Part shown: positions 1-64,000 of the stretch, one piece after another
Layout: every line of letters starts with the position of its first letter
How positions within the stretch are numbered: position 1 is the first letter of the stretch
Assembly (NCBI GenBank): GCA_016208495.1
Contig: JACQXX010000070.1
Coordinates: forward strand, 248,001 to 312,000
DNA: 64,000 bases
Source of the DNA: Acidobacteriota bacterium
Lineage (GTDB): Bacteria > Acidobacteriota > Blastocatellia > Chloracidobacteriales > Chloracidobacteriaceae
Reading direction: 5' to 3'
Translations under genes and position numbers: made by a program
The notes under the pieces: generated by a model
What the model was told of the DNA's origin: nothing
Database searches by the model: none
The model's input: the letters and a program-made list of their open reading frames with translations, nothing else

Positions 1-303
1 CCGCCGTCGGTGGAGTTCTTCTTCTGCCTGAAGCCCATAGTCATTTTCACTGCGAATCTCAACTGCCAGAACTGGTGCCTGAGGAAAAAAATCTTTATCC
101 GTTCGGGGGCCGATGTAATAAGCAACATCCGGGCTCAGATGTTTTCGGTGTGGCAGGTGAACAAAAAACGCCGCGTTTCCAGGAACCGCGATTCCAAGTT
201 TATTGGTTCGAGCAAAAACCCGCAGGCTGGCGAAAATTTCTCCGCTGACCTGACTGGTCAAGGCTGGTTTCGCTGGTTTGAGTAGCAAATCTCCGAACAT
301 CAT
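1..303 (-). CDS. Uma2-family (DUF820) endonuclease-like protein, partial, runs off the left edge
   Basis: The minus strand is open from an ATG at 303 to the window edge, about 101 codons, starting MMFGDLLLKP. The reading contains LSPDVAYYIGPRTD followed by APVLAVEIRSEND. This is the arrangement seen in Uma2/DUF820 proteins of the PD-(D/E)xK nuclease fold, where the PDV and xVEIxSxxD acidic residues lie in the active-site core. The C-terminal third lies outside the window. A second ATG at 300 and a GTG at 312 are alternative starts. Uma2 proteins occur in many copies in Cyanobacteria and Acidobacteria and their cellular role is not settled. A second, frameshifted family member lies at 19180-19763. 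Confidence 0.7.
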   Translation of the reverse strand, partial: MMFGDLLLKPAKPALTSQVSGEIFASLRVFARTNKLGIAVPGNAAFFVHLPHRKHLSPDVAYYIGPRTDKDFFPQAPVLAVEIRSENDYGLQAEEELHRRR

Positions 304-327
304 ATGCGTCACGGAATGAAGAATAAA

Positions 328-750
328 GTTAGTGGTTAGTGGTTAGGGACTGTAAAAAATCAACTTCCCGTTTTCGTTTGGGAATCAGGCATTTGGATTG
401 AGCATCCTGAAAGGCTGCAGTTCGAATAGCCGGTGGTTGCTCAGCTACAGGGAGCTACCACCGGGAAACGGCTCGTTCGCCCAATCCCTCCCCGCTTCGC
501 CCGCGCCCCGTGGGGCGCGGGCAAAGCGGGGAGGAACAAAGGGGTGGCCCTTGTGGGTCCGGTGGTAGGCCCAAAGCGGCCAACCGACCGGCTATCCGAA
601 CGGCAACGCTTCGCGGTGCACAACCAAAAACCTGAACGTAAAAGGGTGACCACGCTCCCAGGAACTTATTTTTTAACGATCCCTTAGTGGTTAGAAATCA
701 ATATTTTCGAAGAAGAACCAGGAACCAAGAGCTAACCACTAATCACTCAC
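328..750. repeat. TTAGTGG heptad hairpin repeat, interrupted by a MITE
   Basis: Left-arm heptads TTAGTGG lie at 328-345 and resume at 684-694 after the inserted element 346-683. A core AAATCAATATTTTCGAAGAA follows at 695-714. The reverse-complement arm CTAACCACTAATCACTCAC is at 732-750. Without the insertion the arms would fold into a hairpin. The same plan with other units recurs across the window. Confidence 0.75.
346..683 (+). mobile_element. MITE-like element family 1, copy A
   Basis: This non-coding element of 338 bp begins GGGACTGTAAAAAAT and ends ATTTTTTAACGATCCC, an imperfect terminal inverted repeat. TTA flanks it at 343-345 and 684-686, a probable 3-bp target duplication. Internal inverted repeats (a CCCCGCTTCGCCCG hairpin, and matching GGTGGTTGC/CCGGTGGTAG arms) suggest extensive folding. 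Copies B (36056-36198) and C (47806-48135) share both ends. No transposase is encoded, so it would have to be moved in trans. The short TNA duplication suggests an IS5-like enzyme, which is inference. Confidence 0.75.
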
Positions 751-765
751 TAGTTTCTTCATTCC

Positions 766-1719
766 TCAGAGGACAGCCAGTGAACGTTGGACACCAATGT
801 GCTGAAAATAGGCTCGGGCCCGGTTGGCGTCAGAGTTGATCTGAATGCGGAGTTCATCCAGCCCATTAAATCGTTTTTCATCGCGAAGCCGGTGCAGAAA
901 ACGCGTTCTCAGGTTTCGTCCATACAGGTCGCCCTCAAAATTCAAAATATGGGTTTCAACCACCCGATCAATACCCCCGACCGTGGGGCGAACTCCAATA
1001 TTGGTGACACTTTGTCGCCAGACTCCATCAATCAAACTAGCGGTCACATACACACCATCCGCCGGAATGACCCGATTGACAATATTAAGGTTGGCGGTTG
1101 GAAAAGAAAGGGTTCGACCCAATTTGCGACCTTCGACGACTTTGCCCTCGATGCCATATGGCCGACCGAGCATCCGGCGCGCCAGATTGACCCGGCCAGC
1201 GCGAATGAGCCGCCGGATCATAGTTGAACTGATGCGGCGATTGCGCAACAACACTTCTTCAGCCTCAGCCGCGACAAAGCCAAATTCCCCAGCCATCTGC
1301 CGCAACAGGTCAATTCGACCTTCTCGGCCCCGTCCAAAAGCAAAGCCTTTTCCAAGGTAGACTTCCTGGGCTTTGCACTTTTCCCAGAGGTGTTTTTGGA
1401 TAAACTCGCGAGCGGTAATGGTTGAAAATTCGGGAGTAAACTGAACAATAACAACTTGTTGGATGCCAAGAATTCCCATACCTTCGATGCGCTGTTGCAA
1501 GGTTTGTAGCAACGGCGGGGCTGTTTCTGGGTGCAAAACAGCCCGGGGATGCGGATCAAAGGTAATCACGGTGGGTACACAGCCGAGGTCCGCCCCGCGT
1601 TGGGCCAGGATCTTCATAATGGATTGATGGCCAAGGTGGAGCCCATCAAAAACTCCAAGCGTGAGCACCGTTGGAGTGGAAATCTCATCAATGGCATCAA
1701 GGCCATGCAAAATTCGCAT
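766..1719 (-). CDS. ribF: Bifunctional riboflavin kinase / FAD synthetase
   Basis: This cytoplasmic enzyme phosphorylates riboflavin to FMN and adenylates FMN to FAD. The N-terminal nucleotidyltransferase half shows LGVFDGLHLGHQ near residues 21-32 (the GxFDGxHxGH signature) and ISSTMIRRLI near 164-173 (the ISSTxIR signature). The C-terminal kinase half starts at about residue 185 with GRPYGIEGKVVEG, and GRTLSFPTANL carries the PTAN motif. At 317 aa it matches the usual bacterial RibF length. It lies 39 bp downstream of the MBL hydrolase gene on the same strand. Repeats lie just beyond its stop. Confidence 0.96.
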   Translation of the reverse strand: MRILHGLDAIDEISTPTVLTLGVFDGLHLGHQSIMKILAQRGADLGCVPTVITFDPHPRAVLHPETAPPLLQTLQQRIEGMGILGIQQVVIVQFTPEFSTITAREFIQKHLWEKCKAQEVYLGKGFAFGRGREGRIDLLRQMAGEFGFVAAEAEEVLLRNRRISSTMIRRLIRAGRVNLARRMLGRPYGIEGKVVEGRKLGRTLSFPTANLNIVNRVIPADGVYVTASLIDGVWRQSVTNIGVRPTVGGIDRVVETHILNFEGDLYGRNLRTRFLHRLRDEKRFNGLDELRIQINSDANRARAYFQHIGVQRSLAVL

Positions 1720-1758
1720 AAATGGTGAGGCAGATATTTTCTCTGCTGATCAAGGATT

Positions 1759-2517
1759 TCACGCCTCGACTGTCACTCGTAACCCGTCATAGGCTAACTC
1801 CACCCCTGACGGGAGCTGCGCTGAAGCACGGGCGTGATTCATTTTATGAGAGATATGCGTGAGCAACGCACGTTGTGGTTTGAGCAGCGCAATATACCGT
1901 AGAGTTTCTTCCAAATGTAAGTGGGTTGGGTGTGGTTCGTACCGTAAACAATCCAAAATCAGCACTTCAAGACCTCGGAGTTGATCAAGCGCCGGTTCCG
2001 GAATCACATTGCAATCTGTCACATAGGCCAGATTTCCAAACCGAAAGCCCAGGACTGGAAGTTTACCGTGGAGAACTTCGATGGGGGTGATTTCAAGGCC
2101 AAACAGGGTAAAGGGACCCCCAATCGTATGGGGCACGATCAGCGGGATGCCCGGTCGAGGCTCGCGTGGAAACGCATAGCTGAAAACGCGTCTCAGTCCC
2201 GCCCAGGCAATTTCATTGGCAAAAAAGGGAATTGGCCCCTGTTTGTGGTTCAGTGGACGGATATCGTCCAGGCCGAAAACATGGTCCGCGTGGCAATGAG
2301 TGATCAGCACTGCATCCAGTGATTTGAGCCCAACCCGGAGCGCTTGCTGACGGAAATCAGTTGACGTGTCAATCACAATTCTGCGATCCCCGTGTTCAAT
2401 CAACAACGAGACCCGAAGGCGGTTGTCACGCGGATCAGTTGACAGGCAGGTCTCACAGGTGCATCCAATCGCTGGTACACCTGTTGACGTGCCGGTTCCT
2501 AAAAAGGTGACGTGCAT
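1759..2517 (-). CDS. MBL-fold metallo-hydrolase, PhnP-like
   Basis: This 252-aa beta-lactamase-fold hydrolase carries the metal-binding motif HCHADH at residues 74-79, preceded by IDTSTDF. Further ligand regions are YVTDCN near 165-170 and LTHISHKMNH near the C-terminus. A CTCETC cysteine pair near residues 20-25 is characteristic of the PhnP/LipB-adjacent subgroup, which binds extra zinc and cleaves cyclic phosphodiesters such as 5-phosphoribosyl 1,2-cyclic phosphate. No phosphonate genes are nearby, so the physiological substrate is unknown. The start at 2517 leads directly into the conserved first strand MHVTFLGTGTSTGVP. Confidence 0.9.
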   Translation of the reverse strand: MHVTFLGTGTSTGVPAIGCTCETCLSTDPRDNRLRVSLLIEHGDRRIVIDTSTDFRQQALRVGLKSLDAVLITHCHADHVFGLDDIRPLNHKQGPIPFFANEIAWAGLRRVFSYAFPREPRPGIPLIVPHTIGGPFTLFGLEITPIEVLHGKLPVLGFRFGNLAYVTDCNVIPEPALDQLRGLEVLILDCLRYEPHPTHLHLEETLRYIALLKPQRALLTHISHKMNHARASAQLPSGVELAYDGLRVTVEA

Positions 2518-2525
2518 AGCTTTTT

Positions 2526-2707
2526 GAATGAAGAATTGAGAATGCCATTAAACCATTGTATCAACTTGAGTTGCGATGTCTTTCAACTTACCCTTGTTCT
2601 TGCTCGAACCCCTGGATGCGTGGCTGGAATCTGATGACTAACTTTGGGTTACAGATTTTTTCTTGGTGACTTTTTAACCTGGTTTCTTCATTCTTCATTC
2701 TTCATTG
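2526..2707. repeat. GAATGAA heptad hairpin repeat
   Basis: The left arm GAATGAAGAATTGAGAATG is at 2526-2544 and the complementary arm of TTCATTC units at 2684-2707, about 140 bp apart. The right arm supplies the stop codon of the DUF1844 gene (TCA at 2702-2704, read as TGA on the minus strand). Confidence 0.7.
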
Positions 2708-3172
2708 CAGAGGTTCTCCCGTCATGGCGGCAAAGCGATCTTTCAGGTTGTGCAACACCTCATTGAGAACTTGAGACTCTTCGCGCGCCAGGTTATTTCG
2801 GGTCTTGATGGTGAGCATGTCGAGCACCTGAATCAGGTGATGAGCGGTGCCAAGGTCAACTTCAACCGGGCCATAGCCGGGATTGACCATCCCTAAACAC
2901 ATCATGGCCTGGCCGGCCAAACTCAAGATAAAGTCAGAGAATCTGGGGTCTTCAACGGGCTCTATTTCATCAAACCCAGGAGAAACTGTTGAACGTGCAG
3001 TGGATGGGACAGGAGGGGTGATTGATTGAGTTGGCGCATCTGTTGAAATTGAAGTTGTCTGAGTCGCCCCAACTTCAGATTCTGGAGCTTCTTGTACTTC
3101 CCGAGGTGTGCCGTCTGAATTAAATAAGCGGCGGTCACTGACTCGAAATGAGGGTTTCTTTTCCTCGCCCAT
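2702..3172 (-). CDS. DUF1844 domain-containing protein
   Basis: This 156-aa cytoplasmic protein of unknown function is read from an internal start at 3172 (MGEEKKPSFRVSD). Upstream codons remain open but encode non-conserved, low-quality sequence. The N-terminus RVSDRRLF and the C-terminal part FILSLAGQAMMCLG followed by DLGTAHHLIQVLDML and KTRNNL match the DUF1844 pattern common in Acidobacteria and Deltaproteobacteria. The middle (about residues 30-70) is Thr/Pro/Ser-rich and probably disordered. The stop codon lies inside a GAATGAA heptad tract, so the last residues may have been altered by repeat insertion. Confidence 0.85.
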   Translation of the reverse strand: MGEEKKPSFRVSDRRLFNSDGTPREVQEAPESEVGATQTTSISTDAPTQSITPPVPSTARSTVSPGFDEIEPVEDPRFSDFILSLAGQAMMCLGMVNPGYGPVEVDLGTAHHLIQVLDMLTIKTRNNLAREESQVLNEVLHNLKDRFAAMTGEPLQ

Positions 3173-3336
3173 AAACACGGATCCTCCAAAAAAGGGACAA
3201 AAATGACAAGATGATAAGGTAACAAAAAGACAGGATGACCAGGGGCAATCTGAAAGAATCGCAAGAGAATAGAATGATAACCCCCAGTTCATTCTTCACT
3301 CTCACGCTTCATTTCACAAAATTCCCTAAATACTCA

Positions 3337-4836
3337 TTAACTATCACCTTCCAGGTTGGGTTGACGCGAACGCCCCACACGCGGGCTACGGCGTTTCCGA
3401 CGGAGTTCGACCAGATCAGTTTCCAAATCACGCACATCCCGTACGGAATCTTCCATTTGCGTGTAAATAATATCAATTTTCTTCATTGCAAAAACAATTA
3501 TTTCAGTTACTTGCCGGAGTGAAGCCACCATGGCTTTGTGAACAGCCAGGACATCCTGATTTTCCTCTGTTTCGTTCCCGGCTTGTTCGAAAAATTGCTT
3601 GAGTTCTTCGCGATGAAATTCAAGTTCGCTTCGCATCCGCTCACGTTCAACCCGCAGGCTGAGCAATGCCCGGTGCGTCCGCTCCAGTTCGATATTTAAA
3701 TTTGTGGCGGATTGGCCATAGGTCGAAACGCTTTTTTTAATCACTTCCAGGGTGGCCAGCAAGCGATCCTGTTCAGCCTGATTCGCCGCTGGTTCAAAAA
3801 AGTGAGAGGGAATTGGGTTTGCTGTTCCCAACAATGCATCAATTGGCGGCATGTCGGGCAGGGTTGGTGCGGCTTCGGGTTCAAGCAATGATTCCACTGG
3901 CGGCAGGTGGGCGGAAATCGGGCCGGCTGGGGGCGGATACGATGATCCAAGGTTGGAAGCCAGTGGTGGATGCGAGGGGGAGGTGGTGGTCGCTGGACGG
4001 GCAGGTGGGGTCACCCCTTGAGCCGGTGATTGGGTATTCATGAGTGCCCGGAAGGTGCAGAGCTTGATGTGCTCTGCCGCCTCCAGCGACACACTGGACG
4101 CAACCGATATTTCCTGGGCGGATGCCATCACCAGATCGTTGAGGCGGGTAATCCCAGCCGCATGGATCTTTTGAATATCAGCCGGACTGACATCTTTGTA
4201 GTAAGGTAACATCTCTGAGATCAGATAGTTACTGGCTGTTCGAAACCGTTCTTTGACTTCACTCCCTTGTTGTGATTGCAGGGTTTGGGGTTCCTGGCCA
4301 AGGCTTTGCTGAATGAGTCGGGTTAATTCAGTAAAATCACGGTTTAAATTTTTGGCGTCGCGTTCGGTCAGTGTTTTGCGTTTGCCTTGCTGGATATCAG
4401 TCAGTGGTCGTTCAATCGCCTTCAAGACGTCATAAATATCGTGGTATTTGATGGTATCCGCGGCATTGATCAATGGTTTTAAGGAACCGGTGCAGGCATC
4501 AATGGTGCCCCGAATCGTGGACATTAGACTGGGATTGGCGGCGGCTTGAGGGACGATCTCGGTTAATTGACGAATGGCATAGCCCACCGGCTCCAAAAAT
4601 TGAAGCACGATATTGCTAAACATTTCTTTCAGTTCAGCATCGGTTTGACGATCATGAGCCAGCCGTTCTTGAGGCGTGACCGCGGCATAAGCCCCCGATG
4701 GAGACATCAATCCGTCAATGGCGGCTGAAATATCCTCATCTCCAAGTTCCGCCAGTTTTGAAGCCAATTCCCCGGCGAGCGTCCGCTTCCGCTTGGGTTG
4801 TTCTTCTACGGGAAATCGATTTTCTGGTTCGGGCAT
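3337..4836 (-). CDS. Hypothetical coiled-coil protein with an HHH-like (DUF4332-type) segment
   Basis: Read from ATG 4836, which has an AAGGAGCC ribosome-binding site just upstream, this gives 499 aa starting MPEPENRFPVEEQ. The N-terminal 190 residues are helical. Residues about 205-260 (ISEMLPYYKDVSPADIQKIHAAGI, then LNDLVMASAQEI) resemble a helix-hairpin-helix of the DUF4332 type. A Pro-rich linker spans about 265-350. The last 140 residues form a strongly predicted coiled coil (LERTHRALLSLRVERERMRS) ending in a basic tail, RRKRRSPRVGRSR. There is no signal peptide. Function is unknown; a structural or nucleoid-associated role is only a guess. Confidence 0.75.
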   Translation of the reverse strand: MPEPENRFPVEEQPKRKRTLAGELASKLAELGDEDISAAIDGLMSPSGAYAAVTPQERLAHDRQTDAELKEMFSNIVLQFLEPVGYAIRQLTEIVPQAAANPSLMSTIRGTIDACTGSLKPLINAADTIKYHDIYDVLKAIERPLTDIQQGKRKTLTERDAKNLNRDFTELTRLIQQSLGQEPQTLQSQQGSEVKERFRTASNYLISEMLPYYKDVSPADIQKIHAAGITRLNDLVMASAQEISVASSVSLEAAEHIKLCTFRALMNTQSPAQGVTPPARPATTTSPSHPPLASNLGSSYPPPAGPISAHLPPVESLLEPEAAPTLPDMPPIDALLGTANPIPSHFFEPAANQAEQDRLLATLEVIKKSVSTYGQSATNLNIELERTHRALLSLRVERERMRSELEFHREELKQFFEQAGNETEENQDVLAVHKAMVASLRQVTEIIVFAMKKIDIIYTQMEDSVRDVRDLETDLVELRRKRRSPRVGRSRQPNLEGDS

Positions 4837-4862
4837 ACAAAAGGCTCCTTGGGATAGCTGAC

Positions 4863-4916
4863 CGTGAGCGAGTGAGGGAGTGAAAGAGTGACGTGGTGAA
4901 GGAGTGAAAGAATGAA
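4863..4916. repeat. Degenerate GAGTGAA heptad tract
   Basis: Imperfect direct copies (GAGTGAG, GGAGTGAA, GAGTGAC, GGAGTGAAAGAATGAAG) lie between lpxD and the coiled-coil gene. A partial complementary tract with TTCGCTA units is at about 4980-5002, running into the lpxD stop. It is less regular than the other heptad hairpins in the window. Confidence 0.4.
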
Positions 4917-4982
4917 GTCGTTGAGTCTTGATTCGCCTCAATGTCCCGTCATCCTTTGAAATCCTGTGATTTTTCTCTTTCG

Positions 4983-6038
4983 CTATTTCGCTCGTTCGCT
5001 ACTTTCACCTGATTGAATCTGATTTTCCAATGCGGCAACGCGTTCCTGGAGTTGATGAAGTTGTTTGAGCAGATCGGGTAGTTTGGAGAAAACAGCAGAT
5101 GCTCTCAGCCATTGACGATTGTCAATGGCTGGATAGCCGGAGACGCGTTTTCCAGCTTCCACCGAGTTCGGGATACCGCTTTGGGCGGTCGCCAGCACGC
5201 CGTCGCCAATTGTGAGGTGGCCGGCGACCCCAACCTGGCCAGCCAGCGTGACCCGATTTCCAACCGTCGTACTGCCTGCCAGGCCCACCTGGGCACACAG
5301 CAGCGTGTCTTCACCAACGGTGGAACCGTGGCCGATTTGGACCAGATTGTCAATCTTGGCACCCCGTCGAATCCGGGTTTCGCCGATGCTGGCCCGGTCA
5401 ATTTGAGTGCCGGCACCAATTTCAACGTCGGCTTCCAGCACAACCAGGCCGGATTGAACAATTTTATACCAGCTTCCATCTGGCTGGCGGGCATATCCAA
5501 AACCATCACTCCCAAGCGTGACCTGATTTTGCAACCGGCAGCGAGGACCGATTTCAACAAATTCCCGGACGACGCAGTTGGAGTGGAGATAGCTCTCGTC
5601 TCCGATTTTGACACCAGGGTAAATGGTGCAATTTGGATGGATCGTAACCCGGTCGCCAATGAGGGCGTGCTCTCCAATCACCACATAGGCACCGACTCGG
5701 ACATCCTGTCCAATCCGTGCGGTTGCGGCAATCACGGCGGTTGGGTGAATACCAGGTTCCAGATCAGGTGGTTGGTAAAACAAACTGAGGACCTGGGCAA
5801 ACGCCAGGTAGGCATCAGGTGCCCGGAGGATAGGTTTGGGCCAGGTTACTGAAGCTGTTTGGTTTAGAATCAAAGCCGCGGCACGAGTGGTTTGCAATTT
5901 TGGAGTGTACCGTGGATTGGCAAGAAAGGCTAAATCCGTTGGTCCAGCTTCATCTAACCCGGCCACACCCGTGATTTCACACTCCGTATCGCCTTCAATT
6001 GTGTAGTTGAGTCGGGATGCAATTTCAGAAAGCTTCAT
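4983..6038 (-). CDS. lpxD: UDP-3-O-(3-hydroxyacyl)glucosamine N-acyltransferase
   Basis: This third enzyme of lipid A synthesis transfers a 3-hydroxyacyl chain from ACP to the 2-amino group of UDP-3-O-acylglucosamine. From ATG 6038 the product is 351 aa and begins [16 protein letters not shown], the typical N-terminal uridine-binding domain. Residues from about 110 onward are left-handed beta-helix hexapeptide repeats ([20 protein letters not shown]). [12 protein letters not shown] contains the catalytic histidine. A C-terminal helix ([19 protein letters not shown]) matches the trimerising tail. An upstream in-frame start at 6122 would add 28 non-conserved residues. The gene implies an LPS-bearing outer membrane. 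Confidence 0.95.
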
Positions 6039-6173
6039 AAAAAACAGCGGCACTTTGAACCTGAACCAGCCCTTGAAAAAACTGACGAATGGTTCAGGTT
6101 GAGCCAAGTGCCGTAAAATCAACCAAAAACAATGAAATCGAAGGAGAGATTGTGGCTGGTGCTTCGTGAATCA

Positions 6174-6240
6174 GTGCCTGGTGCCTGGTACTTGGTGCTT
6201 TGGAACCAATACCTTCCAAGAACCAGGCACCAGGCACCAT
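6174..6240. repeat. GTGCCTG heptad hairpin repeat
   Basis: Left-arm units (GTGCCTG, GTGCCTG, GTACTTG) lie at 6174-6196, the core AACCAATACCTTCCAAGAA at 6204-6222, and the right arm CCAGGCACCAGGCACCATG at 6223-6241. The arms are close to perfect complements. It is a compact example, 10 bp downstream of the GDH-like stop codon. Confidence 0.75.
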
Positions 6241-6250
6241 GTCCTATTCC

Positions 6251-7555
6251 TTAGGCGTAAATCCCACGCAACGTCAGGTCACGGGCCATGCGTTCAAGAC
6301 CCAGCATATAGGCACCCATGCGCAAATTCACACCATGTTTTTCAGACATATTCACCACATGGTGGAAGGCCCCATTCACCATATCAGTCAGGCGTTCTTT
6401 AACGACATCTTTGCGCCAGGTGAAGCCCATTCGGTTTTGGACCCATTCAAAATAGCGAATGCCCGCGCCACCGCTTTCACCCAGAATGGCTGGAATCACA
6501 AACACCCCCCGGTAATCCAGGATTGGTTCAGCCATACCTGTCGTCGCGCCATAGGCAATTTCACACAGAATCCGGCATTTGGTTTTACGAGCCACTTCAG
6601 CCGTGATCTGTTGTTGGCGGAAGGCTGGGACCAGCACGTCGCAATCCATGGTGAGCAATTCTTCGTCGTTGATGGCATCACCTTCTGGATATCCTTCGAG
6701 CGTTCCTTTCTGGCCAAAATAATAGAGCACATCTGGGATATTGAGGCCATTGGGGTTATAGACACCGCCGCCCAAATCAGCAATTCCAGTAATGACATAG
6801 CCGGCTTCATACAGGAACTGGGCGGCTGATCCACCGCGCCGACCAGCCCCCTGGATATTGACGCGGGTTTTGTCAGGCGACATTCCCAGCTTTTTGGCTG
6901 ACTCGTTGATCATACAGGTGGCCCCATAGCCAATGGCTTCACGTGAAAAGTGGGAGCCTCCCATTTCAAAGGGTTTGCCAGTCACAATTGACCGCACGGT
7001 ATGGCGGGCGTGCATCGAGTAGGTATCCATGATCCAGGCCATGACCTGCTGGTCAGTACTCAGGTCTGGCGCAAGGATATCGCGTTCCGTGCCAAGGATA
7101 TCAAGCATTTCAGAGATGTAGCGGCGAGTCATGCGTTCGAGTTCCGATTGGGATAATTCTTTCGGGTCACAGAGAATGCCTCCCATGGATCCGCCAAACG
7201 GGACATCCACCACCGCACAGGTATAGGTTGACCACAACGCCAGGGCGCGCATTTCGTCAAGGGTAATGTCTGGGCGATATCGCAGCCCACCCTGCATTGG
7301 ACCGCTGGCAATGTGGTGTTGGACACGATAGCTCTCAAAGACACGAATTTCACCGTTATCCATGTGAACTGGAAGGTTTACCACAAACTCGCGGCCTGGA
7401 AACCGCAGTAACTTTCGCAGGTTCTGATCCAGGTTCAGTTTTTCGGCGGCCATTTCAAAACGCCCAATGAGCGTTTCAGTCAGGCCCATTTCACCGATAA
7501 GAATTTGAGATCGTTCGTTGGTGGCTGAATGGGGGTTATTCAGGAGGTCAGACAT
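6251..7555 (-). CDS. Glu/Leu/Phe/Val dehydrogenase-family protein lacking catalytic lysines
   Basis: The 434-aa protein is full length for hexameric GDH and aligns throughout with its dimerisation and Rossmann domains. The key positions differ, however. The substrate lysine of GPxKGG is Gln88 (GPMQGGLRY). The lysine of MTWK is Thr112 (WSTYT). The catalytic lysine of GGAKGG is Met124 (GGSMGG). The NAD loop GxGNVG reads GAGRRGG, and AEGAN reads CEIAYG. The catalytic aspartate appears kept (APD, residue 164). It is therefore probably not an active dehydrogenase. A regulatory subunit like GdhA of the Thermus thermophilus GdhA/GdhB complex is one possibility. No catalytic partner gene is adjacent. 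Confidence 0.85.
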   Translation of the reverse strand: MSDLLNNPHSATNERSQILIGEMGLTETLIGRFEMAAEKLNLDQNLRKLLRFPGREFVVNLPVHMDNGEIRVFESYRVQHHIASGPMQGGLRYRPDITLDEMRALALWSTYTCAVVDVPFGGSMGGILCDPKELSQSELERMTRRYISEMLDILGTERDILAPDLSTDQQVMAWIMDTYSMHARHTVRSIVTGKPFEMGGSHFSREAIGYGATCMINESAKKLGMSPDKTRVNIQGAGRRGGSAAQFLYEAGYVITGIADLGGGVYNPNGLNIPDVLYYFGQKGTLEGYPEGDAINDEELLTMDCDVLVPAFRQQQITAEVARKTKCRILCEIAYGATTGMAEPILDYRGVFVIPAILGESGGAGIRYFEWVQNRMGFTWRKDVVKERLTDMVNGAFHHVVNMSEKHGVNLRMGAYMLGLERMARDLTLRGIYA

Positions 7556-7872
7556 AGGGCGTTCTATCCTCGAAAGTTCTGGCTATAAAAAAAGATGAAA
7601 AGGCATTGGCAGGCAAAGCGGAACCTACCAGTGAAGAATGGATGCGAACCCACTGGATGTGATTGGGGGTTCCACAAAGAACTGAGGACCATTGCAGGTG
7701 ATGATTTGCAGTACAAGATGAGCGATTGATGGTTCAGGGATGCCGATTTTTGCCCCACATCTCAGCCTGGGTCTCTCAAAAAACGACAGAGGTGCAACGG
7801 AAAGACAACGGACGAGAACAATAGCTTGAGTGTCTTCAACCAGACCGTTTTGAAGAATCTGGGAACGATTGG
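7556..7872. other. Gene-free stretch upstream of the GDH-like gene
   Basis: I see no convincing gene, RNA or repeat in these 317 bp. They must contain the promoter of the minus-strand GDH-like gene. A GAGG at about 12-16 bp before its ATG is a weak ribosome-binding site. Short open frames here lack coding character. Confidence 0.5.
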
Positions 7873-8327
7873 TTCATCCTATCTTCGGCGTGGAGACCCG
7901 GTCCTTGCTGGGCCGGGAGGAAACGCCGCTCCTGCTGTGTAAGAAATTGAAATGCAGGTGGGGGAATCGCTCCCACCCGCTCTGCTTGAGGGAAAACTAC
8001 CCTCAGTCATCTCCTCGCGGAGAGTTGTGCGTACCGGTCTGACTGTGACCGCCGACCGGATTCGACGTACTCTCGACCGGATTTGGGAAGGTTTGCCGTG
8101 ACCGGCACTGGCACTGACTCCCATGCCTGTTTAACCGGTCACCGTAGAGCAGCGGACTGAGGCGGCATCCGCAGGTACCTATATATTCTTCCCAATCGGT
8201 TCCCGTGATTTGCACGGGGGTCTGGTCAACTGGAGCTTGAACCGATCTCCCCACACCGACCATCCATCAGGATGGCGTCGTGGCGACACGACTCAAGCTC
8301 GGCCCTTGAGGGCCGAATCTGTTGACT
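7873..8327 (-). ncRNA. 455-bp structured repeat (putative non-coding RNA), copy 1
   Basis: Read on the minus strand the element begins AGTCAACAGATTCGGCCC and ends with a CGGCG...CGCCG hairpin followed by GGATGAA. Copy 2 (48302-48756, plus strand) has the same length and long identical stretches, including GGTTAAACAGGCATGGGAGT or its near match. Where the copies differ, paired arms change together: the hairpins at 7955-7979 and 7987-8005 have different sequences from their counterparts in copy 2 but are still complementary. Frames within it are not conserved as protein. It may be a transposon-associated RNA of the HEARO/omega type; no IscB-like gene is adjacent. Confidence 0.6.
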
Positions 8328-8402
8328 GATTGTGGGACTTCAATTAGGCAAGACTTTGTATCACATCAGTTAGTGTCAGGCAACACGAACAAAAGGGTGA
8401 TG

Positions 8403-8520
8403 AATGAAGAATTGAGAATGTCTTTAGTGATTCGTGGTTCGTGGTTCGTGGTTCGTAATCAATATCTTCAAAGAACCAGGAACCAGTCACCAAATATTTT
8501 CTCCATTCTGAATTCCTTCT
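8403..8520. repeat. Nested GAATGAA / TTCGTGG heptad repeat
   Basis: An outer left arm GAATGAAGAATTGAGAATG is at 8403-8420 and inner heptads TTCGTGG at 8431-8454. The core AATCAATATCTTCAAAGAA follows at 8458-8476, then CCAGGAACCAGTCACC and an imperfect outer right arm (CCATTCTGAATTCCTTC) to 8520. Confidence 0.6.
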
Positions 8521-8614
8521 GGTGATTCCCAGGCTCGAAGTGGACAAGCCTCAAATTTTCTTCTATAACCGAAAGAAAAGCCGAGGCGATGTCTCATGGC
8601 CCTCAGCCCTCAAT

Positions 8615-8726
8615 GGTATAATACCAACCTGCAATGAAGTTCCCGGATTAGGAAATAGTCAAATAGTTCAATCAAAGAAACTTAGCGAACTACTGACTAC
8701 TGACTACTGACTACAAACTGATACAA
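8615..8726 (+). mobile_element. MITE-like element family 2, copy 1
   Basis: About 110 bp, beginning GTATAATACCAACCTGCAATGA and ending CTACAAACTGATAC. Its 3' half has three CTACTGA heptads preceded by CTTAGCGAA. Copies at 35847-35961 (opposite strand) and 58070-58177 share both ends and the heptads. The ends form a partial inverted repeat (TATACCA.../...TGGTATA). There is no coding capacity. Confidence 0.65.
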
Positions 8727-8746
8727 CATCCGTCTGGAGTGTGTTT

Positions 8747-9730
8747 ATGAAATGTCCTGAGTGTGGAACTGATGCCCGTGAAGGAACCCGGTTTTGTCGT
8801 TCGTGTGGTGAACTGTTGACCGATGCCACGGGTCCGTTGACGAATCCACCATCGGCGATGCTTCCCACACCAGCGCCGCCGCCCCCCCTGGTTGGGGCGC
8901 CACCGCGTCCGTCTGGTTCGATTCCTCCAGTCTCCACTGCTCCCGGAGCCCCATCTGGTTTTTCTCCACTCTCACCGGCTACTCCACTGTCAGGGTCACC
9001 CGTTCCGTTTTCTTCGGGGATTCCTCCCGCTGTGGCGACTGGTAAGATGGCCCCGCAAGCGCCGATTGCTCCAACGCCGGATCCAGGTTCTTTCCCCTCA
9101 GGCGAAAATCGGCCTCGTGCTGCCACTGCGGGTGGGTACTCGCTTGCCCCGCCACCGCCGACTCCAATTGTTCGTCAAAAAACGACTTCCAAACCACTGC
9201 TGATTGGTGCTGTTTTGGGGGGCATTGTTTTGGTGGGAGGTGCAGTCGGAGTTGGCTATCGGTGGGGAAAGGAGACGTCTGATAAGCAGCTTGAAACCAA
9301 ACAAAACGACTGGAAAGGCTCATCTATCCCGCAAAAAGAACGGGGGGAAGTGCGGATTAACAAATCCTATCTGAAGCGGGTTGAAGTGAGTTTTATGGAT
9401 GTTGCTCCCCAAAGTGATGCCGAAATTGTCTTTGTGGAAAGCAATAAAGGACGCCACTTTCCAACCGGTGTGAAGGCCCTGGTGCTTCAGCTTCAAGGAA
9501 ATCCTCCTGTTGACACCCAACTGACCCTTGTCTGGAAACAAGGATCAACCGTCATCCAACGGACAAGCAATCGGGATGAACTCAATAACCTGGGGCGGTT
9601 GCCAGGGGGGGCAAATTTTGGAATCTATAAAACAAATCGGGCGCCGATTGAGGATGGGGAATACGAGGTCGTGGTCGAGGAGAAAAGTGGGGAAGTGGCT
9701 GCCTACGTGAAATTTGTGATTGGCAAGTAG
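8747..9730 (+). CDS. Zinc-ribbon, single-pass membrane protein of unknown function
   Basis: ATG 8747 is preceded by GGAG at 8736-8739, so this start is preferred over a GTG at 8741, giving 327 aa. Residues 3-20 form a zinc ribbon (CPEC, then CRSC). Residues about 30-140 are Pro/Thr/Ser-rich and probably disordered. One membrane segment lies at about 146-168 (PLLIGAVLGGIVLVGGAVGVGY). A 150-residue C-terminal domain follows, predicted beta-rich and probably extracytoplasmic, ending EYEVVVEEKSGEVAAYVKFVIGK. The closing layout recalls the protein at 25725-26360. Function is unknown. Confidence 0.8.
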   Translation: MKCPECGTDAREGTRFCRSCGELLTDATGPLTNPPSAMLPTPAPPPPLVGAPPRPSGSIPPVSTAPGAPSGFSPLSPATPLSGSPVPFSSGIPPAVATGKMAPQAPIAPTPDPGSFPSGENRPRAATAGGYSLAPPPPTPIVRQKTTSKPLLIGAVLGGIVLVGGAVGVGYRWGKETSDKQLETKQNDWKGSSIPQKERGEVRINKSYLKRVEVSFMDVAPQSDAEIVFVESNKGRHFPTGVKALVLQLQGNPPVDTQLTLVWKQGSTVIQRTSNRDELNNLGRLPGGANFGIYKTNRAPIEDGEYEVVVEEKSGEVAAYVKFVIGK

Positions 9731-9735
9731 GGGGA

Positions 9736-9856
9736 GAATGAAGAATGAAGAATGAAGAAGTCTTTGGTTCCTGGTTCTTCTTCGAAAGTATTGATTTCTA
9801 AGCACCAGGTACTTTCTTCATTCTCAATTCTTCATTCTACTTCATTCTTCATTCTG
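9736..9856. repeat. GAATGAA heptad hairpin between convergent genes
   Basis: The left arm GAATGAAGAATGAAGAATGAAG is at 9736-9757. The core, in reverse orientation (CTTCTTCGAAAGTATTGATTTC), is at about 9779-9800. The right arm of TTCATTC units spans 9811-9855. It sits between convergent stop codons at 9730 and 9863 and could end transcription from both sides, although it lacks the T-run of a classical terminator. Confidence 0.7.
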
Positions 9857-9862
9857 GAAGGT

Positions 9863-11227
9863 TTACTGGTTTTCTTCGGCAAAAACCGGCTCATTGGAAT
9901 TGAGCATCAGTCTCCAGGTTCGATCCAGCATTGGTTTCAATTTCTCAATTTCCTGGAGCGTCATCGTCGGCATTTCAACTGGTCCAGCCGCACCAGCTTT
10001 GCACACCAGCGAGTCTTGCAACGCAATGGCTGAAACATCAACCAGCGGAATGGTCGTTCCACGCGCCCGATTGATGGCCTCGATATAGTAATTGCACACA
10101 ACGGCCTGGCCAGTGGCAGTTGGGTGGAAGCCGTCGAGGCTAAAAATGCCGCCCAGATATTTGTTGGTCAGTTTTCCAACTCCGGCGACGGTGTACCCAT
10201 CCTTCACCACTTTCTTAAATTCAGCATCCACATCAACCAGAATGGCGCCGGCGGCAGTGGATTGTTCTTTAATGACCGCGTTGTATTCAACAATTCGCTT
10301 TTGGATGTTTTTGACTTCTTTCTTGGTCAACACGACTTCGGGGGGCAGTTTTTGGCCTCGGGCGAGCAGTGGTAACCCAGGAAGTGTCACGTAGTCCTTC
10401 TTTTTCACGCCAAACACAAACTGAAGCGTTTCTTTATTGATCCCAAAGTTGCGGGAAATATCATCCTGTGAAAACACAACCGCGAAGGACGTCAGGTCAG
10501 GAATGTTGAGGGTTACAATCGTGGAGGCCCCGGATGCTTTCGCTTTCGTCATGATTTCAGTGTAGCGGGTACGGAAATCGGCAAGCGGGGTTAATGATGC
10601 GTCTGTTCCAGTCAAAACCGCCCCGAGCGCGTCATTGCCACCAACTTCGGCAACCAGCAGGGTTGTCGGCTTGAGGGCGGCGACCCATTCCATCTGGCTA
10701 AAGGCAATCGGGGTTGGGGCCAGGAGTCCTGGTAACCCAAGGACAAAATCAGTGATCGTGATTTTCGCCGGATCAAGCGTGGTTGGGCGAGTTGACAGTA
10801 CATCCAGCAGTTTATGTCCTGGGACGGAGAGTAAAGTTGCCTGTTGGGTTGGGTTGGCTCGTTGTCCAAATCCCTGAATCGCGGCTGAATCACCCACCTT
10901 CGCCGCACAGACCGGTTTGGTGAGTTGGAGTTGACCATTGGGTGGAATGCCAGGATCTGAAATCAACGGCAAAACAATTTGTGTCCCAGCCTGTTTTGCC
11001 AGCAGATTTGGATAAGACGCGACCTGCCCGGATTGGAAAAAGGCGTTGCTTTGGAACCCAGCCGAAATACTGGCGCCAATCACAACCAGCCGGGAAAAAT
11101 CGGGTGCTCCCTGGCGTGGCGCTGGTGCTTTGGGTTTGGATTTGGCCAGTAAAGCAACTGGTGCCACCTGAAGCCCAAGTATGGCCATCAGCAGGCAAGA
11201 AAAGAATACCAGTCGACGAAATTTCAT
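9863..11227 (-). CDS. Secreted SGNH/GDSL-type hydrolase
   Basis: The 454-aa protein has an N-terminal signal peptide (VFFSCLLMAILGLQVAPVALLA, about residues 6-28). The SGNH blocks are visible: block I VVIGASISAG with the nucleophilic serine near residue 53, block III AEVGGNDAL near 195 (Gly and Asn of the oxyanion hole), and block V DGFHPTATG near 367 with the catalytic Asp and His. The family covers extracytoplasmic esterases and lipases; the substrate cannot be told. ATG 11227 is preceded by GAGGGGG. There is a convergent neighbour at its 3' end and the kinase/WD40 gene lies upstream on the same strand. Confidence 0.87.
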   Translation of the reverse strand: MKFRRLVFFSCLLMAILGLQVAPVALLAKSKPKAPAPRQGAPDFSRLVVIGASISAGFQSNAFFQSGQVASYPNLLAKQAGTQIVLPLISDPGIPPNGQLQLTKPVCAAKVGDSAAIQGFGQRANPTQQATLLSVPGHKLLDVLSTRPTTLDPAKITITDFVLGLPGLLAPTPIAFSQMEWVAALKPTTLLVAEVGGNDALGAVLTGTDASLTPLADFRTRYTEIMTKAKASGASTIVTLNIPDLTSFAVVFSQDDISRNFGINKETLQFVFGVKKKDYVTLPGLPLLARGQKLPPEVVLTKKEVKNIQKRIVEYNAVIKEQSTAAGAILVDVDAEFKKVVKDGYTVAGVGKLTNKYLGGIFSLDGFHPTATGQAVVCNYYIEAINRARGTTIPLVDVSAIALQDSLVCKAGAAGPVEMPTMTLQEIEKLKPMLDRTWRLMLNSNEPVFAEENQ

Positions 11228-11359
11228 GTTTCCCCCTCGAGAGTTGAACAGTGGATTAGGAACGTTAGCTTTTAGGATGAGCTGGAGTTAGTGATGACGC
11301 AGAGAGAGTTCAATCTTAGGAGTGCTGCGAGTTGAGAGCAAGTGGAATTTGACGGAATG

Positions 11360-11412
11360 ATGTTGTGACAGGGTGACAAGGTGACAGGGTGACAGGGTGA
11401 CACAGTGACCAG
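11360..11412. repeat. GACAGGGT direct repeat
   Basis: About six copies of an 8-bp unit (GACAGGGT/GACAAGGT) lie in tandem between the SGNH and kinase genes. I see no complementary arm nearby. A related GTCACCTTGTCATCTTGTC tract occurs at 34578-34619. Confidence 0.6.
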
Positions 11413-11427
11413 AATAAAAAATCATTC

Positions 11428-13980
11428 TCAATTCTTCCACAATCCCCAGAGTCTGACCGTTCCGTCATAGCTGCAGGAAATAGCGTGGCGGTCGCCGGGA
11501 AGGAAGGCGACTTTATAAACTTTGTCTTTGTGGCCCATACAACAGACCAGTTCCTGACCTGAAACCAGATCCCACAAGCGGATGGTGCGATCTTCACTGC
11601 CGGAAAGCGCCTGAGTGCCGTCAGCCGAAATTGCGACGCTCGTGACATAATTTCCATGTCCCAGAAAACGGGCGGCTTCGCGGCCTTCAACCAGATCCCA
11701 CAGCCGCAACGTTGTGTCCTGGCTGCTTGAAATTGCTTTGGTTCGATCTGGGGAAATCGCCACACCGCTACCGATTGGCGTGGCTTTGCCTTCCAGTCGT
11801 CGCATGCGCTGCTTGGTTTCACCTCCCGAATGACCTGGATGAGAATCACCTCCGAGCACCCGCCGCCCATCAATTGAAACCCGAACGCTGATTGCTTCTG
11901 ATCTGGCTGCATCCGAAAGGAGTGACTGGACTTCCTGCCCGGTTTCCAAATTCCATAAGTGCAGGTCGCCACTTAATCCAATTGACAAGGCAAACGACCC
12001 ATTCGAAGCAAAGACAATATTGGCCACATTGTCGATATGACCTTGCATTCGATGGAGTTGCGTCCGGTCTTGCAATTCCCAGAGACATAAACTGCTGTCC
12101 TGACTGCCCGATAACAGCCGTTTTCCATCAGGTGAAAACGCCAGTGCCGTGACTTGCTGATGGCCTGATAAACGGTTTTGTTCCTGACCGGTGGCAAGGT
12201 CATAAATTCGGATGGCATCGTCAGTGCCGCTCACCGCCACCAGGCAACTATCAGGTGAAAAAACAGCACAGCGGTATGGAAAAATTCGCCGATTCCCGAA
12301 AGTGCTTACCTCTTTTCCAGTTTCAGTTTCGAGCAGGGCCATGGTCTTATCCTGTTTAGCTGAAACAAAGTGGCGGCCATTGGGGGCAAACGCAATGCTG
12401 GTGACGGCGGAGTGGCCCACGAAGCGCCGGATTTCTCCGACTGTAGCCGGCAAATCAAGTGGAACCGCCATCCGTTGAACGAGTTCAGCCGGTGGTGGCG
12501 GTGGCGGGACTTCAACCGTTGGAGTCGGTTCCGGCTCAATGTTTTGAACTGAAATGACTGACAGTTCAGTGACCAGCACCGGTTCGGGGACGGGGGCCGG
12601 CTCCGGCGATTGGTCTTCAATGGAAGTCAGATCCGATTCCTCAACTGCCGGGATGGTATCGGACGAATCAACCACGGCAAAAAGCTGGTCTTCAAACTGT
12701 TTGGCATCCCAGGGCCCGGTAACTGGAATCGGAAACACCCGCTCTTCAGTTGCCTTTTCAGCAGTGGGTGATGGCTCTGGTGGCTTTGGGAGTTGAGAGA
12801 CGAGTGGGGCGGTGCGATCAATATCAGGCGGAGCCGTTGGGGGCACGTCAAACAAAACAACTTTTGACGGCAAATTCGGGGTAAGTGCAAAGGGGATTTC
12901 AGTTCGAATTGTCGCCGGCTCCAACAAAATCGGTGCCGTTGGGGGGGAATGAAGCGTCGGTTGGGTAATCTGACCCGAAGGTCCTGGGCTTGAGTCTTCC
13001 CGGTGCAAAAACATGACCGGATCCGCTTCAGGTGATGTTCCCTGTGAGGTTGGGGACTCTACCGTCGGGCTGAATGTGGAGCTTGACAAAAACAACTGCC
13101 GTTTATGGTGTGTGATTCGGATGAGTTCATCCGCAAATTCCTCAGCCGTGGGCCGCAACACCGCCTGTTTCGAGAGCGCCCGAAAGATCAGCGATTCAAT
13201 TTCAACCGGAATTTCAGGAACATATTGTCGCAACGACGGCGGCGGATCATTGGCCTGCATCCACATCACCGCGACCAGATCGCCGTCTTGTGATTCAAAT
13301 GGAAGCCGACCACTGAGCATTTGATACATCATAATGCCCAGGCTATAAACGTCAGACCGTCCGTCATAGGCTTTATTTCGAACACGTTCCGGAGCCATAT
13401 ATTCCGGCGTTCCCATCACAATTCCGGCCCCCGTCAGGCTCCGACCACTGACATTGGCGGCTGAACCCGAGAGTTTGGCAATCCCAAAATCCAGGACTTT
13501 CACCACTTCGCCGCGTTTGGTTTGATGGAGATAGATATTGTCCGGTTTAATATCGCGATGGACAATCCCGGCGGAATGAGCTTCGGCCAGAACATCACAG
13601 ACCGGGACAATGATTTCGGTTGCCCGTTGAAGGGAAAGTTTTAATTTCTCACGCAGTTCATCAACCAGCAGCCGGCCATCGAGCAATTCCATCACCAGGT
13701 AGGCAAACCCATCCGCCGTGATGCCAAAATCGAGAATTGAAATGGCATTTGGATGGTCAATCCGGCAGGTTGAGACACCTTCAAGCCGAAAGCGTTCCAG
13801 TTCTTCAGCGGTGGCATTACTGACATTGGCATGCAGGATTTTGACCGCCACCGCCCGACCCAGCCCGAGGTGGATCGCCCGATAGACAACCCCAAACCCT
13901 CCCAGGCCGATGGGGGCTTCAAGACGGTATTTTCCGTCCAGCACAGTTCCAGATGGTTGATCAATGGTGCCCAATGACAT
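11428..13980 (-). CDS. Serine/threonine protein kinase with C-terminal WD40 repeats
   Basis: Read from ATG 13980 with GGTGAG just upstream (850 aa; a GTG at 13989 is possible). An N-terminal Hanks-type kinase domain spans about residues 15-280, with GLGGFGVVYRA (glycine loop), AVKIL (catalytic Lys), HRDIKPDN and DFGIAKL, then GTPEYMAPE. A Pro/Thr-rich linker covers about 300-520. Six or seven WD40 repeats form a beta-propeller at about 525-850 (for example LAFSPDGKRLLSGSQDSSLCLW). One repeat near 695-740 is degenerate. There is no transmembrane segment, so it is probably a cytoplasmic signalling protein with the propeller as a binding platform. Stand-alone gene. Confidence 0.93.
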   Translation of the reverse strand: MSLGTIDQPSGTVLDGKYRLEAPIGLGGFGVVYRAIHLGLGRAVAVKILHANVSNATAEELERFRLEGVSTCRIDHPNAISILDFGITADGFAYLVMELLDGRLLVDELREKLKLSLQRATEIIVPVCDVLAEAHSAGIVHRDIKPDNIYLHQTKRGEVVKVLDFGIAKLSGSAANVSGRSLTGAGIVMGTPEYMAPERVRNKAYDGRSDVYSLGIMMYQMLSGRLPFESQDGDLVAVMWMQANDPPPSLRQYVPEIPVEIESLIFRALSKQAVLRPTAEEFADELIRITHHKRQLFLSSSTFSPTVESPTSQGTSPEADPVMFLHREDSSPGPSGQITQPTLHSPPTAPILLEPATIRTEIPFALTPNLPSKVVLFDVPPTAPPDIDRTAPLVSQLPKPPEPSPTAEKATEERVFPIPVTGPWDAKQFEDQLFAVVDSSDTIPAVEESDLTSIEDQSPEPAPVPEPVLVTELSVISVQNIEPEPTPTVEVPPPPPPAELVQRMAVPLDLPATVGEIRRFVGHSAVTSIAFAPNGRHFVSAKQDKTMALLETETGKEVSTFGNRRIFPYRCAVFSPDSCLVAVSGTDDAIRIYDLATGQEQNRLSGHQQVTALAFSPDGKRLLSGSQDSSLCLWELQDRTQLHRMQGHIDNVANIVFASNGSFALSIGLSGDLHLWNLETGQEVQSLLSDAARSEAISVRVSIDGRRVLGGDSHPGHSGGETKQRMRRLEGKATPIGSGVAISPDRTKAISSSQDTTLRLWDLVEGREAARFLGHGNYVTSVAISADGTQALSGSEDRTIRLWDLVSGQELVCCMGHKDKVYKVAFLPGDRHAISCSYDGTVRLWGLWKN

Positions 13981-14245
13981 CGAACTCACCCAACGAAGAC
14001 AACAAGAAAATCAAAACCAGAGTACCTGGTCAAGTTGCAGGTGGTTTTGATTTGGGATTTCCTGGAAAATGATTCGGAGGATCGGATCTTCATTCTGAAT
14101 CACAGATGGTGGTTGAAACAAGCGAAAAGTGAACTGCTCTGGGTTCCGGGTGCTTGATCTCCTTCGCGCATGTTTTTGCGCGTCAATGGCACACCATTTT
14201 CCGGTTCTGGTTTACCCACTTCAAATCAACACAGGGAAGGAACTT

Positions 14246-15027
14246 ATGACGAAATTGATGATGGTTGCAGTCATTTTAATGAGCTGGGGGGGCTCAGTTT
14301 TGGCTCAAACTGAGATCAAGCTGCCAAAAGGAAAGTCGGTATTGGTGGATGGGCAGGTGTCGGCAGGTGAATGGGATGATGCAACGGAAATCAAAATCTC
14401 CGACCAGATTACTCTCGCCGCAAAAGCCAGCGGTGACTTTATCTTTTTCGCTGTCAAATATCCAAAGCCAACCTATTTTGGGGTTGATCTCTATGTCAAT
14501 TCGGTGGCTGGTCAGTTGGTGAATCTGCATGCTTCGGCCAAACCAGGCGAACGGGAACTCAGAGATGGAAAATGGCCTGACTGGACGTGGTGGAATAACC
14601 AGGGCTGGATGGTGAATACGTCACGGGGCGTTATACCATTTGGGGTTGAGGGTATCGGGCTAAGCGCTAAGGGAAATACAATTTTTTCAATAGTTTAGCC
14701 ACGCCGTAATACGAGGAGTTCATTCCAAAATAGCGTTAAGTACCTTACCGAAAATTTCCAGACATTTTAACCACGAAAAACACGAAAAACACGAAAAAGA
14801 TCAACCACTTACCAAACCCAATATCTCAGGAAACTTATGACAAGGTACTTACCTTTGAACGGCGTGAATTCCTCCCCGACGAAGTCAAGGAATATCAAAT
14901 CCGTCGCTCGCGATTTCCCGCCAAAACCTGGCGGGTGATGCTCGAAATTCACACCAATTCAACGATTGCCTTTCCTGAAAAGGCGGAATCGAAAAATTCC
15001 GAAAAGTGGTTGAAATTAAAGTTCTAA
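14246..15027 (+). pseudogene. Secreted protein gene interrupted by inserted DNA
   Basis: ATG 14246 (GGAAGGA upstream) starts a protein with a signal peptide (LMMVAVILMSWGGSVLA) and a CBM9/DOMON-like segment (VDGQVSAGEWDDA ... WTWWNNQGWMVNTSR). After about 131 codons the sequence turns non-coding and stops at 14698. A separate in-frame stretch in another frame, to 15027, reads TYDKVLTFERREFLP ... KTWRVMLEIHTNST and looks like the missing C-terminus. The two parts are separated by about 160 bp of foreign-looking sequence (about 14640-14800) and a frame change. Function is unknown; the 453-bp N-terminal frame alone may still be translated. Confidence 0.65.
14640..14800. other. Probable insertion splitting the preceding gene, with CACGAAAAA tandem repeats
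   Basis: The segment carries CCACGAAAAACACGAAAAACACGAAAA (three 9-bp units, 14771-14797) and an AAGTACCTT / AAGGTACTT inverted pair (14738-14746 and 14842-14850). Neither flanking protein half continues through it. The exact ends and any target duplication cannot be fixed without an intact homologue. Confidence 0.45.
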
Positions 15028-15059
15028 CCCACTGCTCCAGGATAAGGATTTCAGGTCCA

Positions 15060-15300
15060 GAGGGGCATTATATAATAGCCGTGGGCTTCGCACCACGGCT
15101 TGGGACTGAGGGCTGAAGACTTCGGGCTGAAAAGCCCTCGGGCTCAGGGCTTGGGGCTGAGGGCTGAAGAAAGCGGCTGAAGAAATTGGTTTTATTTCAT
15201 CCCTCATCCTTCATCCCTCATCCCTTCCTTTGCTCCGAGCTTGCGAGTCCTCAGCCCAATGTCTTCAGCCCCAAGCCCTGGTTCTTCAGCCCTTTCCTGG
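15060..15300. repeat. GGGCTGAAGA / TCTTCAGCCC inverted repeat region with CATCCCTCATCC tract
   Basis: Several GGGCTGAAGA-type units (15104-15180) are followed by GAAATTGGTTTTATTTCATCCCTCATCC and then the complementary TCTTCAGCCC units (15253-15298). The same composite, with CGAGCTTGCGAGTC, recurs at 38277-38383, 43336-43492, 52848-53150 and 60363-60510. It fills the gap between the broken gene and the CHAT gene. Confidence 0.65.
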
Positions 15301-18300
15301 TCATCGTTTTCCCTCCAAATTGGCCCACTCTCCGGATTGAATGAAGGCTGCCCAGTAAAACGGATGTTTCCACCGGTGGCTTCTGAGCATTTGCAATTGA
15401 GTATTTTGAAGGCAATCACTGCGGCCTTCACCATTTTTGAGACGCTGATAGAGCCCGCTCATCAAGGTTTTGGCTCCAAGATCCGACACTTGCCACAGAC
15501 TCATCACCTGAGATTCGCTTCCGGCCAGCATCAGTGCCCGCCTCAGCCCATAGACACCATCACCCTGAATAACCTGACCCAGCGCCGTTTCGCAGGCTGA
15601 GAGCACCACGAGTTGCGTTCCCCACAAATCGAGCTGGGCGGCTTCAAGCGCGGTGAGGGTGGTTTGCCCGCTGGTCGCCGCCCCCTGGTTGGCACCGGCA
15701 AAAAAGAGTGCCGAGCGCAGCAATGGGTCTTCATTCTTCGCAAGATCAAGGTCAAATGATGGGGTTTCCAGGATGTTAACATTCCGGCCTTCAGGTTCTG
15801 GATTAGCCGTGAGTCTGGATTTCGACAAAAACACCCCATGGGTGGCTAAATGGAGAATTTGTGGGCGATGGGTGTCAATCACCGTCTGTTTCGTCGCTGC
15901 GCTTTTGGTTTTTAACACTGCCTGGGGATAGAGTTGCTGGATTTCCAACCCTTCACTGGCGGTATTGACCAGCCGGGCGAGCGGATGCAAGGAAATTCCA
16001 GCAATTTTTGGTTGTCCTCCCTGGCCATAATCCGGGTCCGCCAGCACCATCGGCGGGTTTCTGAACTCAAACCGGGTTTGCGCTCGCAACAAATCACGTC
16101 CGCTGGTGAGATAGGTCAACCGGTAGTGTTCAATTAGAAATTTTCCTTGCCTGTCAATCAGTGCCCCAAACGGCAGCACATTGAGTGCCCCATCGGGCGA
16201 GAGCAACAGGCGTTTGTCACCTGGTACTTTTTCAAGGATGGGGTGCATCACTTTCTGGTGGAGCTTCTGGGCGAGGATTTTGAGAGTTTGAGGGGCGTCC
16301 TTCTCACCGGGAAGATTGAATACCTGGCCGAGTGGAATTTTTTTGAGCAGTGCATTCCGAAAGTTATGGGTCAATTTGTCAATTGCTTCGACCTCTCCCA
16401 AATCCACCCACTGCGGATTCCCGGTGCTGGCAAGGATATACCCCACATAATGGGGTGTTCCATATCTTTTTATTTTTGAGTCATAGGGGGCGTAGGTGAC
16501 GAACTCAACCAGTACCGCGTCCGCTGGAATAGCTTTCTGAATCAGTTCCAATGTGATGGGCTGAGTTTGCACTTTATATTCAGCACTTCGGATACTGACT
16601 CTGGCTTCGGCTTGCTCTGCTTTCTCAGTTAACTCTTTGAGTTGGGCTTGATGAGCCTGGGGACCTTCGCGTCCGGGCCCGCGAAGGGAAACCGTGGCGA
16701 GTTGTTGTTTGGCACTGGCCAGATCGTCGAGCAATTTTTGGTCTTCGGGAGCGGCATATCGTCGCAACGTGGTGAGGCTGGCCGTCATCGCGTCAAGCCC
16801 ACGGCCTTTTCGGCGCAACGCCGCCAGCATCGCTGCTCGGAGTGCCTCCAGGTTAGCTGGCGCATAGTTGACATGGAGCGAAATTGCGAGATCCATAAAC
16901 CGGAGGGTCTGGTTTAAATACAACAACTTCTGGCGCTCAGAGCCCGTGACCAGGTTGTGGGCAAAATCACGTTCCATTGTCTCGTTGGCCTGGGTTTGAT
17001 AGGCAATCGCCTGTTCGATATGGTTTTGCCCGAGGGAAACCAGTGCCAGCTCTTTCAGTGTGTGAGAAATTGATGGGTGATCAGGGCTCAGCACTTTTTT
17101 CCTGACTACCAGTGCCTGCTGAAACATTTTTTCCGAGGTTTGATAGTCGCCTTTGGAAAAGAAGGTCATTGCATAGTTGGAGAGGTTATTGTTAGTTAAC
17201 ACGTGATCCGGTCCCAGTGTTTTTTCAAAAATGACCGCGGCCTGCTGAAAAGACGAGTCAGCCTGGGGGTAGTCACCCAGGAAATTATAGACCCCACCGA
17301 GATTGCCCAGGCAAACGGCCACTGTTGGGTTTTCCGGCCCCAGTACTTTCTTTCTGATTTCAAGCGATTTTTGATAATAAGGAATCGCGCGGGCGTAGTC
17401 TCCTTTGTTGACATATAAACTCGCCAGATTGTTGAGACTGATCGCCACCCCCACAGTTTGGGGACCTAGCAGTTTTTCCTTGATCGCCAGCGACCGCTCA
17501 AACAACGGTTCAGCCTTGGCAAAGTCGCCTTTGTTTCGATACAACACCGCCAGATTGTTGAGGTTGATGGCCACTTCCGGATGTTCGGACCCAAATGCCT
17601 TCTCGTTGATGGCCAGTGCCCGTTGATAGAGTGGTTCTGCCTGGGCGAAATCTCCCTGATTGCTCAGGAACTCGGCCAGATTGTTGAGACTCTGTGACAC
17701 CAGCGGATGATTGGAGCCAAACGCCTTTTCCCTGATTGCCAGGGCTTTTTCAAATGCCGGCAATGCCCGGATGAAGTCACCTTTGGCTTGATAGAGCCCC
17801 GCCAGGTTATTGAGGCTTTCAGCCACATCCGGATGGTGAGGGCCAAGCTTCTTTTCGCGAATGGCCAGCGATTGCCCAAACATCGGTTCCGCTTTGGCAA
17901 GGTCGCCTTTGGTTTTATTGAGCCAGCCCAGATTGTTGAGAATTGTGGCGACTTCGGTGTGTTCGGGTCCGAGGACTTTTTCATAAACCAGTCTGGCCCG
18001 TAGCAAGAGTGGCTCGACTTTGGCAAGCTGGCCACGTTGGAAATACAGATACGCCAGGTTGTTAACGCAATCGCCCACCAGTTTGCTTTCCGGTCCATCC
18101 GTTTTTTCAGCCATCGCCAGTGCTTGTTGAAAGAGTATTTCCGCTTTGGGGAAATCGGCTTTGGTTTTGTAGAGGATTGCCTGTTGGTTAAGTGTGCGGG
18201 CAACGGATGCGGATTCCGCTCCCACGGTTTTTTCCTTGATCGCGAGCGCCTGCTGAAATGAAACTTCAGCCTGGTCGTAATCTCCCTTATCTCGATGGAG

Positions 18301-18933
18301 AATCCCCAGCATATGGAGGCACTCACCCCGGAGCGGATGTTCCAGGCCGAGTGTTTTTTCACATTTTTCCAGTGCCTGGGCCGCCAGTGTCAGGCTGTCA
18401 TCATACTTTCCCTCGCCAAAGCGTTTTTCAACCTCACCGAGCAGCGTTTCAATGTCATGGAATGCCCGATCCTGGTCGGTGGCGACCCGCAAGACTTTGA
18501 CCTTGAGTTCATATATGCCGGAAGGCGCGGTTTTATCCAGTGAGAGGATTTCCAGGCGATACTCTCCGGAAGTTGAAAGAATAGCGGAAAGCAATTCTGT
18601 TCCTTCCTGGCCAGTTGGTGAATCTCTTTCCTCAACGGTTTTTCCCTCTGGACTGACCAACCGCACGACAACATCAATCCCTTTTTGGTTCACCGCCACA
18701 TTGAAAAAGTCGCCGGCTTTCAGGGGAATCTGAAAGGCGCGGGTCTCACCGCCTTTGAGTTCACCTGTTTCCATGGTTCCTTCACGGAGTATGGTTGATT
18801 GGATGAATATCGCTGTATTTGAAGGGTTTAGCGGCTTTCGATGAGTATTGGTTGATGAGGTTGTCAGGTGAAAGCTACCGAAGAAAACACCGAGTACAAG
18901 GCCAATCGAAACGAATCTCAGATGACGAGGCAT
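15301..18933 (-). CDS. Secreted TPR-repeat protein with C-terminal CHAT protease domain
   Basis: The 1210-aa product starts at ATG 18933 (AAAGGAG upstream). A signal peptide or anchor covers about residues 8-27. Residues 50-140 resemble a PPC-type beta domain (GETRAFQIPLKAGDFFNVAV). About eleven kinesin-light-chain-like TPRs of 42 residues follow from about 165 to 630 (EKxLGxxHPxVAxSLNNLAxLY). The CHAT caspase-like domain spans about 830-1205: the probable catalytic dyad is His in LHLATHGVF and Cys in VVLSACETALG, with the usual GDGVYGLRRALMLAG following. CHAT-TPR proteins are caspase-family peptidases; target and trigger are unknown here. Stand-alone gene. Confidence 0.92.
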   Translation of the reverse strand: MPRHLRFVSIGLVLGVFFGSFHLTTSSTNTHRKPLNPSNTAIFIQSTILREGTMETGELKGGETRAFQIPLKAGDFFNVAVNQKGIDVVVRLVSPEGKTVEERDSPTGQEGTELLSAILSTSGEYRLEILSLDKTAPSGIYELKVKVLRVATDQDRAFHDIETLLGEVEKRFGEGKYDDSLTLAAQALEKCEKTLGLEHPLRGECLHMLGILHRDKGDYDQAEVSFQQALAIKEKTVGAESASVARTLNQQAILYKTKADFPKAEILFQQALAMAEKTDGPESKLVGDCVNNLAYLYFQRGQLAKVEPLLLRARLVYEKVLGPEHTEVATILNNLGWLNKTKGDLAKAEPMFGQSLAIREKKLGPHHPDVAESLNNLAGLYQAKGDFIRALPAFEKALAIREKAFGSNHPLVSQSLNNLAEFLSNQGDFAQAEPLYQRALAINEKAFGSEHPEVAINLNNLAVLYRNKGDFAKAEPLFERSLAIKEKLLGPQTVGVAISLNNLASLYVNKGDYARAIPYYQKSLEIRKKVLGPENPTVAVCLGNLGGVYNFLGDYPQADSSFQQAAVIFEKTLGPDHVLTNNNLSNYAMTFFSKGDYQTSEKMFQQALVVRKKVLSPDHPSISHTLKELALVSLGQNHIEQAIAYQTQANETMERDFAHNLVTGSERQKLLYLNQTLRFMDLAISLHVNYAPANLEALRAAMLAALRRKGRGLDAMTASLTTLRRYAAPEDQKLLDDLASAKQQLATVSLRGPGREGPQAHQAQLKELTEKAEQAEARVSIRSAEYKVQTQPITLELIQKAIPADAVLVEFVTYAPYDSKIKRYGTPHYVGYILASTGNPQWVDLGEVEAIDKLTHNFRNALLKKIPLGQVFNLPGEKDAPQTLKILAQKLHQKVMHPILEKVPGDKRLLLSPDGALNVLPFGALIDRQGKFLIEHYRLTYLTSGRDLLRAQTRFEFRNPPMVLADPDYGQGGQPKIAGISLHPLARLVNTASEGLEIQQLYPQAVLKTKSAATKQTVIDTHRPQILHLATHGVFLSKSRLTANPEPEGRNVNILETPSFDLDLAKNEDPLLRSALFFAGANQGAATSGQTTLTALEAAQLDLWGTQLVVLSACETALGQVIQGDGVYGLRRALMLAGSESQVMSLWQVSDLGAKTLMSGLYQRLKNGEGRSDCLQNTQLQMLRSHRWKHPFYWAAFIQSGEWANLEGKR

Positions 18934-19179
18934 GATTTCTCCTTTGGATTCGATCTCAGAGGGAAATTCAGGCAGGTTATGCAGGAGATAGTGAGGGTAT
19001 CGTGCCTTAGCGCTTCCCGTCCAGGTTGATCCAGTGCACCTGGCAATGATGATGGTTTGGGAGGCTGGTTGCGAGGGGAACGTTCAGAGTTCAAGCTTCA
19101 GCTTGTTTGAAGTGCGTTGAAGCCATTGTTTGGGAACAACATTGAACCGATAGACCCTGGAAAGGATCAGACCCGAAGT

Positions 19180-19763
19180 TTACTCAAACACCACGTTGGC
19201 ATACACATCGGCCAGCGCCAACTGACAGTCAATGGCTTCCAGCGTGAGAACTGCTTCAGGGCTGCCCACGTCAAACCGTTTCCACGCACCGGTTTCCTGT
19301 CTGACGAAGCGAGTGATGTGCGGTGCATTTTGGGCGACCAGCAGATATTCCCGCACGCTTTCAAGTGCCTTGTAGGCTTCAAATTTTTCTTTCCGGTCAA
19401 AAGCTTCCGTTTGAGGCGAAAGCACTTCGACAATGAGCACCGGGTTGGTCAGAAGGCCAATTCCCTGGATTTTTTCAAATTGAGCTTCATCACAGGCAAC
19501 ACTCGCATCAGGATAGCGATAGGGGGAAGGATTGGTGTCTTGATTGGTATTTCAGCGCTGAAAGCTTCACATTGCCTTTTTTTCAACTGGCTGTGGAGTT
19601 CAGCAAAAATATTACCCGCGATTCGTCCGTGCTGTTCACTCCCACCGCTCATGCAGAAAATCTCGCCGGTGTAGTATTCATAGCGGGCATCACCGACGCG
19701 TTCCAGTGCAAAGTATTCATTCAACGTGTAGAAGTGTTTGGGTGGAGAGGGAGCTCTTGGCAT
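19180..19763 (-). pseudogene. Frameshifted Uma2-family (DUF820) endonuclease-like gene
   Basis: The upstream part from ATG 19763 (MPRAPSPPKHFYTLNEYFALE ... YEYYTGEIFCMSGGS) and the downstream part to 19180 (VLIVEVLSPQTEAFDRKEKF ... EYLLVAQ) together make one Uma2 protein of about 193 aa. The frame changes at a run of five G at 19522-19526 (C on the coding strand). Reading on in the other frame gives SPYRYPDASVACDEAQF, the expected family sequence. One base gained or lost in the homopolymer explains it. It could be a sequencing error or a true pseudogene. Confidence 0.8.
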
Positions 19764-19809
19764 AGTTTACAGAGCAGGTGAGAAAGTTTTCAAAGCATTG
19801 ATTTATCAA

Positions 19810-20028
19810 TCAGGCGTAGATCAACCGCCCCTTCGGTTCCGGAATCGGACGCCCAAGTTCTCTGGCAGTTTCAATCCATTCGCGGATGATCACTTCAGCA
19901 TTGGTTACAGCCTCGGTGTAGGTCGCCCCATCAGCCATACAGCCAGGAAGCTCCGGGACTTCCACCAGGAATGCCTGATCATTCTCACTCCAATAAATGA
20001 TCATTTCGTAACGGGGTTGATCGGTCAT
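19810..20028 (-). CDS. hicB: HicB-family antitoxin from internal start (alternative product)
   Basis: This is the second half of the fused frame, 72 aa from ATG 20028, with GGAGGTG at 20036-20042 spaced 7 bp upstream. HicB antitoxins bind and inhibit the HicA ribonuclease and often repress their own operon. This short form has the HicB fold but no clear C-terminal DNA-binding domain, ending PKGRLIYA. It is listed separately because the preserved ribosome-binding site suggests translation independent of the fused toxin. Confidence 0.7.
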   Translation of the reverse strand: MTDQPRYEMIIYWSENDQAFLVEVPELPGCMADGATYTEAVTNAEVIIREWIETARELGRPIPEPKGRLIYA

Positions 20029-20271
20029 TTTTGCGCACCTCCAAGTAATAACATTCCGAACCTGTTTTACTTGATATGCTTTCGCTTTCACTCCAAGTGG
20101 TTGTAAGTTAAGGATTTCTTCGACGCCTTCTTTGGTATAGATGTGATGGCTTCCTCGAATGCGTTCGTCAAACCCTAAAGAGAGAAGCAAATGACATAAT
20201 CCACTAAACTGAATGTTGTCATCCGAATGCCCTGTTAACACTTGAAGCAAGAGTTTATCAGATTTGCCCAT
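19810..20271 (-). CDS. HicA-HicB in-frame fusion (toxin mRNA interferase joined to antitoxin)
   Basis: One open frame of 153 aa. Residues 1-76 are HicA-like (LCHLLLSLGFDERIRGSHHIY with the catalytic GSH histidine, then KAYQVKQVRNVI). Residues 82-153 are a HicB-like partial RNase H fold (YWSENDQAFLVEVPELPGC, then DGATYTEAVTNAEVIIREWIE). They are joined by five residues, WRCAK. HicA normally ends with a stop before hicB. Here TGG stands where TGA or TAG would do, and a GGAGGTG ribosome-binding site with ATG at 20028 is preserved. The fusion may be a recent stop-codon loss; the internal start could still make free HicB. Confidence 0.8.
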   Translation of the reverse strand: MGKSDKLLLQVLTGHSDDNIQFSGLCHLLLSLGFDERIRGSHHIYTKEGVEEILNLQPLGVKAKAYQVKQVRNVITWRCAKMTDQPRYEMIIYWSENDQAFLVEVPELPGCMADGATYTEAVTNAEVIIREWIETARELGRPIPEPKGRLIYA

Positions 20272-20401
20272 AGCAAGTATTAAAGCAGGTCCTATCCTTG
20301 GAGAGTATTTGATGATGGAATCGTCATCTTACCTCAGACAGAACGCCGTTTCGAAGGATTTGGCGCTCTGTTGCAGACCGGGAAAATTCAAAACTTCGGA
20401 A

Positions 20402-21427
20402 TTACTGGGAGATGGCCAGTACGGCTGCATAGACATCCTGGACCACCATCGCCATTCGCGGGTAATCGAGTGTGTCGGCGGTATCGCGGGCGGTATGGTA
20501 GCGGTTGTTTCGAAAAAATGCCGTATCGCTCACCATCACGGCGCTGTATCCGGCTTCCCAATAATTCAGATGGTCGGAAAAGTCGAGTCCTTCAATGGTT
20601 GCCGGAGCGTTGATGGAATACACCGGGAGTTCCGACCCGGTGAGCATGGCCTCCTTGATTTTGCTCACCAGATTACCTTCGCCCAATCTTCCGACGACTG
20701 AAATAAAGTTGCCTTGTGACGGGTAAACTCCTTTGAGAATTGCCAGCGGGTAGTGCTGACTGTCGGGGGCGTCACTGAAATATCCGATCATTTCCAAAGA
20801 AAACATAACCCGTATTGGGATACCTGCTTTTTTGAGCGAGGCGGCATGGATGGCGCTCCCCATGAGTTTGGTGCGGAAGTACGGTGGTTCTTCCAGTGTG
20901 TAGGCCACCAGCTCGACCCGCATCGGCAACTGAGCTTTGCCCAGCAGATAGCCAAGTTCAATCAGTCCAGCCACTCCGCTGGCATTGTCGTCGGCTCCCG
21001 GCAAAGCCTCACACGCATCGTAATGCGCCCCGACCACGATTCGCTCTTTGGTATCCGGCCCAAACAGCGCGATCACGTTACGGTAGGTTTTCCCGCCGGC
21101 TTCAAATGGCTGATCCGAGACAATTCCTTTGGCCTGAATGAATTCCTGGCGGATATATCCAGCCACCCGGCCAAGATTGGCCGGGTGGCTCTCATCCCGT
21201 GGGCCAAGACCTTCCGACACCATCCGGACATGGGCTTCAAGCCTCGCCGGTTGAACTTTGGGCAGAGACTGGTTGACCTGGATGGTGCCAAAAACCGGCT
21301 GAGTCACCGTGCTCCAGATGATCAAAAGCAGAATACAAAATCCCAAGCCGAGCCCTGCCAGGAAAATCCGAATTCGTTTCCGGCGTTTCGTTCCATCATT
21401 CCATAGCGTTTCGTTTGAGGTGGTCAT
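20402..21427 (-). CDS. M28-family metallopeptidase, membrane-anchored
   Basis: The 341-aa protein has a basic N-terminus and one membrane segment at about residues 20-43 (FLAGLGLGFCILLLIIWSTV), so the catalytic part is probably periplasmic. M28 motifs are visible: GAHYDACE with the first zinc ligand His, GADDNASG with the bridging Asp, the Glu pair in YTLEEPPYF, and the final His in NNRYHTARDTADTLDY. These enzymes are zinc aminopeptidases. Eleven bases upstream on the same strand is a truncated SWIM-type frame. Confidence 0.9.
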   Translation of the reverse strand: MTTSNETLWNDGTKRRKRIRIFLAGLGLGFCILLLIIWSTVTQPVFGTIQVNQSLPKVQPARLEAHVRMVSEGLGPRDESHPANLGRVAGYIRQEFIQAKGIVSDQPFEAGGKTYRNVIALFGPDTKERIVVGAHYDACEALPGADDNASGVAGLIELGYLLGKAQLPMRVELVAYTLEEPPYFRTKLMGSAIHAASLKKAGIPIRVMFSLEMIGYFSDAPDSQHYPLAILKGVYPSQGNFISVVGRLGEGNLVSKIKEAMLTGSELPVYSINAPATIEGLDFSDHLNYWEAGYSAVMVSDTAFFRNNRYHTARDTADTLDYPRMAMVVQDVYAAVLAISQ

Positions 21428-21438
21428 AGTCCATTTCC

Positions 21439-21603
21439 TTATTGCCCGCCGGATGAACCTTCCGATTTACCTTTGAAGGTCAGGCCCTGTTTGCGAGTGT
21501 TGTAGATGGCATTTTCGCGAAAGTACTGTTGCCCGCGCTCAAAACTCCGGCTGTCGCTGTGGTCACGAATGGTGGCTTCAGTCAATTTTGGAATGGTTTT
21601 CAT
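21439..21603 (-). pseudogene. Truncated SWIM zinc-finger protein (N-terminal remnant)
   Basis: A 54-codon frame from ATG 21603 to TAA 21439 reads MKTIPKLTEATIRDHSDSRS followed by FERGQQYFRENAIYN and KQGLTFKGKSEGSSGGQ. The TExxIRxxxxxxSFxRGxxYxxxxAI pattern is the conserved start of SWIM zinc-finger proteins, but the SWIM CxCxnCxH motif and the rest are missing. It stops 11 bp before the M28 peptidase start, as if a deletion joined the two. It may be translated with the peptidase or simply be debris. Confidence 0.6.
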
Positions 21604-21702
21604 GCCAAGAAATCCCTCGGGCTTGAGAATTACTGCTCCACAGAGTACAACCCAGGTGAACAGTTGATTGGTACCAGTAAAAATGAATCAAGAGGTTATG
21701 TC

Positions 21703-22032
21703 ATGCAATATCCAGTTTTTGTGCAAAGTCATTCGAGCCATCAATTTGTTGCTTCAGTTGTTGGATTTCCCAATTGTGTGGCTCAAGGACAAACTCGGGA
21801 GGAAGCCATCGCCAAAGTCAAATCGGCTATTGAAGAGCAACTTTCGCAGGGGGAACTCATTGTGGTTGAAGTTGCTTCGAAAAGTGACCCATCTTTACCC
21901 AATCCCTGGTTGAAATATATGGGGATATTTGCTGATGACCCAACTTTCGATGATTTTTTGGAGGAGGTTTCTGCTTATCGACGGCAAATGGATACCCCTG
22001 AAATTGGATTCCCCGACCATGTTTTATCTTAA
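21703..22032 (+). CDS. HicB-like antitoxin family protein, orphan
   Basis: ATG 21703 is preceded by AGAGG at 21691-21695, giving 109 aa. Residues 1-60 have the HicB/UPF0150 fold (PVFVQSHSSHQFVASVVGFP, then GQTREEAIAKVKSAIEEQL). Residues 75-100 (NPWLKYMGIFADDPTFDDFLEEVSAYRRQMD) match the tail of antitoxins that usually precede a VapC/PIN toxin. No toxin gene follows: the next 400 bp are palindrome-rich non-coding sequence. The partner was probably lost, or lies elsewhere. Confidence 0.75.
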   Translation: MQYPVFVQSHSSHQFVASVVGFPNCVAQGQTREEAIAKVKSAIEEQLSQGELIVVEVASKSDPSLPNPWLKYMGIFADDPTFDDFLEEVSAYRRQMDTPEIGFPDHVLS

Positions 22033-22039
22033 AGCGTGA

Positions 22040-22395
22040 GAATTAAACTACTTTCAAAGATATAACTCCGTTGCCGAAAGGTCACTTGAGCTTGACACTT
22101 CCGCCCGGAGGGCGATGGAAAGTAGCCGGTGGCAAGTGTCGCTTTGGACACGCGGCCACCGGAAAGAGTCGCCATTAAGGGTCGCGCCCGGATGGGCGCT
22201 GGATTAACTTCAAGTTGGGTGACATTCGTTGGATGATAATCGGACTTCTGGTGCAGCGCCCTACCGGGCGCGAACGCTTCGCGGCTTGCGTTCCGGTGGG
22301 TGCGCCTCAAAGCAGGCTTCCACACCGGCTAATTTCCGTCGCCCATCCGGGCGAAAACCGACCTTTCTGCAACAGAGAAAGATCTAAGGCAGTGT
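22040..22395. other. Palindrome-rich intergenic region, possible structured repeat
   Basis: About 350 bp without a credible gene. It contains several short GC palindromes (CGCCCGGAGGGCG, CGCCCGGATGGGCG, CGCCCTACCGGGCG, CGCCCATCCGGGCG) and a GCCGGTGGC / GGCCACCGG pair. The layout suggests a multi-hairpin element, but no second copy is present in this window. Confidence 0.4.
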
Positions 22396-22403
22396 AAAAT
22401 ATC

Positions 22404-22431
22404 AAAAGCCCGCCAGGATTGGCGGGCTTTT
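22404..22431 (-). terminator. Rho-independent terminator of tRNA-Arg
   Basis: The perfect stem AAAAGCCCGCC / GGCGGGCTTTT with a 6-base loop lies just downstream of the minus-strand tRNA. On that strand it ends in a T-run. Because it is symmetrical it could also act on the plus strand. Confidence 0.85.
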
Positions 22432-22439
22432 GATTTGAT

Positions 22440-22515
22440 TGGCGCACCCGGAGAGACTCGAACTCCCAACCCTCAGATCCGAAGTCTGATGCTCTATCCA
22501 TTGAGCTACGGGTGC
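22440..22515 (-). tRNA. tRNA-Arg (anticodon TCG)
   Basis: Reverse complement GCACCCGTAGCTCAATGG... folds as a cloverleaf: acceptor GCACCCG/CGGGTGC, D-arm with AGCTCAATGGATAGAGC, anticodon stem TCAGA/TCTGA with loop CTTCGGA (anticodon TCG), T-arm GGGAGTTCGAGTCTCTC, discriminator G and an encoded CCA. It reads CGA codons. The terminator at 22404-22431 follows it. Confidence 0.95.
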
Positions 22516-22625
22516 AGATGATGTGACTTTTTAGGGAACAGTCAGTGATTGAACTGGGTTTCTACTGTACTATTGGCCACCCTGTCAATAATCTTTTTAG
22601 CTTCATCCAGAAGGAACATATCTTT

Positions 22626-23627
22626 GTGAGTCAGTCAAACCGTGGTGCGGACCACCTTTCAACGGGCCAGATAACCGGCGTGTATGCCGCGCTGCTGGCG
22701 GTTCAGCTCTTTTTTGGAATCAATTATTACGCATCGAAAGTTGTCCTCTCAGAAATTCCTCCGCAGGCATGGGCGGGTATCCGGGTCACATCGGCGGCGG
22801 TGATACTGTTGTTGATTCATTCGCTGTTTGTCCGGCGCTATCCAGCCCGTGAGGATCTGCGCTGGTTTGTCGGGTTCGCTCTTTTTGGCATTGTCATCAA
22901 TCAAATTTTGTTTGTCGAAGGGCTGGCACGCACAACACCGACTCATTCGGCGATCATTGGAACGACCATTCCGGTGATGACCCTGATCTTTGCGGTGCTG
23001 CGTGGGGAAGAGCACTTACGGATGTTGAAAATCCTGGGCGTTGTGCTTTCCCTGAGCGGTGTGTGCTGGCTGCTGGGGATTCATCGGTTTCAATTCGAGT
23101 CACAACAACAGTTTGGCGACATTCTGACCTTTCTCAATTGTGTCTCCTTTGCTTTTTTTCTGGTTCTGAGCCGCAACGTCGTAGCCAGGTACGATGCCCT
23201 GACTTCGACCACGTTCCTGATGGTTTTCGGGGCGATTGGTGTTGACCTGGTGTGCGCCAAACCACTTTTTCTCTTCTTCTCAACTCAGGTGTCGAAGGTG
23301 TCAGCCAGCGCCTGGTGGCACGTCGCCTATGTGATTGTCTTCCCGACGGTTTTGACCTATGGGCTCAACTACTGGGCACTCAAACGGGTGGATGCCTCGA
23401 TGGTCGCGGTGTTTATCTACATTCAGCCAGTGGTTGCCGCCAGTCTGTCAGTGCTTTTTCTTGGCGAAACCATCACTGTGAAACTGGTGGGCAGCACGAT
23501 TCTGGTCTTTACCGGAGTGCTCCTGACGATGCAGCAGACACAGCAGTGGGTGAGTCAGTGGAGTTCGATATTGGGAAGAAAGGCTGACTCCTCATTGTCA
23601 CTTGAAGAAAGTGTCCCACCCTGTTAG
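22626..23627 (+). CDS. DMT-superfamily (EamA) transporter
   Basis: This integral inner-membrane protein has about ten transmembrane helices in two EamA repeats, the second starting near FGDILTFLNCVSFAFFLVLSR. The preferred start is GTG 22626 with AAGGA at 22611-22615 (333 aa). An earlier GTG at 22545 would add 27 residues unlike the family and start 30 bp from the tRNA. The YASKVVLSEIPPQAWAGIR and LNYWALKRVDASMVAVFIYIQPV stretches are typical of RhaT/EamA metabolite exporters. The substrate is not predictable. It is divergent from tRNA-Arg. Confidence 0.9.
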   Translation: MSQSNRGADHLSTGQITGVYAALLAVQLFFGINYYASKVVLSEIPPQAWAGIRVTSAAVILLLIHSLFVRRYPAREDLRWFVGFALFGIVINQILFVEGLARTTPTHSAIIGTTIPVMTLIFAVLRGEEHLRMLKILGVVLSLSGVCWLLGIHRFQFESQQQFGDILTFLNCVSFAFFLVLSRNVVARYDALTSTTFLMVFGAIGVDLVCAKPLFLFFSTQVSKVSASAWWHVAYVIVFPTVLTYGLNYWALKRVDASMVAVFIYIQPVVAASLSVLFLGETITVKLVGSTILVFTGVLLTMQQTQQWVSQWSSILGRKADSSLSLEESVPPC

Positions 23628-23784
23628 TTCGCTATATATGCTTTAAAACACATTGTTTATGGGGTTAAAGTGAGATTGCGGGCAGGCACTGGTCTGGAAA
23701 GTATGGTAATTTTTTTCGGCAAATATTCTAAAAACCCCAGTGTTTGCAGATCTCATCTTTGATTAGGAAATGGTTGATTGATAT

Positions 23785-25266
23785 ATGAGCGCACTTCTTG
23801 CAGAGAATTCCTATCGTCCAATTTCAAGGCCACGAAGTTCACATTTGCAACTTGTACTGCCAGATTCGGTTGCTCTGCCTGAGACTGGATACTTTCGGGC
23901 AACACTCAACATTCCTGGTATCCATGTTCCTGAACAAACCTTTGAACTGCAAAAAAAGGGAAATCTGGTTCAACTCAGGAACCAACCTGAACACCATCAT
24001 CCGCTGGTAAGCATTGAATTTACTGTAAATCCTCAAAATGGAATTCCTTCCATTGCCTCGGCATCTATCGCTTTGGCTCGTACAACACTCCGTGATGAGT
24101 TGTGTTACACCCGATATTTATTGGCACTGAACACGGCTCAGGAATGTTCTTTTGAATTTGGCAAATCTTCCCTCAAACTCCATTTTCCGCCGTTGCCTGA
24201 AGACGAATTGAAGAATTTCAAAGGGCGGGCAGCTATTTGCCGCAAGCTACTGTTTGTTGAGCAGTGTTTTACACGACCTGGACAAAGCTTCTTTACCCTG
24301 CCTGAAGGGACACTCAATCAAGCTGAAGTCCGGGCAATTGAATTTGCTTTTCGGGCTTGTTCAGAAGGTGAGTTTTCCGTCCGAGCTGGACGTTTTGAGA
24401 TTCTTTTGAATTCCCTGGACTCAATAGATTTGGAAGAAACCCCTTTTTCCGAGCCGGGCGCGTTCGAAATGCTCCTGGATGAAAAAAGTCAGGGCCCAGT
24501 CGAAGTGTTTGGCAAGCGGTTACCTTTGGGACCCATGATAATTCAGATTTCACACGCAGTGCTTGAAAATTCAGAAGTTATCGAGCCGCTTCGTCAAAAC
24601 CAGGGTGTTTCCACAACCCTACGGCTGGTCGTTGTGGATAATCAAATGCACTACAAGTTTCCTAAACGTGTTTCAAGATTATCGAAAACCCCAAGCTCCC
24701 GACTCAACTTCTTTCGAAAGCGATTGGCTGCTGAAGAACCTCCGGAAATTTCATCGCTGCTTGACCTGCCCTTAGAAGAAGAATTGACGCGTGAAGAAGC
24801 CACAAAAGCTGCCGGCAACTGGCTTTTCCATGGTCCGTTGCCGAATTACTTTGTGCCCGGGCAGGCGCAAAGTCGAGACTCCCAAACCTGGCTGATTCCC
24901 ATCTGGCTCATGGACGAAGGCAAAACAAAGGGTGTTGAACAGGTTGGTGAAATGCTTGTTCACAAAAGAACTGGGGAAATTTTAAGTCATCCAATCATTG
25001 AAGAACTTTTAACGCGCCTGCTGGAACGAACACCTGTACCCCAACTGCCAGATCCAGAAGTTTTAAAACTTTCCAAAATTCGGGCACTTCCCCAGGATCA
25101 AATGAGGTTGAGTGAGCTTCTTGTACTGAACCGTGAGGGAGAGTTGGACGAAGAAGGAGAACATTCACTTGATGAAATGATGAGGCGGTATAACCTGGGT
25201 CTTCTTTATAAGTCAGAAGCTTTAAAAGAGGCTGTACAAAGGGGGTTGCGTGAGCCGCTCAGATAA
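23785..25266 (+). CDS. Unknown protein paired with HNH endonuclease
   Basis: The 493-aa protein has no signal peptide or membrane segment. Residues about 1-310 are an unrecognised beta-rich region. About 325-400 (LTREEATKAAGNWLFHGPLP, then TWLIPIWLM and GEMLVHKRTGEIL) resembles a PepSY-like ββ segment. The last 65 residues (MRLSELLVLNREGELDEEGE, then YNLGLLYKSEALKEAVQRGL) match a tail I associate with small proteins encoded directly before HNH nucleases in Cyanobacteria. The HNH gene overlaps it by 17 bp, so the two are translationally coupled. A toxin-antitoxin, defence or mobile-element role is possible but unproven. ATG 23785 has no strong ribosome-binding site. Confidence 0.75.
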   Translation: MSALLAENSYRPISRPRSSHLQLVLPDSVALPETGYFRATLNIPGIHVPEQTFELQKKGNLVQLRNQPEHHHPLVSIEFTVNPQNGIPSIASASIALARTTLRDELCYTRYLLALNTAQECSFEFGKSSLKLHFPPLPEDELKNFKGRAAICRKLLFVEQCFTRPGQSFFTLPEGTLNQAEVRAIEFAFRACSEGEFSVRAGRFEILLNSLDSIDLEETPFSEPGAFEMLLDEKSQGPVEVFGKRLPLGPMIIQISHAVLENSEVIEPLRQNQGVSTTLRLVVVDNQMHYKFPKRVSRLSKTPSSRLNFFRKRLAAEEPPEISSLLDLPLEEELTREEATKAAGNWLFHGPLPNYFVPGQAQSRDSQTWLIPIWLMDEGKTKGVEQVGEMLVHKRTGEILSHPIIEELLTRLLERTPVPQLPDPEVLKLSKIRALPQDQMRLSELLVLNREGELDEEGEHSLDEMMRRYNLGLLYKSEALKEAVQRGLREPLR

Positions 25267-25699
25267 GAGTCGGAGGGCCTATCTCGACCCAGAGACCAAA
25301 CGAAAAGTCCGGGAAATCCACCATGACCAATGTTCTTACTGCCAGGTCCAACAGCAATTTGTGCCTGATCCATTGGAATTTGAGCACATTACCCCTGTGA
25401 GCAAAGGGGGATCAAATCAAGTAGAAAATCTGTGTCTTTCGTGCGGCAATTGCAATCGCCACAAGGCCAGTAAAACACAGGGAGTTGATCCTGAAACAGG
25501 CCAACTCACCGATCTTTTCAATCCAAATACGCAAGTTTGGGACGAGCATTTTAACTGGGATGAAGAGAGCATTTATCTTATTGGCTGTACTCCAACAGGA
25601 AGGGCCACAATTGAAGCACTTCATATTAACAAAGTTGAGTTTGCCATTACTGCCCGTCATCATTGGGTAAAGGCTGGCTGGCATCCTCCAAAAAAGTAA
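25250..25699 (+). CDS. HNH endonuclease
   Basis: The 149-aa protein starts at GTG 25250, overlapping the previous gene by 17 bp. CSYC near residue 28 and CGNCNRHK near 65-72 provide the two zinc-binding cysteine pairs. EFEHITPVSKGG (His) and VENLCLSCGNCNRHK (Asn, His) give the H-N-H residues of the ββα-metal fold. The C-terminal part (FNPNTQVWDEHF, then YLIGCTPTGRATIEAL and HHWVKAGWHPP) is the usual tail of this subfamily. It probably cuts DNA, with specificity set by its partner upstream. No methyltransferase is adjacent, which argues against classical restriction-modification. Confidence 0.88.
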   Translation: MSRSDKSRRAYLDPETKRKVREIHHDQCSYCQVQQQFVPDPLEFEHITPVSKGGSNQVENLCLSCGNCNRHKASKTQGVDPETGQLTDLFNPNTQVWDEHFNWDEESIYLIGCTPTGRATIEALHINKVEFAITARHHWVKAGWHPPKK

Positions 25700-25724
25700 T
25701 CATTGCCTGACAGGAGACATCAGC

Positions 25725-26360
25725 ATGTCAAGTCGCTTATCCCAAACTCAATTATCCCAGGTTGTTTCAGAGGTCACCCGACTGGCGCATCAGCGTGAGG
25801 AACTGGAGCGCTCCACGTTGGAACGCGCCGAGGTCGAGCGGATTTTGCGTGAACTGGACCTGCCGGCGGAATTGCTTGATGATGCGATGGTTGAACTGGA
25901 ACGCCGCGAACTGGTCGTTCAGCAAAAGCGCTCCAAAAATCGAATGATCATGGCAGTAGCGGCGCTGGTGCTGGTGCTGGTGCTCGGTGTTGGATGGATC
26001 TTCTATCTCCAAAGCGCTGCACTTGGGCGCGTCAATGCCGAACCGGGCCAGATTACCCTTGGTGCCAATGATGCACGGGCGGTGCAGGTCATCAACAAAC
26101 AGGCAAACAGTGAAGTGTTTAATCAGGTCGTCTTGCGCGACGCTCCTGAAGGCAAAGAACTCAACTTGAAATGCAAATGGTATGATCCGACGGGCAAGGT
26201 CTATCGGGAAAACACCTACCGCACCAAAACAATTGATAAGTCAGTCTGGCCAACCCACTGCAAATGCCAGCTTGGTTCGGATGCGGCTTCAGGGACCTGG
26301 AAAGTTGAGCTTTCGCTTGAAGGCCGGGTCATCAGCACGACCACCTTCACAGTAGAATGA
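25725..26360 (+). CDS. Single-pass membrane protein of unknown function
   Basis: A 211-aa protein. Residues 1-68 are helical and charged (REELERSTLERAEVERILRELDLPAELLDDAMVELERR), with a winged-helix or coiled-coil look. A transmembrane helix spans about 72-95 (MIMAVAALVLVLVLGVGWIFYL). The outer 115 residues are beta-rich, with CKWYDPTGKVYRENTYRTK and GTWKVELSLEGRVISTTTFTVE, an immunoglobulin-like ending shared in style with 8747-9730. It starts 25 bp after the HNH gene, preceded by AGGAG. The stop codon TGA is made by the first unit of a GAATGAA tract. Confidence 0.75.
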   Translation: MSSRLSQTQLSQVVSEVTRLAHQREELERSTLERAEVERILRELDLPAELLDDAMVELERRELVVQQKRSKNRMIMAVAALVLVLVLGVGWIFYLQSAALGRVNAEPGQITLGANDARAVQVINKQANSEVFNQVVLRDAPEGKELNLKCKWYDPTGKVYRENTYRTKTIDKSVWPTHCKCQLGSDAASGTWKVELSLEGRVISTTTFTVE

Positions 26361-26408
26361 AGAATGAAGAATTGAGAATGAAGAATGAAGAATGAAGAAT
26401 GAAGAAAA
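26357..26408. repeat. GAATGAA heptad tract, single arm
   Basis: About seven GAATGAA units, one degenerate (GAATTGA), begin inside the last codons of the preceding gene. No complementary arm is seen before the next gene at 26487, so this tract is not paired locally. Confidence 0.75.
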
Positions 26409-26486
26409 AGAACTTAATACTTGTATTCAAATGAATAGCCTTTCCTCATTTGACCAGGATATTTTCCGTCCCTCACCCCTTTTTCC

Positions 26487-28247
26487 ATGAAAGCCATTCT
26501 CGGCAACTGGAACCCTGCCAAATCTTCAGAACCAATAGCCATCTGGGCCAAACTGCGTGGTCGTTTCGGGCAAACCTGGAATTTTGAAGCACTTTCTTGG
26601 AACCCGGAACCCGCCTTTTCTCAACTTGCCTGGCAAGGTCAGGTCACAGTTCAAAAATCGGTGCAGAATATCCGTTTTTTCGTCAGTGCTTCCGGTGTGG
26701 GATCCAAAGCTGATATGGTCGGTGAAATAACCGCGAGAGGGCTGCGGCTTGAAAGCGATTCATTTGGCCGGGTGCCGCTCTTCTGGACCACACACAATGG
26801 TTCAATCTGGTTTTCAACCGAACTCTCTTTGCTCATCGAAGTAACGGGCCGTTCAGTGGTTGATCCACAAGGTTTGTATGGCTATGCCTGCTTTTCATAC
26901 GTGCCCGCACCGTTGACCCCAATCGAAGGTATTGCTGCTGTACCTGCTGGGGAAACACTCTGCTGGCAGGCACCGACTGGTACTCTGGAGAGCACTGAAA
27001 AAACAATTGTTCGGAAATCCCTGCGCACCCACGAATGGTGCGAAGATCGAGTGACGGCTGATGATGAAGATTTAGCCGTTTCAGCACTTCGTCGGCTATT
27101 AACCGAAGCCATTGAATCCCAGGTGACAGATGTTTCCAGCAACCCGGTCGGGGTATTCTTGTCTGGAGGATTGGATTCATCCATTGTTGCTGCCCTTCTG
27201 GTCCGGGCTGGGGTAAAAGTCAAAGCCTATTCGCTTGATTTTGGTAACTATGGATTGCCGGAACTTGAATTTGCTGAAGCAGTTGCCAGTTATTTGAGAA
27301 TTCCGCTGGTGAAAGTTCCAGCCCACCCAAAGCAGATCCGGCAGGCACTCGAAGCAACGGTTCATTCGCTGCAGCTTCCATTTGGTGACGGGGTCACCGT
27401 GCCATTGTATTTGCTCGGGCAGGCTGCCAGCCGGGATGTGCAGATCGTGTTTAACGGCGAAGGCGGCGACCAGCTTTTTGCCGGATGGACCAACAAGCCG
27501 TTGATTGCGGCTGGAGTCTATCAAGCATCGGCAATGGATGAATTGCGTTTGATGAGTGAATATCTGAAAACATTTCACCGACTGCAAGGCTATGAATCTT
27601 CTGTGTTTACCGATCACATGCTGACAGCGTTGGGTGATTTATCCCCGATTGGGTGGATTCAACCGGCTTTGGATGGAGGGTATTGCCAGTCATTCTTACA
27701 TCGAATGCGCCGGGCCGGGCTGATGCTGAAAGGTGCCCAAAACATCCAGCCTCGCGCAACGCGTCTGGCCTGGGTGCACGGACTGGACGTGCGATCCCCT
27801 TTTTGTTCCTATCCTTTAGCTGAATGGACGTTTCAACTTTCTGGGGAACTCTGTTTGCGGGGCCCCTGTGAAAAATATCTGCTCAAACGCGCGGTTGAGC
27901 CGTGGCTTCCGGGAGAAATCGTCTGGCGAGAAAAGCGTGGCATGGGAGTACCGTTAACTGAATGGTGCCTGGGACCGCTTTGGGGAAAGCTTGGATGCTG
28001 GTTAAATACAAACACACTTGGCGCTGAAGACCACTGGCAAGCGGACCTTCCGCTTCGAGTCGCATTGGGGCAGTTCAGCGGGCACATTCAGGGACGCCGG
28101 ATTGGTGAAATCTTGTGGTTACTTCTGGTCTGGCAGGTCTGGCGCAAAACCGTGGCTGGTGAGAAACTCTGGTCGCAACCGCTGCGAAGCCCCTTTCGCA
28201 TGCCATTTCCAATTTTACGGTTTCTGGAGCGTGCCCTGGTTGAATAA
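26487..28247 (+). CDS. Asparagine-synthetase-like protein lacking the glutaminase cysteine
   Basis: The 586-aa C-terminal synthetase domain (about 195-560) has the ATP-pyrophosphatase loop SGGLDSS at residues 226-232 and FNGEGGDQLFAGW further on. The N-terminal 180 residues keep part of the class II glutamine amidotransferase fold (SDSFGRVPLFW, then IWFSTELSLLI). But the protein begins MKAILGNWNP, with no Cys at position 2, so glutamine hydrolysis is unlikely. Such proteins use ammonia or act as amide/lactam-forming enzymes in secondary metabolism. The next gene is a PLP-decarboxylase-like protein; the pair may form a small pathway. Substrate unknown. Confidence 0.82.
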   Translation: MKAILGNWNPAKSSEPIAIWAKLRGRFGQTWNFEALSWNPEPAFSQLAWQGQVTVQKSVQNIRFFVSASGVGSKADMVGEITARGLRLESDSFGRVPLFWTTHNGSIWFSTELSLLIEVTGRSVVDPQGLYGYACFSYVPAPLTPIEGIAAVPAGETLCWQAPTGTLESTEKTIVRKSLRTHEWCEDRVTADDEDLAVSALRRLLTEAIESQVTDVSSNPVGVFLSGGLDSSIVAALLVRAGVKVKAYSLDFGNYGLPELEFAEAVASYLRIPLVKVPAHPKQIRQALEATVHSLQLPFGDGVTVPLYLLGQAASRDVQIVFNGEGGDQLFAGWTNKPLIAAGVYQASAMDELRLMSEYLKTFHRLQGYESSVFTDHMLTALGDLSPIGWIQPALDGGYCQSFLHRMRRAGLMLKGAQNIQPRATRLAWVHGLDVRSPFCSYPLAEWTFQLSGELCLRGPCEKYLLKRAVEPWLPGEIVWREKRGMGVPLTEWCLGPLWGKLGCWLNTNTLGAEDHWQADLPLRVALGQFSGHIQGRRIGEILWLLLVWQVWRKTVAGEKLWSQPLRSPFRMPFPILRFLERALVE

Positions 28248-28250
28248 GAA

Positions 28251-28374
28251 CGGGTTCCGGGTTCCGGGTTCCGGGTTCCGGGTTTTCGAAACTAAACAGG
28301 GTTTGGGGGTGAAGACATCGGGCTGAAGAATTGGTTTTATTTCATCCCTCATCTTTCATCCCTCATCCCTTCAA
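28251..28374. repeat. GGGTTCC heptads with GGGCTGAAGA and CATCCCTCATC units
   Basis: Four GGGTTCC units lie at about 28253-28284, then TCGGGCTGAAGAATTGGTTTTATTTCATCCC and CATCCCTCATC repeats to 28370. The second part matches copies at 15190-15225, 38283-38330 and 52870-52915. Confidence 0.65.
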
Positions 28375-28398
28375 TTGCCCCAAGCCCGAGGCATTGAT

Positions 28399-29619
28399 AT
28401 GAATTCACGTCACCGACCATTTTCGATTGAAACGGCTGAGATGCTGCTGGAGCAGTATGGCTCACCACTCTATGTCTATGATTCAGAAGTTTTAAATGAA
28501 ACTCTCCGGCATATTACCCAGGCGGTGGCATACGCCAGGACGCGATTTCACTTCGCCAGCGTCACCAATGGGAATCTGGCCCTGCTGAAGATCTTCAAAG
28601 ATCATGGTTGGGGACTCCATGCCAATACTCCGGGTGATGTTTTTTTGGGACTCCGGGCCGGGTTTGATCCACGGGAAATTGTGTTTAGCGGTGGGAATCT
28701 GACTCGTGATGAATTTGAACAAATGCTCCGGTGGCAGGTCGCAACGCTGAATCTGGACAGTCTCGATCAATTGCGGTCATTGATTGATGTGTATCGCAAC
28801 TGGTCTGAGAAAAAATACCTGCCGCGTCTTGGTTTTCGATTAAACCTGCCTGACCTGACTGGAAAAACACGAACTGGAGTTTCTCCAGCTGAGTTTCCGG
28901 CGGCACTTGAACTCACGAAGAATTCTGAACTCCAGGTGACGGGCCTTCATTTTTATCGGGGCACAGGGACAAATTCGACCACCTCATTTACCAGCGTCAT
29001 TGCCGAAGTTTTGAAAGCCGGGAAACAGTTGCCAGCCTGGAGCTATCTCGATTTTGGCGGAGGCTTTGGATATGCCTACCATGCTGACCGTCCAGGGTTT
29101 GACTGGAAAATGTTTGGTGACGAACTCACCCGTCAGCTTTCAGCGTTGAACCAGCCTGTTGACCTCGTTATTGAACCTGGACGGGCCGCGATTGCCAGAT
29201 GTGGAACGTTGTTAACTCGTGTGGTCTCAGTCAAATGGCAGGGAGATCGCCAGATTGTCGGAACCGATACCACGGTTGGAAACATTGCGGTCCTTAGTGT
29301 TCACGGAGGCCATCGGGAAGTCTGCTTCTGGAAAGACAGTTCCGCGCCACGGTTTTCCACAGATGTGTGCGGAAATTCGACGTTCTCGCGTGATTATCTC
29401 AGTCGTGATGCGCAATTGCTGGAATTAAAAGCCGGGGATGTGCTGGGAATTCTGGATGTCGGTGCTTATGGATATGCGATGTCGTCGCATTTTCTCCACC
29501 GTCCGCGACCGGCTGAAGTGCTGTTAGGGCAGGGAAGCCCACGTTTGATTCGCGAACGGGAAGGGTATGAGATCTTACTCAATGGGCAGCTCTGCCGTAA
29601 AGAAAAAGTAGAATTCTGA
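28399..29619 (+). CDS. Type III PLP-decarboxylase-like protein lacking the PLP lysine
   Basis: The 406-aa protein from ATG 28399 (CGAGG upstream) has the diaminopimelate/ornithine decarboxylase fold. It keeps phosphate-binding DFGGGFG, the IEPGRA motif, and a C-terminal DVGAYGYAMSSHF region with a DVCGNSTF cysteine. The motif that should read AVKAN, whose lysine binds pyridoxal phosphate, reads ASVTN (residues 53-57), with Val55 in the lysine position; I checked the codons. Either it is not an enzyme, or chemistry differs. Its upstream neighbour has also lost a catalytic residue. The long repeat between the two argues against tight coupling. Confidence 0.8.
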   Translation: MNSRHRPFSIETAEMLLEQYGSPLYVYDSEVLNETLRHITQAVAYARTRFHFASVTNGNLALLKIFKDHGWGLHANTPGDVFLGLRAGFDPREIVFSGGNLTRDEFEQMLRWQVATLNLDSLDQLRSLIDVYRNWSEKKYLPRLGFRLNLPDLTGKTRTGVSPAEFPAALELTKNSELQVTGLHFYRGTGTNSTTSFTSVIAEVLKAGKQLPAWSYLDFGGGFGYAYHADRPGFDWKMFGDELTRQLSALNQPVDLVIEPGRAAIARCGTLLTRVVSVKWQGDRQIVGTDTTVGNIAVLSVHGGHREVCFWKDSSAPRFSTDVCGNSTFSRDYLSRDAQLLELKAGDVLGILDVGAYGYAMSSHFLHRPRPAEVLLGQGSPRLIREREGYEILLNGQLCRKEKVEF

Positions 29620-29724
29620 CATTTTTGTTTAGATAAGAGTATATTTAGTTAACAATGTCAGGGGGTAAGCAGGTTGAACAGATGAAACTGGGTTTGTCCC
29701 ATAATCCATAGAAAGTTTCCTTCT

Positions 29725-30939
29725 ATGAGCAAGCATATTCTTGAAGAAATCAACCCACGAGTTTTAGGGGCACGACTGCAAGATTCACGTCGAGCTTCTG
29801 GACTGACTCAACAGGCAGTTGCCGAGCAATTGGGAATTGCCAGGACCACTCTGGTTGCAATTGAAAAGGGCGAACGCCGGATAACTTCCCATGAACTCCT
29901 GACACTGGCCAATCTGTATGGGCGTTCTTTAGCTGAGTTTGTCGGGCGTCCAGTAACTGAAAAGAGCTTTATTCCACAATTTCGCGCCAGTTGGGGGAAA
30001 GAAATTGAAGGGGATGCCGGGCTTGCGGAGGCAGCTATTCGGTTACAGCAGTTTGCTCAAAATTATATTGAACTTGAGGCACTGTGTGGAATGCCTCTGG
30101 CAAAGTTTTACCCACCTGTTTACGACACAACAGGGCGAGTACCCGAACAAGCTGGGGAAGACATTGCAACGGCGGAGCGCAACCGGTTGGGGCTTGGAGA
30201 TGGGCCCGTAAATAACCTGCGGGAACGCTTTGAAACGGATATTGGTCTTCGGATTTTCTATTTTCCAATGCCATCGGAAGTTTCTGGTGTTTTTGCCTTC
30301 ACTGATGAGTTTGGTGGGTGTATCGGGGTCAATTCAAAGCACCCATTGGAGCGATGTAACTGGTCGCTGGTTCATGAATATGGGCATTTTCTGACGACCC
30401 GGTATCAACCTGACATCACCTTTCAAATGGCCGCGAAACGGAATTCAGTCAATGAGCGTCTGGCTGATGCTATCACGGCCAATTTCCTGATGCCGGCGAG
30501 TGGGCTCAATCGCCGGTTTTCCGAGATTCATCGCATGAAAGGGAATGTCAACGTGGCTGATATTTGTACGTTGGCTCATTTGTATCAAGTGAGTTTTCAG
30601 GCCATGGTTCGCCGGTTGGAAGATTTGAAGCGGTTGCCTTACGGAACCTGGGATCGCTTGCTGGTTGAAGGCTTCAAGCCACGACAAGCTCAACAATTAC
30701 TTGGATTGCAGTCCCACGAATCTGAGATTCAGCCATTTCCAACTCGCTATCTACAGCTTGCCGTGATGGCATATCACAAGGAAGACCTCAGCGAGGGGCA
30801 ACTGGCTCGAATTCTTGATACTGACCGGATCACGGCACGGACCATTGTGGAGGAAATGAGTAATCGTATTCTTGCCGAACAAGATCAGGACTTTGGGACG
30901 CTGCAAGTGGATTTGAGCACGCCACTTGGGGGAAGGTAG
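29725..30939 (+). CDS. Xre-family regulator with ImmA/IrrE metallopeptidase domain
   Basis: A 404-aa protein. The N-terminal helix-turn-helix (about 13-68) reads LGARLQDSRRASGLTQQAVA followed by IARTTLVAIEKGERRI. A central ImmA/IrrE (COG2856) domain carries the zinc-peptidase motif HEYGH in NWSLVHEYGHFL, about residues 215-219, and a downstream ERLADAITANFLMP with the third ligand Glu region. Proteins of this type cleave or sequester repressors, or act as antitoxins. The next gene encodes a PIN-like nuclease beginning at or just after this stop, a known Xre-COG2856/PIN toxin-antitoxin arrangement. ATG 29725 is used; no strong ribosome-binding site is visible. Confidence 0.9.
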   Translation: MSKHILEEINPRVLGARLQDSRRASGLTQQAVAEQLGIARTTLVAIEKGERRITSHELLTLANLYGRSLAEFVGRPVTEKSFIPQFRASWGKEIEGDAGLAEAAIRLQQFAQNYIELEALCGMPLAKFYPPVYDTTGRVPEQAGEDIATAERNRLGLGDGPVNNLRERFETDIGLRIFYFPMPSEVSGVFAFTDEFGGCIGVNSKHPLERCNWSLVHEYGHFLTTRYQPDITFQMAAKRNSVNERLADAITANFLMPASGLNRRFSEIHRMKGNVNVADICTLAHLYQVSFQAMVRRLEDLKRLPYGTWDRLLVEGFKPRQAQQLLGLQSHESEIQPFPTRYLQLAVMAYHKEDLSEGQLARILDTDRITARTIVEEMSNRILAEQDQDFGTLQVDLSTPLGGR

Positions 30940-30946
30940 GTGTGGT

Positions 30947-31492
30947 TTGAGTTCCCAAAGGGTCGTTCTTGATGCCTGCGTTTTGATCAATCTGATTGCC
31001 AGTGGTGAAATTATTTCAATTCGGCGGGCAATCGAAATGGATTTTATGATTTGCCCGGTGGTGGAAAAAGAAAGTATCTCGTTGCAAACAGGAGATCCTC
31101 TTTCACCACGACAGTTGATTGATCTTGCCCCTTTTATCCAATCAGGGGTATTGGGCATCCGGGAACTTACAGATCAGAGCGAAGAAGGGCTTTTTGTTGA
31201 TTATGCCGCCAGGCTCGATGATGGAGAGGCAATGTCCCTGGCAATTGTTCATTCAATCGGTTGCAAACTGGCAACTGATGATGCCAAGGCACGGAAAATC
31301 TTCCTTCAGACGATCAATCAACCCGACCAATTGCTGTCAACCACTGAAATAATTCGACAATGGGCAGAGAAAGAAGGGGTCACCCAGTCATACCTGAAGG
31401 CTGTTTTGCTGGCGATTCAACAAAAAGCCCGTTTTTTTCCTTCAAAAAATGACCCTAATTGCAAATGGTGGTTTGATGTTCTTGCTCAGTAG
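30947..31492 (+). CDS. PIN-like nuclease (probable toxin partner)
   Basis: The protein starts at TTG 30947 with a purine-rich GGGGAAGG site about 10 bp upstream, giving 181 aa; TTG 30926, overlapping the previous gene, is an alternative. PIN acidic residues are visible: VVLDACVLINL (first Asp), RLDDGEAMSLAI (second pair) and KLATDDAKA (third). PIN toxins cleave RNA using Mg2+. With the Xre-ImmA gene immediately upstream it fits a two-gene toxin-antitoxin module in which the larger protein neutralises the toxin. The fold assignment is from motifs only. Confidence 0.8.
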   Translation: MSSQRVVLDACVLINLIASGEIISIRRAIEMDFMICPVVEKESISLQTGDPLSPRQLIDLAPFIQSGVLGIRELTDQSEEGLFVDYAARLDDGEAMSLAIVHSIGCKLATDDAKARKIFLQTINQPDQLLSTTEIIRQWAEKEGVTQSYLKAVLLAIQQKARFFPSKNDPNCKWWFDVLAQ

Positions 31493-31522
31493 CCAGTAAG
31501 TCCAAGATTTTCAATTGATTGC

Positions 31523-31561
31523 AAAAAAATATGGAGTGCGCCAGCAAGAAGACGCACTCCA
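31523..31561 (-). terminator. Rho-independent terminator downstream of ndk
   Basis: Stem TGGAGTGCG (31532-31540) / CGCACTCCA (31553-31561) with a 12-base loop. On the minus strand it is followed by ATATTTTTTT (complement of 31523-31531). It lies between the PIN and ndk genes and probably stops transcription from both sides. Confidence 0.8.
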
Positions 31562-31631
31562 CAAAATTTTATCCAAGGTTTGATTGAGCCTCTGTATCTG
31601 GCAAGATCAAATCCCCGCCTCCAAATCAGTT

Positions 31632-32051
31632 TTACACCAACTCTGACTTGCGGAAGAAGAAAGCCACTTCAATGGCGGCATTTTCTTGCGAATCTGAACC
31701 GTGGCTGGCGTTGCGTTCAACGTCGGTGCCAAAGTCGCCGCGAATCGTGCCTTGTGGGGCATTCTTTGAATTGGTTGGCCCCATCAGATCGCGCCAGGCT
31801 TTGACGGCGTCTTCTTTTTCGAGTGCCAGGACCACTGACGGTCCAGAGGTCATAAAGCCGACCAGATCTTTAAAGAAGGGACGTTCGCTGTGGACAGCAT
31901 AAAACCCTTCGGCATCAGCCTGGGTCATGTGGATCAGACGCATTCCACGCACTTTAAATCCATTATCCAGAATGCGTTGCAAAATGTGACCAGCGTTTCC
32001 GGCTGCCACGGCATCCGGTTTAATGATTGCAAATGTTAATTCAGTAGCCAT
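31632..32051 (-). CDS. ndk: Nucleoside diphosphate kinase
   Basis: This cytoplasmic enzyme balances NTP pools by moving the gamma-phosphate between NTPs and NDPs through a phosphohistidine. The 139-aa length is standard. The N-terminus TELTFAIIKPDAV and GPSVVLALEKEDAV are typical. The active-site histidine is in NASHGSDS near residue 115-122. It lies downstream of sucD on the same strand, separated by a heptad hairpin (32077-32215), and is closed by the terminator above. Confidence 0.97.
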   Translation of the reverse strand: MATELTFAIIKPDAVAAGNAGHILQRILDNGFKVRGMRLIHMTQADAEGFYAVHSERPFFKDLVGFMTSGPSVVLALEKEDAVKAWRDLMGPTNSKNAPQGTIRGDFGTDVERNASHGSDSQENAAIEVAFFFRKSELV

Positions 32052-32076
32052 TCGGTAAGTAAAACTCCTTAATCAA

Positions 32077-32215
32077 GAATGAAGAGAATGAAGAATGAAG
32101 AAAGTGGTTAGTGGTTAGTGGTTAGTGGTTAGAAATCAATACCTTCCAAGAGCCAGCTTAGTGGTTAGGAATCAATACTTTCCAAGAAACAACCACTAAC
32201 CACTAACCACTACTA
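32077..32215. repeat. TTAGTGG heptad hairpin with two cores
   Basis: GAATGAA units (32077-32100) precede TTAGTGG units (32104-32132). Two cores, AAATCAATACCTTCCAAGA and GAATCAATACTTTCCAAGAA, follow at about 32133 and 32169. The complementary arm CTAACCA units reach 32215, abutting the sucD stop codon. It separates sucD from ndk. Confidence 0.8.
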
Positions 32216-32216
32216 C

Positions 32217-33089
32217 TTAGTGTCCAAGAACTTCGGCAACTTTCTTTCCAATATCCGCCGGGCTGTTCACGACGTGGATGCCGGCTGCGGTCATGGCCGC
32301 CATTTTCTCAGCCGCTGTGCCTTTGCCTCCGGAAATGATGGCGCCAGCGTGACCCATCCGACGTCCGGGAGGTGCGGTTTGTCCGCAAATGAAGCCCACG
32401 ACCGGTTTTTTCATTTCGTCTTTGACAAACGCGGCGGCTTCTTCTTCAGCCGAACCACCAATTTCGCCGATCATCACCACGGCATCAGTATCCGGGTCAT
32501 CGTTGAAAATTCGGAGCGCGTCAATGTGCTGAGTTCCAACGATTGGATCGCCGCCGATACCAATGCAGGTTGACTGGCCCAGGTCGAGGTTGGTCAACTG
32601 GTGAACTGCTTCGTAGGTTAATGTCCCGCTACGTGAAACCACACCAATTCGGCCTTCGCGATGAATATGAGCGGGCATGATCCCAATTTTGCACTTGCCG
32701 GGCGAGATGACACCGGGGCAATTTGGCCCGATCAGGCGGACACCTTGTGATTTCACATAGGCAAATGCCCGCATCATATCTACCGTTGGAATGCCCTCGG
32801 TGATGCAGACAATTAACGGAATCCGAGCTTCAGCCGCTTCCATGATGGCGTCAGCCGCAAATGGCGGTGGCACATAAATGACGGAGGCATTGGCGCCGGT
32901 TTCGCGGACGGCGTCTTCCACCGTGTTAAAAACCGGGATCCCTTCGTGAGTGGTGCCGCCTTTGCCGGGGGTGATTCCTCCGACAACTTTGGTTCCATAC
33001 GCGACCATTTGCAGGGTGTGAAACGTGCCTTCTTTTCCAGTAATACCCTGGACGATCAGGCGGGTGTGTTCATTGACAAGAACGCTCAT
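32217..33089 (-). CDS. sucD: Succinate-CoA ligase, alpha subunit
   Basis: This TCA-cycle subunit carries the phosphohistidine that passes phosphate between succinyl-CoA and ADP/GDP. Read from ATG 33089 (AAAGGG upstream) it is 290 aa, the normal length, starting [18 protein letters not shown]. CoA-binding Rossmann sequence and the active-site His in [16 protein letters not shown] (near 245) are present. An in-frame upstream start at 33209 would add 40 unrelated residues. The beta-subunit gene sucC, usually adjacent, is absent: upstream is an MCE gene after a heptad repeat. Confidence 0.96.
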
Positions 33090-33192
33090 GATGATTGCCC
33101 TTTCAGGTGAGTGGTGAATTTCGTGAAATCTGGAAGTCAGAAAAAGAAAAGGTGACTGTTTAGCGGGTGTTGAGACTTTTGGCAAGCGACTT

Positions 33193-33346
33193 TTGAATGA
33201 AGAAGCCATCTAGTGGTTAGTGGTTAGTGGTTAGTGGTTAGAAATCAATACTTTCGAAGAAGTATCAAGCACCAGAAACCAGGCGTCAGAAACCAGGAAC
33301 TAACCACTAACCACTAACCACTAACCACATTCTGCATTCTTCATTC
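33193..33346. repeat. TTAGTGG heptad hairpin, best example
   Basis: Outer arms: GAATGAAGAAG at 33195-33205 and TTCTTCATTC at 33337-33346. Inner left arm: four TTAGTGG-type units at 33211-33241. Core AAATCAATACTTTCGAAGAA at 33242-33261. CCAGAAACCAGG repeats to about 33297. Inner right arm: four CTAACCA units at 33300-33328. The outer right arm overlaps the MCE stop codon (33345-33347). Confidence 0.85.
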
Positions 33347-34469
33347 AAAAAAGACTGAATCTCAGACGGATGTAGCGTCGAGGTGATTGCTGGATGTCAT
33401 AGAGCGTTTTGAAGGCTTCGGTTGTGGTGTCAGCCAGCGAATTTTTCAACCGTGGGTCCTGCAAATATTTACCAATGGTTCCTTCTCCAGCTTTGACTCC
33501 ATCTGACAGGCGTTTGATTCGAGTACGGAGTTCGCGGACATCCTGTTGGAACTTTGGGTCGTGGGCTAACTTGCCGATTGAGCCGTTACCTGCTTTGTAG
33601 CGCTGGTTGAGTTTATCAACCAGTTGTCCCAGTCGTTGATAGGTTTCGGCCATACGGGTCAGTCGGTCGGCCAGCTCTTGATCTTGATAAGCTTTTCCAA
33701 GGGTTCCTTTTCCGGCGACAACTTGATCGGCAATTTTCATAATCAGCGAACTCAGGCGATCCAGTCGTTTGCGGAATTCCAGGCTGCGGAGTTTTCGAAT
33801 GTTACCTGGACCCGTGTCAAGCTCACGGACAAGGCTTTCAACCTCCTGGTTGAGCTGGAGTATTCGGTTTTGAAATTCCTTGCGGTACAAAAATGCACCA
33901 ACGGAGCCGCGGCCCGCTTTGAGGTTTTTCCCGACTTCATTTAACTGAGTTTGAGCCACTTCAAGGGTTTGAGTGAGGGTTTGGCCACGTTCTGAAAGCC
34001 GCTGCAGGTTGGCATCAATCTGGCCTTTGAGAAGATCACCGTCTTTCACGGTGCCGCTCCGTGGATTTCCATCTGCAATATCAAGTATTCGTTGTGCCAG
34101 CGAGCCTTCGGTACGCAGGTAGACAATCGAATCCTTATAGATCAACGAGGTCAGGTCTTTTCCCTGAAACGTGGGGTCAAGCAGCATTTCCACTTCAACT
34201 TGTGGCGTGTCAGGGCCCACATCAGTGGTATCGAGAAACCGAAAACTTTTCACTTTGCCAATTTTGACCCCGGCCAGTCGAACTTCGGCGCCGCTGTGGA
34301 GTCCATCAACCGAATGATATTGCGTATAGAGCCGCACCCCTGAATTCAAAACCTTCACCAGTGAAAAAATCCCAATGAACAGGACCAACACTCCGAGTGC
34401 GGTCATAACCAGTCCGCGCCGGAAGGATCGGGATTCTGCCTGGGATGAGGGAAATTCAATGTCGGACAT
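33345..34469 (-). CDS. MlaD/MCE-family lipid transport protein (second copy)
   Basis: The 374-aa protein has an N-terminal membrane anchor (about 20-42, LVMTALGVLVLFIGIFSLVKV) and one MCE domain (about 48-125, YHSVDGLHSGAEVRLAGVKIG). A long helical C-terminal part carries repeats of GxGTxGKxxxDxxL type (AGEGTIGKYLQDPRL). MCE proteins form periplasmic hexameric rings or tubes that shuttle phospholipids for an MlaFE-type ABC transporter. It lies directly downstream of a paralogous MCE gene and mlaE/mlaF in one direction. The stop codon falls within a heptad repeat arm. Confidence 0.9.
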   Translation of the reverse strand: MSDIEFPSSQAESRSFRRGLVMTALGVLVLFIGIFSLVKVLNSGVRLYTQYHSVDGLHSGAEVRLAGVKIGKVKSFRFLDTTDVGPDTPQVEVEMLLDPTFQGKDLTSLIYKDSIVYLRTEGSLAQRILDIADGNPRSGTVKDGDLLKGQIDANLQRLSERGQTLTQTLEVAQTQLNEVGKNLKAGRGSVGAFLYRKEFQNRILQLNQEVESLVRELDTGPGNIRKLRSLEFRKRLDRLSSLIMKIADQVVAGKGTLGKAYQDQELADRLTRMAETYQRLGQLVDKLNQRYKAGNGSIGKLAHDPKFQQDVRELRTRIKRLSDGVKAGEGTIGKYLQDPRLKNSLADTTTEAFKTLYDIQQSPRRYIRLRFSLF

Positions 34470-34470
34470 G

Positions 34471-34708
34471 GTCAGGGTTTAGGGTTCAGGGTTCAGGATC
34501 TGGGGCTCGGGGTTCGGGGTTCTTTCAAGGGATGAGGGATGACGGATGAGGGATGAAAAAAATTCCATTCTCACCTGGTCACTTTGTCACCTTGTCATCT
34601 TGTCATCTTGTCATCTTGTTCAGGGTTCAGGATTTTCGAATTTAGGTCCTTTTTGCCCTTTTTGTTGTTTTGACTTTTCCCCAAACCCTGAACCCTGAAC
34701 CCTGAACC
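34471..34708. repeat. GGGTTCA heptad hairpin with embedded CATCTTGT units
   Basis: Left arm AGGGTTCAGGGTTCAGG at about 34473-34497. Inside are GGGATGAGG units (34530-34556) and TGTCATCT octamers (34578-34619). The right arm CCCTGAACCCTGAACCCTGAACCC is at 34685-34708. It lies between the two MCE genes. Confidence 0.75.
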
Positions 34709-34712
34709 CGGC

Positions 34713-35834
34713 TTAAAACAGCTTCAACTTAATTGTCAGGTATTTCTTGGGGTCCTGGCGGAAGTCAGCCAGCAATTTGGTGGTTTGTGACGACGTCGAA
34801 TTCAAATTGTCATACAGTTCGGCGTCTTTGAGCAGTCGTCCAGCCGTCCCTTCACCACGTTCAAGCCGGGCGGTGATGGCATTTAAATTGGCGATGGTGG
34901 AGGCGGTTTCGCGATAGAGTTTGTCATCGTTGAGTATCAGCCCGAGGTTCCCTTCGCCGCGATCCACCCGATTGACCATATCTTCAAGTTTGACGGTGGT
35001 CCGATCCAGCCGTGCCATCACGGAGTTTAACTGATTATAGACAGCTTCGTCCGTGGCCAGTTTCCCGAGCGTGCCACGGCCTTCGTTGACATCCGCCACC
35101 AGTTTTTCAACTCGTTGCAGCGTTTCATTTAATTCATTATAGAGTGTTGGATCGCTAATGAGTTGACCTGCCGTGCCTTTGCCCTTTCGAACATCGTTGA
35201 CGAGTTTGCGCGACTCTTCAACCGTCTGGTTCAGGTTTTCATAGAGCAATTCATCGGTGATGAGTTTGCCGATGGTGCCTTCACCTTTGCTGATGCGTTC
35301 GGCAATTTGTTTGACTGAAACGGAAAGTGTGGTGAAGTTGGCCAGAATGTCATCCGCACCAGAAATGAGCTGGCGAATGGTGGTTTCCTGAGAACCCTGG
35401 ATGTACTCGTAATTTTTGGTAATTGCTTCAGCCTGTTGGGTACCTGGAATGATGTCCACCACTTTGTCTCCGAGCAATCCAACCGACCCAAGGACAACTT
35501 TAGAGTCTTTTCGAATTCGTTGACCGGCGGGGCGACCGTCAATGATTGGGTCAATCGCCAGTTCGAGTTCAACGGTGCGGGTGGCCTGGTCGTTTTGAGG
35601 AACATCCAGCAGCAGCACGCGTCGCACTTGACCGACCTTCACTCCAGCCAGCCGAACTTCCGCTCCCGGTCGAAGTCCATCAACCCCAGAGAGGCTGGTT
35701 TTGACGATTAACTGGTTCCGAAAGGGATTGATATCACCGCTGATGGTCAAAATGACGGCAATCAAAACCCCGATTGACGCAACCACCAAAATTCCAACTC
35801 GCAAATCTGCAAAACCAATTTTCTTTTTGGCCAT
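34713..35834 (-). CDS. mlaD: MlaD/MCE-family lipid transport protein (first copy)
   Basis: A 373-aa protein with an anchor helix at about 12-31 (ILVVASIGVLIAVILTISG) and an MCE domain at about 38-118 (LSGVDGLRPGAEVRLAGVKVGQV). The C-terminal 200 residues contain five units of about 38 residues of the form GxGTxGxLxxDxxLYxNLNxT, for example GEGTIGKLITDELLYENLN. These probably form helical hairpins extending the MCE ring into a tube. It belongs to the mlaE-mlaF-SDH-MCE-MCE cluster. Two MITE-like elements lie between it and the SDH gene upstream. Confidence 0.92.
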   Translation of the reverse strand: MAKKKIGFADLRVGILVVASIGVLIAVILTISGDINPFRNQLIVKTSLSGVDGLRPGAEVRLAGVKVGQVRRVLLLDVPQNDQATRTVELELAIDPIIDGRPAGQRIRKDSKVVLGSVGLLGDKVVDIIPGTQQAEAITKNYEYIQGSQETTIRQLISGADDILANFTTLSVSVKQIAERISKGEGTIGKLITDELLYENLNQTVEESRKLVNDVRKGKGTAGQLISDPTLYNELNETLQRVEKLVADVNEGRGTLGKLATDEAVYNQLNSVMARLDRTTVKLEDMVNRVDRGEGNLGLILNDDKLYRETASTIANLNAITARLERGEGTAGRLLKDAELYDNLNSTSSQTTKLLADFRQDPKKYLTIKLKLF

Positions 35835-35846
35835 ACTTGATACCCG

Positions 35847-35961
35847 TAATACCAGTTTGTAGTCAGTAGTCAGTAGTCAGTAGTCAGTAGTTCGCTAAGC
35901 TCAGTTGATTGAATTATTTGACTGTTTCCTCATGCGAGGTATTCATTGCAAAATGGTGTAA
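35847..35961 (-). mobile_element. MITE-like element family 2, copy 2
   Basis: On the minus strand it reads GTTACACCATTTTGCAATGA ... four CTACTGA heptads ... CTACAAACTGGTATTA, matching the copies at 8615-8726 and 58070-58177. It lies 12 bp upstream of the first MCE start codon, so it occupies the promoter or leader position. Confidence 0.7.
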
Positions 35962-36055
35962 CCCTTACCAGGCTTTCGAAGACTGATTTAGTAGCCTTTC
36001 CGGCGAAGATTTTTCCTTGATGGTTCAGCTTCAGTTCGGTATTGCTGGCTACTTA

Positions 36056-36198
36056 GGGACTGTAAAAAATCAACTTCCCGTTTTCGTTTGGGAATCAGGC
36101 ATTTGGATTGAGCATCCCGAACGGCAACGCTTCGCGGGGCAAAACCAAAACCTGGACGTGGCAGAACGCGCCCCAGGAACTTATTTTTTAACACTCCC
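36056..36198 (+). mobile_element. MITE-like element family 1, copy B (internally deleted)
   Basis: The 143-bp element begins GGGACTGTAAAAAAT and ends ATTTTTTAACACTCCC, flanked by TTA at 36053-36055 and 36199-36201. It has both ends of copies A and C but lacks the central 190 bp of nested hairpins. It sits just downstream of the SDH proteinase gene. Confidence 0.75.
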
Positions 36199-36216
36199 TT
36201 AGCTACTTCGCTCTGG

Positions 36217-37263
36217 TTATCGCACATGAAACACCGTGCGTTTGGTTTGTCGTCCAATCCGCTCAACTTTGCGCCAGGAACTTTCATCGTTGAGTGACGT
36301 CCAGCGGCGCTCTTCCTTGCGATAGTGCCAGTCTTTATCAATTTGATAGTAAATTTGGACCCCGTGCCCTTCGATAATATTGATGATCTCGTTGTTGTGG
36401 TAGTTTTCTTCGTCATAGTCAGTCAGCGCCCGTTGACCCATTTCAGAATACAATTCATTGAGTTCAATCAGTAAATCGTTGATTTTCAAGTCAAGTGCCC
36501 TGGCATTGAGGCCGATTTGTTTGGCTTCACGCAGGGTAATCGGGTAATTGTGCGTGGGGTAGTTTGAGTTCAGAGTGTGACTGATTTCATTGGCTTGATT
36601 GGGTTCGGTCAGGTGATAGGCGAGAATCTCCTGACAAATTTTGGTTGAAAGGAAGCTGGCTCGATCCACGGCGCCAATCACCAGCGGGTGAATGTAGGGA
36701 AAGAGTGCCTGATACGGATTGGTTTCATTTGTCCCGGTGGCTTCCTGTCGCCAGAGTTTAATGACTCGTTGGAGTTCATCCTGACTGACACTGACCAGGT
36801 CATTGTCGTGATCAACTGGCGAGAGTTCGTGGGTGATGGAGGTATCCACCGCCGTCAGATAGGCCAGCGGCCCCATCTGAATTTCATCGGCCCCAATCGC
36901 CATCATGGTGGCTGCCGATGCACAGGTCAGCGGCACCACGGCCACCAGATGCCCGGCATACTGACGCAGCAGGTTGATCATGCGCAGTGATGCCTGACCC
37001 GATCCGCCGTCAGATTTGATAAACAACACAATCGTATCGCGGTGGCCCAGTTTTCGAAGCACGCCATACAGCCCAATCACGTCGTTTTGGCAAACCGATC
37101 CACCCGGTGAATTCCAATAGGCAATAAACGTGTGGCCTAATTCGCGCTCAATCTTTGAAATAATGCTTTGGGTTTTTGAAAACAAAACCGGTGGTTTATT
37201 GAGTTTGGTATTTTGTCTTCGATCTGGTTGAGGTTCGGTTTTTTGATTCATCAGAAATTCCAT
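36217..37263 (-). CDS. SDH-family (ClpP-fold) serine proteinase
   Basis: The 348-aa protein lacks an obvious signal peptide. It has the crotonase/ClpP fold of the SDH proteinase family: FIKSDGGSGQASL supplies the oxyanion glycines, PLTCASAATMMAIGADEI carries the likely nucleophile Ser116 within the S-A-A-T-M-M-A motif, and QMGPLAYLTAVDTSI follows as in SppA and NfeD-type proteases. The acid is probably in SPVDHDND. Members are cytoplasmic or membrane-facing peptidases. Here the gene sits inside a lipid-transport cluster, between mlaF and mlaD. Its C-terminal 90 residues are unrelated to the catalytic core. Confidence 0.8.
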   Translation of the reverse strand: MEFLMNQKTEPQPDRRQNTKLNKPPVLFSKTQSIISKIERELGHTFIAYWNSPGGSVCQNDVIGLYGVLRKLGHRDTIVLFIKSDGGSGQASLRMINLLRQYAGHLVAVVPLTCASAATMMAIGADEIQMGPLAYLTAVDTSITHELSPVDHDNDLVSVSQDELQRVIKLWRQEATGTNETNPYQALFPYIHPLVIGAVDRASFLSTKICQEILAYHLTEPNQANEISHTLNSNYPTHNYPITLREAKQIGLNARALDLKINDLLIELNELYSEMGQRALTDYDEENYHNNEIINIIEGHGVQIYYQIDKDWHYRKEERRWTSLNDESSWRKVERIGRQTKRTVFHVR

Positions 37264-37271
37264 TGTGAAAT

Positions 37272-37434
37272 CAGGGTTTCGGGTTTCGGGGTTCAGGGTT
37301 CAGGGTTCAGGGTTTACAGAATTCAGATAAGACGTCCAATTTGAATAACAACCATTCCACCTTGATCACCTCAACCATCCAAAACCAGTTATGATTTTGC
37401 TTTCCTGAACCCTGAACCCTGAACCCTGAACCCC
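37272..37434. repeat. GGGTTCA heptad hairpin
   Basis: Left-arm units (GGGTTTC, GGGTTCA) span 37274-37315 and the right arm TGAACCC units 37406-37434, with about 90 bp of unique sequence between. The two arms are near-perfect complements over about 28 bp. It separates mlaF from the SDH gene. Confidence 0.8.
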
Positions 37435-37441
37435 AAAAAAG

Positions 37442-38257
37442 TTACTCCATATCCAAAAACGTTTGAATATAAGGATCTTTTGAACTCCAGAGCGCCTGGG
37501 CATCGCCTTCAAAGATGACCTTCCCACTGCGCAGCATCACAAACTGGGTATTGGTCTCGTGGTGGCGTTCGCTATTTTTACAAATGGCGAGTTCGCCCAT
37601 GTCATTAATCGTGGCATGTTCGTGGGCCAGCGTCGTGGCATCCTGGATGCGGTGGGTGACAAAGATCGAACTGACACCTTCCAGGTCACGCAATTTCATG
37701 GCCAGTTCGCAAATGGTGCGGGCGGTTGGTGGGTCAAGACCCGCCGTTGGTTCGTCATAGAGGATGATTTTTGGATTTCCAACCAGCGCCCGGGCGATTC
37801 CGACCCGGCGGCGCATCCCGCCGGAGAGTTCAGACGGCATTTTAGTAAGGGCTTGTTCAAGGTTGACAAAGCGGAGGGTTCGTTGGACGGTTTCTTCGAT
37901 TTCTTCTTCATCTGCCCCCTGTTCAAACATTTTAAAACCGACATTCTGGTACACCGAGAGACTGTCAAAGAGCGCTCCGTCCTGAAACACCATGCCGATT
38001 TTTTGGCGAACCTTCATCAACTGGTTTTCCGAGAAATGGGTCACATCTTCACCATCAACAATGACCTGACCTGAATCGGGTTTGAGCAATCCCAGGACAA
38101 GTTTGAGCGAGGTGGATTTTCCGGTTCCGGAACCGCCCATCAGAATTTTGGTTTCGCCTGGTTTGACAACAAAACTGACGCCATTGAGGATGGTTTGCTC
38201 TCCGAACGAAAGCACGACGTCATGAAATTCAATCGCATTGCGTGGTTCATCTGGCAT
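37442..38257 (-). CDS. mlaF: Mla-type ABC transporter ATP-binding protein
   Basis: The 271-aa nucleotide-binding subunit has Walker [10 protein letters not shown] near residue 37-45, Q-loop [14 protein letters not shown], signature [15 protein letters not shown] and Walker [14 protein letters not shown], with the switch His in VTHRI. The [12 protein letters not shown] stretch is typical of MlaF. It powers phospholipid movement between the membranes with MlaE and the MCE proteins, and sits downstream of mlaE on the same strand. Confidence 0.95.
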
Positions 38258-38276
38258 AAGTGAGGTTGGTGGGTGT

Positions 38277-38383
38277 CATTTGAAGGGATGAGGGATGAAG
38301 GATGAGGGATGAAATAAAACCAATTCTTCAACCTAATGTCTTCATCCCGATAATCTTCCGCCCGAGTTCTTCCGCCCGAGACA
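38277..38383. repeat. GGGATGAGGGATGAAGG tract with GAATTGG and GGGC units
   Basis: GAAGGGATGAGGGATGAAGG units (38279-38312) are followed by AAATAAAACCAATTCTTCAA and CTTCATCCC/CTTCCGCCC units to 38375. It is the reverse orientation of the composite at 28330-28373 and lies between mlaE and mlaF. Confidence 0.65.
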
Positions 38384-38384
38384 A

Positions 38385-39146
38385 TTAAAAATTACTCAGG
38401 GCAAGCACCAGTTTGGTCAAAAAGAAATCTGAAATCAAAATGAGCAAAATTGAGACCACAACTGACTGAGTGGTTGAGCGTCCCACGCCAACGGTGCCGC
38501 CCGAGGTGCGCAACCCGGCCCGGCAACCGACAACCGCCACAATCAAGCCGAAAATAGTCGGTTTCAGCAATCCGCCAAAGATGTCGTTATAGTTGAGGGC
38601 TTCGCGGGCAGACGAGACATACACCGAGGTCGGAAGTTTGAGCAGGGTGACTGAAATCATCCAGCCACCAAAAACCCCAATTAAATCAGCAAAAACGGTC
38701 AAGACCGGCGCCATCAAGAGGAGGGCCATCAGCCGGGGCATGACCAGTTTACGAATTGGATCGGTACCCAGGGCGCGCATGGCATCAATCTGTTCGCTGA
38801 CCTTCATGGATCCCAGTTCTGCCGTGATTCCCGATCCGGCCCGTCCAGCGAGCAAAATCGAAGTCAACACCGGCCCAAGCTCCCGAACCAGTGAGGTCGC
38901 CACCAGCCGACCGGTAAAATTTTGGGCACCAAAGGATTGAAGTGTGCTGGCGGTTTGCAAGGCGAGCACGGCGCCAATAAAAAAGCCTGCCAGTAAGGTA
39001 ATTGGCAGACTGCCCACCCCGATCAGATCCATCTGGTGGACTGTTTCGCGAACATACAACGGGCGTTGGGTGAGGCCGCGCATGGAACGAAGCACCAGCA
39101 TCGTTCCTTCCTGAACCTCGGTGAGCATTTGGATCAAGATATTCAT
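38385..39146 (-). CDS. mlaE: Mla-type ABC transporter permease
   Basis: The 253-aa MlaE permease has about five hydrophobic helices and the family landmarks FFIGAVLALQTASTLQSFGA, LVRELGPVLTSILLAGRAGSGITAELG and EQIDAMRALGTDPIRKLVMPR, the conserved cytoplasmic coupling loop. It is the first gene of the mlaE-mlaF-SDH-mlaD-mlaD set on the minus strand. It works in the inner membrane. Confidence 0.95.
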   Translation of the reverse strand: MNILIQMLTEVQEGTMLVLRSMRGLTQRPLYVRETVHQMDLIGVGSLPITLLAGFFIGAVLALQTASTLQSFGAQNFTGRLVATSLVRELGPVLTSILLAGRAGSGITAELGSMKVSEQIDAMRALGTDPIRKLVMPRLMALLLMAPVLTVFADLIGVFGGWMISVTLLKLPTSVYVSSAREALNYNDIFGGLLKPTIFGLIVAVVGCRAGLRTSGGTVGVGRSTTQSVVVSILLILISDFFLTKLVLALSNF

Positions 39147-39187
39147 TGGCTCTAATCGTGTGTGATTCGTCCTCCAGGTCAGACGCT

Positions 39188-39272
39188 ATGAATTATGAAT
39201 TATGAATTATGAAGCAGGTAACTATTTGATATGAAATTAGATACCCAATTCATAATTCATAATTCATAATTT
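39188..39272. repeat. ATTATGA heptad hairpin
   Basis: Left arm: three ATTATGA units at 39188-39211. Right arm: TCATAAT units at 39249-39272. About 35 bp separate them. It is a compact, AT-rich example upstream of mlaE, between it and the secreted-protein gene. Confidence 0.8.
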
Positions 39273-39290
39273 CCATACCGGGTCCGATCC

Positions 39291-40820
39291 CTATGATAAC
39301 GGCACGAAAAAGGCATCTGACGTAAAGCCGGCTTCATTGACAATTTGAACGACACAACTGGGTTGATTGAGAAGCTCGACCGGCAATTTCACCAGAATGC
39401 GTTGATTGAGTCGGTTTTGCAGGCTGCGTTTGACCTTGACTTGCACTGGTCTCCCATTGAGCAACACGGTGGGAGTTTTGCCCAATCCCTGGCCGCGCAC
39501 CAGGAGCGCGATGACTGGAGCGTCTGATTTTTTCTTCAACCGCAAGATTCCACTCACCTGAACTCCAACCACTCGCAGGGGATAGCTTGGGGTAATTTGT
39601 TTTCCGGTTGAATCCGTGAGCCACATCATGTAGCCACCCGGAGCCGCCGGTTCCCACACAAACCAGCCGCGAGTGGTAGATTGCCGCGTGAATGGAACAG
39701 TTACAAACTGGTCACCTCGTTCTGAAATAATCACGGCCTGGGCGGCGCTGCTGAGGAGTTCGCCAAAAACCAGAACCTCGCTTTTCGGCGGTGATGGTTC
39801 GGTTTGTCCAGGAAAAACATTGACCGACACCGCCCGAATCTGAGGTGTTGGTGGTGTGGCATCTGGATTTTTGCCCGGTCTGGTTGGGAGCACCGTGACT
39901 GGACGGGCAAAGGCTTCGGCTGAAATGCCGTCGGTGACATAGCCCAGCATGACCGCCTTTCCCGCTTCGTTGGCTTTCATCCGCAAGGCATTATCTGTGA
40001 ATTTTGCCTCCACAATCCGACCGGCAAACCCAAGCACTCCAAATCCATAGGTCAACGGTCGAGCTGCTGGTGCCCGGCTGGTGGTAACCCAGGTCAGTGC
40101 TTCACCGCGACGCAGGACAAAATCAGGTGGCAACGTATCCAGTGCTGGAACCGGTGGTAACGTGAGCGCATCGGTCACCGTCAGGGTGATGGGTTCGAAA
40201 CTGACGTTTCCGGCAAAAAGCTGAAATTGGCCGGAGTCAGTGCTGGCAAACAATTCAGTTGCCACCAAAAGCAAAACCGCTGTTCCGGGTCGCAAGGCGG
40301 TCAGCCGCCAGACAATCGTTCCCGAGGCTGGACTTGGAAGCACTTCGATATCAATGGTGCGACCCAACTGACTTCGATCCGGTTTGATTTTGGTTTTTGA
40401 GAAAAAGCGTCCGTCCTGAACAATTTGCGGCAGGAACCCAACCACACCAGCAAAAAGCGGATCATTTTCACGATCATCAAAGGTAAAGGTCAGAATCTGA
40501 CTTTCACCAACTTTGAGCGTGCGAATGGACTCCCGTACTTTGATTTCAGGAGCGGCCCCATTGCCTGGAACGGCGTGACCACGGGCGACCACTCCAGGTG
40601 ATTGAGGCAAGGGAATCGGCGTTCCGATCATCCGGAAATCTTCCTGGAGAACCGTGGCGCCACGTGTTTGCAAGGTATAGGGCAGTGTCGCTTCTGAGCC
40701 GCTGACTTGAGCCTGGCAGGGGTGATCCGTCAGGCACACCACTGCTGCCGTCAGAGCCAGCGTGACAAAAACGCGAAACTTCCCCGCAACAGGTTGGAAA
40801 AACTCAGGCTGCCATCTCAT
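39291..40820 (-). CDS. Secreted protein of unknown function with IPT-like C-terminus
   Basis: ATG 40820 is preferred over TTG 40826, giving 509 aa. A signal peptide spans about residues 15-38 (VFVTLALTAAVVCLTDHPCQAQ). Residues about 85-215 and 225-310 look like beta-sandwich domains. A stretch near 320-330 is Pro/Thr-rich. The last 90 residues (VVGVQVSGILRLKKKSDAPV, then LLNGRPVQVKVK and VQIVNEAGFTSDAFFVPLS) resemble an IPT/TIG domain. It is divergent from nothing nearby; mlaE follows 145 bp downstream. A periplasmic or surface role is inferred from the signal peptide only. Confidence 0.75.
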   Translation of the reverse strand: MRWQPEFFQPVAGKFRVFVTLALTAAVVCLTDHPCQAQVSGSEATLPYTLQTRGATVLQEDFRMIGTPIPLPQSPGVVARGHAVPGNGAAPEIKVRESIRTLKVGESQILTFTFDDRENDPLFAGVVGFLPQIVQDGRFFSKTKIKPDRSQLGRTIDIEVLPSPASGTIVWRLTALRPGTAVLLLVATELFASTDSGQFQLFAGNVSFEPITLTVTDALTLPPVPALDTLPPDFVLRRGEALTWVTTSRAPAARPLTYGFGVLGFAGRIVEAKFTDNALRMKANEAGKAVMLGYVTDGISAEAFARPVTVLPTRPGKNPDATPPTPQIRAVSVNVFPGQTEPSPPKSEVLVFGELLSSAAQAVIISERGDQFVTVPFTRQSTTRGWFVWEPAAPGGYMMWLTDSTGKQITPSYPLRVVGVQVSGILRLKKKSDAPVIALLVRGQGLGKTPTVLLNGRPVQVKVKRSLQNRLNQRILVKLPVELLNQPSCVVQIVNEAGFTSDAFFVPLS

Positions 40821-40901
40821 AGTCAATCAGGGATCCGAGAACGGGATAAAAAGAGGTGCTATTCTTAACATATCCCCGTGGGACTGGACAAAAATTTTCG
40901 C

Positions 40902-41573
40902 TTACGACACAAACAAATTCTGTAAGTCCAGCACTTCATCCACAATGACATCGGCGCCGGCCTGTTCCAGTTCACACCGAGGGCGCAATCCATAAGTAAC
41001 ACCACAGGTGTAAACGCCAGCCGCCCGTCCAGCCAGAATATCGTTGGCACTATCGCCGACCATCACGGCTTGCGAGACCGGGATTTGACAGCGTGTAAGG
41101 GCTGCCAACACTGGTTCCGGGCGGGGTTTGCGTTCGGGCAAGGTGTCGCCGCCAATCACAACCGAAAAGAACCGGGCCATTTCAAGTGCTTCAAGCAAAT
41201 CAACCGTGAATTGATAGGGTTTATTGGTGACCACGCCTTTTGGAAGATCCTGAAAATGGCGCAGCATTTCAACGACATTGGGGTAAGGAAGGGTTGAATC
41301 AGTCAAATGCCGTCCATACGCTTCTTTAAATAGGATCAGGCCCTGTTTGGTTTCTTCCAGCGTTGCATCACGGCCAAGCCCGGCGTGCAGGCCGCGTTCA
41401 ACCAGTTTCCTGGCGCCATCGCCGATAAACTGACTGACGGTTTCAATCGTCAGGGGCGGCAGGTGAAGCTGGTCGAGTGCTTCATTGAGCGCGGTAGTGA
41501 GATCCTGGCGGGAGTCAATCAGTGTCCCATCCAAATCAAACAACATGATTCCTACCTGGCGAGGTGGTGACAT
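40902..41573 (-). CDS. gph: HAD-family hydrolase, phosphoglycolate phosphatase-like
   Basis: Read from ATG 41573 (AAGGAG upstream) the protein is 223 aa; longer upstream readings enter repeat DNA. HAD motif I is FDLDGTLIDS near residue 12-21, motif II GVVTNKPYQF, motif III KPRPEP and motif IV MVGDSANDILAGRAAG. The cap is the helical C1 type found in Gph, which hydrolyses 2-phosphoglycolate made in DNA repair or photorespiration. Other small phosphate esters are possible. Confidence 0.88.
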   Translation of the reverse strand: MSPPRQVGIMLFDLDGTLIDSRQDLTTALNEALDQLHLPPLTIETVSQFIGDGARKLVERGLHAGLGRDATLEETKQGLILFKEAYGRHLTDSTLPYPNVVEMLRHFQDLPKGVVTNKPYQFTVDLLEALEMARFFSVVIGGDTLPERKPRPEPVLAALTRCQIPVSQAVMVGDSANDILAGRAAGVYTCGVTYGLRPRCELEQAGADVIVDEVLDLQNLFVS

Positions 41574-41599
41574 GGAAAAGCTCCTTTGTTGAGAAAGTT

Positions 41600-41768
41600 C
41601 CTGAAATTGGGAAAGTGAAAAAAGGACAAAAAGGACAAAAAGGACGAAAAAGACGAAGGGGGACAAAAGCTCGAAAACCCGGAACCCTGAACCCCGGACA
41701 AGATGGCAGGGGGACAAGGGGACAAGGGGATTTCTTTCATCCCTCATCCTTCATCCCTCATCCCTTCA
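41600..41768. repeat. GGACAAAAA and GGGGACAA short tandem repeats
   Basis: Units AAAGGACAAA (41618-41655), GGAACCCTGAACCCC (41681-41697), GGGGACAAGGGGACAAGG (41711-41729) and CATCCCTCATCCTTCATCCCTC (41740-41762) follow one another between the rhomboid and gph genes. Confidence 0.6.
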
Positions 41769-41782
41769 GGAATCCCTGAACC

Positions 41783-42529
41783 CTAAATAAACCGGTCATC
41801 ATCATCCGGGTCTGGCCAGGTTGGCTGGGAAATCAAGGGCTGTGGGCGATTGACAAAGAGCTTTACCAGGATAACACCAGCGGCAAAACCCCCGATGTGG
41901 GCCCACCAGGCTGTTCCTCCGGTTTGGGCTGACTCTGGACCTAAACTGGCGAGCCCCGCAATAAACTGCTGAAGGAACCATAATCCGAGAAAAAATATGG
42001 CTGGCACTTCAAATTCAGCCAGGATAATGAAGATGTTGAGGACGAGAATTCGCGCCCATGGATAGAGCACCAGGTAGGCACCGAGCACCCCGGCGATGGC
42101 GCCGCTCGCCCCAAGTGACGGGACTTGTGAAGCCCGATTGGTCAAAATATGAGCCGTCGAAGCCAGCAGGCCGCATAGCAGATAAAAGATCAGGAATTTG
42201 ATTTTTCCCATGCGGTCTTCGACGTTATCGCCAAAAATCCACAGGTAAAACATGTTTCCCAGCAAGTGCATCCAGCCGCCGTGCAGGAACATGGATGTAA
42301 ACAGTGGAATTACAAGCTGTGCCGTTTCAACTGGTCGAATGCCGCCGCCTGGTAAAATGAGAAAATCGCTGAAATAGGAGCGCGGAACAACCGCATAACT
42401 ATAAAAAAAGGCATTGAGTCGTGGTCCTAGCAGCAATTCATAAATAAAGGCCAGCACATTGGCCACAATCAAAAGCACGGTCACAATCGGAAAACTTTGC
42501 GAAGGAACGTTGTCGCGTAACGGAATCAC
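41783..42529 (-). CDS. Rhomboid-family intramembrane serine protease
   Basis: A 248-aa membrane protein with six or seven helices. Catalytic Ser is in GASGAIAGVLGAYL and the partner His in WWAHIGGFAAGVIL; HGGWMHLLGNMFYLWIFGDNVED is the conserved second-helix histidine/asparagine region. The N-terminus MIPLRDNVPSQSFP is typical of bacterial rhomboids. They cleave membrane proteins within the bilayer; the substrate here is unknown. The start of the next gene on the plus strand is divergent. Confidence 0.93.
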   Translation of the reverse strand: MIPLRDNVPSQSFPIVTVLLIVANVLAFIYELLLGPRLNAFFYSYAVVPRSYFSDFLILPGGGIRPVETAQLVIPLFTSMFLHGGWMHLLGNMFYLWIFGDNVEDRMGKIKFLIFYLLCGLLASTAHILTNRASQVPSLGASGAIAGVLGAYLVLYPWARILVLNIFIILAEFEVPAIFFLGLWFLQQFIAGLASLGPESAQTGGTAWWAHIGGFAAGVILVKLFVNRPQPLISQPTWPDPDDDDRFI

Positions 42530-42647
42530 AGGCGGGGACCCCCTCTTCCAAGGTAACCTTCAGCAGCTAAGAACCGGAGACGAACAGTGCCATTTTATCG
42601 CTGGCATTGCAAAAATACACCCAACGTCGGTACCCAACACCCGAAAT

Positions 42648-43358
42648 ATGCATATCGTTGTTATCATTCCTGCCTTAAATGAAGCCCTTTCAATCGGAAA
42701 AGTTCTCAATGATATTCCGCGTCCACCCGTGACGGATGTCATTGTGGTTGACAATGGGAGCACTGATGGTACGCCTGCAATTGCCGCCAGCCACGGGGCA
42801 CGAGTCGTTATCGAGCCACAACGGGGGTATGGTGCCGCCTGTTTGCGTGGCCTGAGTGAAATTCACCCTGAGGCCGAAATTATTGTTTTTCTGGATGGGG
42901 ATTATTCAGATTATCCGGAAGAAATCAGTGCTTTGATCGAACCAATTTGCGCGGGGAAGGCTGACCTGGTGATTGGTTCGCGTGAATTGGGCCATCGGGA
43001 AGCTGGTGCCCTGATGCCTCAGCAGCGGTTTGGGAACGCCCTGGCCACCGGGTTAATTCGATTGCTCTGGGGGCATCGGTACACTGATTTGGGACCGTTT
43101 CGGGCAATTCGGCGCACATCGTTGGATCAACTGCACATGCAGGACCAGAACTACGGATGGACGATTGAAATGCAAATCAAAGCCATTCGCCAGGGCCTGC
43201 GAATCCACGAGATTCCAGTCAGATATCGCTGCCGGATTGGCGTTTCAAAAATCAGCGGTACTGTGATGGGAAGCTTTAATGCCGGGCGGAAAATCCTGTC
43301 GTGTATTGCCCGGTTCTGGTGGGAAGACCGTTTTGGGGCTGAAAAAACCTTGGGCTGA
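42648..43358 (+). CDS. Glycosyltransferase family 2 (DPM1-like)
   Basis: Read from ATG 42648 (236 aa) the protein starts MHIVVIIPALNEALSIGKVL, the GT-A nucleotide-binding fold. The metal-binding region is IVFLDGDYSDYPEE. It carries no membrane helices at the C-terminus, unlike DPMS-type proteins with GtrA domains. Members move sugar from a nucleotide sugar to polyprenyl phosphate or a glycan. Its last codons, FGAEKTLG and the TGA stop, coincide with GGGCTGAA repeat units, so the natural end may have been replaced. Confidence 0.88.
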   Translation: MHIVVIIPALNEALSIGKVLNDIPRPPVTDVIVVDNGSTDGTPAIAASHGARVVIEPQRGYGAACLRGLSEIHPEAEIIVFLDGDYSDYPEEISALIEPICAGKADLVIGSRELGHREAGALMPQQRFGNALATGLIRLLWGHRYTDLGPFRAIRRTSLDQLHMQDQNYGWTIEMQIKAIRQGLRIHEIPVRYRCRIGVSKISGTVMGSFNAGRKILSCIARFWWEDRFGAEKTLG

Positions 43359-43492
43359 AGAAAACGGGCTGAAGAAGACGGGCTGAAAAACATCGGGCTG
43401 AAGAAAATGAGGGATTTAACCCAGCTTCTTCAACCCGAAGTCTTCAGCCCCGAGCTTGCGAGTCTTCAACCCAAGGTTTTTCAGCCCTGGTT
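43336..43492. repeat. GGGCTGAAGA / TCTTCAGCCC inverted repeat between convergent genes
   Basis: Five GGGCTGAA units (43336-43403) face complementary CTTCAACCC/CTTCAGCCC units (43427-43487). The composite contains CGAGCTTGCGAGTC. It lies between convergent genes and could fold into a long stem. Confidence 0.7.
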
Positions 43493-43494
43493 TT

Positions 43495-46400
43495 TTAACG
43501 GATTTTGCTCGGACTACGGAACTGACCAGGACTGCTGCCCAGGCCGTTTGGAGTACCGACCAGCACCCAGGTTGTTCCGGCTAAGAGCCGACCTTGAATC
43601 CGGTTGTTGGTGGTATCACTGACGACGAGGGAATCTCCTCCAGCCAGTGCTCCCACGGTAAAGGAACTGATGGTCACGCCTTCCGGTGCCCGAACCTTTC
43701 CAAGCGTGGTTCCAGAAGTTGCCAGAGCCGTTGCGGTTCCAGGATTTCCGTTGGCAAACCGGACGACACGATTGTTTCCGGTGTCAGCTACATAGAGATT
43801 GCCAGCCGCATCAACCGCCACGCCTTGCGGCGCCCGAACAGCATTTAATCCCGAGCCAAGACCAGCCACGAGTGTTCCAGTATTGGCTGTAGTTTTGGTG
43901 TTGGCGCTGGTGATTTTCATAACCCGATTATTGCCCGTGTCAGCAATAAAGAGGGTAAAGTTGGTACCAATCGCCAGTCCGTTTGGCGTGCGAACCCGAC
44001 CTGTGGTTGTTCCACTGTTGGCCAGAACCACACCACTGCCGGGTGTTCCATTGTTGAAACGCATGACCCGGTTGTTTCCGGCATCTGCCACATAGAGGTT
44101 TCCAGCCGTGTCAAGCGCCAGACCACGAGGGCCACGAACTTGGCTGGTTGCCGTTCCACTTGCTGCAAACGTTGCCCAGGTGCCACCACCATTGGTTGAA
44201 AATTGAACCCGATTGTTTCCGGTATCGGCAATGTAGATGCGCTGACCATCAACCGATGCCGTGACGGCTTCTGGAGCGCTGAGTGGTGTGTTAATGACAG
44301 TCCAGGTCGTGCCGTCAAAACGCTGGACCCGGTTATTGGTGGTATCGGCCACCAGCAGGAAGGCCGCGCCATTGCCGCAGTTGCCCGAAACTGTAATCAC
44401 AACCTGGTCTGAAGCTGGGGCGCACGGTGGGCTGTTGACCGTCCATTGCAACGTGTAGGTTCCGGCTCCAGCCGCCGGGGTAAACGTGGCGTTGGCGGCA
44501 TTCACATTGCTGAATTGGCTCGTGGAAGTTGATGGTCCTGAGACCACTGACCAGGTTCCAGTGCCGCTGGCCGGTGCGGTTGCCGCCAAAGTGACTGACC
44601 CGGTGATGCAGGTTGACTGGTCACCACCAGCCGAAGCGGTCGCCGAGTTGTAGGTTACTGTCACTGTGTCGGTTGATGGTGGACAGCCGGCGCTGGTGAT
44701 TGACCATTGCAGGGTGTATACCCCAGCTCCACCCGCCGGTGTGAAGGTCGAGGTTGGAGAACCAGTATTGCTAAACTGTGCCGCTGAAGTACTTGGGCCA
44801 CTGACAACTGACCAGAGGCCGGTTCCGACGCTCGGCGTATTGGCTGCCAGTGTGGCCTGAGTCGGCAGGCACAACGTTTGAGGATTGCCGGCATCTGCCG
44901 TGGTTGGAGGATTGGCACACACGGTTCCAATTGTGAGACATCCGCCGCCGGTTGTCTGCTGGCCATCCGGATTGGTCACGGTGATGGTTCGAGCACCGGT
45001 TGCGGCGCCCGCTGAGACCGAGATGTTGAGGGTTAACTGGGTTGGGCTGTTGAATGTAACGCTGTTGACTGTGACTCCACCGCCATTGACCGTGGCCTGA
45101 ATTCGATTGGTAAATCCTGTACCTGGATCAAAAAAGCCTGACCCGCCACTCGACGTACCATTGACAATCAAATTGACGTTTGAGGTGCCTGGCGCCACCG
45201 TGGTGGTTGATCCACAGGTTGGTGTGGCTGGTGGTGGTGCATTTAAGCGAGTCAATCTGACTGCCCAGGTGTTGGACGGGGAGTCGGCATATTCCTGTAC
45301 TGCCCAGAGCGTCATGTCATCATTGGGGTCAACGCTCGTGTGTGAGTAATCTCCCCAACGGTTGCGGGATCCGTCGCTCCGCTGATACGACGCCAACCCG
45401 TTTTGAATGATGGTTTGACTCTGCATCGTGCCAGCCGTATCGGTTCGCAGGCGACCATTGGTGGCAGCGCCGACAAAGGAGTTTGACGCGGAAAAGCTGT
45501 AGGCAATGGCCGCGTGACCCTGGCCGGACATGGCGACTGCTGGAAAGTAAAAGCTTCGTGGATTGCTGGTGGCTGAATCAAAAACCGTGCCTGATTGAAT
45601 GAGTGTTGGCGTCCCAGTGAGATTTCCAATTTGATACCACCGGGCCCCGTTTCGACCGCCCGAACCGCTGGCAACACCACTGCTATTGACCTGGATGTTA
45701 TGCGCCGTCCACAAACTGGTAACCCCGCTGATTTTGTCGCGGTGAATGCGGGCTTCGTTGAGCCGGTCATCAACACAGTTGATGGGGATTGAACTTCCTT
45801 GTGCTGGGGCATTAATCGGTGAAGTTGTGGTTGGAACGGTGAGGTTGATGTCAGTTGACAAGGTTGGTGTTCCACCAGGATTTGAAACCCGGCGAAATAC
45901 AAGCCGACCTGCCGTGGTGTTGCTGATGCCGAGAAAATAGCCTTCAGTGGCGGCTGGATCAGTGTTATCAACACCTTGCGGGGTATATGGCCCTTCGCCG
46001 GTTCCATTTGGAACCAGGTTTCGAAAGGCCGAAACCACAATCGGACCCGCACCCGTGATCGAACTCTTGCGAACCACAAATCCGGTTGATCCAATATAAG
46101 AGAAGGTAAACAGGTTGACGCCGATATAGAGCGCGTTGGCATCAACTCCCATGGTTGGAAAGTCGGCAAACGCCCCATTATCTCCGGCTGGCGAGACCGT
46201 GTTGTGTTGGAAGAAGAAAAACGTAAAGCTCGCGGTGCTGGAAATGGTCGGGCCGCTGCTGACCGCGATCAAAATGCGGTTGTTTGAACTGGCCGTGTTA
46301 AAGACCATCACAAACCAGCGCTGGCTGATGCGGTCATATCGAACCCGTGGGTCGCCCGTCCCGGCGCCATTGCGAACCGAATTAAAAAATGAGTCAGATG

Positions 46401-47046
46401 TCGCATCGAGATTCCCATCTGCCAAACCGTTGGATTTGGCAATGGTTCTAATCCGGCCATTGATGCACAACAGGTACTGGGTTGGACCCACATCACCTTG
46501 AGTATCTGGTGGAATAAAGCCACTGTCGTTAATTGTTGCAATGCGGGTGTTAACGCCGAGGGTTTGCGGAGCATTGGGGGCGACACTGAGTTTGGTCGTG
46601 TCGGTTTCGGTTGCCAGATCGGATGGTGGCCACGATGCCACGGGAGGTGAATCCGGGTTGTCGAGCAGGTGTTCGCGGTCAGCTTCGGCGTCAGTTCCGG
46701 GAGGAACAACGGTTCTGACATTGTTCATGTCAACTTTAGGAGATCGCCGTTCGCGCTCCATGATTTCATCAACGGTTTCAGAAATCCCCATCTCACCTGC
46801 CCAGGGCTGGCCGATGATTTCGCCACTTGGACCGTAAAGGTTGGGATCTTCCTGCACTTTTTTGGCTTTGGGTGCAGTTGCTTTGGGTGCTGGAGTTGGG
46901 GATGCCTTGGTTGGGGCGCCCGCTGGTGCCGGTCTGGCAGGGCCTGTTTGGCGCTGGCTGCTCAGATGGGCTGAGTATGGAAGCAGAAAACTACCGCAGC
47001 CAAAGATCAAAAGGATGGCTGCGGCAAGCCTGGTGGATCGTTTCAT
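43495..47046 (-). CDS. Large secreted protein with PKD-like and NHL repeats
   Basis: An 1183-aa protein with a signal peptide (about residues 7-27, LAAAILLIFGCGSFLLPYSA). A Pro/Ala/Lys-rich spacer follows to about 65. Residues about 165-620 resemble a beta-propeller-like exported domain. An IPT-like domain lies at about 625-725. Two repeats of about 90 residues begin TADAGNPQTLCL and TASAGGDQSTCI (PKD-like). At the end, from about 920, come five or six NHL-type blades (VADTTNNRVQRF, IADTGNNRVQFS, VADAGNNRVMRF). No anchoring motif is visible. Likely a surface or extracellular adhesive or binding protein; stand-alone gene. Confidence 0.85.
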   Translation of the reverse strand: MKRSTRLAAAILLIFGCGSFLLPYSAHLSSQRQTGPARPAPAGAPTKASPTPAPKATAPKAKKVQEDPNLYGPSGEIIGQPWAGEMGISETVDEIMERERRSPKVDMNNVRTVVPPGTDAEADREHLLDNPDSPPVASWPPSDLATETDTTKLSVAPNAPQTLGVNTRIATINDSGFIPPDTQGDVGPTQYLLCINGRIRTIAKSNGLADGNLDATSDSFFNSVRNGAGTGDPRVRYDRISQRWFVMVFNTASSNNRILIAVSSGPTISSTASFTFFFFQHNTVSPAGDNGAFADFPTMGVDANALYIGVNLFTFSYIGSTGFVVRKSSITGAGPIVVSAFRNLVPNGTGEGPYTPQGVDNTDPAATEGYFLGISNTTAGRLVFRRVSNPGGTPTLSTDINLTVPTTTSPINAPAQGSSIPINCVDDRLNEARIHRDKISGVTSLWTAHNIQVNSSGVASGSGGRNGARWYQIGNLTGTPTLIQSGTVFDSATSNPRSFYFPAVAMSGQGHAAIAYSFSASNSFVGAATNGRLRTDTAGTMQSQTIIQNGLASYQRSDGSRNRWGDYSHTSVDPNDDMTLWAVQEYADSPSNTWAVRLTRLNAPPPATPTCGSTTTVAPGTSNVNLIVNGTSSGGSGFFDPGTGFTNRIQATVNGGGVTVNSVTFNSPTQLTLNISVSAGAATGARTITVTNPDGQQTTGGGCLTIGTVCANPPTTADAGNPQTLCLPTQATLAANTPSVGTGLWSVVSGPSTSAAQFSNTGSPTSTFTPAGGAGVYTLQWSITSAGCPPSTDTVTVTYNSATASAGGDQSTCITGSVTLAATAPASGTGTWSVVSGPSTSTSQFSNVNAANATFTPAAGAGTYTLQWTVNSPPCAPASDQVVITVSGNCGNGAAFLLVADTTNNRVQRFDGTTWTVINTPLSAPEAVTASVDGQRIYIADTGNNRVQFSTNGGGTWATFAASGTATSQVRGPRGLALDTAGNLYVADAGNNRVMRFNNGTPGSGVVLANSGTTTGRVRTPNGLAIGTNFTLFIADTGNNRVMKITSANTKTTANTGTLVAGLGSGLNAVRAPQGVAVDAAGNLYVADTGNNRVVRFANGNPGTATALATSGTTLGKVRAPEGVTISSFTVGALAGGDSLVVSDTTNNRIQGRLLAGTTWVLVGTPNGLGSSPGQFRSPSKIR

Positions 47047-47324
47047 AATCGGAATTTCTCCAAAAGTAGGTCGGTTCCTCCCAGCACGGATTGAGGCAAT
47101 TGGGTTGATACTGCTTACCTCAATGAACCTGAAAGCTGTGAGGCGAGAGTTTTTTCTTGTGGAAATGTATGGGGAACAAAAAGATGCGGGCTATTGTAGG
47201 GGGCGACGTGAAGCAAGGTAAAGGAAGATTGACCGAAGATTGGAAAAGTACGGCAAGTGGTCTGTTCTGTGCAGTCAGGTGGTGGATCAGCCTATTTGAA
47301 AGAGGTGGTGACACTGTTCTGGAT

Positions 47325-47774
47325 TCATTTGCGCTGAATCAACCACAGCCCAAGAATCAACAATCCAGCCCCAAAAACTCGTGATCCGGTTAATTCAAAG
47401 CGGGGAAGCCCAATCCAACCAAAATGATCCAGCACCAGCGCCGCCAGTAACTGCCCGACAATCAACGACGTGGCGACTGATCCAGCCCCGATTTTCGGAA
47501 TTGCCAGAATCGCGGACGTGACATAAATCGCCCCCAATATTCCGCCAATCAGCAACCACGAGGGCGCTTGGGTCAGCCCTCGCCAGTTCCCAGGTTGTCC
47601 AGTGGTATTTGATGCCAGAGAAATAATGACCAGGGCCGCTGTTCCAACGATAAAACTAATCAAGGAACTATAGAGCGGATTCACGACATAGGTTCGCAAC
47701 TGGGCATTGATCGCCGCCTGCACCGTTACCAGGATTCCAGAACACAAAATCAGGCCAATCCAACCAGCTTTCAC
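47325..47774 (-). CDS. DMT-type small transporter (DUF606/YdcZ family)
   Basis: The 149-aa inner-membrane protein has five hydrophobic helices and starts MKAGWIGLILCSGILVTVQA at a GTG, followed by AAINAQLRTYVVNPLYSSLISF and ends GAGLLILGLWLIQRK. The A-x-N-x-x-L-R and S-F-x-x-G-T pattern is that of the DUF606 branch of the drug/metabolite transporter superfamily. Many members occur as gene pairs; no partner is adjacent. MITE copy C begins 32 bp upstream of its start. Confidence 0.85.
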   Translation of the reverse strand: MKAGWIGLILCSGILVTVQAAINAQLRTYVVNPLYSSLISFIVGTAALVIISLASNTTGQPGNWRGLTQAPSWLLIGGILGAIYVTSAILAIPKIGAGSVATSLIVGQLLAALVLDHFGWIGLPRFELTGSRVFGAGLLILGLWLIQRK

Positions 47775-47805
47775 TGCAAGTTCTCACTTTCAAAACAAGA
47801 GTTAA

Positions 47806-48135
47806 GGGACTGTAAAAAATCAACTTCCCGTTTTCGTTTGGGAATCAGGCATTTGGATTGAGCATCCCGGAGGGCTGCAGTTCGGATAGCCGGTGGTTGC
47901 GAAGCTTTGTGAGCTACCACCGGGAACAGGTTCGTCCTCTCCTGTGCTCCCCCGCTTCGCCCGCGCCCCGCAGGGGCGCGGGCGAAGCGGGGGAGCAACA
48001 AGGGGTGGCCTTTGGATCCGGTGGTAGGCCCAAAGCGGCCAACCAACCGGCTATCCGAACCGCAACGCTTCGCGGTGCAAGACCAAAACCTGGACGTGGC
48101 AGAACCGCCCCAGGAACTTATTTTTTAACGCTCCC
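47806..48135 (+). mobile_element. MITE-like element family 1, copy C
   Basis: The 330-bp element begins GGGACTGTAAAAAAT and ends ATTTTTTAACGCTCCC, flanked by TAA at 47803-47805 and 48136-48138. Its centre matches copy A, with a CCCCGCTTCGCCCG / CGGGCGAAGCGGGG stem and outer TTCGGATAGCCGGTGGTTG / CAACCAACCGGCTATCCGAA arms. Confidence 0.78.
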
Positions 48136-48301
48136 TAAGGGAAAACCAGCTATCATAGCCTGAAATGCCTGGGAGTACAGCCCAAAGTTTCAGAAGTCTT
48201 GCCCTGGTGGTGGGTGAATTGAACGCACGAATGCGGCTGTGATACTGTCGTGGTGCTTTCGATACAAACACATTCAGTCAACCCACAACAAATTTGGGAC
48301 A

Positions 48302-48756
48302 AGTCAACAGACTCGGCCCTCAAGGGCCGGGCTTGAATCGTGTCGCCACGACGCCATCCTGACGGATGGCCGGTGTGGGGACATTACCTCAAGCTCCGGT
48401 TGACCAGACCCCCGTGCAAATCACGGGAAACGATTGGGAAGAATCGATAGGTACCTGCGGATGCCGCCTCAGTCCGCTGCGCTACGGTGACAGGTTAAAC
48501 AGGCATGGGAGTCAGTGCCAGTGCCGGTCACGGCAAACCTTCCCAAATCCGGTCGAGAGGACGTCGAATCCGGTCGGCGGTCACAGTCAGACCGGTACGC
48601 ATTACCCGACGCAAGTCGGTGCGTGACGTGAATCTTTCACGTCACATCTCAAGCGGGAGGAATTCGTTCTTCCCGCTTGAACACTCACACCCAAGCAGGA
48701 GTGGCGTTTTCTCCCGGCCCTCAAGGACCGGGTCTCCACGCCGAAAAGAGGATGAA
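48302..48756 (+). ncRNA. 455-bp structured repeat (putative non-coding RNA), copy 2
   Basis: It begins AGTCAACAGACTCGGCCC and ends with a CGTTTTCTCCCGG/CCGGGTCTCCACG hairpin, then GGATGAA. It matches copy 1 (7873-8327) over its whole length. Differing hairpins are 48606-48619 (CCGAC/GTCGG), 48623-48645 (GTGACGTGAA/TTCACGTCAC) and 48651-48678 (AAGCGGGA/TCCCGCTT); each replaces a differently sequenced hairpin in copy 1. The gene at 48799 starts 42 bp downstream. Confidence 0.6.
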
Positions 48757-48798
48757 ACCCTGAACCCTGAACCCTGGTTCTTCAAAAAGGTGAGGTTT

Positions 48799-49227
48799 AT
48801 GAACGATCCGAATGACGAAAAAAACACGACGGATCCGACTCCGGATTCTGTGGTCAAAGCCGAATCCCCGAAAAGCTCGGGCAGTGACGAACCCCGACGA
48901 CCCTTTGATGAATTAACTTCATCGGTTCGGGAACTGGCCCAAAAGCTTCCGGATTCCATTGGCCGGATTCCTGGCTCAATCGGGGCCGCAATTCAAAGCG
49001 CGCTCTCTCCCCGCGATCAATCGGTGCTGGTTTATATCAATGACGATCTGTCAAAATCGCTGGATATGCTGGTGACGGCTGAGATTTTCGGCAGTCGCTC
49101 TGAAGCGGCTGAGTTTCTGATGAAGGAAGGGCTCAAAGCACAACATGAGCTCTTTGAGCGGATCCAGGACAAAGTACAGCAAATCGAACGACTGAAATCA
49201 GAACTGAAAACCATCGTGCCGCACTAA
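48799..49227 (+). CDS. Ribbon-helix-helix-like protein of unknown function
   Basis: ATG 48799 has AAGGTGAGG just upstream, giving 142 aa. The first 45 residues are acidic and polar (NDPNDEKNTTDPTPDS). Residues about 75-115 (DQSVLVYINDDLSKSLDMLV, then GSRSEAAEFLMKEGL) have the strand-helix-helix pattern of ribbon-helix-helix DNA-binding proteins. A coiled coil ends it (IQDKVQQIERLKSELK). It lies between the RNA-like repeat and the microcompartment genes on the same strand. Regulation of those genes is a possibility without direct support. Confidence 0.65.
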   Translation: MNDPNDEKNTTDPTPDSVVKAESPKSSGSDEPRRPFDELTSSVRELAQKLPDSIGRIPGSIGAAIQSALSPRDQSVLVYINDDLSKSLDMLVTAEIFGSRSEAAEFLMKEGLKAQHELFERIQDKVQQIERLKSELKTIVPH

Positions 49228-49430
49228 AGATTGCGCACCGGAATTCGGCGGGTGGTTGTCAAAATAGCGTTTGACGCTGAAAAAACGATTTGGTAGCGTA
49301 CGGCTGCACAAAACACACTTGAAATATTCCCGATTAAAACGCAGTCCACTTCACACAACGGTCAAACCAGACCCCATGCGGGCAGGTCTGACCCTTTGCA
49401 AGCGGTTTGTTGTTGGAGGCAAGAGGAAAA

Positions 49431-49814
49431 ATGTCTTACGAAGCACTTGGAATGATTGAAACCAAAGGGTTTATTGGCGCAGTCGAAGCATCTGACGCCA
49501 TGGTCAAAGCGGCGAACGTGGTTCTGGTCGGCAAAGAATATGTCGGCGCCGGATACGTGACGGTTTTTGTCCGTGGCGATGTCGGCGCTGTCAAAGCGGC
49601 CACCGATGCCGGAGCCGCCGCCGCGCGCCGGGTTGGCGAACTGATTAGCGTCCACGTCATTCCGCGACCGCACGCCGAAGTTGAGCGGGCGTTTGAGGAT
49701 ATGGGCTGGGGACTGACCAAACATCTCGAAGGGAACAATCCCAAAGAGTTGACTGACGGGGGCGGAGGCAAGCGGGCACTGCCTTCATCAAAAGAAGACA
49801 CCAAAAAATCATAG
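49431..49814 (+). CDS. Bacterial microcompartment (BMC-H) shell protein
   Basis: Read from ATG 49431 (GAGGCAAGAGG upstream) the 127-aa protein is a single BMC domain: [24 protein letters not shown], then [25 protein letters not shown] and [12 protein letters not shown]. It ends in a hydrophilic tail of about 35 residues. Such proteins form hexamers that tile the shell of protein organelles, with a central pore for small metabolites. The next gene encodes an acylating aldehyde dehydrogenase, typical cargo. No pentamer (BMC-P) gene is present in the window. Confidence 0.93.
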
Positions 49815-49831
49815 CGAACCTGTGATGTAAA

Positions 49832-49900
49832 TGCGCTCTGGTGTGGGGTCAAACGGGGTTACCAGGTTTGGGGAACCTGGGTGGCACGGCTCAGAGCGCA
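49832..49900 (+). other. Long hairpin between the microcompartment genes
   Basis: TGCGCTCTG (49832-49840) pairs with CAGAGCGCA (49892-49900) and an inner ACCAGGTTTGGGGAACCTGGGT stem-loop lies between. It is located 18 bp after the shell-gene stop and 112 bp before the aldehyde dehydrogenase. It may set the shell-to-enzyme ratio by attenuation or RNA stability; there is no T-run. Confidence 0.45.
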
Positions 49901-50012
49901 TGCTGGTTTTTTCGACCGGATGTGGTTCGGGAACCTCCGCGCTGGCACTGCAACCGGGTTTTGTGGTTGTCGGGCTGTGGTTGAACCCGCCATCTGGTGA
50001 GGAGAAGGATTC

Positions 50013-51869
50013 ATGGCTTTGGATCGCGATTTATCTTCCATTCAACAAGCGCGTGATTTGGTGGAGCAAGCGCATCGCGCCCAGGCAGTTCTGGCAACCT
50101 ATTCACAGGAACAAATTGATACAATTGTTCAAAAAATGGCTGAGGCGGCTCAGGCTCATTCCGTGCGTCTGGCCGAGCTGGCCGTTCAGGAAACTGGGTT
50201 TGGCATTGCCTCTGACAAAGACATCAAAAATCGCTTTGCCGCCAAGGATGTCTACGAATTCTTCAAATCGCTCAAGACAGTTGGTGTGGTTCGTGAGACC
50301 GAAACCTTAATCGAAGTCGCTGATCCGCGTGGCGTGGTGTGTGCCATTATTCCCTCGACCAACCCCACTTCAACCGCAATTTTTAAAGCCATTATTTCAA
50401 TTAAATCACGCAATTCGGTTGTGTTGAGCCCACATCCATCGGCGGCTAATTGCATTGGTGAAACGGCGCGAGTTGTGCGCGAAGCCGCCGAAGCCGCCGG
50501 CATGCCGCAAGGTGCCATTGGATGTTTGACGGTTTCAACCCAGGGCGGCACCGAAGCCCTGATGAAACACGAAAAAACCGCTGTCATTCTGGCAACTGGG
50601 GGGATTGGTCTGGTGCGAGCCGCTTATAGCTCGGGCAAACCTGCGTTTGGTGTCGGGCCAGGAAATGTTCCCGCCATGATTGAGCGCAGTGCCGATGTTC
50701 CCAAAGCGGTGGCGGATATTCTGGCCGGGAAAACTTTTGACAATGGTACAGTGTGTGCCTCAGAGCAGGCAGTAGTGGTTGAAAAAGTGCTTGATGCGGA
50801 AGTCCGAGCCCAGTTTGCGGCTCAGGGCGGCTATTTTGTCAATCGTGATCAGGCTGAAAAACTGGCCAAGGTGGTGGTTCTGCCAAGTCGGGGCTTAAAC
50901 CCTGGCATTGTGGGCAAGTCAGTCCAGAAGATTGCTGAACTGGCTGGCATTAGCGTCCCCAAAGAAACCAGAGCCCTCATGGTTGAATTGACCGGCGTTG
51001 GGCGTGATTTTCCGCTTTCGCTCGAAAAGCTGTCTCCGATTCTGGCTTATTATGTCGTGCCCGATTTTGAAACCGGCACCACGGTATGTTCACAGATTCT
51101 CCGGTTTGGCGGGATGGGGCATTCAATTGGTATTCACTCGCAAAACCGCAACAAGATTCGTGAATTTGGGATGCGCCAGCCGGCTTCGCGAATTCTGGTC
51201 AATACACCGACTACTCACGGCGCCATCGGATTTTCAACCGAACTGGCCCCCAGCATGACGCTCGGATGCGGCACCTGGGGTGGAAATGTGACCTCCGACA
51301 ATATTTCGCCACTACACCTGATGGACATCAAGCGGATTGCCTTCGAGACCTTTGCCGTCACACGTCCGACGTCGCGACCTTCATCACCGCCAGCGGTCAA
51401 AGCCAGTGTGATTCCGGCACCTTCACCAGGAATTTCCATTCCTGGAGGGAACAGTCCATCGGCGATTGTGCATCAGGTTGTGCCCGGCTCAGCCCCAAAG
51501 GCCGCCCCGGTTGCTCCAACCAGATTACCATCTTTGGATCGAGCCTCGATTGCGGCACTGGTGGATCAATTTCTGGCTGAACGCAAACCAGCACTGAACC
51601 AGGCGTTAAAAGCACCAGCCAGTACTGCTGCCAGTACCCCGGTTGCCGCACCAGTTCCGACTCCGCCGCCGCCAGCTTCAACCCCAACCCCAGCCAAAGC
51701 TGAAAAGGCTGAATCTCCCAAGGCGGCTGAATTTGTGTGCGAAGATGACGTCCGGCGGGCACTGATTGAAAAACGCAAAATTGTGACCGACAAGAAGACG
51801 ATCATCACTCCGGCTGCTCGTGACCTTGGGCGTGAACACGGCATCTTTGCCGGTTATGCCGAATCCTAA
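50013..51869 (+). CDS. CoA-acylating aldehyde dehydrogenase with long C-terminal extension (microcompartment type)
   Basis: The 618-aa protein. Residues about 1-450 are the aldehyde dehydrogenase fold of EutE/PduP/AdhE type: catalytic Cys248 in [19 protein letters not shown] and VGPGNVPA. It would convert an aldehyde and CoA to acyl-CoA with NAD+. From 450 onward a Pro/Ala/Thr-rich linker holds an amphipathic helix [17 protein letters not shown] (508-524), resembling an encapsulation peptide. A second motif follows at 574-613, [15 protein letters not shown] and [13 protein letters not shown], which also occurs in other microcompartment proteins. It follows the shell gene by about 200 bp. Confidence 0.9.
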
Positions 51870-52099
51870 AGCAAAACGAATTTCGTTTGCCGCATCCATT
51901 TGATCAAATCTCCCCACACAACTTTGAGGACGTTTCCAAAGCTTGTCGCTCGAGCGGCCCGTGGGGAGATTTTCGTCTTCCTCAAAAAAACCTCCTGACC
52001 CAACCCGCATTTTTCAGTTTTCCAATCTTCTGTAATCAAAGCTGGAGTTTTTCAATTGGTAGTGGAAGAGTTTTTTTAGGGTAGGCTGACAATTAGCTG

Positions 52100-52129
52100 T
52101 TGCAAAATAATGATAAGTTCCACTATTTA
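52100..52129 (+). promoter_or_regulatory. Possible promoter of lolA
   Basis: TTGCAA at 52100-52105 is followed 18 bp later by TATTTA (52124-52129), about 23 bp before the lolA start. GAGGT at 52143-52147 is a likely ribosome-binding site. Assigned by resemblance to sigma-70 elements only. Confidence 0.3.
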
Positions 52130-52152
52130 AAATAATATTCAGCGAGGTATCT

Positions 52153-52836
52153 ATGAATCGAATACGACAACGACTCCTGCTGCTTTTGATCATTGGAGGT
52201 GTTTTTATTGGAAGCCAGCCGAATTCAATGCCGGTTGCTTCAGCCGCAGATGCCAATCAGGTGATTTTGGGAATTCAAAAACGATATGCTCGCGCCACGA
52301 CACTGGCGGCTGATTTTGTCCAGATGTATCACGACCGAACCGGGCGAGTGATTCGTGAAGCCGGATCACTCCAGTTGAAACGCCCTGGTCGGATGCGCTG
52401 GGAATATCGTGAGCCCAAAAACAAGATTTTTCTGTCGGATGGCAAACAGACCTATTTTTATCTTCCACTGGAAAAACGGGTGGTGATTGAACCAGTCAAG
52501 GCTGGGCGTGACCCACGAACGCCATTTCTGTTTTTGCTTGGACGACAGAATTTGAAAGAAGATTTTTCCCGTTTTGAACTCGGCGGGGAATCACCGACCA
52601 AAGCCCAAAATGTCGTGATTCGGATGTGGCCGCGCCGTTCGGTTGAAAATCTGGCTGAAATCCGGGTTGAGTGTGACCCGACAACATTTCAGTTGGCGCG
52701 GATTTCGCTCCTGCAACTTTCTGGCGAACGATCTGATTTTCTCTTGACGAATGTGGTGGAGAACGCGGCGCTGGCGGATGGCCTGTTTACCTTTTCCGCA
52801 CCTTCGGATGTGCGCGTCGAGCGGGTCGGATCGTAG
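52153..52836 (+). CDS. lolA: Outer-membrane lipoprotein carrier protein
   Basis: A 227-aa periplasmic chaperone that carries lipoproteins from the LolCDE transporter to the outer membrane. The signal peptide is MNRIRQRLLLLLIIGGVFIGSQP. The mature half-barrel is visible in TLAADFVQMYHDRTG, LQLKRPGRMRWEYREPKNKIFLSDGKQ and FLLGRQNLKEDFSRFEL. The gene is preceded by a possible promoter and stands alone on this strand. It supports an outer membrane with Lol-sorted lipoproteins. Confidence 0.92.
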   Translation: MNRIRQRLLLLLIIGGVFIGSQPNSMPVASAADANQVILGIQKRYARATTLAADFVQMYHDRTGRVIREAGSLQLKRPGRMRWEYREPKNKIFLSDGKQTYFYLPLEKRVVIEPVKAGRDPRTPFLFLLGRQNLKEDFSRFELGGESPTKAQNVVIRMWPRRSVENLAEIRVECDPTTFQLARISLLQLSGERSDFLLTNVVENAALADGLFTFSAPSDVRVERVGS

Positions 52837-52847
52837 TGAGGCGGAAG

Positions 52848-53150
52848 ACTCGCAAGCTCGGAGCAAAGCAAGGGATGAGGGATGAAGGATGAGGGATGAA
52901 ATAAAACCAATTCTTCAACCCAAAGCCTTCAGCCTTCAGCCCCAAGCCCCATGAGCGCCAGGATAAGGAAACAAAGCCCAATCTGGACAAGGGGACAAGG
53001 GGACAAGGAGAAAAAATATTCTCCCGCTTCCAACGTCGGTCGGAGGATCTCCTTGTCTTCTTGTCTCCCCTTCTCCTTGTCTCAAACAGGCCCAAATTTC
53101 CTTATCCTGGCGCGCATGGCCCCAAGCTCTCAGCCCTGGATTTTTCAGCC
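52848..53150. repeat. Composite repeat region (GGGATGAGG, GGGGACAA, CTTCAGCCC units)
   Basis: AAGGGATGAGGGATGAAGGATGAGGG (52871-52896) leads into AAAACCAATTCTTCAACCC and CTTCAGCC units (52914-52948). GACAAGGGGACAAGGGGACAAGG (52977-52999) and a CCTTGTCTTCTTGTCTCC complement (53050-53083) follow, then CTCAGCCC/TTCAGCCC (53129-53153). It fills the gap between lolA and the convergent gene. Confidence 0.6.
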
Positions 53151-53627
53151 CTACTTAATTGATTTGAGGATTTTGACAATATCGGCTTCGAACTTACTGG
53201 CCTTGGCCGAGTTAACCGCCCCGTACATCACCAGGATTTTCCCGTTTTTGTGGAAGAGTGCAACGCTGAGGTCTGCTGGTGTCCCGCCGACTTTGCCTGT
53301 GCCATCAATAAAAAGTGCGTCCAACCCATTTAATTTGCTCTCTTTCCCTTCACCAAGCTCCACATCGGTCACGTTTTGCTTGATAAGTTCAAATGCTTCA
53401 TCAATGGCTTTCTCCATTGATGCTTCATTTTCAACGGCATAGAGGCGGATACCAAGTTCTTCGGTTGGGTCTTTGGCAACTAATACATCACCGTCAATTT
53501 CAACCGAGTAGTTATCCGGGAGAAAAATGCTGAATCCTGCCGGATGTTCCCAAATTTTCGCCGAGACTTGAAAATTCAGGGTCAGGCACAAAATAAAAGC
53601 GACCATCGCAACACGAAACAGTTTCAT
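53151..53627 (-). CDS. Small secreted protein of unknown function
   Basis: A 158-aa protein with a clear signal peptide (MKLFRVAMVAFILCLTLNFQVSA). The mature part reads WEHPAGFSIFLPDNYSVEID and KNGKILVMYGAVNSAKASKF. It is a small alpha/beta domain resembling DUF1795/PsbP-like secreted proteins, which is tentative. No neighbour on the same operon; the Bpt-like gene starts 790 bp upstream on the same strand. Confidence 0.75.
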   Translation of the reverse strand: MKLFRVAMVAFILCLTLNFQVSAKIWEHPAGFSIFLPDNYSVEIDGDVLVAKDPTEELGIRLYAVENEASMEKAIDEAFELIKQNVTDVELGEGKESKLNGLDALFIDGTGKVGGTPADLSVALFHKNGKILVMYGAVNSAKASKFEADIVKILKSIK

Positions 53628-53737
53628 GGAATTGTTCCTCTCTCAGATGTGTGAACAAGTGAATACAGTGTAAGTTGTGAATCAGCGGCAAGATGTGAGA
53701 AGTGAAAAATTGGCTGTCAGGGCAGAAGGATTCCGCC

Positions 53738-54418
53738 TTATGAGAGTTCAGAGGTGACAGTTTCTTCAGCCTGGTAGGGAACCCAGTCACCCCACCAGTC
53801 AAAATAATTGAGGGCTGAAAACCGCTTTTTGTAGTCATAGAAGGACGGCTCCCGGTACGCATAGCCTGGATAGTAAAACTGGCAACCTCGTTCAATTGAG
53901 TGCCGAATCGCAATGAGCATGGTGAAAATACCGAGACTCCGTTTGGTTTCTTCTGGATCAAACATCGCATAGACGGCTGAGGTTGCCTGTTGACCCAGGT
54001 CAAGAAAACTGACTGCCAGCAGGTCGCCATCTTTTCCATAAACACAGATTTCCTGGTTTTGACAGGGGATAGTGGCTGGCTGGGTTGAGAGGAAGTCAAA
54101 GATGGAATTTGGAATGTTGTGATCAAACCGAACGACGTGGCGAAAAAAGAGATCTTCTTTTTCATCATCAATGACGGTATCGCGAATCACAACCTCAAGG
54201 TCGCGATTACGGGCCAGTACCCGTTTTTGACTTTTCGAGAGGCAAAAGTGCTCCAGGTCAATGCGCAGAGGCAAGACCGTACAGACCTGGCCATTCCAGA
54301 CGGTGGTGGAGTAGCGGAAAAAGAAGCTTCCAAAATGCCTCCAGCCATTTGCCCAGAGCAGGTCCATGTGTTCAGGTTCGACGTGCGAAGCACGAAAATA
54401 TTGTCCGTCGAGCGACAT
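53738..54418 (-). CDS. Arginyl-/leucyl-tRNA-protein transferase-like protein (Bpt/ATE family)
   Basis: The 226-aa protein has the GNAT-like core of the Bpt/ATE1 family: RHFGSFFFRYST, LSKSQKRVLARNRD, FLDLGQQATSAVYAMFDPEE, LGIFTMLIAIRHSIERG and YYPGYAYREPSFYDYKKRF. Bpt adds leucine or arginine to the N-terminus of proteins for ClpS-ClpAP degradation. The N-terminal Cys-containing segment seen in Bpt is missing, so it is either shortened or a divergent subgroup. No ClpS gene is in the window. Confidence 0.75.
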   Translation of the reverse strand: MSLDGQYFRASHVEPEHMDLLWANGWRHFGSFFFRYSTTVWNGQVCTVLPLRIDLEHFCLSKSQKRVLARNRDLEVVIRDTVIDDEKEDLFFRHVVRFDHNIPNSIFDFLSTQPATIPCQNQEICVYGKDGDLLAVSFLDLGQQATSAVYAMFDPEETKRSLGIFTMLIAIRHSIERGCQFYYPGYAYREPSFYDYKKRFSALNYFDWWGDWVPYQAEETVTSELS

Positions 54419-54636
54419 AAATAAGTGATTGAGCCTTTAAACACACTGTCGAAATTCAAAAAATCGGGGTTTCCATTCTGAATCACAATGCCAGAAATGA
54501 AAATCAAAATTTTTGGCACCAGGGTAGGAAAGTTCAGTCTGCGGTAAGGTCTGGAAAACTCACCCTTGTGTTCAGGCTCAAAGAAAAATATTGTTTCGGT
54601 TTCCATTTTTTAACTGATTTGTTTCTGGAGGCACCT

Positions 54637-55743
54637 GTGCAGAAAAAACTACGGGTCGGAGTCATTTTCGGTGGACGCTCCGGCGAGCATGAAGTCTCGT
54701 TGCGGTCAGCGGAATCCGTTTTGAATGCCCTCGACAAAGACAAATATGACGTGATTCCCATTGGAATCACCAAAACCGGAAAATGGCTCATGGCTGGCGA
54801 TTCACAACAGTTGCTCCCCAAAGAGGTGGTAACCGAAGGCGAAATCAGTCTGGCCATGATGGGGGATCCCACACAGTCACCGCTGGTTCGAACCAACCAC
54901 AATCAGGTCCAAGGCGATGTCCCAACGCTGGATGTGGTGTTTCCAGTGTTGCACGGCACCTATGGTGAAGACGGTACGATCCAAGGGCTGTTTGAAATGG
55001 CCAATCTGCCCTATGTTGGGTGTGGTGTACTGGCTTCAGCCGCCGGGATGGACAAGATCATCATGAAGCACCTGTTTCGTCAGGCTGGCCTGCCAATTGT
55101 TGATTTTACGTGGTTTACGCGCCTGGCCTGGGAAAAGAACCCGGAACCGATTCTTGATACCGTGATCGAATCCATTGGGTTCCCGGCCTTTGTGAAGCCC
55201 GCAAACCTGGGGTCATCGGTTGGGATCAGCAAAGCCAAAGACCGTGAAAGTCTGGCCAAAGCCATTACCCTGGCGGCGCGATTTGACCGCAAAGTGGTGG
55301 TTGAAAAGGGAATTGATGCGCGTGAAATTGAACTGAGCGTGCTTGGCAACGATGAACCACTTGCGAGCTTGCCGGGCGAGATTGTTGCCGGAGCGGAATT
55401 TTACGATTACCAGGATAAATATCTCAGCAACACGGCTGAGCTGGTAATTCCGGCTGAGTTGACCGAAGCCCAAATCGCTGAATTCCAGCAAATGGCCATT
55501 CGGGCATTTCAGGCAATTGACGGTTCGGGGCTGGCACGGGCTGATTTCTTCCTGGAACGTTCGACCGGGAATATCTATGTGAATGAACTCAATACCTTGC
55601 CAGGGTTTACTTCGATCAGTATGTACCCGAAATTGTGGGAAGCCAGTGGTCTGACCTACTCACAACTCCTGGACCGACTGATTGAACTGGCAATTGACCG
55701 CCACCGCGAAAAATCGCGTTCGGCCACCAGTTATGACAGTTAA
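54637..55743 (+). CDS. ddl: D-alanine--D-alanine ligase
   Basis: GTG 54637 with GGAGG at 54627-54631 is preferred over a TTG or ATG at 54568 (368 aa). The ATP-grasp enzyme makes D-Ala-D-Ala for peptidoglycan. Conserved features: [33 protein letters not shown], the variable-loop [15 protein letters not shown], and [22 protein letters not shown] near the end. At this length it is the longer Ddl form. It is not in a division cluster. Confidence 0.96.
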
Positions 55744-55948
55744 ATCGAACCTCAGGAGATTTGAACACATCGGGTCAGGGGTCAGGGTTTGTCTCAAGCA
55801 GTCGAACTGGTCGGTGATTCATCAAGGCCCAATTTGATACGCTGAGCCTGAAATCAATCAGGGGTGTTCCAATCCTGTATGGACTGATTTAACGGGTTTT
55901 GGGAGAAAGAGACAACCATGGACGAAAAGGACCTAAATTCGAAAACCC

Positions 55949-56011
55949 TGAACCCTGAACCCTGAACCCTGAACCCTGAACCCTGAACCCTGAACCCTGA
56001 ACCCTGAACCC
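55949..56011 (+). repeat. (TGAACCC)9 heptad tract at the 5' end of a VWA gene
   Basis: Nine perfect TGAACCC units. Since 7 is not a multiple of 3 every reading frame meets TGA within the tract, so translation cannot pass it. The 338-bp gap between ddl and the VWA gene contains this tract, one possible ATG (55918) upstream of it and no other gene. Confidence 0.9.
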
Positions 56012-56081
56012 TTCAACCACCGCTCAACCCCAGAAAGAAACAACTGGTGGAGGACAAGATGAACCGCTCAAAGGCGGTGGC

Positions 56082-56918
56082 GTGACCAATGTGACGCTCC
56101 CGGTCACGATCACCGACGACGACGACCGGTTTATCTATGGGTTGACCAAAGAAGATTTTGAGGTCTTTGAAGACAATAAAAAGCAAGACATTGATAAATT
56201 TGAAGCCTCAGAAGAACTACCGCTCTATATCGCCATCTTGCTCGACACCAGCGGCAGCGTCAAAGCCAAGCTCAAGTTTGAAAAAGAAGCCACGATCTCG
56301 TTCTTGCAAACCGTGCTCCGACGACGCAAAGACCAGGCACTGGTGGTGACGTTTGATTCCACCGTGCAGCTTCGGCAGGATTTTACTGATAACACTGAAT
56401 TATTGGCCAAAGTCATTGATAGCATCCGGGCCAGCGGCACGACGTCACTTTATGACGCGGTCTACCGGATTTGCGAAGAGAAAATGGTTGGTGTGCCAAC
56501 CCCACGCAAGGTCATTATCATCTTGAGTGACGGCGATGATACGTCAAGCACGCACACGCTTGAAGAAGCCATTGACATCGCTCAGCAGAGCGAAGTGGTC
56601 ATTTTCGGGATCAGTACCAAAGGGGCCGGGTTTTTCGGAGTCAGCGGCGGACAGGTTTACAACGCCGATGATAAGGAACTGCGGCGGCTCTGTTTGGAAA
56701 CAGGTGGCGACATTACCTTTCCATCCAAAGTGATTGATCTGGAGCGGGCGTTTCAGCGATATGAAAAAACCGCCCGCCGATATTACCTGTTGAGCTACGA
56801 GCCTGAAGATCCAACTCGCCCAGGCTATCGCAAAATTGAAGTGAAGTTGACCAATCGCAAAGGGTTGCGCGTCAAGACCCGCAAGGGCTATACCGTTCCC
56901 AAAACCGAAGCCAATTAG
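56082..56918 (+). CDS. VWA-domain protein (acidobacterial VWFA-related), N-terminus lost
   Basis: A 278-aa protein from GTG 56082. The open frame runs back to 56001 but then hits the heptad tract. A von Willebrand A domain has MIDAS motif LLDTSGSVKA (about residue 49), TSLYDAVYRI, and LSDGDDTSS. The C-terminal YYLLSYEPEDPTRPGYRKIEVKL is typical. No signal peptide is left, whereas the paralogue 56996-58072 has one, so the export signal was probably removed by repeat expansion. VWA proteins bind partners through Mg2+. Confidence 0.85.
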   Translation: MTNVTLPVTITDDDDRFIYGLTKEDFEVFEDNKKQDIDKFEASEELPLYIAILLDTSGSVKAKLKFEKEATISFLQTVLRRRKDQALVVTFDSTVQLRQDFTDNTELLAKVIDSIRASGTTSLYDAVYRICEEKMVGVPTPRKVIIILSDGDDTSSTHTLEEAIDIAQQSEVVIFGISTKGAGFFGVSGGQVYNADDKELRRLCLETGGDITFPSKVIDLERAFQRYEKTARRYYLLSYEPEDPTRPGYRKIEVKLTNRKGLRVKTRKGYTVPKTEAN

Positions 56919-56995
56919 AAAGTCAGTACCACCTGCGTCAGCGGGTGGGTTATCCATACCACTTCCCTTGCAGGTGGTATTGAGGGATGAACCCA

Positions 56996-58072
56996 ATGAA
57001 ATCCAGACTGTTCCAAATCAGTATGCTCTGCCTGGGGATCGCACTGTGGGGATTGCCACCAGTGACTGCTTTTCAGCAAAAAAAGGATGTTCCTCCACCG
57101 CCGTTGCCGTCACCGACTGGAACCGGGCAGAAAAGCCCAGAGCCAGCGGGTCAACAAGACGATGAGGATGCTGTGATTCGGATTGGAACGGAACTGGTGA
57201 ACGTGCCTTTTTCAGTCACCAATAAACAAAATCGCTATATCAATGACCTGACCCAGGAGCAAATCCAGGTTTTGGAAGATGGGAAGGAACAGGAAATTTT
57301 TTCATTTGCCAAAGAGTCGGATTTGCCCTTGACGTTTGCCCTGATGATTGACGTCAGCGGAAGTCAGGAATTAAGTCTTCCGGCTGAAAAAGAGGCGGCT
57401 CTGAAGTTTTTTGATAAGGTCATGCGGCCAGATAAGGATATTGCCGCCGTGGTGACCTTCCGGCGGGATGTCGAACTGGTGCAAACACTGACTGGCAATA
57501 AGCGGGCATTGCTTGGGGCACTCAACTCAATTCGATTCCATCCAGGCTCATATGTGGGTGGTTCAACGCCTCCGGTTAATACTGACCCCTCCTATAATGG
57601 AACCAGCATTTACGACGCTGTATTTGTGACATCCGACGAACTGCTTTCCCGCGAAGCCGGGCGGCGGATTGTGGTTTTGCTCACCGATGGCCAGGATACC
57701 ACCAGCCAGTATTCACGTGATAAGGCCGTGTTATGTGCTTTGCGGTCTGAAGTGATGGTGTATGTGATTGGGATTCCTGGAAAAGGCTTTTACGGCAGTG
57801 GGCGGGTGTTTACCGAGCCAGTCAACAAAGGGGCCATGCGCGAATTGGCGGAGCAAACTGGCGGGCGGGCCTTTTTCCCGGAAAAAGAATCAGACTTTTA
57901 TTCGGCATTTCAGCAAATTGAAGAAGATATCCGGCAACAATTTATTGTTTCCTACTCACCGTCAAATTCCAATCGGGATGGTTCATTTCGCGAAATCAAG
58001 ATTGGAATCAAAGGTCGTCCTGACTCAAAGGACCTGAAAGTTTTGAGTCGTAAGGGCTATTACGCGAAGTAA
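56996..58072 (+). CDS. VWA-domain protein (acidobacterial VWFA-related), secreted
   Basis: ATG 56996 with GAGGG 10 bp upstream gives 358 aa; ATG 56987 is too near the ribosome-binding site. The signal peptide is RLFQISMLCLGIALWGLPPVTA. A Pro-rich linker covers about 30-55. MIDAS is MIDVSGSQEL near residue 113, with GTSIYDAVFVTSDELL and LLTDGQDTTS further on. The end YSPSNSNRDGSFREIKIGIK matches its paralogue. It begins 77 bp after the truncated one. The family is common and expanded in Acidobacteria; function is unknown. Confidence 0.9.
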   Translation: MKSRLFQISMLCLGIALWGLPPVTAFQQKKDVPPPPLPSPTGTGQKSPEPAGQQDDEDAVIRIGTELVNVPFSVTNKQNRYINDLTQEQIQVLEDGKEQEIFSFAKESDLPLTFALMIDVSGSQELSLPAEKEAALKFFDKVMRPDKDIAAVVTFRRDVELVQTLTGNKRALLGALNSIRFHPGSYVGGSTPPVNTDPSYNGTSIYDAVFVTSDELLSREAGRRIVVLLTDGQDTTSQYSRDKAVLCALRSEVMVYVIGIPGKGFYGSGRVFTEPVNKGAMRELAEQTGGRAFFPEKESDFYSAFQQIEEDIRQQFIVSYSPSNSNRDGSFREIKIGIKGRPDSKDLKVLSRKGYYAK

Positions 58073-58177
58073 TACCGTTTTGCAATGAAATGCTCGCATT
58101 TGAAAACAGTTAAGTAATTCAACCAAATAAACTTAGTGAACTACTGACTACTGACTACTGACTACAAACTGGTATAA
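58070..58177 (+). mobile_element. MITE-like element family 2, copy 3
   Basis: It begins TAATACCGTTTTGCAATGAA, at the stop codon of the VWA gene, and ends CTACAAACTGGTATAA with three CTACTGA heptads and ACTTAGTGAA. It matches copies at 8615-8726 and 35847-35961. A gap of about 170 bp to the next gene holds nothing else recognisable. Confidence 0.7.
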
Positions 58178-58351
58178 GTCAACAAACTTTTGAGGCGCAG
58201 GAACTAAAGGCACTTGACGGAATGGTTTCTTGGGTGAAAATTGGTGGCAGCACAATCCTTCATACTGCCCTGACCAAAGATCCGATTCCAACCAGGTGAA
58301 CTTCCCAGGCAAAATGCTGGTTCCCGCGCCTTTTGCTTTGCATTGACGCCC

Positions 58352-60364
58352 ATGGCTGAAAGTCTGCTTGCTTCTTCTTCAACTGCGCCGCTGTCACCCC
58401 CTGACCTGGAGGCAGGTCAAGGCGTGCTTACCCAACAGGCACTTTCCTACTTCAAGCTGCTGACCGTGCTACGCAAACAATTGACCGCCACGGCGGCCAC
58501 TTCGCAAGTTGGCGTGGTAACCAATATTGCGCGCTGGCTGGATGCCGCACCTGTTTTGACCCTGATTGCGCGTACTCCGCACTGGTACTGCGAATGGCAG
58601 ATTAAAGAAGCGCTCTATTCCAATCCCCGGACCCCGCGTCGGATTCGAGAAGAAATTGGCCGCACGATTTCAATTTTTGAATTGATGCGTGAGCTGGATC
58701 GTCATGGGTTGAAGGATCAGGAAAAAGCTGAAATCCGCGAAGATATCAAATCGCTCTTTACCACGCTGAGCGGGGTTGACAAATCAATTGTCAAAGCCCG
58801 TGCCTACCGACTGTCTTCATCAAATCGTCAGGCCACAGCCGGGCGGGCCCCGACCCTGGAAACGCCGTTATTGCCCGATTTAGGCACATTGCCTGAATAT
58901 TCACTGGCTGATCTGCTGGCGATTACCAAGGAATTGCAGGCTGAAACCGGGTCGCTGGATGAGTCATTCATCAAGTCGCCGGAAGTGGTGGATTTGACGT
59001 CGCTTTCGGTTGATGAACAGATGGTTCAGGCGCAAACATCGGGGGATTCGGCGATTTTGGTACAGGCACTCGGCTCAGATCGTGAAGACCTTCTCAGCGC
59101 GGTGCTCACCAATCCAAATCTTTCAGAACTCCACGTTCTGGTGGCGGCAACTGAAAACCCCCATCCGGCTTTCTTTCGGGCCATGACCCATCAGGAGCGC
59201 TGGTATCAACAGCCTGAGGTTCGAAGCGCACTCTTAAAAAATCCCCATCTTCCTCCAGATCGAAAACTCGGACTGACCGTGACCGAGCAACTTCCCAGCC
59301 TGTTTGAAGCCATTGATGAAGGCGGTGACCGGGCACAGGCGGCGGCTAAAACACTCGGAAGGGCAATTGATCATCTGGGTGCCGAGGATCTGATCTATGC
59401 TTTGGAGACTGCCAAAGTCCTCTATCCCCATCTGGTTCATCTGATTTTTGCGGCACCAGCCTTTACAGGTCAGGCTGAGTTGCCATTGAGTGTGGCTGAT
59501 GAGGCTGATATCTATGAAATTGACCACGATTTCGAGGCTCAGCTTCACGAATCTTCACAACCAGCCCAGATTGGTTCAACAACTGACCAGGCCCCAGAGC
59601 CGGCTGTTTCACGAGTTCCTTCAGGTGTTGAATTACGTGCTCATGAGGCGGCCACAGTGAGTGAGATTGGTCAGATCGCGCTTTTCCTGACCGATCCGGA
59701 TGACCGGGTGTTTGCCGGGTTACTGCAAAATCCAGCCTTGCCGGAAGATATGATTGTTGGGTATGCCCGGACGATCACCGCTGATCGAGCCCAGGCGATT
59801 TATCGTGATCCCCGGTGGTCTGGTCGGCATCGGATTCAGGAAGCCCTGCTCGACAACCCAAAGACGCCTCACGGCATTGCGCTTGAGCTCCTCAATTTTG
59901 TTTCAAATCCCCAGGCTTTGCTCAAGGTGGTGAAAAATCCCAAGATCGCCACCCTCGAAGTTAAACAAAAAGCCCTCCAGAAACTCATCGAAATTTATCG
60001 TGCACTCGATTCATCTGGACGAATTAGTTTAATCAAAGCCACCAACGGCGAAATTCTGCACGAGTTATGGGAAGAAGCCTTCCACGACGAAGAGACAATT
60101 ACCACGCTGTTGAAGGAACAATATCTGGAAGACGGAATTGTGTTGAAAGTTGTCCGCTCCAAATCAGCGCCACGAAGCGCACTGGCCGCCATCGGCGCCA
60201 ATCCAGCCTGGGTCAACAATTATCAAATTCGCCTTGAACTGGTAATGAATCCCAAAACCCCACGTGATGTGGTGGCCCGCTTGATCTCACGACTTAACCC
60301 AACGGATCGTGCCAAAATCAAAAACAATCGAAACTTGCCGGAATATGTCCGGGCAATGGTTTAG
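58352..60364 (+). CDS. Large helical-repeat protein of unknown function
   Basis: The 670-aa protein from ATG 58352 (TTG 58343 possible) has no signal or membrane segment. It is built of helical units with repeated NPKTP/NPHLP/NPALP turns, for example LYSNPRTPRRIREEIG, LLKNPHLPPDRKLG, LLDNPKTPHGIALELL and VMNPKTPRDVVARLI. This resembles HEAT/LRV-like solenoids. Thr/Gln-rich linkers lie at about 155-185 and 395-435. The units could form a curved scaffold binding protein or RNA. The stop TAG is followed at once by GGGCTGAAG repeats. Confidence 0.75.
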   Translation: MAESLLASSSTAPLSPPDLEAGQGVLTQQALSYFKLLTVLRKQLTATAATSQVGVVTNIARWLDAAPVLTLIARTPHWYCEWQIKEALYSNPRTPRRIREEIGRTISIFELMRELDRHGLKDQEKAEIREDIKSLFTTLSGVDKSIVKARAYRLSSSNRQATAGRAPTLETPLLPDLGTLPEYSLADLLAITKELQAETGSLDESFIKSPEVVDLTSLSVDEQMVQAQTSGDSAILVQALGSDREDLLSAVLTNPNLSELHVLVAATENPHPAFFRAMTHQERWYQQPEVRSALLKNPHLPPDRKLGLTVTEQLPSLFEAIDEGGDRAQAAAKTLGRAIDHLGAEDLIYALETAKVLYPHLVHLIFAAPAFTGQAELPLSVADEADIYEIDHDFEAQLHESSQPAQIGSTTDQAPEPAVSRVPSGVELRAHEAATVSEIGQIALFLTDPDDRVFAGLLQNPALPEDMIVGYARTITADRAQAIYRDPRWSGRHRIQEALLDNPKTPHGIALELLNFVSNPQALLKVVKNPKIATLEVKQKALQKLIEIYRALDSSGRISLIKATNGEILHELWEEAFHDEETITTLLKEQYLEDGIVLKVVRSKSAPRSALAAIGANPAWVNNYQIRLELVMNPKTPRDVVARLISRLNPTDRAKIKNNRNLPEYVRAMV

Positions 60365-60510
60365 GGCTGAAGAAGGCGGGCTGAAGAAAACGGGCTGAAG
60401 AAGATAAGTGGAAGAATTGGTTTTACCCGATGTCTTCAGCCCCGAGCTTGCGAGTCTTCAGCCCTAAGCCCTAAGCCCGATGTCTTCCGCCCCAAGCCCG
60501 GTTCAAAATT
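60363..60510. repeat. GGGCTGAAGA / TCTTCAGCCC inverted repeat
   Basis: GGGCTGAAGA units (60365-60402) are paired with TCTTCAGCCC units (60433-60475) across GAATTGGTTTTACCC. It contains CGAGCTTGCGAGTC like the copies at 15060-15300 and 43336-43492. It begins at the stop codon of the helical-repeat gene. Confidence 0.7.
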
Positions 60511-60530
60511 CATATCAGGAGTTTTCGCCC

Positions 60531-62627
60531 ATGGTTGTCAGCCACAGGACATATGTGCCCCGTTTTTCAAAGAAATGGCTGGTGAGAGGATTTCTCATCT
60601 TCCTGGCCGGGTGGATTGCTTTCCAACCGGGAGTTTTGCTGGCTCAGTCACTCGGTGATTTGCACCAGGAACCACAATTAACCGAGCTTGAAAAAAAGCT
60701 ACTGGCTGTTCCATCCCCTGAACGGGCGCGAACAACATTGCGTGCCTACACGGCAAAACCCCATCTGGCCGGCACACCCGAAGACTACGAAACCGCGCGA
60801 TTTACCCAGGAAGAATTTCGCAAAGCCGGATTGCAGGCCGAACTGGTTGAATATGAAGCCTGGATGCCCTATCCGAAATCCCGTCTGGTCGAAATTGTGG
60901 CACCGGTAAAATTCACGGCCTCTTTAACCGAGCCGGTTCAGGTGGAAGACCTGGATTCCCAAACCCCTCGCTCCGTGCCGACTTATTCGGCCTATTCACC
61001 CTCGGGCGATGTCACCGCTGAAGTCGTGTATGCCAATTATGGATTGCCCCAGGATTTTGCTGCCCTGCAACGGTTGGGTGTTGATGTCAAAGGGAAAATC
61101 ATTCTGGTTCGCTATGGTGCGGCGTATCGTGGCGTAAAAGCCAAAGTGGCTGAAGAACACGGCGCCGCTGGGGTTTTGATTTTCTCAGATCCCAAAGATG
61201 ATGGCTTTGTCCGCGGAGAAACCTTTCCAAATGGTCCTTTCCGTCCGGATACCTGTGTTCAACGGGGCAGCATTAATTACATTTTCAACTATCCGGGTGA
61301 CCCGTTGACGCCTGGTGTTGCTGCCACAAAGAATGCAACACGCATCAAGCCTGCCGAAGCAAAGAACCTGCCGCGAATTCCAGTTCAGCCACTTTCTTAT
61401 CGGGATGCACTCCCAATTTTAGAGAATCTGGGTGGTCAGGCGGTTCCTGAAGGGTGGCAGGGAGGACTTCCGATTCCATATCGAACTGGCCCTGGCCCAA
61501 CCAAAGTCCATCTCAAACTCCAGATGGAGTACAAGTCGCGCAAAATCTGGAATGTGATTGGCACGATTGCGGGGAAAAGCCAGCCGGACGAATGGGTATT
61601 GCTCGGGAATCACCGGGATGCCTGGGTGTATGGTGCGGTTGATCCCTCAAGTGGTTCGACCGCCCTGCTTGAAGTTGCCCGATCTTTTGGGGAACTGCTC
61701 AAACAAGGCTGGCAACCTCACCGGACACTCAAGCTGTGTAGCTGGGATGGCGAAGAATTTGGCTTGATAGGTTCGACCGAATGGGCGGAAGACAATGCAG
61801 CGGTGCTCAAAGAGAAAGCGATTGCTTATTTGAATGTTGATGTGGCGGTGTGCGGGGGAAATTTTGGAAGTAGCGCCGTCCCAAGTCTTTGGCCGCTGTT
61901 GCGAGGTGCATCGCGGGTTGTTCTTGATGCCGACGGCAAGCAAACCCTGCACGGAAGCTGGATTGCCCGCAATCCTGACGCAATTGAAATTGGAATTGGG
62001 CAGTTGGGTGGTGGGTCAGATTTTGTGCCATTCCTCAACCATCTTGGGATTCCAGCGGCTGATATGGGGATGGGCGGGCCATATGGCGTCTATCATTCGA
62101 CCTATGACAGTTTTTTCTGGATGGAAAAATTCGGTGATCCAGGCTTTACCCGGCACGCAACCATGGCCCGCATGTGGTCGCTGGTGGCCTATCGGCTGGC
62201 GGATTCACCGGCAATTCAACTCAATCTGAGTGAATATGCCCACGAGCTGCTTCGGTTGTGTTTTGATCTTGAGAAGAGCTTGAAAGAAACTCCGGGAAAA
62301 CCAGAGTTTACCCAGCTCAACCTGGCTGCGACTCAACTTGTTTTGAAAGCTGAAGCTTTTGAGCGAAGCGGAGATACGCCGACCACGCTGGCTGTCCGCA
62401 ATCGAGTCCGTCGGCAGTTTGAACGCGCCCTCACGGATGAAAAGGGGCTTCCTGGACGACCCTGGTTCCGACATCTGGTGTACTCGCCGGGTGTTTATTC
62501 CGGATATGGCGCCGAAGTTTTTTCTGGTATTCGACACGCTCTCAACCAAAAACGACCCGAAGAAGCCCGTCAGGCAGTTGATCAACTGGCGGCGGCACTC
62601 AATCGGGCGATTGAGGTGCTCAAGTGA
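60531..62627 (+). CDS. M28B glutamate carboxypeptidase-like metallopeptidase, secreted
   Basis: ATG 60531 with AGGAG 10 bp upstream is preferred (698 aa); a start at 60480 lies in repeat sequence. A signal peptide or anchor spans about residues 16-37. Residues about 160-290 form a protease-associated domain (GKIILVRYGAAYRGVKAKVA). The peptidase domain holds zinc ligands in GNHRDAWVYGAVDPSSG, the acid pair in WDGEEFGLIGSTEW, and the terminal YHSTYDSF histidine. A helical dimerisation domain ends it. This is the NAALADase/PSMA type, releasing C-terminal residues from peptides. The next gene overlaps by 4 bp. Confidence 0.93.
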   Translation: MVVSHRTYVPRFSKKWLVRGFLIFLAGWIAFQPGVLLAQSLGDLHQEPQLTELEKKLLAVPSPERARTTLRAYTAKPHLAGTPEDYETARFTQEEFRKAGLQAELVEYEAWMPYPKSRLVEIVAPVKFTASLTEPVQVEDLDSQTPRSVPTYSAYSPSGDVTAEVVYANYGLPQDFAALQRLGVDVKGKIILVRYGAAYRGVKAKVAEEHGAAGVLIFSDPKDDGFVRGETFPNGPFRPDTCVQRGSINYIFNYPGDPLTPGVAATKNATRIKPAEAKNLPRIPVQPLSYRDALPILENLGGQAVPEGWQGGLPIPYRTGPGPTKVHLKLQMEYKSRKIWNVIGTIAGKSQPDEWVLLGNHRDAWVYGAVDPSSGSTALLEVARSFGELLKQGWQPHRTLKLCSWDGEEFGLIGSTEWAEDNAAVLKEKAIAYLNVDVAVCGGNFGSSAVPSLWPLLRGASRVVLDADGKQTLHGSWIARNPDAIEIGIGQLGGGSDFVPFLNHLGIPAADMGMGGPYGVYHSTYDSFFWMEKFGDPGFTRHATMARMWSLVAYRLADSPAIQLNLSEYAHELLRLCFDLEKSLKETPGKPEFTQLNLAATQLVLKAEAFERSGDTPTTLAVRNRVRRQFERALTDEKGLPGRPWFRHLVYSPGVYSGYGAEVFSGIRHALNQKRPEEARQAVDQLAAALNRAIEVLK

Positions 62628-63709
62628 CGCCACTTGAAGCCAAACTCCATCAGCGAATCAAAACTGAAGGTGAGATACCCTTTCGCGACTTTATGGAGGT
62701 GGCACTGTATGACGAGGAGTTTGGCTACTACACGACAAAACCTGATCGAATTGGCCGCAAGGGAGACTATTTCACCAGCAGCAGTGTGTCACGTTTTTTT
62801 GGAGAATTGATTGCCAAACAAATATGGCTGAGCTGGCAGGAATTGGGTGCCCCGCACCCATTTTCCATTCTTGAGTTTGGGGCTGGAACGGGCCGACTGG
62901 CCAGTGATGTCTTAACCACACTGGAAACGAGTTACCCTGAGTTTTTCCAACTTCTGACGTATGTGATTTGTGATCGAAGTCCAGTGCTTCGTCAGGCTCA
63001 GCACGAGATGCTGGCTTCCTTCAGCGGAAAAGTGCGATGGATTGATCAGATTGAGCCTGTACCAGCCGCCTTTGTTTTAGCAAATGAGTTTGTTGACGCC
63101 TTATCCTTTCATCGGTTTCGGCTGCGACGGGGGCAAATTGAAGAATGCTGGGTTGGTGCGCGTGACAAAAACCTGGTCCCGGTTTGGAAAGAACCCGCGT
63201 CCCCAGAAAAGGTTCAGGGCTATCTTCAACAGACTGGAATGCCTCTGTATGAAGGGCACAAGTGGGAAATCTGTTTTGAAGCCGGTGACTGGCTGACCAC
63301 GGTGGCCAGTTCTCTTCGCTACGGGGCAATTCTGACCATTGATTACGGGGACCTGAGCGACCATTTACCTGAAGAAAGATACGGTACGGCACGATGTTTT
63401 TTTCAGCACCGGGTCAATACCGATTTTTTCAGTCGGATTGGCGACCAGGACATCACGGCTGATGTCAATTTCTCAGCGTTGATAACTGCGGGACAGAGGA
63501 TTGGACTGCAAACCAGACGGTTTGACCGGCAGGGCGATTTTTTAATTTCGTTGGGATTACTCGAAAAGCTCGAAACACTCTGTCTTGACGCCAATAACAC
63601 CCTGGATTCGCTGCAGGAACGACTGGCGCTCAAGCATTTTTTGATTCCGGGTGGGCTTGGCGACCATTTCAAAGTGTTACTGCAAGTCAAAAGAGCTACA
63701 ACTGATTAG
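62624..63709 (+). CDS. MidA/NDUFAF7-family SAM-dependent methyltransferase
   Basis: The 361-aa protein starts at GTG 62624, sharing GTGA with the preceding stop. Family landmarks: FRDFMEVALYDEEFGYYT, GDYFTSSSVSRFFGELIAKQI, the SAM site LEFGAGTGRLASDVL, ANEFVDALSFHRF and TIDYGDLSDHLPEERYGTARCF. In mitochondria NDUFAF7 methylates an arginine of complex I subunit NDUFS2; the bacterial role is less clear. The 3' end overlaps the stop of the convergent gene by 4 bp. Confidence 0.9.
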   Translation: MTPLEAKLHQRIKTEGEIPFRDFMEVALYDEEFGYYTTKPDRIGRKGDYFTSSSVSRFFGELIAKQIWLSWQELGAPHPFSILEFGAGTGRLASDVLTTLETSYPEFFQLLTYVICDRSPVLRQAQHEMLASFSGKVRWIDQIEPVPAAFVLANEFVDALSFHRFRLRRGQIEECWVGARDKNLVPVWKEPASPEKVQGYLQQTGMPLYEGHKWEICFEAGDWLTTVASSLRYGAILTIDYGDLSDHLPEERYGTARCFFQHRVNTDFFSRIGDQDITADVNFSALITAGQRIGLQTRRFDRQGDFLISLGLLEKLETLCLDANNTLDSLQERLALKHFLIPGGLGDHFKVLLQVKRATTD

Positions 63710-64000
63710 AGGCCCAGAATGCTCCCTGGTGGTGGACCAGGTGGTGAGTTTCCTGCAAATCCAGGTGAAAGATGCTGCCCCCATTGGGGTGACGGTGGGG
63801 CAGAGGGAGGTTGAACCGGCAGAGGCATCTGGCTCAAAAGTAACTCGACGTCATAGCCTTCCTGACGAACCCGGCTATCAAAATAGAGCAGGCAATAAGC
63901 AGTAGCAGAAATGGGGATCGTCAACAATTTGGAAAGTTGATCCACGGTGCTATAGGCAATTGCCAGCCATCCCGGCAAATTGGTTGGGTCGTCGAGTGCG
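63706..64000 (-). CDS. Membrane protein, C-terminal part, runs off the right edge
   Basis: About 97 residues ending at TAA 63706, open to the window edge. It reads LAIAYSTVDQLSKLLTIPISATAYCLLYFDSRVRQEGYDVELLL, then a Pro-rich tail. The YxLLYFDxRVRxEGxDxELL ending is common in multi-helix membrane proteins related to the glycerophosphoryl diester phosphodiesterase membrane domain. The rest lies beyond the window. It is convergent with the methyltransferase, the stops overlapping (TTAG). Confidence 0.7.
   Translation of the reverse strand, partial: ALDDPTNLPGWLAIAYSTVDQLSKLLTIPISATAYCLLYFDSRVRQEGYDVELLLSQMPLPVQPPSAPPSPQWGQHLSPGFAGNSPPGPPPGSILGL

Follow-up and report, generated by a model that had tools for sequence, protein, structure and literature searches.

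Orphan HEARO/omega-RNA elements carrying a hairpin block in place of iscB in an Acidobacteriota genome

Insertion of HEARO elements next to ATGA or GTGA was reportedly noted in the 2009 paper on this RNA, and standalone omega-RNAs of IscB systems are said to have been described by Altae-Tran in 2021. The available text of PMC9755519 and PMC12286853 presents the HEARO RNA as the guide RNA of the IscB and IsrB nucleases, and in that of PMC9755519 only a few HEARO nucleases are found together with a TnpA. OgeuIscB is described as requiring a guide of about 16 nt (PMC9640706, in extract), the IsrB of D. thermocuniculi as having an NTGA target motif (PMC9581776, in extract), and for TnpB a gene-drive action against element-free copies has been reported (PMC11870625, in extract).

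The repeat described here lies within a window of 64,000 nt, the whole stretch of Acidobacteriota DNA that was analysed. An earlier note, made from the letters of the window, had recognised two inverted copies of equal length, and both are present, each of 449 bp without its ATGAA and with 84% identity between them (Table 1); the span first given for the second, 48302-48756, comprises the 449-bp element, one flanking base and ATGAA. The note had likened the repeat to HEARO/omegaRNA and had also considered a new large RNA class. Comparison with Rfam, as it had suggested, bore out the likeness, with both copies above the gathering score of 83. The new class was rejected: HEARO spans the first 266 nt of each copy.

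Table 1. Positions of the two elements and of associated features in the window
Feature	Position	Strand	Remark
Orphan HEARO/omega-RNA element, copy 2, family A, 449 bp	48303..48751	+	same ends in 16 further elements of this genome
Orphan HEARO/omega-RNA element, copy 1, family B, 449 bp	7878..8326	-	
HEARO (RF02033) match in copy 2, whole model, 98.0 bits	48303..48568	+	
HEARO (RF02033) match in copy 1, whole model, 99.1 bits	8061..8326	-	
Predicted 16-nt guide, copy 2, flank-encoded	48287..48302	+	placed relative to GTCAAC; length of ~16 nt after the available text of PMC9640706
Predicted 16-nt guide, copy 1, flank-encoded	8327..8342	-	same basis as for copy 2
Hairpin Ha, copy 2	48570..48595	+	paired changes between families
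Hairpin H1 (GCAA loop), copy 2	48606..48619	+	paired changes between families
Hairpin H2 (GTGACGTGAA/TTCACGTCAC), copy 2	48623..48645	+	outside the pair count
Hairpin H3, copy 2	48649..48680	+	
Right-end hairpin, copy 2	48703..48742	+	common to iscB elements
ATGAA 3' of the copy 2 right end, predicted target-adjacent motif	48752..48756	+	after all 17 elements
ATGAA 3' of the copy 1 right end	7873..7877	-	
ORF downstream of copy 2, co-directional	48799..49227	+	ATG 47 nt past ATGAA; frame open back to 48505 in the element
Gene downstream of copy 1, co-directional, Glu/Leu/Phe/Val dehydrogenase	6251..7555	-	

The host genome (8.38 Mb, 177 contigs) holds 17 HEARO elements, of which 14 reach the gathering score and three (L015, L016 and L017) fall just below it. 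Five carry an intact iscB (L001, L006, L010, L011 and L017; about 1.6 kb, 1,599-1,613 nt including ATGAA) and twelve measure about 450 bp (453-460 nt including ATGAA). A search of the genome for IscB, also suggested by the note, found five iscB genes (PF14239), each directly downstream of one HEARO copy. Thus 5 of the 17 copies are placed upstream of iscB or isrB, and the window copies and ten others are not; we call these twelve orphans because no iscB or isrB lies downstream of them, and as a description the earlier term, orphan guide RNA, is correct. That no IscB-like gene lies nearby is true of the window, but the five intact genes occur on other contigs, each adjoining a related RNA.

All five iscB have a stop-free frame, and the resident proteins have an HNH region. 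One of the five, compared with solved structures, matches several IscBs, including OgeuIscB. Residues D60, E153, H293, D296 and H211 (L022 numbering) are invariant in an alignment of two resident IscBs with five of relatives and, on a reading of the motifs, are the putative RuvC and HNH catalytic positions. A tblastn search of plasmids with an IscB of a related genome (G013) as query matched 72 records.

The orphans share one layout: left end GTCAACAGACTCGG, RNA core, hairpins Ha, H1, H2 and H3, a short spacer, the right-end hairpin and ATGAA. The same left and right ends delimit the 12 orphans and the 5 iscB elements, which also have the core and Ha in common; the iscB locus is replaced in the orphans by the hairpin block. 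At the place of H1, three iscB elements (L006, L010 and L011) have CTCC-NCAA-GGAG, shortly 5' of the iscB start. By their hairpin blocks the orphans divide into family A (L002, L003, L005, L007, L008, L012 and L016), family B (L004 and L015) and family C (L009, L013 and L014). The right-end hairpin, otherwise imperfect, is a perfect palindrome in L013 and in L015, each by a different route, which looks like the outcome of template switching.

On a tree of the RNA core, at least three switches between the orphan and iscB states are needed, and the iscB copies L001 and L017 lie inside a branch of nine orphans, most of whose inner branches are weakly supported. The closest pair of orphans is only 95% identical and there is therefore no sign of recent movement. 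A DNA search with copy 2 through 396 genomes of the phylum, with two candidates scored per genome, gave short matches only, in three other genomes.

Divergence within the orphans is very uneven. As a pairwise mean, the core (columns 94-262) stands at 0.049, the stem (columns 29-93) at 0.144, the left and right ends at 0.096 and 0.093, Ha at 0.174, H1-H3 at 0.353 and the spacer at 0.358; for family A alone it is 0.044 in the core, 0.046 in Ha and 0.200 in the spacer. This pattern suggests that the guide RNA core has been under selection in lineages that have no iscB, or in their master copies.

Neighbouring hairpins had been noted to vary in sequence yet stay paired, and this is seen throughout the orphans. 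For Ha, H1 and H3, 97.0% of 300 cells of the 12-orphan alignment are paired and 12 of 25 pairs have changes on both sides; shifting the partners by 1-3 columns reduced pairing to 33-53%. The covariation score of 0.545 exceeds the shuffle mean of 0.322 and was reached by none of 500 shuffles, a test in which related sequences can beat every shuffle, and the 24 further pair types lie below the shuffle mean of 27.6. Since the changes mostly divide the three sequence families, the independent events are few. RNAalifold on all columns gave 133 pairs, 20 with both-sided change. H2 was left outside the pair count because its arms are shifted between families: the hairpin pair quoted in the note, GTGACGTGAA/TTCACGTCAC and TGAGGG/CCCTCA, is present in each copy, but the arms fall in different alignment columns from one family to another.

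The paired changes might instead have arisen by palindrome-correcting mutation (template switching) and not by selection for RNA structure. The two separately perfected right-end palindromes fit such a process, as does the concentration of changes between families; wholesale copying of arms, however, fits Ha and H1 less well, where about 98% of cells are paired and several separate changed pairs have some unchanged ones between them. We consider this origin possible, though on the improbable side, and if right it would leave the HEARO assignment unaltered.

Two other functions were considered for the orphans and rejected. Of the two copies scanned, L014 (family C) has terminator-like sites nearby (4 per 801 bases, shuffle mean 1.0) and window copy 2 has none around it, and intrinsic termination was set aside as the general role of the 3' hairpins. 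A conserved small protein was likewise rejected, the ATGA-ending frames differing in length and sequence between families. The earlier remark that open frames are not preserved agrees with this: the 12 orphans have no conserved frame in common, though in several the downstream gene's frame continues without a stop upstream into the element. In the window, an ATG within the RNA core of copy 2 opens a 240-aa frame (48505-49227) that crosses the hairpins and the right end and continues into the ORF downstream, and similar read-through frames are present in L002, L007 and L016. The downstream ORF itself (48799..49227) gave no Pfam match.

The 16 nt immediately 5' of GTCAAC differ in every case, giving 17 sequences in 17 elements; the variable region that had been noted before AGTCAACAGA is this predicted guide. 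ATGAA directly follows the right end in 17/17 elements, this motif having been included in the pattern that delimits them, which was set after reading the ends, with L006, L011 and L013 read by eye. Its presence after all 17 fits the NTGA reported for IsrB in the available text of PMC9581776, and ATGAA is the predicted target-adjacent motif. At up to one mismatch the two window guides have no other target in the genome. With up to three mismatches the copy 2 guide matches 113 places, against 101 for a reversed-pattern control, and NTGA adjoins 1 of the 22 other guide sites that were read (L198, with 2 mismatches). The copy 1 guide (8327-8342), at up to three mismatches, has an excess of matches, 87 places against 41 for its reversed-pattern control.

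The unexpected part of the finding is where the elements sit. In 9 of the 17, a long ORF begins at the ATG of ATGAA. Eight of these ORFs encode GatB, a patatin-like protein, a HAD hydrolase, an ECF sigma factor, a HisKA/response regulator, an NHL/Big protein, an S41 protease and MerR; the remaining one (L008) has no Pfam match. Because the MerR match starts from residue 1, that of HAD from 7 and that of GatB from 10, the ATG is credible there as the native start. In five of the nine (L001, L002, L007, L013 and L016) the reading frame extends without a stop upstream into the element, so a mechanical ORF finder starts earlier. When the flanks were joined as for an insertion with no target duplication, giving predicted empty sites, a Shine-Dalgarno-like duplex of -4.3 kcal/mol or lower was found at 6/9 start-codon sites, which resemble initiation regions, and at 0/8 of the others.

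As background, the window contains 197 ATGAA sites, at most 12 of them start-like; another 123 lie within ORFs and 62 are intergenic. With sites that would disrupt a gene set aside, at least 9 start-like sites in 17 would have P = 5e-4, a value based on crude ORF calls in one 64-kb window that itself contains two of the elements. The largest downstream ORF is co-directional with the element in 17/17; of the intergenic ATGAA sites of the window, 29/61 have a co-directional next ORF, under a stricter ORF rule. The eight elements off start codons lie 17 (L006), 18 (L015) and 47 (L005, ATG at 48799) nt from the ORF, and in the other five cases 161, 185, 197, 224 and 322 nt. Part of this siting is survival bias, because insertions within genes are lost. 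A search of the open literature found no publication evidently on start-codon siting of IscB elements.

Such siting could also mean that the elements have been co-opted to regulate, as 5' leaders, the host genes behind them, with or without IscB. The co-directional largest ORF at all 17 sites, a position between presumed promoter and start codon at nine and the strongly structured leader are in keeping with this. The host genes, however, are functionally unrelated, and motif and survival bias account for much of the siting; we regard co-option as quite improbable.

The flank also contributes to iscB itself. In four of the five genes (L001, L010, L011 and L017) the frame crosses the right-end hairpin and takes its stop from the TGA in the flanking ATGAA; in L006 it stops earlier. 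L001, L010 and L011 lie at a host start codon, and stop and start overlap there as ATGA, an arrangement typical of genes with translational coupling. In G013, from the same order and another family, two iscB of another type end in a TGA overlapping the downstream start: the overlap is ATGA at L062, where a histidinol dehydrogenase follows, and GTGA at L058, where the next ORF is short and matches Uma2 weakly. Seven iscBs of G001, G004, G005 and G027 have their own stops. The 89 iscB loci on viral contigs, several of which overlap or repeat, comprise 6 that run off the contig, 2 with an early stop and 81 that could be read to the stop; in 5 of these 81 (L103, L104, L109, L131 and L161) the TGA overlaps the start of an ORF of at least 99 codons, and overlap of iscB stop and host start is unsupported as a general rule. 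Ten viral loci (L094-L097, L100, L102, L105, L107, L108 and L110) are relatives of the resident IscB in which the stop lies inside the end hairpin with ATGA or ATGG within about 6 bases, a near variant of the stop-start arrangement.

We tentatively suggest, as a possibility rather than an expectation, that the elements use a start-codon trap. Placed by NTGA, an element would lie between promoter and start codon, the host promoter would drive the guide RNA, ATGA would serve as iscB stop and host start in translational coupling, and the insertion could survive even before housekeeping genes such as gatB. Promoterless orphans would thereby be expressed, would use IscB in trans and would be kept by the cutting of element-free alleles. 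If true, start-codon siting would be a simple reason for motifs of the NTGA form, to which ATG, GTG and TTG starts with a following A conform, and would account for the tolerance and transcription of such insertions.

Among 39 genomes, the host's own included, HEARO is found in 8 and iscB in 7. Within family f2, HEARO and iscB matches number 6 and 1 in G011, 1 and 0 in G012, and 14 and 3 in G013, with the orphan counts uncertain owing to fragmented contigs. Eighteen HEARO loci of relatives were read. Four (L033, L044, L048, which is under the Rfam cut-off, and L053) have a related right end, followed in 4/4 by an ATGAA that opens an ORF of at least 123 codons; one of these ORFs encodes a protein kinase and three have no Pfam match. 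At L033 (G012) a broken iscB remnant is still present. The rest of the 18 had an adjoining iscB, reached a contig end or could not be resolved, apart from a second HEARO element type in G013 (L043, L045 and L047), in which an end hairpin CCCCACTT...AAGTGGGG is followed by ATGATAAA in three copies. The ATGATAAA type opens a long frame only at L045, where the response-regulator start lies further in.

A TnpB element (PF07282, PF01385) in G001 (L069; contig C93, about 105407-105466) has a similar end hairpin and ATGAA, on the other strand. The ends of the HEARO elements are therefore of IS200/IS605 type, and the L069 end suggests that IscB and TnpB elements have a common TnpA target (TTCAT). No TnpA with fitting ends was found in the assembly, 0 of its 9 Y1_Tnp loci matching the elements, and neither these loci nor a right-end search of the assembly revealed an autonomous partner with the same ends. 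Outside HEARO elements the right end gave only 4 three-mismatch matches, against 3 in a reversed-pattern control. In a set of genome contigs, which may omit records of the host genome, the pattern gave two matches (L054 and L055), neither with HEARO and both judged to be chance. Several of the nine Y1_Tnp loci (L023-L031) have repeated GC-rich flanking hairpins and resemble IS200/REP-type elements of other kinds, with no relation to the HEARO ends.

The lack of a partner TnpA with fitting ends and of near-identical copies would suit orphans that are defunct relics of iscB elements, no longer mobile and with an inactive RNA, and the iscB remnant at L033 shows that decay occurs. Such relics would not be expected to form twelve copies with one architecture, with hairpins replacing iscB, an RNA core far better conserved than the spacer and H1-H3, and pairing kept, although copies of a once-selected master could yield part of this shared architecture, conservation and pairing. 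On balance we think it unlikely that the orphans are relics.

We favour as probable the reading that each repeat is a non-autonomous IscB element of IS200/IS605 type, which has its own guide, uses IscB in trans and is kept by the cutting of empty alleles. The element retains both transposon ends and a full omega-RNA, with the hairpin block in place of iscB. Its insertion 5' of an NTGA motif would turn the adjoining flank into the guide of its RNA, which is probably transcribed from the promoter of the gene behind the element. The orphan RNA would then be bound by IscB that the five complete copies supply in trans, and we infer that mobilisation, too, would depend on a TnpA acting in trans. The cut would fall on the element-free allele, in which the guide sequence is directly followed by ATGAA, and repair would restore the element; the occupied site would be spared because the element parts the guide sequence from the motif. 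Removal of element-free copies by IscB is an assumption by analogy with the TnpB report (PMC11870625, in extract). If the reading is true, orphans exceeding the nuclease 12 : 5 in one genome would constitute a natural parasite of an RNA-guided parasite, and would offer a setting in which the use of trans-encoded guides by IscB can be tested.

The orphans resemble the HEARO/IscB omega-RNA elements (RF02033) in their whole-model core, 5' flank guide, NTGA-like motif 3' of the right end and ends, but differ in having no iscB, in the hairpin block H2-H3 that stands instead, and in their number, 12 orphans to 5 iscB copies. With the standalone omega-RNAs reportedly described by Altae-Tran in 2021 they share a guide RNA without its own nuclease gene; the orphans would differ from those RNAs in being mini-elements of uniform build, with the two transposon ends and a hairpin block. 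The TnpB/IS200-IS605 gene drive, as far as the available text of PMC11870625 describes it, is alike in that the guide records the insertion site and the nuclease is reported to cut element-free copies, but there the nuclease is TnpB and not IscB, and guide and nuclease come from one element. The IsrB of D. thermocuniculi, in the available text of PMC9581776, likewise has NTGA beside its target and an omega-RNA of about 300 nt, but it is a nickase without HNH, whereas the IscBs of this genome have an HNH region.
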